Assembly: GCF_037975245.1 (NCBI RefSeq)
Contig: NC_092569.1
Location: 25,867,168 to 25,931,167 of the forward strand
Length of the DNA: 64,000 bases
Reading direction: 5' to 3'
DNA from: Apostichopus japonicus
Lineage: Eukaryota > Echinodermata > Holothuroidea > Aspidochirotida > Stichopodidae
A program made the translations under genes and the position numbers. Below, piece by piece: positions 1 to 64,000 of the stretch. The notes below the pieces were generated by a model. It made no database searches. It was not told the origin of the DNA and saw only the letters and a program-made list of their open reading frames with translations. Position 1 is the stretch's first letter. Each line of letters begins with the position of its first letter.

Positions 1-23
1 ACCTATTTCTTCTGTTTTTACGT

Positions 24-280
24 CCTCCTGCTTCCGAGGGCTTCTTCGGTATATCCTGAGTGGATACGTCGGACTTTTAATACTTACTATGAAGACTGTG
101 TGGATAATCTTATAATTCAGCTGAAGCAAAGCCACATAAGATTTGCGTCTTGAATTAGGTCTTCATGCGTTGCTTTGAAAAATACCAAGAAGTTACTAAT
201 CAAAATAAGAACACGAAATTAAGTAAAATATTTCCAAGACTAATATCTGTTAGAATCAGATGTCAGATACGGAAACAACA
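24..280. repeat. Direct repeat, copy A (diverged)
   Basis: The segment starting with cctcctgcttcc matches 689-860 over most of its length, including shared stretches such as tgaagactgtgtggata and ccaagactaatatctgtt. Copy A carries about 100 bp that copy B lacks. The two copies flank the FREP-0 exon at 297-392 on either side, so this is a local intronic duplication. No terminal inverted repeats or coding potential are visible. Confidence 0.7.
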
Positions 281-296
281 ATGTGCTAAGTAATAC

Positions 297-507
297 CTTT
301 AGTAGAAAGCTGTACATTGGTGTCTTGTTCCGTGGACTTGGGGTTTCCATGAGTGGTAGTCTCCTCGTTTGAAGGCTGTTCTGATTTGTCACCTATTGTT
401 AGTAATGATATATGTAAAACAAACTTTAGAAATGTCTTTTAGGTTTACATTCCTTCATTTGCGTTTGCGACATTTCAGCGACATTCATTTTCGTATTCCT
501 TTGAGTA

Positions 508-600
<93 letters not shown>

Positions 601-2855
601 TATCATCATCATTATTATAATCAGCATCAAACTCAAGCACCGATCTAAATATTCCTGACGTCTACCCTGTTTTACTTATTTTTTTTTACCTCCTGCTTCC
701 TAGTGTTTCTTCGGTATGTCCTGGGTGTATACGTCGGACTCTTAATACATATAATGAAGACTGTGTGGATAACCTTATAATTCAGCTGAAGCAAAGCAAT
801 ATAAGATATTTCCAAGACTAATATCTGTTGGAATCAGATGTCAGGTACGGAAGTCTGTTCAATAAGATTAAACCCACAAACTTATTTGACTTGGTTTGGT
901 TATTCCTTTATGTTGAGACAACAAAGTGTTCTGTTATTTTCAAGTATTTTATCGATTGATCGCTAACTTCAAACGGGTTACAGTAAACCGTTTCTTATAA
1001 TTTACCAATTTTTCACAGTCTACCAGATGAAGATATATGCAAATTAAACTCACATGTAAGATCTAAGGAATAGTTAACATTAAAAAAAATAATAGTTTTT
1101 GAAAACCAAATCAAGACATGGTACTCAGTGGCAAATATAAGTATAGTCTAGAAACACCGTTTGCTATTGAGAAAAAAAAGAAGATTAGATTTTTAGACCA
1201 GTGGAAGAGCATTCGAATGGGAGGTATCACATTGTTTTCTCTAACGAATTCTATGTTAAAGAGATATTACTTGTTGAAAATATTTGATAAACTTTAATTT
1301 GCTTATACAATTGTTGATTATACTAATTACAACGTTCAGCATACGAAATTAAATGGTAAATGATTTTTAAATTAAATTATTTTGTGTTTAATTAAGGACG
1401 CCATTATACCATTACCTTGTGTTGCAGTTGATGGGTGTGATGTCTGTTGATAACCGGGACATGGTCCAAAATTCTTATCTGTTCACAATGAATATAAAGC
1501 AACATTCGACATATTCATAGCATTAAAAAAAAGAGTAATCTTTTAAGCATAACGTTGAAACGTACAACGTTAGAAAAAATATCTGACTGATCATAACCGC
1601 TGCTGCACAAAGTCGGGTAAAATGTTTAACTCCAAACAACGTATCATTAGTTAAATGATCCCTGGAGTAGACACTACTTAAAGTTTCTTGCGTGACTCAT
1701 TGTGACTGAAATTATTTGGTTATTATATGTTTTATTTGATATGATCTTCTGATATTTGTTTTTTCTACTTTTATATTTGAAATGTTTTATATTTAACCTG
1801 TTATAAATAAATGAAATGAAATTTGCTCAGTTTCACCGACATACATTTATTAAATTACAGTTATTATTTTAAATGTAGCGTCAAGTAATGATAAGCATCA
1901 TTTCGTCCAAATGTGTGAATTTCATACAAATAAATCATACTATACCAGAAATGGATTCATTTACATATTAAGACGGACTGCACTGGCTGGACACACTGCA
2001 CATACTTTTAATCCCAAAAATTATCATAAGCCTATAGATACACAGTGAGCTACATAAGCATATATTACACATTTAACATGCATATCTTGACCAGGGGCAC
2101 AAACTCGTATGTTACTAATCAAGGGGGCTCAGTTCACCTCCTCCCCTTTGCTGACAGACAGAATATTGCAGCAAACAAGAGCTGTTGGTTTGAACCAAAA
2201 TAGTGAAAGAGAGAGAAATCAACCCTCCCCTTAGTTCCCTTCCTTGGTGGCATCTTAGACGCCCCATCCCGAAAAAAGTGTTTGCGCCCCTATCTTGACA
2301 AAACACACATATGAACATTATTTTAACTGTGCCGTTTTACAACATTTTCATAAAAGAAAAAGAGATCAAAGTACAGTATAAATCTGTTTGAAAGTACAAT
2401 CTATTTGTAATCTATTTATCGAACAAGCTAGACAAATTTTATAAATTTAAAAAACTATTATTAAATCATTTAATGACATGTGCGTAATACTTTGTAATAT
2501 TTTCTTCATTATGTTTTATTGAAAACCTTTTTGAGATTTGGTCGAAAACACCTACCAAAGCTACTTTTTATTACTCAAAATAAGGGGTTTTTCAATCTTT
2601 TTTGGCGTCAAGAAAGGCAAAACAAAGGTTAAACTAGTCATCTGTTTCCTGTAATTCTTTTTTTTTACACAATGATCATATATAGGGTTTACAAAGATAT
2701 TTTGCAAAGAGATAATAACAAACGACCTGTATTAGATATGATATTATGTAAAATATTCAATGTGATGAGAAATGCTTACTTGTCGACAGGGTGACAGCAC
2801 AAAGATAGAAAATCAAAATAATGATGATTTTTGCCTTCCGGATCTTCATCTTCAT
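297..2855 (-). CDS. FREP-0: 5' exons of a secreted fibrinogen-family gene, partial, runs off the left edge
   Basis: Three exons fit together on the minus strand. The signal exon is 2780-2849 (70 bp from the second ATG; an in-frame ATG at 2855 is also possible) and encodes a basic start followed by an Ile/Leu-rich core ending AVTLST. Exon 2 is 1416-1478 (63 bp) and exon 3 is 297-392 (96 bp, Thr/Ser/Glu-rich linker). All three have AG acceptors and GTAAGC, GTAATG or GTATTA donors, and all junctions are phase 1. The signal exon has the same length and phase as those of FREP-1 and FREP-3 and aligns residue by residue with them (MKIxKA...LST). Exon 2 ends in the shared ...ST(A/T)TQG. Membership of the family is therefore inferred from paralogy. 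The fibrinogen domain itself is not in the window and would lie left of position 1. The frames are open with no breaks, so nothing visible marks it as a pseudogene. Confidence 0.65.
508..617. repeat. (ATC)n microsatellite
   Basis: About 36 near-perfect ATC units, with TTATC interruptions at the right end. The run lies in FREP-0 intron 2. The polyserine reading frame across it is a repeat artefact. Confidence 0.97.
689..860. repeat. Direct repeat, copy B
   Basis: Second copy of the segment at 24-280, shortened by an internal deletion. It lies in FREP-0 intron 2. Confidence 0.7.
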
Positions 2856-2997
2856 TTTCCTGTTGTAAATTTAGTCAACACAAAATTCCCCAACGATCAT
2901 TTGAATCCTCTAACACCAACAGCTGTAACTATTTTAAATTCATTTGCGGAATCACACACGTATTCCTTACCACTTCAAGGTGTGGTCATTAGGCAGA

Positions 2998-3008
2998 CCA
3001 ATCAAATC
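2998..3008 (-). promoter_or_regulatory. CCAAT-type box upstream of FREP-0
   Basis: The plus-strand 11-mer CCAATCAAATC (minus strand GATTTGATTGG) lies about 145 bp upstream of the FREP-0 start codon. The identical 11-mer occurs upstream of FREP-1 at 16396-16406, and TTGATTGG occurs upstream of FREP-3. Further toward the gene, CCACACCTTGAA resembles CCACGCCCTGAA in FREP-1. Conservation among paralogues is seen; promoter function is inferred. Confidence 0.45.
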
Positions 3009-3247
3009 AGTTCTTTTTAAAATGGCGTAGATTGTGTAATCATCCAACCAAACAACGATTGGATCATGATATACGTAATTTCAAGCAGTTTTTTTTATTT
3101 GATAAAACAAAATGGCCTTGGAATCACCAATGGATCTTTCAGAAATTTTTTTTTTTTTTACAGGTTGGGATGTTTGGCACCGCATGGAAAGACGGCATAG
3201 GATAATGACACATGGAATAAGGAGTAGACAAGTAGACAAGTGTAATT

Positions 3248-3925
3248 GGTATTACCCTTAATATATTTAGGTTAAGCAAAGATGAACATTATAAAACCTG
3301 CTGATATTGTTGGTATTAGCCTTAATAACTTTAGGTTAACCAAAAATGAACATGATAAAACGTGCTGGTGTTCTTGGTATTAGCCTTAATATCTTTAGGT
3401 TAAGCAAGGATGAACATGATAAAAGGTGATTGAGTTGTTGGTATTAACCTTAATATACTTAGGTTTACCAAGGCTTAATATTATAAAACGTGTTGGAGTT
3501 ATGATTATTAGCCTTAATTTCTTTAAGTTAATCAAGGATGAACATGAGAAAACGTGCTGGTGTTATTCGTATTGGCTTTAATATCTTTAGGTTAACCAAG
3601 AATGAACATGATCAAACGTGCTGGTGTTATTGGTATTAGCCTTAATATATGTAGGTTAACTAAAGATGAGCATGGTAAAGCGTGCTAGTGTTATTGGTAT
3701 AAGCCCTTAATATCTTAAGGTTAACCAAGGATGAACATGATAAAACGTGCTGGTGATATTTGAATTAGGCTTAATATATTTTGGTTAACCACGGATGAAC
3801 ATGATAAAACGTGCTGGAGTTATTGGTATTAGCCTTAACTTATTTAGGTTAACCAAGGATGAACATGACAAAACGTGCTGGTGTCATTGGTAATAGCTAT
3901 AATATCTTTAGGATAACCTCGGATG
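3248..3925. repeat. 64-bp tandem array, about 10.5 copies
   Basis: Units begin near GGTATTAGCC and run through TTAGGTTAACCAAGGATG and AAAACGTGCTGGTG. Unit starts are at 3248, 3312, 3376, 3440, about 3504, 3568, 3632 and 3696, an exact 64-bp period, and later units are shifted by 1 bp. Copies differ by scattered substitutions. The array is intergenic, between FREP-0 and FREP-1, with no consistent open frame and no unique spacers. Confidence 0.95.
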
Positions 3926-4179
3926 ACGCAAGACCCAAGTACCAATGAACAGTCCTCATGTTTGAAGCCAAGAAAAACGATATCATAGTTTACATAATTG
4001 CTCAATCTAGCAAATGCACCTTTTATTTATTTTTTTCACTATCGTTGAAAATGATGAAACGACTATTTTTCTATTTCAGCTAAGAGCAGTAAACGCCAAT
4101 GATAGGCGAAAGTAATAAAGCCATCTAAAAGCCAATTGTACAATACCATATTCTTTCTTCTAACATATTAAGTGAAGCA

Positions 4180-4470
4180 TTATTTATTATTTTAATATTG
4201 ACGCAGATTATTCTCTGAAAAAGAACAGTGAACTATTGGTATATATTACGCTCATTGAATTATTAACAATCGTTTTATTTGCTCTTTTTATTTCAATATC
4301 CTTAGAGTAGAAAAACCTTTGTTTATACGTTATAAAGTCAGAATGGACCTGCAGTTATCATATACGTGATAAATATCACTTATCATTTCTTCATTAGTGA
4401 TTTTCATAGAGCCGGAGATCTATGACTTTTTAAATAAATCACTAAACAATGGCAGATATCTGCAATAAGG
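4180..4470. repeat. Diverged dispersed repeat, copy 1
   Basis: Matches 5583-5925 over roughly 280 bp (shared blocks include gaaaaagaacagtgaacta and cctttgtttatacgttata). Likely a non-autonomous element or local duplication. Termini are not resolved and there is no coding potential. Confidence 0.75.
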
Positions 4471-5582
4471 CAAGATGGTGGAGGTGTCGTCATGGAAATC
4501 AATGGCATCATTAACGAAGTTTTTACATAATAGTCATACAATTCAACCAATATTAATTACTGATCAAACCGAATATCGATTTCATATCTGTTGTACACAA
4601 ATTTAGCGTATTGTTAGTGCGGGAGTAACTGACTTGGTAAGTTTATTGCTCACTAAACTGACCGTTGGTGGGAAGTAGGTACTATGACAGTAACTTATAG
4701 TGTGATATAAATGAATACTTTATATGACTTTATCATATTAAATACAAATATTAGATGTTGACCACTTCTAATTTTCAGAGTAATAAATTCTTGTACAATA
4801 GAGAATGATCATTGTAACATGCTTCCTTCAATTGGGATATCAGATCATACAACGTCTTGATGGATCAGATGTTTTTCCCGGGTCAATTTAGAAGAGATAT
4901 TAGTGGGAGTGGATCTCTGTCTTGGTGACATATTCCGCGCAGAACAATAGGTCCATCCGTTTAGGTACAGCACGGTTAGCGTTCCACTCTGTATTTTCTA
5001 ACGTAATTACGAGAAACAGAAAATTGTTTAAATACTTGCTTAACTTTGCGAATCTGAAGATTAGATGTTGTAAAAGTCTTGGAATAGAGGATATGAGGCG
5101 GGCATAATGTACGGTGACTATTCATATAAACTGCCCTCTTGATTTTTGATCTTCATCTCTGTTTGTAGTTGCATGTTTTAATACATGACGTCACCGAACA
5201 AAAGTGGTAAAATATAAAATATTGCTTCTCTATATATTTTGTTCTTCACATCCTTACAGTGCGGTTTCCATATTACATGTATGTGAAAAGCTGTGAAAGA
5301 AAAAACCCTAAGAGATGCCAAGTAGCTTAAGTAGTAGGTTGCTCTCAAATATATATCAAAATAAGAAAATTAATAGAAGAATAAATATTAATGAATCCTA
5401 GCTCACCCACAAAGAACACATTGTATATCTGTGTTGATCTTTTCGATCGAGTTTTATCTTTCATTGTGTCAGCAAATCCCCTGTACGTTTTTTATGTCTG
5501 AATGAAAAACATTACACTAAATTTACGTAATGTCAATATTTAACATGTAAAGGCTATTTATGCGTGGTATTGTTAGAGAGCC

Positions 5583-5925
5583 ATAAATTATTATTTTAAT
5601 ATTGGCGCTTCTGATTCTCTGAAAAAGAACAGTGAACTATTGGTAATATATATTTCGTTCATTGAATTATTAACAATCGTTTTCCATTTGCTCTTTTTAT
5701 TTAAATAGCCTTTAGAGTAGAAAAACCTTTGTTTATACGTTATAAAGTTAGAATGGACATGCAGTTATTATATACGTGATAAATATCACTAATCATTTCT
5801 TCATTAGTAACTTTTCATAGAGCCGGAGATCTATTCTGTCTTTATAACGTATAAACAAAGGTTTTCGTGTTCTAAAGGCTATTGAAATAAATCACTAAAC
5901 ATAGGTAGATATCTGAATGCTTGCC
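5583..5925. repeat. Diverged dispersed repeat, copy 2, with internal inverted segment
   Basis: Second copy of 4180-4470. After the ccggagatctat block it contains about 45 bp (5839-5886) that is the reverse complement of its own upstream segment near 5695-5745. This makes a hairpin that copy 1 lacks. Confidence 0.7.
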
Positions 5926-5956
5926 GAGCTTTGCAAATCTGAAGATTCACCAGATG

Positions 5957-6240
5957 CACACAGAGACAACAGTAACTATTGTAAATCTTAAAGTTTTGTA
6001 CCACAATAAAAGCTGTGTCGTTCTATAAATCAGTAGCATGTGCTATTAGGATTACAGTAGAACTGAGGATATTTGTAATCCCAACAAATCAAGTTTAATG
6101 AATTTGTTGGGAGTACACATAGCCTCAGTTCTCACTGTAATCCTAAAAGCACATGCTACCGATTCAACAGATAAATCAGTACGATCCAGCTTTTACTGTG
6201 TTGCAAAACTTTAATAAGAGTTACAGTAATTATTTTAGTG
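5957..6240. mobile_element. Palindromic MITE or foldback element, copy 1
   Basis: The element reads as a long imperfect palindrome. The left arm (from CACACAGAGACAACAGTAAC through GTAGCATGTGCTATTAGGAT) is mirrored by the right arm (ATCCTAAAAGCACATGCTAC through AGAGTTACAGTAAT). A related 268-bp copy is at 30553-30820. There is no open reading frame, so it would have depended on transposase supplied elsewhere. No clear target duplication is visible and the superfamily is not assigned. Confidence 0.75.
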
Positions 6241-9200
6241 CGCATGCGCGGTACAATAATTGGATTACTAGCCCGCTCCATCATCTTCATGGCTGGCTGG
6301 TGCATGCCTGCTGAACATACACTCTTAATAACAATCTCAAATTCACAGGTTGGTTACGCAAGACAAAATCCAGACTTAGATTGCAAAGAATTGTGGCGAC
6401 AAATTACTTAATAGCCTAGCCTAGCTTTGGCGTCAGCAAACTGCCTGACAGTACAACCAGGCACATTGCTTGCAGCAGCCATTTGCTACCAAGGTTAGCT
6501 AAAAGTATTAGAAAATTAATTAGGGAGCAGTTAGTGACGCAACGCCTCTTGTAACGTTCTTAATGTGACATGGCGTTATATTACTATGGCCGTGTATGCC
6601 ATATATTTCGTGTTTTTGATGATGATAAACCAGGGCCAGGAAATCGACCAAGCGGTTTTTAATAGACCGGAGGATGTTACATTTGCAATTATAGAATATT
6701 GGCCTACATTTATACGTTAGATTAATCGTCTAGTAGACCTTCGATGCAAAGCACCGTATGTTCGTAAAATTTCGCTAACTATGCGACGATGCAGTAACGT
6801 TAACATGTTGTTGAAGTTTACCAGTCCAGGACTCTGTGTACTTCTGCCACGTCCGAAACAGGCGTTATTCGAGATTGACAGCTTGGTTGTGATGGGTTTA
6901 GTCATAGTTTCTTCGTTTATATTGCAGGCGCATGTACTGTTTATAAATATTACACAATATAGCCTAGCTTTGTTCTACGTTAAAGAACCAAACGCCGAAC
7001 TGACTTCTTCGTTACCGAAATAAGTTCAAAAGGGTCGCAGTAACAATTAAAGACCCCTCCATTGAATATTAACAACTGCTTACTTTGACCTTCACCACGC
7101 GCTTCAATGGCATGTGTTTGTATACAAATACAGTTGTTATAGGTACTGTGAATTGGTTGGTTCATTAGTTAATTTCACATGAATGCCGTTTTGTGGTCTA
7201 TTGTGGTATAGTTCTTCTATTCCTGTGCGAACTTTACAACATAACCAAAAACCAAATTGCAATGCATTCTACAGCACCTGTTTTCGTACACGGTTGTATT
7301 CCAATTATGATGACGTTTAGCTAGGCACGTGTTGATTCTTTGTTGTCTTTAGAATCAACATAAACACAAAACAGAGACAATTCCAATAGTCTCCACATTT
7401 AAAAGAACTTAACAGCATGACTATCATATCAAAATATATAGAAATTGAAACAAATTATTAAAAACAAATAAAAACATCAAGTAATTTGGCTTCTATGATA
7501 CTACGGCGTCAGATGTAAGGAGACGTCTTTTTATGAAATTACATAGTGACACAGCTTTTTACATTTGAACTAATCGAGGCTTCACTTAAAGAAAGATGGC
7601 GGTATTTAAATACAAAATGGAGCGTTATCGATGAATAACTTATTGAAGAGACACCTGTTACGCAATATTTAGCAAGGACGTTTGGATTGAATTCTAAAGT
7701 GAAAGATGAGTAGCTTCAATTAGAACACTATCAGCGAAGAACCTCAAAATAATCTTAAAGTGATCAACAATTAATTACACTACATAATATGAATCAATTT
7801 GAGCAACATAGCAATCATATCCACATTTAAATAGTTCTTCAGAAACCAAATTAAATAACGCAATATCCAAGCAGTATCTATTAATGTCCCTATAAAAAAT
7901 ATACGACATATGAAACAAGTGAACTAAATATAATTACAAAAAATTCTAGAAATATTCCGATAAAGAATGTGTGGATATTTTGTGAAGCCTGCAGCAACCA
8001 TGGTGGCGGGCCTTTCTCTCATATCAAATGTGTCTAGAAGAAAGTGTTAATAGTTCAGCAAGCTGTTTCGACATTGAAGAACAGAAGTTTATAAATATAA
8101 AAACACGTAGTTTGATGGAAATATCTGTTACTAGTTTAGCTTTAAAGAATTTTCAGGACACATAATGAGTAGGAAATATTGAGTTCGAATACTTTGTACC
8201 ACCCGAAATTCATTAGGTTCTACGTTCAACATTTCGTTTCATTTCAAATAATGAGCTAAACTTCCAACATTCAGTTTAATACCAATCTCAATTTTTAATA
8301 TGAATTTTGCATTCATGAGGTTTTAATTAATACAATATATTTGTCAAGTCTCTTGTCGTAAATTATTTGATAAGCAACGCTCATTTGGTAAACAAAATCT
8401 ACGAAATTTTACTTAATTTTATTTATTTAACTTCAAGAAAAACAAAACAAGCAACAACTTCCTTTAAGTTATGTAACACTGTGAACAATTGAATAATAGG
8501 CATATGTCTTAATATTACAAATTCGAGTTTAGTTCATTCATTTCTGAATTGACAGGTTTCTTTCAAAAATGCGGAACATTGATCATAAGGTATGTGTCAC
8601 AAGAAGAGGAAGGTTTTATATTGGAAGAGAAAACCTATTGATATTTATAAACACAAAAATATGAAATAATTGAATGAATACAAATATCAACATTTTTTTC
8701 AACGAAACGTGGTAAATCATCAATGCAAATGTTTTTTTTATAAATGGTGTATCTAGTGATAATTTGTCATTATGGTAGTAATATGTCGTGTATATAAGAC
8801 AGTATACTAAAATTTACTTAAAAGGTGAATTGATATGTATTTCTTTTATTCCAAATTTCTTCTGCCTTTCCTAGTTTGGTTATAACTAACCTATTACACA
8901 TCAATTTTATAACTGCATGCTACTATAATAGGAAAATCCGTTCATTAGTTTTCTGATGCGTACCGATTGTATTCTAACATAATTTCTCCTTTGTTTTTAT
9001 GGTATATTTACTTTGGAATGGTAGTTAATAAAACAAAACGTTGTTCCTTTACCAGGCTTAAGACGTGGGCGAAGATATGGGGATGAATTAACGTTTAGAA
9101 TGACACAAGTACTAGCGATTATTATTTTTAGTATAATTGGCTATGTAAAGATAATATGTTTTATGATCTAAAAATGTTGCTGCTGATTGTTTATTGATGT

Positions 9201-10546
9201 TCTCACTAATATAAATAATTATGAATATTTATGAATATTTTCTCAGCTATTGGAATAGATCAATATATATTCTCATAATTAATACTACTTGTTTCATATA
9301 TACATATATTCCAATATATATTCCCCATACATATATTGCCATCAAGAATATTAATGTTGCCAATCGTGTTTATACATGGATGTTGCTATCAAATATTTTA
9401 CAACTTTACAGGTAAACCCAACCAGAGGGGAATAATACCAATGAACGGCAATACAAACAATGTCATGTGACTTCAAAACCACATCATTTGTTCTTTTTTC
9501 TTCTTCTTCTTCTTTGCAAAGTCTATGAACGGACCTGCCTTCATCATATCATGAAAATGAAATTCAAGTTTTACATCGGCTTTCGGAGCTGGTCATAATG
9601 ATTAAGCAATCATGTGTTTCTTTGCTGTGCTTGTTATTATCTTTGGTTCATATCAAAGCAGGGAGTCATTATGTTTAAGGATCTTCTTTTCTATATACTT
9701 CATGGCCGAACCATGCCTTGCTTCTTACGTTACCAAAATAAACAAGTCCATATATCCTCTATGGAAAAACTACATATTGAGAGGTGTTTCTATATTTATA
9801 TGTGTTTGTCCCAATTGGGTAGATTAATTTAAAGCCATATACAGAGGTTGAAGTACTGTTAGGAACAGTCTAGTTTAATTAATTAAACCATAATATGTTT
9901 TATTGAAGATATAATTACTTAGTGAAATAACATTATCTTGAATTGAGAATATCAGTTACCGTTATTTGAATGCTAAGCATATGAAGAAAAGGTGCTGAAC
10001 AGTTGTCATTTACCAATACATAAAAAGTCAATATATTGCAACGGATTGTATATTTAAATATTTATAAATACGTACATAAAAGGCACATGGAGGCTGGAAC
10101 TTTACAACGTTAAACGGTAAAGCAATATTGATGGATTAAGTCAAGCAGGTTATATGGATATATATAGATAAAAGGAACAAAAGAGTAACGTTTAACCCAG
10201 CAAGCTAGTTTACATAGTTTTTTTTTCTATGCCAACAACCCCTGGGGATGTATTTTTCAGTAAGACAAAGATTGTGCCTTTTACATGATGTAGGGTATGG
10301 TTTTAGTGTATGCAAGGATTCTTCGTTCAGGGTGTATGGTAGCGTGTATTGGCAAAAACCAAAGAAATAACTAATTTGTTGTTGTTCGGACTGCGGGAAT
10401 AGGAAAAGCTGTGACATGACAACATATATGCACCGATCGTGCTTGCTGACACGTTATATTGAACGAGTAATTAGTGACAGCCAAATAATATTTTCTAGTC
10501 TATACACATTTATATCGATCGCGTATACAATCCAGCAGATGCATAT
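6241..10546. other. Intergenic, no gene recognised
   Basis: AT-rich sequence between FREP-0 and FREP-1. 6240-7170 is richer in CpG and has short overlapping frames on both strands (60 to 80 codons), none with a recognisable motif or splice context. The remainder has only scattered homopolymer runs and TA-rich stretches (for example 9280-9330). No tRNA, rRNA or transposon ends were recognised. Confidence 0.5.
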
Positions 10547-13500
10547 CTAGACAGGTCGTATCTTCATCTCAGTGTACAAGATACCAGTCGAGCCCGCAGG
10601 CAGATCATACCAGTATATTCCTGAAGGAGATGGACCAAGGTAGACACCATTGAGATTAGAGAATGCACAGTCATTGAACCACCAACCACCTTTGTAAATG
10701 TCAGCACAGTTACGATTACTTCCAGCATCATTGTCCCTATCGATGGTGCTGAAGTTATGATTCAGATGATATCGCAGCTCATCTCCTAAACCTAGAACGT
10801 TAGATGCAGATTTGAAGGGAATAAATAAAAAAAACACTCCAACATAAGACAAACAAATCGGGTCACCATAAATATCTAGATAAGAAACGAATACAAGATG
10901 ATGGACAATCGCATTAATTATATGCCCTTGTGTATCTCTAGAACTAACACTTTATCATATTAATATTACATACAACACTTATAATTTTTGAGTCACATCA
11001 TTTCATACACACGCCCTCCCCCCGTCCCCCCCCCCCCTTCTCCCTCTTATCACTTAATTGTAGAAGATATAGAGAGTATGCGCATACGTGTGAACTTTTT
11101 GCATGCATAAAGAACTAAGGGTCAATATATCATTGTACATCACAGGCTTTACATTCTCTGCATCCAGAAACAACAGGTTGTACAATGATTTCCCGAGGTA
11201 TGGACTACTTTTTAAGTTAAACGATGTATTAAGGTATCTAAAGCCAAAGAGAAACATGGTCGGTAATGAGCCATTCAACCAAGCTAGTGTTAAACAGTTT
11301 TGATGTTCCTGCATGTTACCAAATCTACAGCATACTAAACTCAACCTTAACGTTTCAGCTCTACCTATTAGAGTAGGCCACAAAAAGAACGAAAAACACT
11401 CATTGAGAGTAGACTTAAAATGAACGCCTATTATATAACCACATTTTAATCAGACATACGCCTCGATTAATTTCGGGTTTTTTTTCTGCCTGAAGAACAA
11501 GGTATCAAGATGAAGTCGACTAAAGTTGCCACTGCTCAATCATAGTTTATATAATTATGTGCTGAATACGTCCAAACTTATAAACAAACCTGCAGTTCCA
11601 CTGTAAGTTCCCAGTTCAGACAGTCTGTAATTGTCACTTTCATCATGAATGCGGAATAAGTCATACTTCGCATAGTGTAGAGCTCCATCTTTGTTCACCA
11701 TATCGATCCGCAGTTGATAGTCGTCTTGATTGGTGAGGTAATACAACTTATCATTACCCAACCAGAACTCATGGTCCAGCTCACCAAAGCCTTCTTTATA
11801 GCTCATCCAGTTACGATTGAAGTCAACGGAACCATCCGCACGACGTTGGAATATCTTTAGAAAGAGAATTAAATAATAATTATAATAACAATAAATTAAC
11901 GATAGTGATTGAAATTGTGGTGCTGAAACCAACTTATACAAATGTCGGAAATGTCACTCCATGCTTAATTTGGCTATAGCCGGTTATCTGCTTTTACCCT
12001 TCTCTCTGCGAAGAATAAACGTAAGTTTTCAATTGACTGAAAAATATATGTCGTTGAAATGACTACGATTGGTAATACTTTGTCTTCCAATGATCACTCC
12101 ACCCGAGTCGAACTGCTTTGAGTCAACTGAGGATGTCGAAATTTGGTGAGATCTGATTTTATTACTCAAACATATTTAGATTTGACACCAGCCCCCTCCC
12201 CCACCCTTCAAAAAAAAAGACGCTCAATGATATTTGTACAGAAAAACGTTTCTCGGTAAGGAAGTCACGATAAAAATGATATGAATTTTAATAAATATAG
12301 ATCCAGATTGGGAAGAAAAAAAATTGTTGAAAGGCGACCTCTCTCTACTGAATTGATTCAGACTGCTACGATGAGATATGTTGCCAAATAGATATCCAGG
12401 AAAGCCCATTCTACATGCATTCCGTCTAGAAATGAACATATACGCCTCCTAACAAACTATTGTTCTCGAAGGATTAATGTCTAGGTCACTTAAATAAAAC
12501 AATTTGTGAAATTTACCTTTAATATCTGAGCGGGAGAACGGATGAATGAACACGCACCAAGTGATGCATTCAATCTTGGGACTCTCTTCACCGTGACCAC
12601 ACGGGGAATTATAAGGAGCAGATTTAAAAATACATACCAGAATATGTCATGGCACTAAACTTACCGTCCATCCTCCTCCGTCAGTCATATTATACATATA
12701 CAACATACCGTCTATACTATAGGATGTCATATTAGACTTACCGTCCATCCTCCTCCGTCAGTCATATTATAGATATACACTATATCGTCTATACTATAGG
12801 ATGTCATACTAGACTTACCGTCCATTCTCCTCCGTCAGTCATATTATACATATACAATATATCGTCTATACTGTAGGATGTCATACTAGACTCACCGTCC
12901 ATCCTCCTCCTTCAGTCATATTATACATATACAATATATCGTATATACTATAGGATGTCATACTAGACTTACCGTCCATCCTCCTCCGTCAGTCATATTA
13001 CAGAAGACGGTAAAGGGCACTCCAGTCCAATAACTTGGTTTGATGATATATAGTCCGTCCACTGTGAAACCAGCGTCGAAGTAATCCCAGCAGTTTGTCA
13101 TATTTGTGGGCACACAAGTCTCTCCGTTTCCTGTGTATCCTTCATTACAATAACACTTGCGCACGTCGCCGCGTATCTCACAGTTTGCATTAGAGTTACA
13201 ACTGTAAGCTTCGTTCACGAGTATATGTCCATTTGAGCACTTGTAAATTCTTGTACAGTTGGCATTAACGAGAAGTGAACCGTGATTCTAAAAAAAAAAT
13301 AAGCATTGGGATGAGTACAAATTTATAATGCATATTCATACATACAAACATACATATTGCAGAGTACATTGCAGAACCTTTGTCGGTTGGCTTGATGACA
13401 ATTTCATCACGCTTCTGGAGTTCATTCATGGTCTCTCAGTTTTGAGATAATTGTTTAAATTGAAACCTTACCAACGCATCATAATTATTGTTAGGGATGA

Positions 13501-16159
13501 CACAGTCCGCACCCATATTGGTAGAAATAGACGGACCTTCCTGTGCTGTGGTAGTGATCTTTGTAGTGGAAGATTCTGTTGCTGTCTTGGCGCCTGGTTT
13601 AGTGGTCAATTCTGATGGAGTAGTTCGAGTTGCGACTTCAATCAGTTGATAATTAGTCATTGTTAATGTGCCTGAAACATAAGTACATCTCATTATGGTA
13701 TTCGGACTTGTTTTATGATATTCAATTCAAGCAGTTTGCATAGTTTTGTAGATGATTGGAAGTAAAAGTTTAATATCTTCATTAGAACTTGTAAAATTCA
13801 ATGATGTACTAAGGCTACATATTAGCACCATTAGAATGTTAAGAAGTTAAAATCCAGGTCCACACTTTTGTGTCATTTCCTTCCATTACAAGGTATAAAT
13901 AGATGTTTTCAGACATTTCCTCCGTGAAATTGGGTCAAAAAAGTGGACGATACGAGTAAAGCCTATGTAGGTTACATTCGTGTAAAACACACGCCGATAT
14001 GGGCGGATGCAGTGATTTTAATTAAATCGTTCGCGCCATTAGGGCAACAGAAAATAAATTTCTTTCTTTCGATTGCATCAGCCTTTATTCATTAAACACA
14101 CCTGGTCAGAGTGCATTTAGATCAAGAAACATTGAATCTGCTTAGGAAGTTTGTTTTTAGAAAATTCATCAGCAAACACGTATCGTAACTTTAATTTAAA
14201 GACACAAAGCAACAGTAAAATGCTATTTCTTCTATTTTCAAGAAGAAACAGAAACTTCAGAAAGCCCTGATCACCGGCACGTTTTGATGGTACGGAAACC
14301 CTACTTTATTTTATAACTAATTTATATTTAAAGTGTGTTCGATTTTCCATGTTGGAGGTTTCCCATTATGTCCAAAAAAATCAATTCTCCACACAAAGGG
14401 ATCGTGCTTGTTGTTTATCCAAGCAAATTACTATGTAAACTTTATTTCGAAACAAAATAATAAACTGGTAAATTTATGATCATATTTTTAGAAACTTTTT
14501 AGAAATTTACATTGACTTGCAATACATTTAACATTACCTTGTGTGGTCGAAGATGGTAAGTGTTTCTCTCTAGTGTTGGTGCATCGGAAGTAACCATAAA
14601 CTTCATCTGTAAACGAGCATTAATAAAACAATTTTTGTAAACAAATAATGACACACACACAAATCCAAATTTATGTTGAAATCCAGGGTAAATGGTCGAA
14701 GAGGTAATATTAATAAATATATATATGTATAGATATATACATACATATATATTTATTTACATATATATGGCCTTCATGTTAATGTCATTCCATTGTTGTA
14801 TGAACTCTGACCACTCGCCTGAAACATGTTCCTGTAAACTCTATGTACACAATAGGATATACTTGGATGATATTCTACGCCATTTGTAATTGATAACATG
14901 TCATTTAATGTCTTATAATTCGCATTGAGTGCTGTTTTGCATCTTAGTCACTGACCTAGTGGCTTGTCTATTGGAATACAGTGTCCTGTCACTTTAATTA
15001 ATTAATCTCATGAAGCTTTTCAAATGGTTTATTTCTTAAAAATTAGAAAGTGTTATGAAGAACAACATAGACTACTATATATGATTTCGAATGGTCTGCA
15101 CGACATCGACATTTTATTTCCTTTCACCCTCTTAAGCTTTTTCAATACGGGAACGTAAAAAAAACGGTAACGTTGATTTTGTTCTACAACAGTGTAGCTT
15201 AGCATCCCTGCATATAATGGTTACAATGCATAGTTTTGTTTATTAAATCAACTCACTAGATAACATGGGATTTACATGGCCACAGGATAGAAGACCAACC
15301 CGTTCTCTTGAAATAGACAAATGTGACGTATTCCCTGAAACCTAGACAAATTTTCTCACTATTTGATAAAAGAAATTAAATTATTAATGCTCTTTGGAGT
15401 CACATATTCATTTGCCTATTTCAGACTCACGATTTCACTCACTCACTATGAGTGTATACTGCTTCATGACATCCAACAAAATCCTTGTTCAAAATCTCCA
15501 CAGAGAATAGTTGTCTCCTACGCGACAGCATAGTAAATTACATGTTAAATGATAACAGATTTATGAACGTGTTTTCATGATGTTACATAATACACCGTGT
15601 CATAATAAATACATTATTTGGAAACATCGTCTTTCTTTCTTTAATGCTCCTCGGATTTTTTTTTTGTTATACTTTTAAACGCATAACCCAGTATATCATA
15701 ATTTTGAAAATTAAAGGGATAGATAATCAGTTTTGTTTAAATGAACAATGGTGACAATATTGATATCTTCCATTTAGCTCTTCGCAACCTTTTTAGATCA
15801 CGACTCAAAATAAAAATGAAATAAAAAGTCGACATTGGGCTGCAACCCATCGATCAGCCCGTGACGCCATTCCACTCCAGCCCCCCCCCTACCTCCACCA
15901 CCACCAAATTTATCACTACAATTCCACTGAAATTTATATGGTTGCCAATGTGATGGTTGACATTGTATGTTTCATTGCCACCCGTTTTTCGTTCTAATTG
16001 ATTATTGTCACTGAGGACATTTTGATCCTAAGCAGATTGCACTTTAATTTGTAGTTCTCGTGAATTTGTTAGATAAAATATAACCTTACCTGCCGTCAAA
16101 ATAACAGTTGTAAGATTAAACAGCAAAGTAGCGATGAACGTAGATTTCAGAATCTTCAT
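10547..16159 (-). CDS. FREP-1: secreted EGF + fibrinogen C-terminal domain protein (ficolin/FREP-like)
   Basis: Six exons join in phase: 16090-16159 (signal peptide), 14538-14606, 13472-13671 (Thr/Ser-rich linker), 12973-13287 (EGF and FReD start), 11590-11854, and 10547 to about 10791 (an alternative acceptor gives 10785). The product is about 387 aa. Residues 1-23 are a signal peptide. Residues 130-171 form an EGF-like module with six Cys and the ending CNEGYTGNGETC. The FReD runs from Cys179 to the C-terminus and contains MTDGGGWT, FQRRADGSVDF, EFWLGN, the calcium-site segment DRDND, the NCA...NDC disulfide pair and the terminal EMKIRP. All hallmark residues are present, so the domain looks functional. 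Secreted FReD proteins commonly bind acetylated or microbial glycans; that role is inferred here. The gene diverges from FREP-2 across about 7.7 kb. The intron after exon 4 holds four extra copies of the exon edge. Confidence 0.93.
12661..12972 (-). repeat. 77-bp tandem array derived from the exon 4 3' edge and splice donor of FREP-1
   Basis: The block TTACCGTCCATCCTCC (plus strand) starts at 12661, 12738, 12815, 12892 (as TCACC) and 12969, an exact 77-bp period. The copy at 12969 is the genuine boundary: the minus strand reads exon ...GGATGGACG then GTAAG. The four intronic copies repeat the codons for MTDGGGWT and the donor (GTAAG three times, GTGAG once). Between them lies about 45 bp of intron sequence. 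Use of any downstream donor would add a short tail ending at a TGA after VSLV, so these sites would not be neutral if used. Confidence 0.95.
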
Positions 16160-16315
16160 GTTCCTATTACTTGTGTAAATGTTCAGCAATACAATATAGG
16201 AAACAACTTCGATTGATCAAATATGCTTGAATAAGTCCTCTCTCCTTTTTCATAAAATGAATCCGCTCAAGCTGAAAGTTGTGACGGTTTTCATAGCCAT
16301 AGACAAATTCACGCT

Positions 16316-16407
16316 CATTATAAGTTTCAGGGCGTGGTTATTAAGTATCCGTCTAAAAAAAGTTCTTATTGAATGACGTTTCGTTGCTTTTGCATCCAAT
16401 CAAATCA
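16316..16407 (-). promoter_or_regulatory. FREP-1 promoter: TATA-like, CRE-like and CCAAT boxes
   Basis: Reading the minus strand toward the gene: TTGATTGGATG (CCAAT on plus at 16396-16400), ACGTCATT (16372-16379), then CTTATAATG (16316-16324) about 160 bp before the start codon. FREP-3 shows TTGATTGGATG, ACGTCATT and CTTTATAAGG in the same order. The 5' leader is also alignable between the two genes up to the ATG. The conservation is seen; the roles of the boxes are inferred. Confidence 0.55.
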
Positions 16408-19400
16408 CGATTAAAAGTGACATTGATTTGATTTCAAAAAGGTTTCTCTGCGTTCAGTTTAGGTAACTGGAATTTGCGTGACACAAAAGCACTACTATAT
16501 TGATAAAATCACAAACAACAATAATATTTTAAGCATGTTCAATATTCGTCAACATACGAAATTGTAAAGTTACTTAAGTATTACAGTTATGTTGAAAGTA
16601 ACGGCATTATTCAACATACTTCAAATGTGAGAGTCGTTGTAGCTAGCCTCAAACGTAAACAATGAGAGCTTGATTTTACAAGTCAGACTAAGGCTACACG
16701 TATAGTAAGCTAAATCGTATAAATGCTTTTAAGTTGGTTTAAGGTAAAATCGATAATATCGTTATTGCTTTCCACCGAACATAATAGCAGTCAGACTCTC
16801 AAATCTGATTGCTTTAATACTTTGGTGTGCCTTGTAAAGATCAAGTTGGATTACTTGGAGTTTTGACGCATCAAGTTGTTTTATATGTGTTGTTTTATAA
16901 AACAGTAAGGGTTGCCATGTGAAATGAGGATCACCAGTTGTAGAAGCTTTGTTATGTTGTGACAAGGATAAGACGAAATATCATTCCAAACTTTCCTTTC
17001 AATATTACGATCGATAAAATATATATTCAGAAACCATATGATCTTGTGAAGTTAATTCTTCTGTAGTTCAAAGGTACAAATGTGTTTGTTTCATATTAAA
17101 AAATACTGTGCTGCATTAAATACGGTATTTCTCTTAGTTTGTAAGAGTAAGCCGGCTACGTCAGACATTGGATTGTGAAGTTAAAAGATAGATTAAAGTA
17201 TATTTTATGTGAAATTCATTCCATTAATTTATTTTTGGAAAACATTTTCGAGCATTTATATTAAACTAAGAAATATGTTTGCGTTGGTTTCGGTAATTTT
17301 TTCAATACTGCATATTTCATGTTAACATTTTTTATTTTAGCTCGATTCAACAGGTGATCAATACATTTTTCGACTTCTTCTTTTTTTTTTGACATTAGAA
17401 TTATATACATATTAAGTTCATTCACAATGTAATGCGAGTAGAATAGAACTGTCAATTACATTTGCTGCTGATGAACAGATTATAATGGTTATTATATTGG
17501 TCTTGACCAATTGTAATCTTATGTTTATTAACGCGTTTCTCAAGAAATATGCCTGAACCCCAAAGACCACGGTTGTTTATGAACGTTAATTCATGTGTAC
17601 GAATTCGGTAATACAGAATATAAAAGTCAGTCACGTCAGTCTAGTCACGAATACTGTACCTTATATTGTATGAGCTTTGTACAGTTGTGCTATTATAATC
17701 TCACTCGAAATGGAAATATATGAAAATGACAATGTAAATACAATTATGGCGGATTAATATAAAGGAAACGTCATAATTCAGTATGGTGGAATCGATATTG
17801 TTTTGAGCGTTGACTTTTTATGAAACAACTTGCGAATTGATGTTGCTATAACAACATATTTGTTGTATTTATATTAATTTTCTATTTGGCTATACGCCAA
17901 AAGTCGTCGAGGGTTTTTTCTTTTATAAACAATACCAATTGTTCCTTAAAATCCAGGAACGCAAAGTAAAGCATTATATTTATAGTCACAGTGCCCTTCG
18001 TGTACTACACTGTTCACGCAGATTAAATCTTAGAAGCTCTCTACGTCAGTTATTGTTATTCGAAATGAAACGCATGGTCATCACATCCACGATCGTGCAT
18101 ATACGTGATGAGTGCGGCCGGTTAAAAATCAATCTTGCGTTCTTTTCGAGAGCCATTCCTACAGTACGTGCCTAGAATCTTGATGTTGCGCACTTGTGAC
18201 TAATGAAATCAGAAGAAATGATATGAACATTTCGCTAAAAGTAACTGAAGTAGCGCAAATTATCCATGGCGTTCACATTATCGTACTTTCATTTAGGAAG
18301 CGGAATCTCAAGGAGGCGCCCCCCCCCCCCACCACCCTTCTTCACAGGATGTGGTTCTGAATTTGGCACCAGTTAACTTAATTAAAATTAAACTATTTTG
18401 TGAACATATGTCCATAACTACTAAACAACTTGTATGAGTCACATGGATGTAAAAACAACATGGCTAGCAGCTTACCTACCGGGCTTAGCACCATATATGT
18501 GTGTGTCCGAAAACTCCTCGGCAATATGTCATTATCTCAAAAACACTCAATAGTATCTTTAAACCCAGTGGAAAAGTTCTATTTTTGCATCTAGGGAGGG
18601 GGGGGGGGTTGAGCGGATGAGAATAAAGCATTTATATTTACTAATTTCACAACACAATGTTTGATCTACTTTTATGGTATACACGAGCCATTAAGAGCCT
18701 GATGGGCCTAGCGCGCTGAGTCAGTCACTAAACCTGAAGTGTGGTGGGGAAATGCGATATTGTTTCCCCCATCCTTGGGAAAGCGGGGACGTGTCTCCCT
18801 GCAACACCCTCCCCCACCACCCCCCCCCCTCTCGTGATGACGCCCTTGCGTTTATGATACATTCTAATGTACAAATCATGTAATACTATCCGTGTACTGT
18901 ACAGGTTGTGTTTCACGAGGCAAGATGTTTTTCCCATTTATCTTCATAGTAAAAGCATTTTTCTATTCAATAATACTGTAACTAAACTACCCTAGTATCT
19001 TTGAATTCAAAGCTATATGTGGCGTTGTATATACTGTCGCAAAGATAGTGAATTTCTTTCATTCGTTATGCAAAATATGGGTCTTTGGCTTATCTTTAGT
19101 CCATAACTTGGATCGTGCTTGACGAAGTTTTATATTCATTGACATACGGGACAAAAACACAGCGATGTACAAAACTTGAACCAGCGTAACGTTAACGTTT
19201 ACTTTGTAAAACCGTCTTTAGTGTTCCTCTTCTTTTGCCGGTCTTATAACTAGCAGTCTTTGAGCAGAGCATTTTGCCTATTTCTTTACGCTGTGTCTGA
19301 AAACGTATGCTATCTTCATTAATAGAAAACCTCCCTGGTTCACATGAGTTGCACAATTATTTAGTGTAAAATGTGTGTACAAGCACTACATGATTGTGAT

Positions 19401-19698
19401 TTGACCTAAGGTCGCGGAAAACTCTTGATTTCTGATTAACAGATTTGTCTAAGCTTGTAAAATTGCAATTCTTACAGAGGATTCCTAGTCCTATGACGTA
19501 GTAGCAACCCCGCACCTGGTCTTTTGTTCTCAGCGCCGAGCTCTCCGGTCTCCGGAAGTCTTGTGACAGCTGTCCAGTGGCGGAGTTCTTTGAAGCATCA
19601 ATTTCTCACGCGCTTGATCTTGTGCCAAATATTAGAGTCGCAACTGAAAGTTATTTTCATCTCCAGTTCTTGACACTACTTGACAATATATCATGATA
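16408..19698. other. Intergenic between divergent FREP-1 and FREP-2, left part
   Basis: No gene was recognised. The region contains oligo-C or oligo-G runs at about 18317, 18600 and 18825, and moderately GC-rich sequence at 19480-19620. Short frames here lack domains and splice context. Confidence 0.5.
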
Positions 19699-19703
19699 AA
19701 ACA

Positions 19704-21800
19704 CAGGGGCGTATCCAGGATTTTCCAATAGGGGGCGTCAGGCATGAGTGATCGCCGTCCTGGGGGATGGGTCTAAGGGGAGGGGGTGGAAAATTTTTGC
19801 TTTCGAAGAAGGGCTGAAATGCAAAATGGTGTCATATGCATGGGCGGCGATCCGTACTTCCGAGTGGGGGGGGGGGATATGACCTTGCTGACTATATAAG
19901 CGTAGCGCCACCATGAGTTGGCGCGAAGCGTACAAGAAAATTTTGGGATTAACAAACCCTCTAGATGGCCGGAAACGGCACTTCCCGAGGTTTCCAAGCG
20001 GCATATACCCAACTTTAAAATAGGGATGTCATGTCCGAAATATCTCATAATCAGGATCCAAAATACCATTTTTTTTAATTTCGGGTGTTATTGTAATATT
20101 GTGACGAGCCCGGCTCCTCCGATAGTAATACTATATCGGGACTCGCGATAGAAAGGTACTGGGGTTATCTTGATGCCGTATTTATGCTTCTTCAGGAGAT
20201 GTCTCGAACGGGAGAAAACAATGAGTTCACAGAAAAACAATTTGACGAGATAGGATTTGATTAATGATTCGGTATAATTTCTTCTCTGTCGATTCTCTTT
20301 ACAAATAAAACTAAATTACAATGATTTGACTTGACTTGACTCCGTCAATTAAACAATTAGGAGGAGTGATGAAATGGTAACGAAGCAATGACGAAGCGAC
20401 GAACTGATGACGGAGTCACGAACTTATGACGGAGTGATAAATTTGCGACGGAGTGAAGAATTGCGACAACATGCCGCCTTTTATACCATACTTCTATAAA
20501 ATCCCTCTGCGCACAATCAGTAGGCAGCCAATAACCTGACCATCCTGTATTAACTTAACGATATAAAAATAAGTGCGCTGGCACTGATCTGCCCTGATTG
20601 GGTGGGAGTTTAGAAGTCCATCCCCTTTCTATGGAAACTTCCATACCACGTGAGAGAACCTTCTCGAATGTTCCACAGACATAATGGAATCTATTTTGGG
20701 AAAAGGCCCTGTACCAAGATTCAATAAGGTAGTTAAAACTTCTCGTGGGAAAACTGAATCCATGAACTAGATAAATATATAAGGGGCCCGTAAGGTGTCT
20801 CGATGGAGTTTTTCGGTAACATCAAAGAGGCAGTATTACTATTTCATAACATTATTTTGGGAAAATTGCCCCTGTCAATCTTGTTTCAGGCGCAACGTTA
20901 GAATGTTCGAGAGCTCTTTTATATTATTCGATGAAGAAAATGGCCTCATTCAGGCTACTATAGGCCTATACACATGCAATACACAATTACACATAGTTAC
21001 ATTCCTAGGTACCGATTGCTAGGGCATCCAGGTGAAACGTGTATTAAGCATTACCCTGGTAACATGAGATTCTCAGCTGTTCGAGGGAACATGTACGTGT
21101 GTAGGCCTACTATAGGGCCTATATGAATACTATGAGGGTGCATATATGTACTATATCAATACCGTGGGCGCAATAATACATTTTGTTGTTACAGGGCCAA
21201 TGAAGCCTACAGTCAACTATTCTTGCTTCATAAAGACGCTTCATTTGAAAAATTCGCACTGCGTTTATGGTAGGCGAGAAATGAAGCTAAAAATGAGCCG
21301 TACATTAACGATGATGCATAAATGTAGGCATGAAAATATTCTTATCCCTGGCATTTGGTGGGGTGGATATGGTGTATTACATCCCCTCCACCCATTTTCA
21401 TGGGGGGATATATCCCCCCTTCCCCCCCCCCCATGATCGCCGCCCATGGCCATATGTGATCCATTTTTCGACCTTAATAATAAGCAACGTTTCCAGTAAA
21501 TATGCACACAAAATGCACAATTTAGTATGGCTGGCATGTCACTTAGTGTTTATAGTGATAATACAAACACAATTACCATCTATGTTTCTAAAACTATTAT
21601 GCCGCCGAACTTCGCCAGAACCTTTTTTTGGCAAACAAAAAATAAAGCATACGGGAGGGGGGGGGGGGTTGAGCGATCACCGACATCTCACTTAAAGGTC
21701 GTCATCAATTTTTTTTTTTTTTTTGCTAAACTTTTTTTTTTGGTGACGGCCAATAGGGGGCGCGCGCCTGTTGCACCCCCCCCCCCTGGATACGCCCCTG
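19704..21800. mobile_element. Non-autonomous DNA transposon, CAGGGGCG termini, 5-bp target duplication
   Basis: The left end CAGGGGCGTATCCAGG (19704) and the right end CCTGGATACGCCCCTG (ending 21800) are perfect 16-bp inverted repeats. They are flanked by AAACA at 19699-19703 and 21801-21805. Near the left end is the palindromic motif GCGCCACCATGAGTTGGCGC. Internal features include a degenerate tandem stretch with repeated GACGGAGT near 20380-20470 and oligo-C/G runs near both termini. There is no transposase-like frame. 5-bp duplications fit some hAT lineages (hAT5), among others; the superfamily is uncertain. 37103-39244 is a second intact insertion. Confidence 0.85.
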
Positions 21801-21805
21801 AAACA

Positions 21806-23856
21806 GCTAGTATACGCTACGTTATTTTATATCATTTTATGACCAAATTTGCTACTTTTCTAATTTGCTAATAATCATCGTGTTTAACTGTTCATAGATA
21901 TATTGTAAAATTCTTAAATTATATGTTTCATGAATCTCACGAATTGCTAGCTATGTAGTATTGTACTGATGGGGTTTACACTAAGTTAGTTATCATTTGG
22001 TGTCATTAGATGATAAGAATTTTCAAGTTATTAATATTAAAATATTGCTATGAAACTATTCATGTACTTTTGTAACGAAAATGAGCATCGCGCTGCTGTA
22101 AATAACTCTATTTCTGTCAGTCAACAATAAGAATCACCATAGTAAGCTACATTAAATTAACGCGACCATAGTTTTTTTTTCAAAATCAATCGACATTATT
22201 TTAATGTTGACCCATAATATTCATGCAGACATGCAGAGGACCATACCTAGTAAACCATTTAAAGGAAGGGGTGGAATTGTGAGGACATCACAGTGTTTGG
22301 TAATACTATATTTAATTGCAAAACACTTTCACTTTGTTGGCGTGTGTAGTTAAATAAGGTGCACACCCCAAGCAGTGTGGTATAGGTCGTATGTCGTAAA
22401 CCATTGTCCTTTTCGACTGTGTATGGGGTCGGGGATTTGTTCAGCTTTCCCCATCCACATCAGAGACAGAATATTATAAAGAAAAATTCGTGAAATGGAC
22501 TACAGTTTATAAATATAGAACAACTAATGATGCACGGAGCACTAAATTTCCTAATAATTCATCTTTCTTTTAATACACAACGTAATGTTTATGCTTCCGA
22601 GTATAACAACTGAGATCCAGTATGCATTTTCTAGCATAGTTGAGAAGCTAGAGCACGACAATAATGAGATAATCAAACCGTACACAAAAATCAAACATTA
22701 CAGCGTACACACACATCTTACTACATAATAGTGGACCATTTAATGTGTGTGGACTGTCTTTCCAATTTGTCAAAACTGAAATCAAAATTGCAGCACATAT
22801 GGAACCATTATTACATTGAAACATCATGAAATCATATCGGATGGCGTCAGTGACTGTTTAAGATATAATTATGAGCAGTATCCGCGACATCACCCAGTAA
22901 GCCGAGAGGAATGTAAATAGTTTTCTTAGCCTGCAGTCACTGTCAGAACAAAATATTCACTATAAATCATGTATGTCGATGATCGAAATAATTACTTACC
23001 TTTCATTAAGATGAAGAGTATATTTTATTACAGTCAAATCTGAGGATAGTTGTATTATTTTCAAAGCTTATACAATGTTTTTTTTTAATTGGACAGAAAA
23101 ACAAAAGTGTAGTCAATGTACGGCATTAAGATATATCCTTTAGTTTATGCAAGAGAAAAATTTGATAATAACTTTATTTACCATCAGAAAATCTTACATT
23201 TACCTCCAACCAGCCAACATAAGCTCCACCTAATCATACATATTTGAAAAACGTCAGCACTTTGTATCATACGATTAGTAAAAATTGAAACAGAATCAAT
23301 CGAAAGAACATTATCAGAAAAGGAAATCACGTCATATACTCTTAAATATTTTAAGCTTATATCTTTGCAATAATTATCCGCTAATGTCAATTAAAAACCA
23401 TAAAGGGTAGGTGTGATACTTTAGACAACGCTTGTAAAAATTCCATGTTTGACAGATAAAATGCTACATGAGATGGTATGGGACACTCCATGTAGCATTA
23501 TCCCAAAACTCCTGTGATTGGAAAACTTTTAGGCTACGGTGCATTGTATTTTTTGCCCCACGATAAAGTATACTAATTCGTGCGTTCAATATCTTCAACC
23601 GTACAACACATCACAAGTTGGCAGTACCTGTCTCCAGGTGATAATTCTTTTTACCACCGAAGGGTATAGGTAACATCAAACAATGCAGAAAATGGACTAA
23701 GTTCTCCTCTCATTCATGTTTTCTTTTTGTTACATGACCTTCTTCCTCTACCGTAAATAATTACTTTGGTTCTTTCCCAAATCTTGTTTGTAGATTCACA
23801 GAATTCAGTCAGTTGGCATTAGAGGAACAACACGAGAAGAACACATAAACCTCAGA
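21806..23856. other. Intergenic, FREP-2 upstream region
   Basis: No coding sequence was recognised. Immediately before FREP-2, around 23793, the sequence tttgtag followed by attcacag could be a 5' UTR splice acceptor. The promoter motifs shared by the other FREP units are not evident here, apart from an ATTGG at about 23517. Confidence 0.4.
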
Positions 23857-26800
23857 ATGGAATCCCGAAGTTTGAAGCAGACGCTTGCAATATTCTTCTG
23901 GATGGCAACTTTTCTATTTTTGCAGTCAACGGTAAGTCCTGGATCTTTGAAATCTTCTTTAATGTCAATTAATATCATGTGGGAGATAGACGATTTTACA
24001 AATTGATAAGTGTGATATATATATTGATTAACAGGGTATAATTTAAGAAAACAATTATCATGTGATCAAACTTAGACGAATGCTGACTGAGGTCTAACGT
24101 TAATCGTTCACAGAATTACCATATTAATTGAATTACTCAGACTCTTATTGATTCTTAGAACTGTTTGTTTAAAAGTCACATATGATGATATCTTGCAAAG
24201 AAATTGAGGTCTTGTGGATGACAAACTATTGCTTATTGTCATATCAAGAATGAACATTTTCCTGATATCTCCATATATAAATAACATTGTATTTGTGTAT
24301 AGAGTTAACGGAGTATTAGGAAACGCAAGCTATTATTTCAATAGAAACAAACACTGTACAATAAATTATAAAACCTTATAATACAATTTAGTTTAATAGA
24401 CGAAATTAACTTTCAGGTGAACAATATCAACAGATTTTGTTTAAAAAAAAATATGCTAACGTTTAACTTGCTATCGCGTGACAATTGATTTAGTTTTGTG
24501 AAACATTATCCGAATTATTATACAAATTAAATTGATCTTTGGACAATACTTTGCCAAACCTGATGAGTATTTCCCAAATCAATTCAGTAATTTTTCAAAC
24601 TTACCTCCATTTGCTTACCTCTCTCGTGACTTCAAATATGATCTAAAATATATGAATTACATGCAAAGCATATAAGAAATGTTAAAATTTTTGAGATTTT
24701 GGATCATTGATTAATATAAAATCTGAATAATTCACCTTACGTACTGCATTATTGTGGAATTTTCGTGCCGAAACGTTGAAACAAAAACAAATAAAAAAGG
24801 AACTCGAAAATCTGCTTCAAGTGTACATAAACCTTGCAATTCATTTGAAAATTTGAAAATATATACACATCTTTACGAATCAGAATTCAATATACATTAG
24901 ATGTCTTTAAATTTACGTCTTTATAAAATGAACCTTCAAATGAATACAGTTGATGTTGTTTTCGTTTTCATTCAATATATGTATACCATTAATATCGCTA
25001 CATTAATTAACACTATTATGATACTCATAGGTAGACGGAGTAAAGTTTAATAATTAAAGTCGTCGTCTTCGATCAAAGTAATAGTCAAGACTCTTTTCAA
25101 TTCGAACTAAATTGCTCGAATCTTGACAACAAATTTCTCGGCATTATTGTGAAAGAGAATCCCGTAACTCACGAATCCCGGATATATGTAAACAATATTC
25201 ACAAACCGAATAATTTCTCAATTTATTATTAGGTGTTATATTTATTAACTAATTCTATTTGTTTATTAGTTCATTTTTCTGAGATTTATAGATCTATAGG
25301 ACTCATGCCGGCCCTTAATTTTTTGATATGAAATATTTCTTTTCCATTCTTTCTTCTAACATGTTAGCGAAAATTTGATTTATAACAGTTTTGCCTTCCA
25401 ATACTAATCAAAATTACGATAGCCATACTCAAATGAAATTGTTTGTTGGCTCTTTTTTAATTCAATAATTTTTGTTAGGTCTTAATTCAATAATTTTTGT
25501 TAGGTCTTAATTCAATAATTTTTGTTTTTAAATGTTACAAGATTTTCTGTCACAACTGAAATAAACTTAACGAGCGTACTTCTTCAATCCAAGAAGAACT
25601 TCATTAAACGGTGACACAAACCCAAACTTCTACTATACGCATATGTGATACAAATCTGTATGATGCAGCTAACACTAAGAAACAAACGTTTTACGTTTTG
25701 GAGATATCCTTCTTAAAAGTTGTGTCAACATATTTTCAGGGTACAATGTTAACATCGTTGAAACTGAAAACACGTCACATTAGGCCTACATAAATAGCAC
25801 ATTCGTAAGGAGCTTCAATATGCTAGTTTCAGTATGTCAAAAAACATCTACATTTTGGAAAATAAGTATTGTAACAAATAAATAAAACAATTAGAGGACA
25901 AGTAGCTGAATGATATCATATTAAAACTTATGCTAGTGTTCAACGTTATCTGTGAAGAAGTATTAGACATATGATAACTTACAAATTGAGTTACAAATTG
26001 GGTTTTTGTTATTTGTTTGAGGAAGCTGTTCATTACAATTATGTATATCTCTTTCTAAACCAACGATGGTGGTTGGTATTGTTTCTCTTTAAATGTCAAT
26101 ATCAATTGTTCTAGTCTTCAGTCAATGAATGAAAATTAGACTTATGATAATTTAAAACTTGACTTATTTACAATGTCTATCTCTTATTAGACCAATGGTG
26201 GTTGTTGGTTTTTGTTTCTCTTGTAGTAATGTCAACTATTACTTAGTAAAACGGATTACATATATCAAAGTCACTTCAAAATCACAAGTATGACATATAT
26301 TATTATCACAGAATAATACGCTCTCGGTATTTTATAGGTTAAATATTCATTATCATCTTTTTAATTTTTCGTTTAAAGAGCGTTGAAAGTTGTACCATAT
26401 AAAGGTTTTCTTTTTTCAATTTTTTGTTTATGTTTCCTTTGTTTTGCATTCTTTTCTACAGTTTTTTGTGCTCCTCGTTATTTTAAAAGATTACGGTACG
26501 TTTACTGAAACTAACAAAACGTGCATAATTGTAATCGAAATTGAATTTGAAATTGATTTTTATCAGTCTATCAATTATTTTACTGCTAATTTTTCATTTT
26601 TTTTTTTTTTTTTATTCATTTTGTTTGCACATACACATTCTTCAGAGACTTAGATTTGACATAAAACAGAAGATTATAATCGTACAGATTAAACTATTTT
26701 GATTTAAAATTGTCCAGGAAAGTGGTGTTGTTTCATTTGTTACAACTAATTTGGCTATCTCCATGTTTTTTTAGTTTGCCCAACAAGACGACACCTATGA

Positions 26801-27871
26801 GACCACCAAACAACATTCAGGTAAGAAGCAACCTTAATTAATCTTAATAGAAAATCTTAAGTGAAGGTTTCAATAAACCTGATAGCAACCGAGCTCCACC
26901 AACTATATCAACGATTCATCTTGGAAACTTGCTATTTTATTTCTTATATAAATTGCCAGTGTCAGAAATGAATTCACTAACAAACATGAAAATAATTACT
27001 GATTTTGTTTATTCACAGTAAAATTTAAGAGAAACCATGTATTATAAATTGCAGATGAAAATAGTTTCTTCAATATTCAGCTATTTGTTGTACTTAAAGT
27101 TTATCCCCTATAATTTATCAATTTAAGAAATAAAACATCAAAACAATGTTTCAATGCTTTCAAAGCTTTAAAATCTGGTATAATTAATACAAATATGTTT
27201 TTCGCTAGAGAGAGAAATCCAAATGCAACATGAAAAGAAATTTTTGAAAAATGTTGGCAAGTTACTGGATTTTTAATAAGCTTTTATTTTGTGTTGAACA
27301 AAGCATCTACTCTTCTTGGGGGAAAAATCGTTAACTCAATTTTACAAAGTATCTTGACTACTTATGAACCATAAAACTCAGCTGCACGTATTGTAACTCA
27401 TTCTCATAAGCATTGTCATATCCACCCTGTCTTAAAAAACTTGCACTGGCTACCTGTAAAATATCGTATTATGTATAAAATTCTCCTTATTGTTTATAAA
27501 TCACTTAAAGGACATGGTCCAATGTATATTTCTGACTTATTACATATTTATGTCCCCTCTCGTAATCTAAGATCTAGCTCTCATGTTTTATTATCTGAAA
27601 TGAAGTCCAAACATTTTTGGGGGATAGGTCATTTATTGTTTCTGCCCCTCGCTTATGGAACCAACTTCCCTTAAAAATCAGAAAAACATCTACTCTCTCT
27701 AACTTTAAGAAGAGCATAAAATCCCACTTAATGAGAAAAGCTTTCATATGATCTTATACCATTAAGTTTTTCTTCTGTCATTGTTTTGTAGTTTTCTGTA
27801 TTATTTGTATCATTTCTCATTGTCATTTGCGCCATGAACATTCTTTGAGTGGTGTGTGCGCATTATAAGTC

Positions 27872-27909
<38 letters not shown>

Positions 27910-30900
27910 AATCTTATTTTTCTTTTTCAAGATTCTTCGTTTTTCTTCTACCAACAAACTGAACTTCCCAGAGATTGTAAGGACGTTCGAGACCAATGTG
28001 ATTCAAATAATTCCAGTGGTATTTATTTGATTAAACCTGAGACTTGTGCAGAACCATTCGAAGTACTTTGTGACAATTCTAAAGATGCTGGAGGTTGGAC
28101 GGTATGTAATAAATTATGATGCAAAGTAACTTGTTTTCTACTTTAACTTTATATTTGTGATGTATCTTAGCGTAGTATCGTCATATTCTTAAGTACAGTG
28201 TGGAATACTTTTATTCACCTCCGACACAAACCAACCACTGTCTGCTGTAAAGATAGTTATAAGCTGGTAGAATAACCATCCAAAAAGTTGAACAAAACTA
28301 ACTACTAGCCAAAGTATCTAACAAAACGGTCGTTTCGTAAAAGATTGTAATTAAGTTTGGTTTTCTCTTTTAGGTTGCTTGAAATACTAATCTTCTTTCG
28401 ATCAGTATTTCATTATATGAATTTTAAGAAGCCTGAGCACTAAAATGTGCAGGAAAGCTATATGATATGCAAATATATTTGAGAAGAATAAAAATGCTTG
28501 AAAATGAAAGACGTTATTATGAATTTAATTTACAGGTCATTCAACGTCGATTTGATAATGAATCGGTGGAGTTTAGTCGTGACTGGGAGAGCTACAAAAA
28601 GGGCTTCGGCTTCTTCTCTCACGAATTCTACCTTGGCAATGAGAAATTAACCTACTTGACAAATCAAAACAAATACGAACTGATGTTTGAGATAACGACG
28701 GTCAATGGTTCCACATTCAAAATGTCCTACATGAATTTCCGTGTCGGGGATGAGTTTAGCAACTACAAGTTAGTCAGTCTTGAAAGGAACTCCGGAACGA
28801 TATTCCAAGTCACTCGTAAGTACAACGTGTTATAGTATCATATTATCTTTCTGAGTAAGGATTGATTATCCTAGCTTAGGAAAATTAAATTTCACATATA
28901 TGAAACCAAAAAATTAGAACCATGGAATTTTTGGTGTATATATTTTAAATACATTTTTCATGCGTATCAGAAATATAATACTCAGGCAGACAACGACCAG
29001 GTAGGAAAGCCCGCAAGAGCTTATGGATTACAACATTCTCGTCGGGTGGCTTCCAATTCAAAATTGTAACTCAAATTTGGAATCTTTTCAATTTAGAAAG
29101 TCAATATCAGATGGTAAAACCGTAGATTTGTCTTGGATGAAACACGACCGGCCGGGGCTCGAGTCCCGAACCTCACGATTACTAAGCAGCATTGCCTTAA
29201 CATGGCACTGCCTTAATACACTCAGCCAGCACCGGTACATAAATATGCGACAGATTCGACTTTAAAGGGCTGTGAGAAGGGGGTATGATAGAACTTAGAC
29301 GCATTTGGTACCACTTTTTCTTGATACCATTTTTTTCATCTCAGTAACGGTCGCTTTGTTAATTATTTCATTCAATTGCCTACTTCCAGATTTCACTGAT
29401 TGCCAAGATGCGTTTACCTCTGGTTTTACTGATAATGGGATCTACAAGATAAAGCCGAACGACTGGTCCGGATCAGCTTTCAATGTTTATAGTAATATGA
29501 CAGATGGAGGAGGTTGGACTGTAAGTATTTAACAGTGACTGTTATACTTAAGTGGTCAAAAAACAGTCGTTGTTGCTGTTTTCAATTTTTATAGACTTTG
29601 GGATGATGCATACATTGTCCATTGTCAGTAAATTACTTCTCGTTTGTCATTTCACTTTTAACAATAATATGCCCTCTACTTATTTCAGATCTGTTAAACG
29701 GGAAATGTAGTTTCTTCGTCATCAGGTTTCAATTTCACAGCAGGGATATAACCTTTCTGGAAGTTTTAGCTAGAAACTATTATTTTGCCTTGTAAAGCTA
29801 GCTTTCAGTTAGTCAAAACAAATGTCAATGCGAGGAAGTTCATATAACTGCCCCCGCTTACATCGGTAGGTAGGTAGTAGTAGAAACGTCCACACAATAT
29901 TTCAACAAACAATACAACTGATTTTCATCAATACTATCACTGCAAAGATCTTATTCTTACTTGCAGCTTACTGTTCATTTTTCTTTCACAATGTTAAACC
30001 TGTTGTCACTCTTACTGTGTTAGACTGAGACCATCGTCAAAACTGTATCATACTCACTGCCATTATGAATACTTCTTGAACTTACCAGGTCTTCCAGCGA
30101 CGTGTTGATGGAAGTGTTGATTTCTATCGCGACTGGGACAGCTATAAAGAAGGCTTTGGAAATTTAAGCTCCGAATTTTGGCTTGGAAACGAGCAGTTGC
30201 ATTACTTAACGAAACAAAACAGATATGAAATTAGAATTGATGTGGTGAACAGAGATGGCGCTCCATACTATGCCAAGTTTGATAATTTCCGCACAAATGA
30301 TGAGACGGACAACTATCGCTTATCTCAACTTGGAACCTACAGCGGAACGGCTGGTGTGTATACATCTGATTATTATTTCGCTATCCTTTACAAATATATT
30401 TCTAGCCATTGATTTATATTAAAACAATAATTTAACATGTTTTCATGATGAGTTTCACGTTTGCTTGATTGTCCCGAAAAAGATAAAAGCATAATTTAAA
30501 AATTCAAACAATTGAAACAATTGAAAGTGAAAATAGCTTAAAACACCCGATTCACACAGAGGTTACAGTTACTACTGTTAATCTTATAGGTTAGTACCAA
30601 AGTAAAGAAATGGAACATGCTGATAAATCGGTAGTATGTGCAACCAGGATTACAGTTAGAACCGAAGAATTGCAGGCAACCTTCTAACCATACTTGATGC
30701 ATTCGTTGGGTTCACGCATATCCTCAATTCTTACTGTAATCCTAACAACACATGGTACCAATTTATCAGCACGGTCCAGTTTTCACTGTGGTATAATACT
30801 TTACATGTAGTAACTGTGTGTATTTGTTGCTTAAAATTATAATTTTAACACTGAATTGTTGTTAATACATAGTATGTATTATGTAAGTGGTATATCCTTT

Positions 30901-32330
30901 GAGGGATATTTCGTTTAATTAACAAGGCAATAGAAAACAAATTAATAGCAAACATCATCAACATGAAAAGGTATGTTACTTTACACCGAAACAACAAACC
31001 AATGCAACTAATCTACAACATAAACCTGACTAATTTCCAAATAATTCCTCATATCCTGTATTGTCATAAGCACCGCAGCAAATTGTGGAAATCTTTGTTT
31101 GCTTGAAATAAGTGGTTATAATTGCCTCAACCCACACTAGTTTTACTAAGTATATTCTTCATTAAAATCGAAAAGAATGATTAGAATGTACATTTATTCT
31201 TAAATGAAACTTTGGAAATTAGCATAGCATTTTTTAGCTTTACCGGCATACGAACCAGGGGCTCATGGTTACAGGAATTGAATCCCTTTCCAACCGAAGC
31301 TTTCTTAAGTTTGTTCATTTAAATTGTTTATAATTCTCCTGTAAGTTTCTGTTTTCGTGGACTTGTGATAACAAAATGGAATTATACAATCATTACGACA
31401 GTGGGCAAATCATACACATTTTCTTAAACCTATCAAGTTTTCACACGGTGATTCTGGTTAATATAAGATATTGGCCTCTTTTCTCGGGGTAATACTGAAT
31501 AAGTAGATTTGCTGAGAAGAAATCAATAACATGAAGTAGATTTCTACATTATTCTTTCAAAATTGATACCAAATATTTAGTTAAGAAAAGTTATACTTAC
31601 CTGAATATATCTTTGTTACACTTGAAATCATTTAAATTATTTCAATAGAACCATGAGCTAAATTGAAAAAGAGTATAACACTTGGAATAAACATAACAGT
31701 CTAGGGGAACCTTATAGAAGGTATTAACCTCTGTCCTCGTGGTAATAATATTCAATGTTTTAATAAGATTGATCAGAAGAAATAGAACATCAATTAGATG
31801 TCAATTGATTCCACTATAGCTAATAGAGATTACAAAAGTGCAATTACAAATTTGCAAAAGATCAAGCAATGTTTCTGTAATGTTATACGGCTCTCAACCC
31901 AAACATTTAAGATATGTTGGTGGATATTTGGAGATAGTTCAAAAGCTTAAAGGCAAACTGACTTGATATTTGACAATGTCTAGATTTTTTTTTTGATGGG
32001 AACCTAAACGGTCTCGTTCACATTTATCACTTATTGCTCTCAATTCTGTTTATTTTGACAGACGAGAGAAGCAACCCTGATGGCAAGTTTCTGCGTTATC
32101 ACCTCAACCACCAGTTCAGTACGTACGACCGTGACAACGATGCTTATAGCAGTAACTGTGCCGTCAGTTATCGCGGTGCCTGGTGGTACGACAATTGCTA
32201 TTATTCCAATTTCAATGGTGACTACCACGCAGCGTCTGGCAGTTATAGTAGTCTTTATATGTATTATATACCAGGATACGATTACAACATGAAATTCACG
32301 GAAATGAAAATTCGTCCATTCAGAGCTTAG
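23857..32330 (+). CDS. FREP-2: secreted protein with one truncated and one complete fibrinogen domain
   Basis: Seven exons join in phase: 23857-23931 (25-aa signal peptide), 26775-26820, 27932-28101, 28536-28815, 29390-29520, 30089-30353 and 32062-32330, giving 411 aa. Residues about 55-190 are the first two thirds of an FReD (CKDV...GGWT, then VIQRRFDNESVEF and EFYLGNEKLTYLTN). This copy lacks the exon for the calcium site and binding pocket. Residues 191-411 form a full-length FReD (DCQDA, MTDGGGWT, FQRRVDGSVDF, EFWLGN, DRDNDAYSSNCA, terminal EMKIRPF). In the second domain the Cys normally paired with Cys195 is Ser225. The extra pair of exons (170 + 280 bp) is phase 1 on both sides, so skipping it gives a standard single-FReD protein. 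There is no EGF module. Secretion and glycan recognition are inferred from the family. Confidence 0.9.
25447..25527. repeat. 25-bp tandem repeat, about 3 copies
   Basis: Units of ttaattcaataatttttgtt plus aggtc repeat in FREP-2 intron 1. Confidence 0.85.
27372..27907 (+). mobile_element. LINE 3' fragment (L2/CR1-like reverse transcriptase C-terminus) with (ATT)n tail
   Basis: The translation contains the hallmark C-terminal segment of L2/CR1-type ORF2: SAARIVTHSHKH, LHWLPVKYRI, YKSLKGHGP, then after a one-base frameshift in a G-run near 27619, APRLWNQLPLKIR and SHLMRKAF. A stop at about 27750 is followed by a short 3' UTR and an ATT microsatellite tail at about 27868-27907, as expected for this clade. 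It is 5'-truncated and dead. It lies in FREP-2 intron 2 and its tail ends only about 25 bp before the splice acceptor of exon 3. Confidence 0.85.
29141..29238 (-). mobile_element. tRNA-like SINE fragment
   Basis: On the minus strand an A-box-like TGGCTGAGTGTA (29217-29228) precedes a B-box-like GGGACTCGAGCCCC. This is the arrangement of a tRNA-derived polymerase III promoter, but spacing and pairing do not make a functional tRNA. It sits in FREP-2 intron 4, where the third exon of the truncated fibrinogen domain would be expected. Confidence 0.45.
30553..30820. mobile_element. Palindromic MITE or foldback element, copy 2
   Basis: The ends are CACACAG (30553) and CTGTGTG (ending 30820), with long imperfect arms. 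GTATGTGCAACCAGGATTAC on the left mirrors GTAATCCTAACAACACATGG on the right. It is the same family as 5957-6240. It lies in the last intron of FREP-2 and has no coding capacity. Confidence 0.75.
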
Positions 32331-32563
32331 ATAGCATTCAGATGCTTCTCCCACACGAAACGAACTGTATACAGAAATCCTTTCCGATGAATATGCACGT
32401 GTTTTTGGATGAAACCTTTTGAATATATTCGTCTAAGCTATTGCAGTAATGTTAACGGATTTAGTCATTCAATTATGTAGATTATTCTAGTGATTAAATC
32501 ACAGTGCTATAGTGTATCTATAAGGTACTATTGACAAAGAAACTAATTAACTTGTGACGTTGA

Positions 32564-32569
32564 AATAAA
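32564..32569 (+). other. Polyadenylation signal AATAAA of FREP-2
   Basis: A canonical AATAAA occurs about 235 bp after the FREP-2 stop codon. It is followed by a T/GT-rich stretch (tttattgggttttgtatttg) consistent with a downstream element. Confidence 0.6.
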
Positions 32570-32599
32570 GTGACAGAATTCCTGATGGATTGAAATCTT

Positions 32600-34779
32600 T
32601 GTTGAAGTACTTTATTGGGTTTTGTATTTGTTTTAGAGGGCCAAGATTCCCCAACAACATTATCTCTAACATTTTGGTCATTGTTTCAGATGCTTCAAGC
32701 AACTCTCCAGAAACAATTGTGCTTCATTAGTATGTCATCTTAAAGCGGCTATTGCTTTCAGTTTTACATTTTCACAAACTACATTAATGAAGTAATGCAC
32801 ATTCGCTCGTTACATATAATGGTACGCGCACGGTAGTGAATAACCATATAAAAAAGGCCTACCGGGGTTAAAAATAAGGAACTAAATTTAAAACTAATTT
32901 GAAAATTTATTCCGTTTACCAATAAAGCATTTAAAGAGACATGTATCAACCAAAATGACAAGCAAAACATGAAGTTAAACTAATACGGTTAGATAAAACA
33001 ATCTGAAGTAGCTTTTTGACTCTTTTTTCGGTCCGTTTTAATGTTACAATACGAATAGGTAGACAATACAGTTTAACATGTTATCCACCAAACTAGACCG
33101 ACAACTTCTCTCTTGCTTTTTTGAAACTGGAGATTCATTAATTACATCCCTAACATTTAGCGAGCTAGGATTTTTTTTAATATATTCACAGTTCGTCGGA
33201 TTTTTATTCTCCGTAATTTATTACTTAAATATTTATATATCTTGTGCCAAAAATAACAGTTTTGAATATTTAAGTTATCATCATGGATCCATAGGAAAGA
33301 CACGCTAAGACAGAAGAATACGGAATTCCCCGTCTTGCGCAACCTACGGCATCGTCTTATAGGTACGATATACTAATACTATGTATGTTAAGCCACAAGG
33401 ATGCCCTTCTCGCTTCCCCCTTCCTTCCGTCAAAGGAAAAAAAGAAGAAACATGTCGTTTTGTTCGCCTCTCATGATGAAATTTGTTAATCACCTGAATC
33501 ATTTTCCTTCTTATGAATATACACAACAATTGGGGTTGATAATACCATGAGGTCTGACTGTTGGTAAATAAATACAAAATGCCTAAATTCAAATTGTTTA
33601 CAAAACACACTTCAGCACCGTGACAATGTTTAAGAACTCAATGTTGCGCTTTCGAAACAGTTGTACCACGAGCATACTCAGTTCATATGTGAATAACTCT
33701 TATCGATAACACGATTAATCGCTTATGATCACTATTGTGTCCATGAATTTTCTGGTCTTGCATATCTAAATAAAATCCGTCTTTATTAAATAGGGCATTC
33801 TTCTCATTCTTCATCGACCATTATTCATCGCTGCTTCATACCACAGATTTTAAATTGTTTATAGAAAACGATAAAAGTGGACCACATATCCACCCCGTTC
33901 CCAATTAGTGACCCCATTACTCATCCTCCACCCTACCCCCAACCTTCCTTCAATCTTGAAGGCCAATAAAATATCAATAAAACCGTGAAATAATATAGCA
34001 CAGGGAAGAATTAAAATAAAGCTATTCGTAATATATCTCTTAAATAAAATTAAACAGCATGTGTTTAAATTACTCAGGCTTCAGTGCCCATTTATCACAA
34101 CATGAATTCAAATACAAAGTAACTTGTATGATATCATACTCCTGTGGGAAGACTAGACAGATAAAACTGAAATTTATATTGATAAGGGTATTCACTCTTC
34201 TAACTATTCATCTAATAGCTCTGAAACTTGTAATTAGCTCTTCAGAAGCTTCAATATGATTTATTACAGGTGATTATAATATCACGTATCATATACATGT
34301 TTGTATGTATAATGACAAACAGTGAAGAATCAAGCACTGATGGTAATTGCATTGTTTTGTAATATCGTGATTACGCGCACAGCCAACTGTTTCAGTGTCC
34401 TTCCTGCCAAATATGTGTACAAGGTACATTTTTTTTCAACAAACACTTGTCTACTTCAGGAAGCGGGGACAATCAGTGCCAATATACATTAAAGAGTAAG
34501 CGTAGCTTTTGTTGGCGATCTACTGAGAAAACTATAAACATTTGTTTAATTTTGCTACATTTACAGTAATTATTTAAATTTTTAAACTGATTTGGTATTA
34601 ATCGCAAAAGCACAATTACACAAAAAATAAATATCTAATTTGCAAAATACAATATCAATTAATGTTACACCATTCATGCATGATAGGCGTGTGCCCTATA
34701 GCTAGTATCACTTATCTGGAACCATTCTAGATACTATATGTCTGAGACACTAGTTCAAAGGTAGGTTGTCTCCGTATAT
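32600..34779. other. Intergenic, nothing recognised
   Basis: AT-rich sequence without recognisable coding, RNA or transposon features. A pyrimidine-rich stretch occurs at 33410-33435 and a C-rich one at about 33893-33950. Confidence 0.5.
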
Positions 34780-35560
34780 TCAAACAAGGGGAGATTCCAC
34801 CCTCAAAATTTCACTTTTCTTATATGATAGGAAACAACTACACACTATTTTAACTACGAATTCTGTCCTCGAATTCAAATTTCCCCAGACATTTTCAACA
34901 TTGTATGCTACAACCAAACTTTTACCACAGGTTAGAAAAAACTATGTCATTCTCTCTATTTTGTGTTTCCTCACACAAGTGTAGAAGTCTGTCTAAGAAT
35001 ACCCCGGCATTTGGTGTTTGCTCCATGCCAGCCTACAATCACTATTCCTGTTTTGGCGTAGGAAACTATCACTATATAAGGCAAAGTTACGACAGTGTAT
35101 CTAGCTGATATTTACCAAAACATCTTTGAAGACCTGACAGAAATGTGAACATCTCAAGTTTCTCAAGAAACTATACTCCAACTGTACTGCTTACGTAAGC
35201 AGAGAAAGCTCTATGAACTTTTCAGTGTGGAGTGTGTTAGACCCGTCCTTAAATTCTGATAATGGAGAAAGTACTAGTTGTTCACACTTTAATGTACAGT
35301 TTTCCAATTTGCTCTGTAAATCAGCTTTGAGTGTGTTCAACCTTTCAACAATGACACTCTCGTTAACTTTCAGCGTACTAATTTTGCAAGGATCAAGTTC
35401 TCTGGAAATCTTTTCTAATGTGCTACAGGTTCTTCACTGAAGGTACTTTTTTCCTCAGTTGTTCTAGCAATCAGATGACTGCACATAATATTGTGAGGAA
35501 ATAAGGAATCAAAATGCCTTCTGACTTACGGATTTCAGTCTCGAATAACTCATCTTCAAT
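34780..35560 (-). pseudogene. Degraded coding remnant: coiled coil plus propeller-like segments (TRIM/NHL-like?)
   Basis: Minus-strand reading gives a series of protein-like segments broken by stops and frame changes. At about 35560-35510: IRNIEDELFETEIRK. At 35433-35191, 80 open codons with a helical pattern (ESVIVERLNTLKADLQSKLE). At about 35110-34980, with overlapping frames: SYAKTGIVIVGWHG. At 35026-34780, FLDRLLHLCEETQNREND, then a one-base frame change to SLVVAYNVENVWGNLNS and a stop. The order coiled coil then short beta-rich repeats recalls invertebrate TRIM/B-box proteins with a C-terminal propeller, but no B-box or RING is visible, so the identification is tentative. No splice model removed all the breaks. 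Confidence 0.3.
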
Positions 35561-35699
35561 GTTCCTGATTCTCGGATATGTCTTTGTTTACGATCTTGTC
35601 GATATAATAGCATATAGTATTACACGCGAATCCCTGCTTCTTTAATTGGAGATGAGGAAAAGCATGCTGAAATGGCAGACATTGTCCAATCTTAAGTTG

Positions 35700-35750
35700 A
35701 TTGGATGTTTGAGCGACATACGTCATTTCACAATACCTGAGCTTTATAAG
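35700..35750 (+). promoter_or_regulatory. FREP-3 promoter relic
   Basis: ATTGG (35700-35704, within TTGATTGGATG), ACGTCATT (35720-35727) and TTTATAAG (35743-35750) occur in the same order as upstream of FREP-1. The leader from about 35852 to the ATG also aligns with the FREP-1 leader. Confidence 0.5.
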
Positions 35751-36206
35751 GCTGTTTTAATAATAATAATAATAGCGCGATTGATAGTCAATACGTCGGA
35801 TTAGTTTAAGCTGGTACAAAGAGCATGTAGCTTCGAATGTTTGATAGTCGAGAGAATTTATTGAAGTATGTTTAAATCAAGTTATTCCTTTCTCTGTGTT
35901 GCTGAAATCCCTACAAGGAAGGGAAAAATGAAGATTTATAAAGCTTCGATAATCATAAGATTGGTTTCAAATCTTGCATCTGTTATGCTATCGACAGGTA
36001 AGCATCTTTTGGAATCAAAAAAGTGACTGTGTAATTGAATAATGTTACAATATTTTCATACTTTAGCCTTATCTTATTTAGCTGCATGTTCAATTACAAA
36101 AAAAAAATGATCTGCAGCTATTATGTTTTTTCATATCTGAAATGAAATATATGCTTCTCTGTAACTTATTGCGACTTAGATTAATAACATGCAGACTACT
36201 TCTTCT

Positions 36207-36650
36207 TCAGCCGTTGTCGATCCACTGCTGGATGAAGGCCTCAGCATGATATCTCCAACTCTCTCTCTCCCTTGCATGTGTGTACCAATTGGTTTCATTC
36301 CAGAATTTCTGTATTTCATCTCTCCATCTCTTTCTTTGCCTGCCTCTGTTCCTTTTCCCGTCAAGCGGTGTCCATACAGTGGTTAGCGTGCTCCATCTTC
36401 CATCTCCCCTTCTAGTGACATGGCCGGCCCATGTCCATTTACGATGTTTGATTACTTCCATTATATCCTGTACCTTTGTCTGTTCCCTTATCCACTGATT
36501 GGTTTTGTGATTTTTGAATGTTATGTTAAGCATACTCCTCTCCATGTTATGTTGTGCGGCTGCTAACTTTCTTTCCATTTTAATTGTTAGTGTCCATATT
36601 TCTGATCCATATGTCATTGATGGGAGAATGCATTGGTCATACTTTCCTCT
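36207..36650 (-). mobile_element. LINE fragment: non-LTR reverse transcriptase C-terminal region
   Basis: A minus-strand frame of 136 codons, extended a few codons upstream by YDQCILPS, contains MTYGSEIWTLT, KWTWAGHVTRR, DGKRNRGRQRKRWRDEI and ESWRYHAEAF. This is the conserved tail of many animal endonuclease/reverse-transcriptase LINEs (RTE or related; clade uncertain). It is open to the stop at 36207 but lacks the polymerase and endonuclease, so it is a 5'-truncated insertion inside FREP-3 intron 1. Confidence 0.85.
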
Positions 36651-37781
36651 TTAAGCATAATGGTAGATTGCAGACTACTTCGGGCAGTATAAAAGTTACA
36701 ACTAAATATATAACACTATTTGCTTGTCAATATTTGAAGGAAAATGTAGAAATCCAGATGCGAAGAATAATCCACAATTTCAATTTTAATGTCATAATCG
36801 ATTATTTGCTTTAGCATTAAAGACCCGAAATAGAGAGATAATTCCGAAAAGAATGTCGAAATTTGAATTATTGTATTGTAACTGTCACTCTCTGTTTAAT
36901 AATGAATATATTCAGAGTCTTATAAGTTTATCAGTATTCTATCAGGAAGGAGACCTAGTTTTGTGGACAATCTAGAGGAGTTATATAAGTCTTGTAACTG
37001 ATTGATATATCCATAATGTAAACACGGTTTTATTATCATGCAAAGACACGTGAAATACGATGTAGCCTATATGCTTACAGGGTATGATTTGTCGACGCTA
37101 AACAGGCGCGTATCCAGGATTTCCTAACCCGGGGGCGCGAATTACTATCTAAGCGGAGCGCCACCATCGGTTGGCGCGGAGCGTACAAGAAACTTTTTGG
37201 TTTTGATACCCCCCAGATCACCGGAAATGGCACTTCTCGGGCTTGAAAATGAGCAACCAGATGTACACTTTTGCCTGAGAACCAAGTATTTCCCAAAAGT
37301 TTTTTTTTTCCATCCATAACCTTTTTGAAGATTGTCACCAGTCACACATCATGTTCGACCTCATTGCATGTCCTATGGATCATTGCTTTTGTAGGTGATT
37401 CTACGTCACGGCCCACAATATCCGAAAGCCCCACTTTTCAAGGTTTTAAGCCCATTATTTGTTGAGAATTTGAAAATTCCCATTTCTCGTGAATAAAATC
37501 ACTTAAAAACATACCCATAATGTTGCAGAAAATTCAATCTATGGATAACCAATATAGAAAAACCTCCTTGAACCCCTAACAGACAGGTCAAAATTGCACG
37601 AGTAGAGGAAAGTATGATGAATAATGTTGGTGAGGAAATTTTCGAAAATTCCGACAGAGTTAATTTATTGGTGTAGAAATATTGCAACCTCTTATAATGG
37701 CTATTGTAAAACTTAATTGAAGGAACAGAAAAATAGGAGTTTTTTGCGATATCAGGTATATCGAAACCGAACACTACACAC

Positions 37782-38209
37782 ATAGGCGTAGGTCCCGTAG
37801 GAGGCGGGGGCTGCAGCCCCCCCCCCCCCGCAACCCAATTTTTTTCGGACACCTGAAAGAAAAATAAATAGCAATGAATAGCTTAAAAATGATCTCCGTG
37901 GTAATTAAAATAAAGTTGTAAGCTTGGCCGACATTACTACTGTAAAAGAGAGTTTTGACATAAATGGATCTGTATGGTTTTTCTCCATCTACATAAGATA
38001 TTTGGTTGTTTACATTAGCATTTGGCGGTATACTGTGCAACTTTCACGGACCGTGCGGTACACGATGCCATGCGTTGTAATGACCGATGTTTGCTAATAT
38101 GATATTGGCATCGATATGTTGAACGCGCGCTTCGCGCGCGAAAAATTTTGGCTTTTTTTTCGGGCAAGTCATTACAGCCCCCAAATCCAATTGGGCTCCT
38201 ACGCCTTTG
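37782..38209. mobile_element. hAT-like MITE, 428 bp, with perfect 8-bp target duplication
   Basis: The left terminus CATAGGCGTAGG and the right terminus CCTACGCCTTTG form 12-bp inverted repeats with one mismatch. ACTACACA is duplicated exactly at 37774-37781 and 38210-38217. An 8-bp duplication with CA...TG ends is the hAT signature. Oligo-C tracts lie near the left end, and TTCGCGCGCGAA-type palindromes near 38130. There is no coding capacity. Confidence 0.85.
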
Positions 38210-38640
38210 ACTACACACATAGACAGTTTTTGAGGCTGTTCATCGTGGAAAATGCATTTCAATGCTCACTGATATGATGTTATATCTGCTCTTTGCTTTA
38301 CAAATTCGAACAGGCGTGTAGCGAGTAATTGCCTGTAGGCAAACTATCTAAGCGAAGCGCCACCATGAGTTGGCGCGAAGCGTACAAGAAAAATTTTGGT
38401 TTTTTTTTTCGGGCAAGTCATTACAGCCCCCAAATCCAATTGGGCTCCTACGCCTTTGACTACACACATAGACAGTTTTTGAGGCTGTTCATCGTGGAAA
38501 ATGCATTTCAATGCTCACTGATATGATGTTATATCTGCTCTTTGCTTTACAAATTCGAACGGGCGTGTAGCGAGTAATTGCCTGTAGGCAAACTATCTAA
38601 GCGAAGCGCCACCAGTTGGCGCGAAGCGTACAAGAAAATT
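38141..38640. repeat. 249-bp tandem duplication spanning MITE end and host element
   Basis: 38141-38389 and 38390-38640 are nearly identical at an offset of 249 bp (cgggcaagtc at 38161 and 38410). The duplicated unit contains the MITE's right end, the flanking host sequence and the start of an inner family copy. The junction lies in aaaaattttgg, present both in the MITE and beside the host palindrome. The duplication therefore postdates MITE insertion. Confidence 0.85.
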
Positions 38641-39636
38641 TTTGGCCGAAAATGCCTCCCAGATCGCTGGAAATGACACTTACCAGGCCTTGTAAGTTGC
38701 ATCTAAGCATTGTCTATTTTGAAATTACTAGCGATGTCATAAAGAAAATTTGCTCGGGGGGGGGGCGGTCGCCCCCTTCCCGAAATGTTCCCCGACGACT
38801 CGGTCGAGTTCAAGACCAGCCACAGTTGGTTCCATATAGCACAATTCTACAATTGTTTAAGGCGTCCATACACACACACGCGTTATGATAGACCATATAT
38901 AGTATTTATATAGATACATTAGTGAGAGAGGAAAAATGGAAACGTCAAAAATGGAGTTGTCGATGTAAGGGGTAGGGTGAGGCGCACACCCCTTCCGTAA
39001 TCCTTGATCTGTCACTGGCTACCCTGTGTATATAATAGGGATCTTTCTCTTCCCGAGGTCTTGGCTATCTTCTACTCCCTCCTTTCTCCTTTTTCCCTCT
39101 TTTTTTGTTTTTCTTTTCCCTTCCTTCCTCTCCTCCTTTTCTTTTTTTCCCCCTCCTTTTCCCTTTTTTCTTCTCTTTTTTTCTCTCCTCTTTTCCTTAC
39201 CCGGGGGGCGCGCGCCCCCAACGCCCCCCCTGGATACGCACCTGCTAAAGTTAAGTTTACACAAGGAACCCAAGTGTTAATAGTTGTAACCACATCACAA
39301 CTGACTCCGGTATTTTCAGTATCGCATTTCAGTGTGAGAACATAAATATTTAATATAGGGATTTGTCTTTGAAATAATAATTACTTCAGTTAAATAGAGC
39401 ATCCAAATGAAACCCATCAAAGCCACAACGATTTCCCAACCCGGTGTTAATCGATCCATTAGCATGTGTGATTGTATCGTTGTATATTAGATAATGGTTT
39501 TATTGTTAGCATAAAAGGACTTGTGATTGATTGTTGAGAATCGCTTTCATCCACAATTGTTAACAGATGAAGTTCGCGGTGTCCTTCCGATGCAACCTCA
39601 TCAGAAACAAAATGAATTCATCTTCGACAACACAAG

Positions 39637-41356
39637 GTAGGATTAATCCATCTGATCATTAAAGTAACTGTTTAGGATGTTACTTATTAATCATAAACCC
39701 GTTCATTTGTCTGTCTTGAGACATGCCTAGCATGGTAATAATGTATGATTAAATCAATAGAAGGTACTAATTGAACTAACACTATGTAAATAATTGAGAG
39801 AAAAAAATATAAATTAAGAAATGATACGTTCCGTTTGTAAATTTAAGGTCATTTAAAGTCTCAGTCAACTTTTAACACATTGCAATGTTTCTGTACTTAC
39901 AAACTAACAGATGGCCGGATATGTTTTTGTTCTGTTTCTCGCATTTTTTCTCAAAAGAAATCACATTTTGTAAGTTTTCTCATGATTATTTGAACGTTTC
40001 ATGAAAGAAAATGTTTGAAATAAAGCCTCTGGTAAATCCATGTCATTCACGCGTCCACTTCAATCTGTAAAACTTGCAAGTTCTTAGTTATTTTTATGAT
40101 GATGCGCCTTGGTGTAAATCTTGAAAGCCATTCACTGTTCCTTTTCTCCATGGCACATGCGTAAAATGTTTCAAAATCTAATTATAAAAATGGCGACATT
40201 TTCAAGACAATGAAACGATGAAATAACATTAATCGAGTCAAGATTTAGTTGACTAGAAATCTAAAAAGAAAATTGTTTTCATTATTTATTTATTTTTTGC
40301 CTATGTGTTGCTACTTTCTCTCCAAGACAGGATAACTTGAAGACAAACAAAAACACACAAAGGAAAACGGCAGTTGTAATGTGTTCTGAAGTTATTTGGG
40401 TTGAACAAAATTAAACAAAATCAACTCCGACGAAAGCTTTTCTGTTTTCGACTTCTCTTTCTTGTTTTTTTCTTTTTCTTCTTGAATTTGGTAATACTTC
40501 AATGAACTCCTTTACATTATATGAAACATCGTAAGTGGAGAAAGCACATATGCTATTTAATTTTAGAATACTGTAAAGGAAAAGAACAAATTAAATGAAA
40601 AATCCATTTTCGTACTTCAATAACGCTGTAGTGTGTTCTTTCAAATACCTCTCTAGAACTGAAAAAACATGGCTAGTGCTATATGAAGTCTTAAAGGATG
40701 CCTTACAATTGATAAGATCTAATAGAGGGAGCCCTGTACCTTCACGGTGGGGAGAATTACTGTATTTTAACTTAATCGGTCCTTCTTTTTTTTTTTAAAG
40801 AAAAGTCAGCCAAGACAGAGCCTGCTGGAGAAATGTACCAAACAACGTGATTCACTCACAACCGCAATACCGCGGTGTGGTCATGACGGTATTACCACAA
40901 TATATTTTTGTCTGTAGATCATGTTATGTTTGTTCACATAGTAATATGATTTCACAATATAATGTTCGCAATATCCTCACTATTTATATAGCATATATAT
41001 ATATACAGCAATTTCATTTTCCAACATACAAAAGCCTTGGCACTCGTATACGCCTTTTGTGACCATTAACCAACGCACTATGTATACGGTGACATCATTA
41101 CTGTTAGCTGATGATAAAAGATGATACAAGATAAAGTAAAATTTCCGTCTAAACACCCCCACCAGTATTTCACATACGTCACGATTACGTCACTTTCCAA
41201 AAAGACTGAAAAGTGCAATGTCATGTAAAGTAACCGACTGTTCATAATATTCTTGCACATTGTGTTTCTTAATTCATGCCGTATGTTGTCATCCTAAAAA
41301 AAGGTTGTATTGTTATGAAAATTACCCAAAAAAATGCATATTAAATAACATCGTGG
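39637..41356. other. Intergenic between FREP-3 remnant and ENPP 3' end
   Basis: I looked here for further FREP exons (linker, EGF, fibrinogen) and found none in either strand. The short frame at 40595-40798 has no recognisable domain. Confidence 0.45.
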
Positions 41357-44300
41357 TTAGGTTTTAAGCAAAAGGCAGATTGTCAAAACAGCCAAATACA
41401 GAGTCAGCCACGATGACGTAAAGTTGAGGGCACTGTCCTCTTGGTCTTCTTTCAACATGTCAACATATCGCGCCCTCGATCCATTATTGGGGGCTTCTGG
41501 TAAGTTTAGTATGTCACACATCATTCCATAAATGTCAACCTGTCAAAATAGTAAAAAAAAATAATACTCAAACTTTTATCACAGATTTTATAGTTACATG
41601 ACCTAAGGCTTATCTAATGTTGAAGAATAATTTGCTAAAATTTACTGTACATTCAATATTTTGAGGGAACAAAAGAGAAAAAAGGGAAAAAGGTAATATA
41701 AATCTAAGGTTAACGATGGTGGTCTAGTTCGTTTCTCTTTTAGATAACCAAACAATAATTATTATTATCATTATAATGAAAATTAAAAACCTTGAAAGAT
41801 AATAATTAATAAAATATAATCATAAAAATCATCTATATTACCGAACTGATAGGAGATGCTCGGTACCCTTCTTTGAAGAAAGGTCCTTTAGCCATGAAAT
41901 AGGACTTCATAGCCATATGCCTGGTATCATAGCCGTGTTGAGAGCCAAAGATGCGATCCACATCTTGTTGAATATTCAAAGGATCCTTCTCATCTGGGAG
42001 GAGAAGGGACAACGCATCCTGTAGTAATGAAAACACAATGGAAGTGTGCAATATGTGACGTCTCTCTGAAACACAGTTTGTCGATTAGAAATATTCTAAT
42101 GGAAATAAAAACAATGACCATCAATATTTCATAAAGACTTTGAAAGACTAAATGTTTATAATGTCACTAAGCAGCGTTTCTCGTTGAAAATTAACAGGTT
42201 TTTTGTTGTGTGACCATCATATATTCTTGTAATAAATTTCAACGACTTTTAGTGGTGCTAAAATTTATGCTAAAATGTGCTTAAAATTTTGTTTTTAAAA
42301 AGTGCTAACATTTATAGTCACCAAATTTGTTTTTAATTGAAAAATGATAGCTGAAGTATTACGTTTGAACTTGAATATTTATAATTAATATTAACTAATG
42401 TAGCAATATCCTTAATTATCCGAGACAATTTGCAGGTTGATATTTCAATTATTTACTACTGGCAGATGTATTTGTATGAACACCAACAACTGGTGACATG
42501 TATGTGACTTTGATCTATTACAGCTATGGTATACGTGAATGGTATAAATGTTACGGATAACATTAATTGCTTCTTCCAATATTGCATTAATATGGACAAA
42601 TTAAAAATTTGCGCGCACATTGTTTACCATGATCGCTCTGTTTTGTCGTTTAAGCATACACCACATGTTGTAAGATAACATAGTAGCGTACAACCAGAGG
42701 CCGGGGAGTGATGTGGCAGGGAAATATGCCTCCACCTATTACAGAAATTATCCGTGACGAAACGGGGCAGGCAAACAGATTGATAGGCAGAATTACTTCA
42801 TATTTAATACATACGAGGACGGACAATGGGGACACGTGGCTCCCCCTCCCACCCCCCCCCCCAAAAAAAATGTTCTTCCAAATAACACACGCATTAAAAG
42901 TATACATAAAAGTATTAAAATAATGCAACTTATAGCACCAGTTTGCATCTACGCCTCCTTACAGAAACAAACTCTATACTCAGACTTCACTCCCTGAGCC
43001 TAATTTCCCTCACCTATAATTCGACTTTGTAGCAGAGGATATTGTGTCATGAAAAGTTATATCAATACAATGTTAACCTAATTAATCCTATATAGTTAAT
43101 TCCCTCATTTCTTAAAGTGTGGACAAAAATACAGTTTTTCCACCTCATACGTGACTCCTGAGATGACATAGAGATCAAAATAAAACAAAACTGTTAGCAA
43201 ACTGCTTATCCACTATAGAGCCTCTCTTTGTCCCTCTACAGTTCATCTCCTACCTCTCCTCTTGCCCCTGTTGGTTTCTTTCTTCACTTCATCCATTGTC
43301 TACTATCCTCTTACATCTATCTCTTTTGTGTTCAGCCTGCTCATTATTCTGTATTCTGTGTGTGTGTATTTGACCCTTCTGTTACTGTAACTTGTCATTC
43401 AGGCTCTGAAGAAAATCCTGCTAGGATCGAAACTTCAGGCCAACTTACTTCTACACATGACACAGAGATGGATAAGTTTAATGTAACTTACTGTGTAGAT
43501 AAACCACCCTGGCTCCACGAATCCGAGGATTGGTAATATCCGCGGGTGGTTGGCGTAGTGGAGCCTCTCTGGGAATTCTGCCTTCTTGTAGATATTCATT
43601 CCTTCAACTTTGTCCTTTAGAGCGTCATACACCTGTTCAAAATACATTATATAGGTGAATATATATTTGAAATTGTAATGAGTTGGAAAATCTAGAACAG
43701 TGTAAAAACATCCAGCCTCCACCGGGATTCGAAACCAGTGCCTTCCGCTTTATGTACTGACACCCTAACAACTAACTATAGACCATGGACACTTATTGTA
43801 TATCCAGAGGTTGGAACCAGTAAGGGAAGGTCTTCATTTCAGTGCAGGGTTTTGCCACCTGTAACGAACAATGCTAGTACTGTTTTGGTGACATATTTTG
43901 TCTTACTCTAGAGATCAATCATGATGCTAACCAACTCGAAACCATTAGGGAAAGGTCTAAAATAAGCTGCCTCCTGAGTCACTTTGGGACAAGTTTTTTT
44001 ACCATGGCCTCTTTTGCACTTTTCATTTTTCCTTTTTAGTTTATATCATTTAAATGAGAATACAATATTCTCTGTCACATACTTTTCACGCGTCCCTTCC
44101 ATAAGATGCCCTTTGATTAAGCGTTATGTATCCCCATGAGTGACCAATTCCCCCCCCCCCCCACCCACCCCACCTACCCCCATCCTCTCCTTCCAGCATT
44201 TTATACAAGCTGAGGTTGATGCTTCACTGCATAAAATATAAGCTGAATGGTTTGTCGAGGATTTTAACATAGCAGAATATAAAGCAAATTGGCCCACGGG

Positions 44301-47300
44301 GGTCGAACCGAACAGCATACCCTATACCAGGTAAGCCGACGTATAGATAGGACGGTAACCTTGCATCATGTACAGGGGCCTAACACAAGGAGACCCGCTG
44401 AGGTCGAAACCTAAGCACATAATGCAACAAAGAAATCTAGCAGATTATAACGAGACGAGGTCACCGTTTACATTGAGAACGAACATCACACATTAAACAG
44501 GAAACTAACATTTTCCCGTCTAATATTGGTGCCGCATGTGATATAAGGTAGCCTTACAGTACTACCAACCAATTTGCCCCATATTCAGTAGATTTGTTGT
44601 ATGTGATAACATCATTCAAAATCTGCTGATATATTTCGAAAAGCTCTTTTTGTTTCTAAGATATACACATTTGAAGTTTTGATAAATCTGAGAAACTCAT
44701 GCATTCAATATGTGCAAACTTTTACGTGGATTGCTGTGCTCATCAAAATGTCTTATATTAGCCCTTAATAAGTTTCCCTACTAACAAGCCCACATATATC
44801 ATTCGAATAATGTGATGTTCTTTTTTTCAAAGAAGACAAAATATTTTTAAAAATCACTTTAGGCCACAAACCCATGTGTTGAATTGTGTTCAGTGGCTTT
44901 GAAACCACGGTTGCAAAAACGGAATGAATAACATAACATCAAATGAGGCAGTCACTCCCATTACATCATCAATGTGCATAATGAGCTAATGACTATGCAT
45001 CAATAAAAATAGATTTAAGAAAGGACTTGTAAAATGGTCAACTTTTGATGGGAGTTGCAGCTACTTAAATCATTTCTAATATGCATTAGAATGATTAGGA
45101 CACTGTTGTATAAAGGTGTCCTTAGACCTATACTAGGCCGAACTATAGCATCGATCCGGGGCGGTGGGGGGTGGTATTAGCAGGGTAGACTAATTACTAG
45201 ATCAAACATAACAAAAGTCAGCATATGATACTTTACCTTATCCATTTTTCCTTCTTTTGGAAGGAGCTGAAAGGTTGGTCCATAGTTTGCCATGTGGAAG
45301 TCCAGATCGGTTTCATTGATATAGTCGTATAACCGGATTTGTTTGCCCCGTCGGAAGTTGATGTGACCATGATCGCTGACCATTATTACATTGAGAATAT
45401 CGGTTAAACCGTTTTCTTCTATTAAGTCGAATAACTTTTGAACATTGGAATCAATGATATCCAAAGAAGCCTTAACAGCAGGAGAATCGGTACCGAAAGT
45501 ATGCGATATTGTGTCCGGTTTATCGGCATAAAGAAGAACGAGATCAAAATCATCTTCGATTAACCATTCCATCGCCAAATCGATCCGATCAGAGAGAGGC
45601 ATGTTCCGCCACCACCAAGAGTCACTCGGTATGATCTTGTCCGGCACGATACCCTTGACCTCTTTCATACCGCCAGGGTACATGATGTTCCCGACAGACA
45701 AACCGTTAAGCTTAGCTGTTACCCATATCGGTTCGGCACCGGTATCCCACCATTCGGAAACATTGAGTGTTGCTGAGTAACTTGTCGTCTTGGCTCCGGT
45801 TTCTGGATCGTAGTAGAGGTTATGGACTACTCCGTGACATTCCGGATGCAGACCTTTTGAAATAGCAACATTAATATTCATTATATTTTGTTAAATATTT
45901 GCATATATGGTTTTAACATTTTAAGGGTACATTCAGTATGTTTCAGCGCGGTGGTTAATCTTACATGCTGAATTTTCATAGCAAGTAGCCTTTTTCAGTC
46001 ACGGCGCACTTAAACACACAGTGGACAATGTGTATAAGTCCTCACATGGGCACTATTGTCTAAGCCGGGGACAGGACGTATCAGTTCTCAACATTGGTAT
46101 ACTACCATCCATACAGGGAACAAAAAGTGCACGAACACGCCCGAGGCAATGATTGAACACCAGGGACAAACAGGGGACAGAAAATGTAAGCACCTATTCT
46201 TCAATGTTGTCTTCACCGGAAGGGGGGGGGGGTGCGTGTGTAAGCTTTCAAACGAGTGAACGCTATCCATACTAGGGTAGGAGTATAAATACTCACTATT
46301 GACACTGCTGTACATTATGTGGACATGAAATGTGTAAGTACTCGCCATTGGCGATGATCTGCATACAGAGGACAGAGGTTGTAAGTCCTCACAAGAGGCA
46401 ATGATGTCCAAACTAGGGACACAGAGACTGTGTAATTTACTCAGGTCAGACAAAGGTACAGAGAGTGAATGCATGCACTCACTTTTCGAAATGATGTATA
46501 TACGGGGTACCGCGAGGGGTCAGTACACTTACCTGTAGCGATGGTGTACATGCTGGGTGCAGAAAGTGACACAAATGCTCCATCCATCCATTCTGCTCGC
46601 ACTCCATTCATCTCGACGTTGTGAAAGGCAGGAAGCTCATATCCGAATTGATCATAGCGCAGTCCGTCAATTAGAAAGAGGAGCACCTTAGGCTGTTAGA
46701 AGAAACAAACATAAAACAAAACATTACAATCATGAAAAAAATATAGAATCAACTACATGTAGATAAGATATGCTATTTCATCAGAAAGCCTCATAAGGCA
46801 GTTATGAAGTAATCAATTTTCGGAGGTCCACAAATGACGCGAGTTTACGTATGAATTAGCGTTGCCTTTACCTCCTTATAAAACTTTGTGTGGCTAGGGA
46901 GACGATCATCAGGCTTCCCGCCACCTTCCAACACCCCCCCCCCCCCTCCCCCATCCTCCCGTTCATCCATTCCATTCGGTTTCGATCATAACTGATCAAG
47001 CTGCATGTACAAGCAAGCTCTCATATCAGGGGAAGTGGTTCACATGTTGAAGTTATGGACTGCCGGCCTGGAAGAGGGGTGTAAGAAAAGGGGAGTTGCA
47101 CTTTTTTTTGCAGAAACATTTGTATCAGTAAGGGTGCTTAAATGCAAAAAAAAGGTGCAATCGTTTCTAACTTGCAAAGAACATTTAACTTCACGACATT
47201 TCAGTATACCGGATAGACCTACAAATAGTTTCTTATTTTTAATGAACATGATCAAGCTTTTAAAGATCAATTTTATTTACGCAACAAATATATGATATTC

Positions 47301-48461
47301 TAAATCATGCTGGGGATGAGAAGGGGTGGGGTGAACTCCCCTGTGACTTTTCGTTAGCTTTTTATTTTTTATTGTTTAGTATATATTTTTTTAGTATGTG
47401 CCTTCTTTTTGGTCACTCTGTAAACTCTACAAAAATCGAATGATGCATTCATTATGTCTCCCAATTTATTATTTGCAAAACAAAATGAAAAGATTGTTAA
47501 TACTGTGGTAACTTCTTAACGCTAGGTCAAAGGAATTGTGTTACTTTTACCGCATACCAATAGGCTTCAGTGTAAACGAATGGCTGTTTAACCAATGAAA
47601 TATGTTACGAAGCCGTGTAGTCAGCCATCGACCTTACAGCAGGATAGGATGTGAGGCACTTAGAATGGTACCCGCTTTATATAGCCTATACTGCCGAACA
47701 TAGAATGGACGAATTTAAACGATGGAGATTTAAAAGGATTTGAAGCATCAAAACCTATGAACATGGAAATGGTTTGAATTTGTTTTTTGAATTTGTTTGA
47801 ATTTGTTGACGGGGTTCTAGAGGGGGGTATCCGACCCCAGCGAACCAGTCCCCCCCCCCCATCTCTTGTATGAGTATGAACTAAACATGAGGTATTATAC
47901 CATCCCGTTCAAACGATGCTACACTTTTGTGTTTATAGCGTCTGCCTTGACCTTCAGACAAACTTATTTCTTCATAAACCTAGCGAATGCAATCAATTAA
48001 ATTGAGTAATCTTTACCTTTCATCACCAAATACCTCTACCCCAACCCACCCACCCCCGCACCTCCCCACACCCCCTACATCTGCATATCAGTTTTCGCCT
48101 GCTCCATATATTTCTCGTCCCCTTGATCAAAATTCAAATTCAGAGAATAACAAGACATATAACCAATCAGAAAGAAACAGAATTAAGAAAATGTAATGAA
48201 CAGTTTTAGAAAAGTATAACAAATAGGTTATTTGGTTGGTGTACTATATAAGCATATGTGACCTAGATACATATTTACCATATAAAAACAAAAAGAAATG
48301 ATAAAAATATCATTACGTTCCGTTGAATTCCAAACGATAACGTATAGATAAAGAAAATCCTTAAAGAAAAAATAAACAAAAAGACTTGTTTTTACCTTCT
48401 GAGCCGATATGGACGAAATCAAAAATAACGAACTAACGAATACAGCTTTCATAGTATCCAT
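41357..48461 (-). CDS. Ectonucleotide pyrophosphatase/phosphodiesterase family protein, ENPP6-like
   Basis: Six exons join in phase: 48396-48461 (22-aa signal peptide), 46533-46692, 45237-45853, 43492-43632, 41842-42018 and 41357-41539, giving 447 aa (human ENPP6 is 440). The two-zinc catalytic set is complete: Asp31 in LIDG, nucleophile Ser66 in SLSAP, Asn87, Asp189 and His193 (KPDTISH), Asp236-His237 (SDHG) and His356 (QHGYD). Spacing matches ENPP6, the family member that uses serine rather than threonine as nucleophile. WWDTGAEPIWVT also resembles ENPP6. The C-terminus ends in a hydrophobic stretch (LTLYLAVLTICLLL) without a cytoplasmic tail, suggesting GPI anchoring at the cell surface. 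ENPP6 hydrolyses choline phosphodiesters; substrate here is inferred and ENPP4/5-type activity is possible. It converges on the FREP-3 remnant. Intron 2 carries degenerate copies of the exon 2 edge. Confidence 0.9.
43406..43433 (+). other. Retroelement-like stem-loop with hammerhead-like core words
   Basis: CTGAAGA, a small ATCC/GGAT stem and GAAAC occur in the order of a hammerhead catalytic core. They are enclosed by a competing stem GGC(T)CTGAAG / CTTCAGGCC. Such blocks are common in Penelope-like and LINE 3' regions. The cleavage-site strand is not evident, so ribozyme function is doubtful. Confidence 0.2.
43650..43800 (-). mobile_element. tRNA-derived SINE-like insertion
   Basis: Minus-strand TAGTTAGTTGTTAGGGTGTC (A-box region), followed about 30 bp later by GGTTTCGAATCCCGG (B-box), has the layout of a tRNA head, then a GGTGGAGGCTGGATG body. 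It lies in ENPP intron 3. Pairing is too poor for a functional tRNA. Confidence 0.5.
46028..46532 (-). repeat. Degenerate ~49-bp array derived from ENPP exon 2 edge and splice donor
   Basis: About ten diverged units precede the genuine exon edge at 46533. Clear units start near 46028, 46282, 46330, 46378 and 46464. Each aligns with the exon boundary (plus strand: cttacctgtagcgatggtgt followed by acatgctgggtgcagaaag). The pattern is a CTCAC-type block, then gcgatgatgtacat, then ggggacagag. On the minus strand several units keep a donor-like GTGAGT or GTGAGG where the real site is GTAAGT. Divergence is far greater than in the FREP-1 array. Units between 46077 and 46280 and the short one at 46427 are weak. 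Confidence 0.6.
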
Positions 48462-51400
48462 GATACGTTGCTTATGAACTGTTCACAGTACAATGAAATA
48501 ACTATATGTTGGCTGCCAAAATAGCCAAGTAAATTGATATTTATTTTAGTCACGGAGGCTTAACGTTAATTGGTTGCTAATTGTTTGTAATTGGTTTTGT
48601 TTCTTTACTTTGGTAAATAAGCCGTATCAGTTAGCACCGAGATATCTATACGTATCGTTTGCAACTAAAATATATTTAACTAATAAGTAAATTTAGGTGA
48701 TAAAAAAATGTCTATTATTACAGTAGTGACTTGTAGGGTTTTGAAATCAAAGTTCAACAGCTAATTTTAGTTGTCTAAAATGAGTGGATTATTAGTGTAA
48801 GTTATATGAAGGTATTGCTGGTTAAATATTATACAGGCTATAGGTATATAAGGATGTCGTTTAGTTTTGACTATGTGTAGGAAAGCGATTTCTCTTTAAT
48901 ACTTTTTAAAATATTACGCCCAGGAAAGAACCTGGGCACGAAAACCAAACTACTGAACGACTGATCCGCTTCTAACCCCAGTCCCCTTGCATCGGGACTG
49001 TTCTCTTTAATTTGTGCAATGTACGCTGTTACACATATTTTAAATTGTGTGTCAGACTGACACAGAGGTCTTCACTATATGTTTCTTGTGTTAGAAATAA
49101 ATAATATGCTATGGGGTTATGAAGAATAACTTCATAATGAGTTTGTTTTTCTTGATTGGTATTTGCTTTCGTTAGTAGCGACTAATCGGTACAGCTAGGG
49201 TACAAAGTACGCCGTTCGTACCTGAGTGGTAGTTAATAACATTGTAGAATATGTCTAATTAAGGGGGCTGGTCTAATCTACACTGAAACATCAAAGGTCT
49301 TATCTAATGGTGCTCTTTAAGTCTTCTATTTGTTGATCTAGAGACGATAATCTGACAACTGTCGTAACCGACATCTATACTCCCAAGGAAACGTAACATA
49401 GTACAACAGCATTATCAGGAGTGGACCGAGGGTCGCGTGTGCGGGGCAGAGTTCGGCGGGTAGTGTTTATCAGTGGTTGCGCGGGTTGGTTAATTGTGTT
49501 GGGAGTTGCTCTGTCAAATCTGGCTTACGTGATATTAGCCATGCGCTACATATGTTTTGCGAATGTTTAACCTGATGGTAACTTACTTTTTACAAACTTT
49601 TGCCATTTGTCTATAGAATAATTCGTCACTGGGTGTGATACACCGTCTGGAAAGGGTACTTGCTTTACATGAGCGAATTTTCACATTTTATGCCCACAAC
49701 CCAGGATCTTCCGTGAGGACTGAGCCGCGATTCACCAAGCCCCATAAATAAATTAATTATAGAAATAACATAACTTTGTCTGACCAGAGGACGATTTCCA
49801 ACCTCATGAAAAGTTCACTTCAAAACATTAATCAAGGAAGAGGGATACCTCCTGGGCTCAGGTCAATGGTGTATGTATGTGGGTAGGGGGTGGGGCGGGT
49901 ACCGTAGGAATGTGGATAGAGAAGATATTCTCACAATATTTATATACCTAGGGGCGGGGGAGGTTTTAAAAAAGGGGCACGGGTGCCCTCATTTTCCCCG
50001 GGGGACCGACTAGGCTCTCGACGTTCCTAAATCTGGATGACTGAGAAATTCAGACACATAAATGTCAAAATAATAAATCAATAAACTGTGTATAAATATG
50101 TACAAGCAGTGCTTTGTGAATTTATTTGGTCATCACCGTATATAATAGCTAAGAAATTATCGTGATCGCACCAGTGCTTCAACACTTAAGGCACAATATA
50201 ACAGACAGGTGTTCAAATGTGATTTTTGTTTTACTTTCAGTTAATTAAATTTTTCAACAAACAAATTTTCGATATTTTCCCGTGTGATTTTTATTCATAT
50301 CCACCACCCGGGTGGTTCACATTTTTACATGATATCATTTCATACCTGAATATATATTAGGCAATCTCTTTAAGAAGGCAACAATTGAACTTTCTAAGCA
50401 ACTTATACCTTAAAATTTCTACCATGGTGGTTGAAAATGTTTGTAGTTGTTACCACTTTGCCAAAGGTTTACAACACCTGGTGGGGAAAAAATAAAGTTT
50501 CATTGGAATGGACCCCCAGTGTATTTCGAATATAATATCAAGAACTGTTCTACAACAAAGAATTGCATACATCTTTTAAATGTGCATCACATTCAATTAA
50601 TTTCATTAATGAACGTCACGCGGACATTCTGTTATACTAATTTAACACATCGTTTGGAGTGCCCGTGTTACAACCCAATATTCCACACAAATGTATATAA
50701 TCTATAAATCATGTCTGTTCATTCATGCATCATGCATTCCATCATGCATTCCATCATGCATTCCAATAACACTGAAGACGCTCATGAAGGCGTTCCGTAG
50801 GTAATATGATGTAAATCCGTATGAGGTAAAAACAGTCATATCAGCTTTTCAGTAGAAAGCCCCCCCCCCCCCAAAAAAAAAAAAAAAAAAAAGTAATTTG
50901 AAATATAGGAAGACTGATTTTTGCACCTGTCTCCACCAAGCACCGACAAGGAAAATGACCCTAACACCTACGATCATTAAATCCGATACCGAAATATTAT
51001 GATATTAATTTCTACCAAGCTGACCAAAAACCAAAGAGACTCGTTCCACACTTATTCAACCAAACACCTCTAAAAGAGATAACTTCAAAAGAGGTATTTT
51101 AAGTTGGCTTCTAAATATTCCATATTTAATATTTACACACATAATCGGATACCTCTACTTCTAATATAAGAGCTCCATGGTGGTTGAAGTCATTTAGATG
51201 TGTAGCGAGTTACTACGTTAATAATATGTACAAAATTCTGTGTCCCACAATTTTAATGCATTGTTGCTTTTTTTTTTCGTTTACAAACTGTAAATCTAAG
51301 GTCGTGGTTTGTGGAATGGATTTGGCCGATTAAAGAAAAAAACATTTTTTTGTCTCAAGTAGCTCATCTTCCATGAATGTTTGTTTTTTTCTTCGGCATA

Positions 51401-54400
51401 CAACAGGAATGTAGCAAAATTCGGTTTTTAAGAGAAATGTACGATGCGATTATTAACACAAAAGGTTTAAGTGCAACTTAACACAAATTTGGTACGACAC
51501 ATTTCAACACAGTAGGTAAGATTAACTATAACAATATGAATTGGTAAGATACATTTAACAGATATTGGCAAAAGACATTAAACATGGAAGGTAAGTTTTA
51601 CACCTTAGTTTAACAAAAATTGGTACTTAACATAAATAACAAAAAAAAATGGTAAGTTAAACTTACCAGAAGTGGTAACACACATTAAAAATGAAAAAAG
51701 GAAAGCTGTTACCTCTGGAGGCCTATATTACACTATTTACACAATGGGCTGAGTTTAAACTTCGTAACACAGAATCATGAGAGACATTTCAAGACAAATT
51801 TGCTGATTTTAACTTCACAAGAGGACAAAGAGAGAGAGATTAGGACTAAAAACCTAAAGAATAAATCATAATCAAGGATGATCCACCAGTGAAGGGAGGA
51901 AGAGACCCAAAGGGACGTCATAAATAAAATAAGTAAGAACCTCTGAGATAACTTTACCGGGATAACGTGGTCTCTTAATGTCATATTATGAGTTATGATG
52001 TTAGACAGCCTCTTTAAGAAGTAAATCAAAATGTCAGCACAGTTCAGCACAAACAGTGATGGAGTTTAAAGATAATTGTCAATTGGGAAGGTTCGAAAGT
52101 GACGATGAAGTATGGGGTGGATTAAGATAGAGGTATGGGGGAGGGAGTGAGGGGCAAAACAAAATATATGATCGTTCTCACCGATAGCTCACATCCTCAA
52201 ATGGACTGGACCAAGTTTGGGGGGGGGGGTTCCAGGAAGCCCTTTTGGAGTATATGCTCATACAAAATAAATCTGACAAAAGTTTTTTTTTTAGAAACAA
52301 AATTGGAAATGCCCAAGGAGAGGGAAATCTTCAACACTATTAAGGTTTGAGTTGAAGGATGTTCTGATAAATTAGGGAAAGCTCCTGTTTTATACAAGAT
52401 TATAACAACAAATAGGAAATGAATATTAAACTTTGAACTATGAAAGTACAGCCCGAACAAGCAGAGGTATCCTCGCTACAAAATCCTTCCAGAATCATCT
52501 CTTACAAGGATGAGACCGAATGTCTTAGAACATGACACCTCAAACACAGCGCATAAATTGACTACTTGGTACGAGAGAACAACAAATACTGCTGGATGAC
52601 CTCAGAACAGAAGGGCAAAGCCAAGGAAACCAAGTGGAAATTAAATCTATTCCGGTCATGAGACACAAAACTGCCCGCAATAACTGGGAAAAAATATCAA
52701 ACTTTGGCAAAGTCGAGTTAAGTCAGCCTCACTGCTATGAAACGAAACTATCATAAGCAAGCATCCAAAAAATACTTCAAATCATCTCAAATTGACTTAA
52801 AAAACCACCTTTGATAATGACATGTTCTATCAAACAGACCTAACACATATATAGAATCCCACCTTGTCGAAAATGTATGCGTCAAGTCACACATCCATGC
52901 AGTTTTTCAATCAGGACACAACCCAAATAATCTTGTTTTCTGTCTAACCTAACAACATTGGGAAAAATTTTTTTTTTTAAAAACCTGAATTCCTCCCACT
53001 TATCGGTGCCAGGAAGGTATATTTCAATTTCTGAATCTCATGTACTATTGTACACAATACACCAAAGATACCAAACCATATAATGAGGAATGCTAAGTAT
53101 AAAGAATTATATAAAGTATAATTGATTAATTTAACTTCAGTTGATAGACCTTCACTTTCCACTTGTATTTCGTTAATGCAAATAAAACAATTCATAAAGA
53201 TGCAGCGAATAAAGTAGATAATATTACGGAGAAGAAACAAAAGTCAGTTTTCAGGGTTAAAAAAGAGTTACCCTGGTAGAGAGAGGTCTCAATACTATAA
53301 ATCTGAAGTCTGACATCCTATAAACATTTGTCACTTTTTTTAACCTTTACTAACCAATACAAGATTGACTAGCGGTTTTAAAATAAAGAGACAAATTTAC
53401 TTAAATTAGCCTCACGCTTAATAACCGGCCTTATTTCATAATTAATATTTAATTAACAATTAATTAATAATAATAAAGATATGGAATAAGATAAAAAAAG
53501 TTTCAGTCAGCCAAAGCAATCTAAGAAACAGACATACACACAGACACAGATGAAGACACACAGACATGCCAATGTCTGAAAATGTAACAGAATTAATAGC
53601 ACTTAGTATCCAAAGAGTACCCAAATGTAAAAAAAAAAATTTAGAACAGACATTTAAATTGTGAGAAGACAAGAAAATAATCCCTTTGTGCTCTTAAAGA
53701 CAATACATTGTATGAATCTCTATGAAAGACATGTCTTACAGTCTCTAACTAAAACCTCTCAAGCCTTTTGTAAACATGTCTAACAACATCAATTAACTTT
53801 CCTTCGTTTTGTTAACATAGAATAAAAACAAAGGAAGATCTGAAAAGACAAAAACAAAATTCGAAATCAAAATACTTGCTAAATTAGATCCAAATTTAAA
53901 TACCTTCTAACAGCTTGACATTATCACTGTTTATATTGAATGGAGATTGTTGGTAAAATTGTCTCTTTGAGTAACCCATATATCTTCACTTACTTCATAA
54001 ACACAACCCACTGAACGCTGCGAAGAATGGTAGAAGTTAACATGGAAGCACTAGACTTTGTTGATACAAGCATGTCCCAGCACTGTTAAACAACCGATAG
54101 CACTTTTAGTTTAGTATCATTAACACACACACACACGCCCCCAACGCGCACAGGCACACAAAAACACCGCCATTTGAATATTTTACCAAATCGGAAGATT
54201 TCAAAAGTGTTGCACTTTTTGAGCCTTCCACCAGAGCCGAAACCAAGTATTAACCATGATTAGTTTACATTCTCTATGCTGGTTTGAACTCATGTCTACA
54301 CCAGCTAATGGATGAATATGTACATGTAACATAGACACATACTAATCAATACATATGTTAGTTAGTAATCAGAATCGATTTAAACATAATATTTTACCCT

Positions 54401-54465
54401 GTTGAGTTCAGAAACTGTGACTTTGATCCGTACAAATGAAAACTTCTTTATAATGTTATCCAGAG
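48462..54465. other. Intergenic between ENPP start and CAD end
   Basis: No gene was recognised in about 6 kb. Small features: two GC hairpins (48918-48937 and 48979-49000), a short ATGCATTCCATC tandem at about 50722-50763, degenerate tandem words (aattggtaag, ttaacacaaa) at 51460-51680, an (AC)n run at 54121-54136, and a C/A homopolymer junction at 50860-50892. The ENPP promoter should lie in the first few hundred bases, but no clear boxes are seen. Confidence 0.45.
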
Positions 54466-54565
54466 GGAAGATATACGACGAGTCTTCCTCCCGTCATTAT
54501 TTCCCAAGAACCATCGCAAGTAATGGTTTGACCAGACGGAACATATACGACGAGTCTCCCTTCCA

Positions 54566-63698
<9,133 letters not shown>

Positions 63699-64000
63699 CT
63701 GGTGACAAATCAATCAATTTACGGATCGATGCGATCAATAAAATCTGAAGGCCGGACGGCAATGGGTCTGACCGACAGACAGACTCAAGGTCGTACAGCG
63801 AATCAATTAATAAATATCAAGTGACGCATCACAATATGCTATGTAAAATGATCCAAGATCTGTTGTCATAAAGGTTCAAAGATTATTATTATTATTATTT
63901 AGGTTTACAGTCTTGTTCAGGGCCAATGCCCTCTCACACGACTTTACAACTTAACCCTGGTCATTGGTAACTTGTCACACCTACACACCAAAGTGTGCAC

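Follow-up and report, generated by a model that had tools for sequence, protein, structure and literature searches.

A 77-bp tandem array at an exon edge presents five near-identical splice donors to a fibrinogen-domain gene

The window, which is the whole 64-kb stretch of DNA analysed, carries on its minus strand a gene for which four consecutive exons were identified. Background on expanded fibrinogen-related genes is given in sections of PMC5638244. In the order of transcription the exons are:

13472..13671, minus strand: likely preceding exon, rich in Thr and Ser and bordered by CAG and GTAAGG (sequence inspection)
12973..13287, minus strand: exon of 315 nt with the EGF domain and the start of the fibrinogen domain, ending in ...TGGACG (Pfam, joined frame)
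11590..11854, minus strand: next exon, 265 nt, fibrinogen domain, with a donor of its own, GTTTGT, that looks weak (Pfam, joined frame)
10548..10785, minus strand: last exon found, end of the fibrinogen domain, where the frame meets TAG at 10548 (Pfam, joined frame)

When the last three exons were joined, the resulting 818 nt formed an open reading frame holding the EGF and fibrinogen domains together. Across these exons Pfam returned EGF_3 at 29.9 bits and Fibrinogen_C at 24.4, 107.3 and 62.4 bits, and a comparison with PDB matched the 315-nt exon to fibrinogen-domain proteins (for example 7tz2, E 3e-06). Judged by its flanking CAG and GTAAGG, the stretch at 13671-13472 is a plausible preceding exon; no start codon or signal peptide was found with confidence for this gene.

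At least two more fibrinogen-domain genes or gene parts lie on the opposite strand at 27838-32330 (+), where Pfam detected Fibrinogen_C on four ORFs. Both share the position of the intron considered here, and their equivalent donors, located by boundary comparison and TRF, are:

28102..28107, plus strand: donor of the first of the two, a gene or gene part, without an array
29521..29526, plus strand: donor of the second, a fibrinogen-domain gene, without an array

In the minus-strand gene, this same boundary sits within a tandem array. TRF reported a single array here, with a period of 77, 4.5 copies, 93% matches and 0% indels at 12654-13000. Aligning the copies and searching for the repeated block resolved it into the following features:

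12654..13000, minus strand: 77-bp tandem array in which four 38-nt spacers separate five 39-nt exon-edge/donor blocks (TRF, aligned copies, block search)
12967..12972, minus strand: donor 1, that of the real exon, GTAAGT (aligned copies, joined frame)
12890..12895, minus strand: donor copy 2, GTGAGT (aligned copies)
12813..12818, minus strand: donor copy 3, GTAAGT (aligned copies)
12736..12741, minus strand: donor copy 4, GTAAGT (aligned copies)
12659..12664, minus strand: donor copy 5, GTAAGT (aligned copies)

The 39-nt block consists of the last 28 nt of the exon and the first 11 nt of the intron, repeats at an exact 77-bp period, and both opens and closes the array. The array therefore starts at 13000, 28 nt inside the exon, takes in the real donor at 12972, and ends at 12654, approximately 11 nt past the last donor. 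It is 347 bp long, and copies 1-4 differ by 4-6 of 77 bases. The intron following the last copy was considered as a further spacer homologue, but its alignment score was equalled in 12.8% of shuffled sequences and in 9.3% of random 38-mers (5000 of each). Because the intron beyond this point resembles the spacer no more than expected by chance, we placed the end of the array about 11 nt downstream of donor copy 5. Amplification of the exon edge and donor in the next intron at a 77-bp period, as proposed in the earlier note, is thus confirmed by TRF and the aligned copies; the array it had placed at 12661-12972 is real, with a true extent (12654-13000) that is slightly longer. Tandem exon duplication, in which the whole exon would be copied with both its splice sites, was rejected, as only 28 of the 315 exon nucleotides are repeated.

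Each of the five donors is preceded by ACG, and the G of GT lies at 12972, 12895, 12818, 12741 and 12664 on the minus strand. The series 12973, 12896 and so on, earlier given as donor coordinates, marks the last exon-side bases, and the G of each GT is one position lower. In donor-phased copies the four extra donors comprised three GTAAG and one GTGAG, as had been described. GTRAGT was present in 5/5 copies, bearing out the claim that the transcript offers five near-equivalent donors. Between 13287 and 11855, which covers this exon and its intron, the five array donors were the only occurrences of GTRAGT, a motif with a mean density of 0.56 per kb on the minus strand of the whole window. We assign donor 1 as the real donor because the joined frame is open, because it encodes the EGF_3 and Fibrinogen_C matches, and because the two plus-strand genes or gene parts have the same boundary.

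The array unit was then compared with the remainder of the window. The full 77-bp unit had no second match within the 64 kb, so that the check proposed earlier for the same units elsewhere, run on the window alone, found none. A partial match of 34 nt at 29493-29526 (85%, E 6e-06) corresponded to the exon edge of the plus-strand relative with its donor at 29521, and the only other match to the unit was a 12-nt chance match. Spacer matches outside the array, within the window, were limited to 11-12 nt. Counting arrays with a period of at least 20 (TRF; shorter periods were left out), the window contains seven, covering 4552 of 64000 bases (7.1%), and the presence of one on an exon edge is therefore unsurprising. 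The 77-bp array is real but probably an ordinary tandem repeat. A large 56-bp array of 49 copies (96% matches, TRF) occupies 56824-59570, and a 64-bp array of 10.7 copies (80% matches, TRF) occupies 3240-3926. Two minus-strand ORFs are candidates for known genes, 45177-46695 resembling an ectonucleotide pyrophosphatase and 61373-61786 aspartate carbamoyltransferase (CAD).

Are the donors specially conserved? Of the 77 columns of the aligned unit 11 were variable. Among donor columns this was true of 1 of 9 (P=0.62 for so few), and among exon columns of 2 of 28 (P=0.155); columns past +11 were compared in copies 1-4 alone, as copy 5 stops there. Changes numbered 2/112 on the exon side of copies 2-5 versus 8/196 on the intron side of copies 1-4 (Fisher P=0.34), a count that omits one more intron-side change, in copy 5. 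The conservation of all five donors, previously held to be notable, did not exceed expectation in this comparison (1/9 versus 11/77, P=0.62), five copies being a weak test. Selection on all five donors was accordingly set aside as unsupported by the column tests, which have little power with this number of copies. All 11 variable columns reflect a change in a single copy, consistent with copies that were made close together in time and have decayed independently.

Computed on the joined frame, use of donors 2 to 5 would extend the 315-nt exon to 392, 469, 546 and 623 nt. In each case the added sequence reads TGA at its fifth codon, which leaves 62, 139, 216 or 293 nt between the stop and the next junction. 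The prediction that downstream donors lead to a stop almost at once is thus upheld, as is the need for the first donor in making the full protein, since the 818-nt frame is open with donor 1 only. A stop at such a distance before a junction usually leads to transcript decay. Because the TGA sits 62-293 nt upstream of the next junction, decay of downstream-donor transcripts is likelier than a stable truncated or EGF-only protein.

Tandem arrays are reportedly, to go by the title of a 2007 paper, a source of alternative splicing. An exon-edge donor array belongs to an already known kind, the closest precedent in the portions of the literature consulted being the human ABCA7 intron-18 VNTR. According to the relevant sections of PMC5954066 (2018), the first bases of that VNTR are the GT of the exon-18 donor, and splicing from the donor one unit further on puts the transcript out of frame and leads to a stop. 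Frameshifting forms amounted to 14 +/- 6 and 2 +/- 1%; from the order of the text ('respectively') we take one-unit retention to be the 2 +/- 1% figure. Unit retention was unaffected by VNTR length, and stop-containing transcripts increased with cycloheximide (PMC5954066). Exon-19 skipping grew with VNTR length and accounted for 45 +/- 10% in BA10 brain tissue, where most samples held more of the alternative forms than of the canonical one (PMC5954066). Given the rise in exon-19 skipping and the predominance of alternative forms in ABCA7, as those sections report, such arrays need not be neutral. The present array resembles the ABCA7 VNTR, as described there, in including the real donor, in having units that carry a donor GT and in meeting a stop when the donor of the next unit is used. 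The ABCA7 unit is 25 bp, present in at least 12 copies, copy-number polymorphic and disease-linked. In contrast, the array described here has a 77-bp unit and five donors, also copies 28 nt of exon edge, and is known from one genomic sequence.

Two further systems are related, again as set out in parts of the respective papers. Human segmental-duplication genes were the subject of De Grassi and Ciccarelli (2009), who described internal tandem repeats where exon and intron meet and reported 27 intron modifications (PMC2812944). Their cases likewise involve a minisatellite on the border of exon and intron in a family of duplicated genes, but they concern novel introns with transcript support, whereas here the donors of an existing intron are multiplied, as read from genomic sequence alone (PMC2812944). 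In the model of intron gain by tandem genomic duplication, an exonic AGGT is copied to provide the donor and acceptor of a new intron (PMC3443670). Tandem duplication multiplies splice signals in both situations (PMC3443670). Intron gain via AGGT was rejected for this locus, where the boundary reads ACG/GTAAGT and AGGT is absent from the five copies.

We consider it highly probable that the array is a locus-specific 77-bp minisatellite that was born at the exon edge and is near neutral, with donor 1 dominant. DNA of the exon/intron boundary was copied locally, as the repeated block itself attests, and expanded into a 77-bp minisatellite that occupies the intron next to the real exon. Two routes may have led there: the block was first copied to a site 38 nt inside the intron, after which the pair of 77 bp multiplied, or a duplication of 77 bp came first and the last spacer was lost later. 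The transcript carries the five near-identical donors read from the DNA. Most transcripts probably use donor 1, which has the whole 315-nt exon behind it; downstream donors may be used at a low level, giving transcripts that would hit a stop at once and mostly be degraded. The array would then persist by drift and by minisatellite mutational behaviour, without selection on the spare donors. The exact period without indels supports the near-neutral reading, as do donor (P=0.62) and exon-edge (P=0.155) columns that vary as expected. Further support comes from exon-side and intron-side rates of change that do not differ (P=0.34), from the restriction of all 11 variable columns to one changed copy each, from a frame that is open with donor 1 alone and from the low unit retention in ABCA7. 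Work in cell extracts, where duplicated identical donors are used with a preference for the intron-proximal one, counts against dominance of donor 1. Predicted RNA structure was also considered. With 70-nt flanks donor 1 was the hardest to open, at 8.2 kcal/mol versus 5.9, 5.3, 2.3 and 4.5 (240 positions from 13200 to 12000 gave a background mean of 4.4, sd 2.4), and with 40-nt flanks it was the most open of the five. We gave these predictions no weight because the rank of donor 1 shifts with flank length.

An alternative that we regard as improbable is a regulatory brake, in which downstream donors are used in a regulated manner and lead to decay, so that array copy number sets the unproductive share and tunes protein output. 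Consistent with this, every downstream donor results in a stop 62-293 nt before the junction, and the consulted sections of PMC5954066 describe an intronic VNTR on a donor, that of ABCA7, that affects expression and splicing. However, retention of ABCA7 units was independent of VNTR length in the same sections (PMC5954066), which does not favour control by copy number. The donors here also showed no excess conservation, and neither of the two fibrinogen-domain genes or gene parts on the opposite strand has the array.

Slightly harder to sustain is the proposal that intron-proximal donors dominate and that the gene is largely unproductive and becoming a pseudogene. The donor copies match the real donor in strength, which together with the in vitro preference for intron-proximal donors would favour this outcome. 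The ABCA7 precedent, as far as the sections of PMC5954066 describe it, argues against it. So does the three-exon frame, which is intact despite ~4% change in the copies. At a divergence of 8/196 an unconstrained gene would show neither stop nor frameshift with P ~0.004 (~0.4%), a value that uses assumed rates (4.5% of substitutions nonsense and 0.12 indels per substitution).

Very unlikely is an assembly artefact, with copies that are absent from the genome. Tandem repeats are in general error-prone in assemblies, but this array is just 347 bp long and the 4-6 differences per 77 bases among copies 1-4 are unlike one copy assembled repeatedly. A last reading would treat parts of the array as 72-nt in-frame micro-exons with the AG of GTAAG as acceptor:

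12967-12896, 12890-12819, 12813-12742 and 12736-12665, minus strand: 72-nt segments that each start just behind GTAAG/GTGAG and run through the next exon-edge copy, open in 4/4

The frame is kept and open in 4/4 units, probably by chance, as ~27% of shuffles of the first segment are open too. Purines dominate the 20 nt ahead of that AG, which lack a pyrimidine tract, and the reading can be practically discounted.

If the array is a near-neutral minisatellite, as we favour, it is probably of little consequence for its gene. It represents a natural contest of five near-identical donors in which the full protein comes from the first alone, and could reveal what position and exon context contribute to the choice between equal donors. 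Were the regulatory brake true instead, an exon-edge minisatellite would constitute a length-tunable control of fibrinogen-domain gene output.
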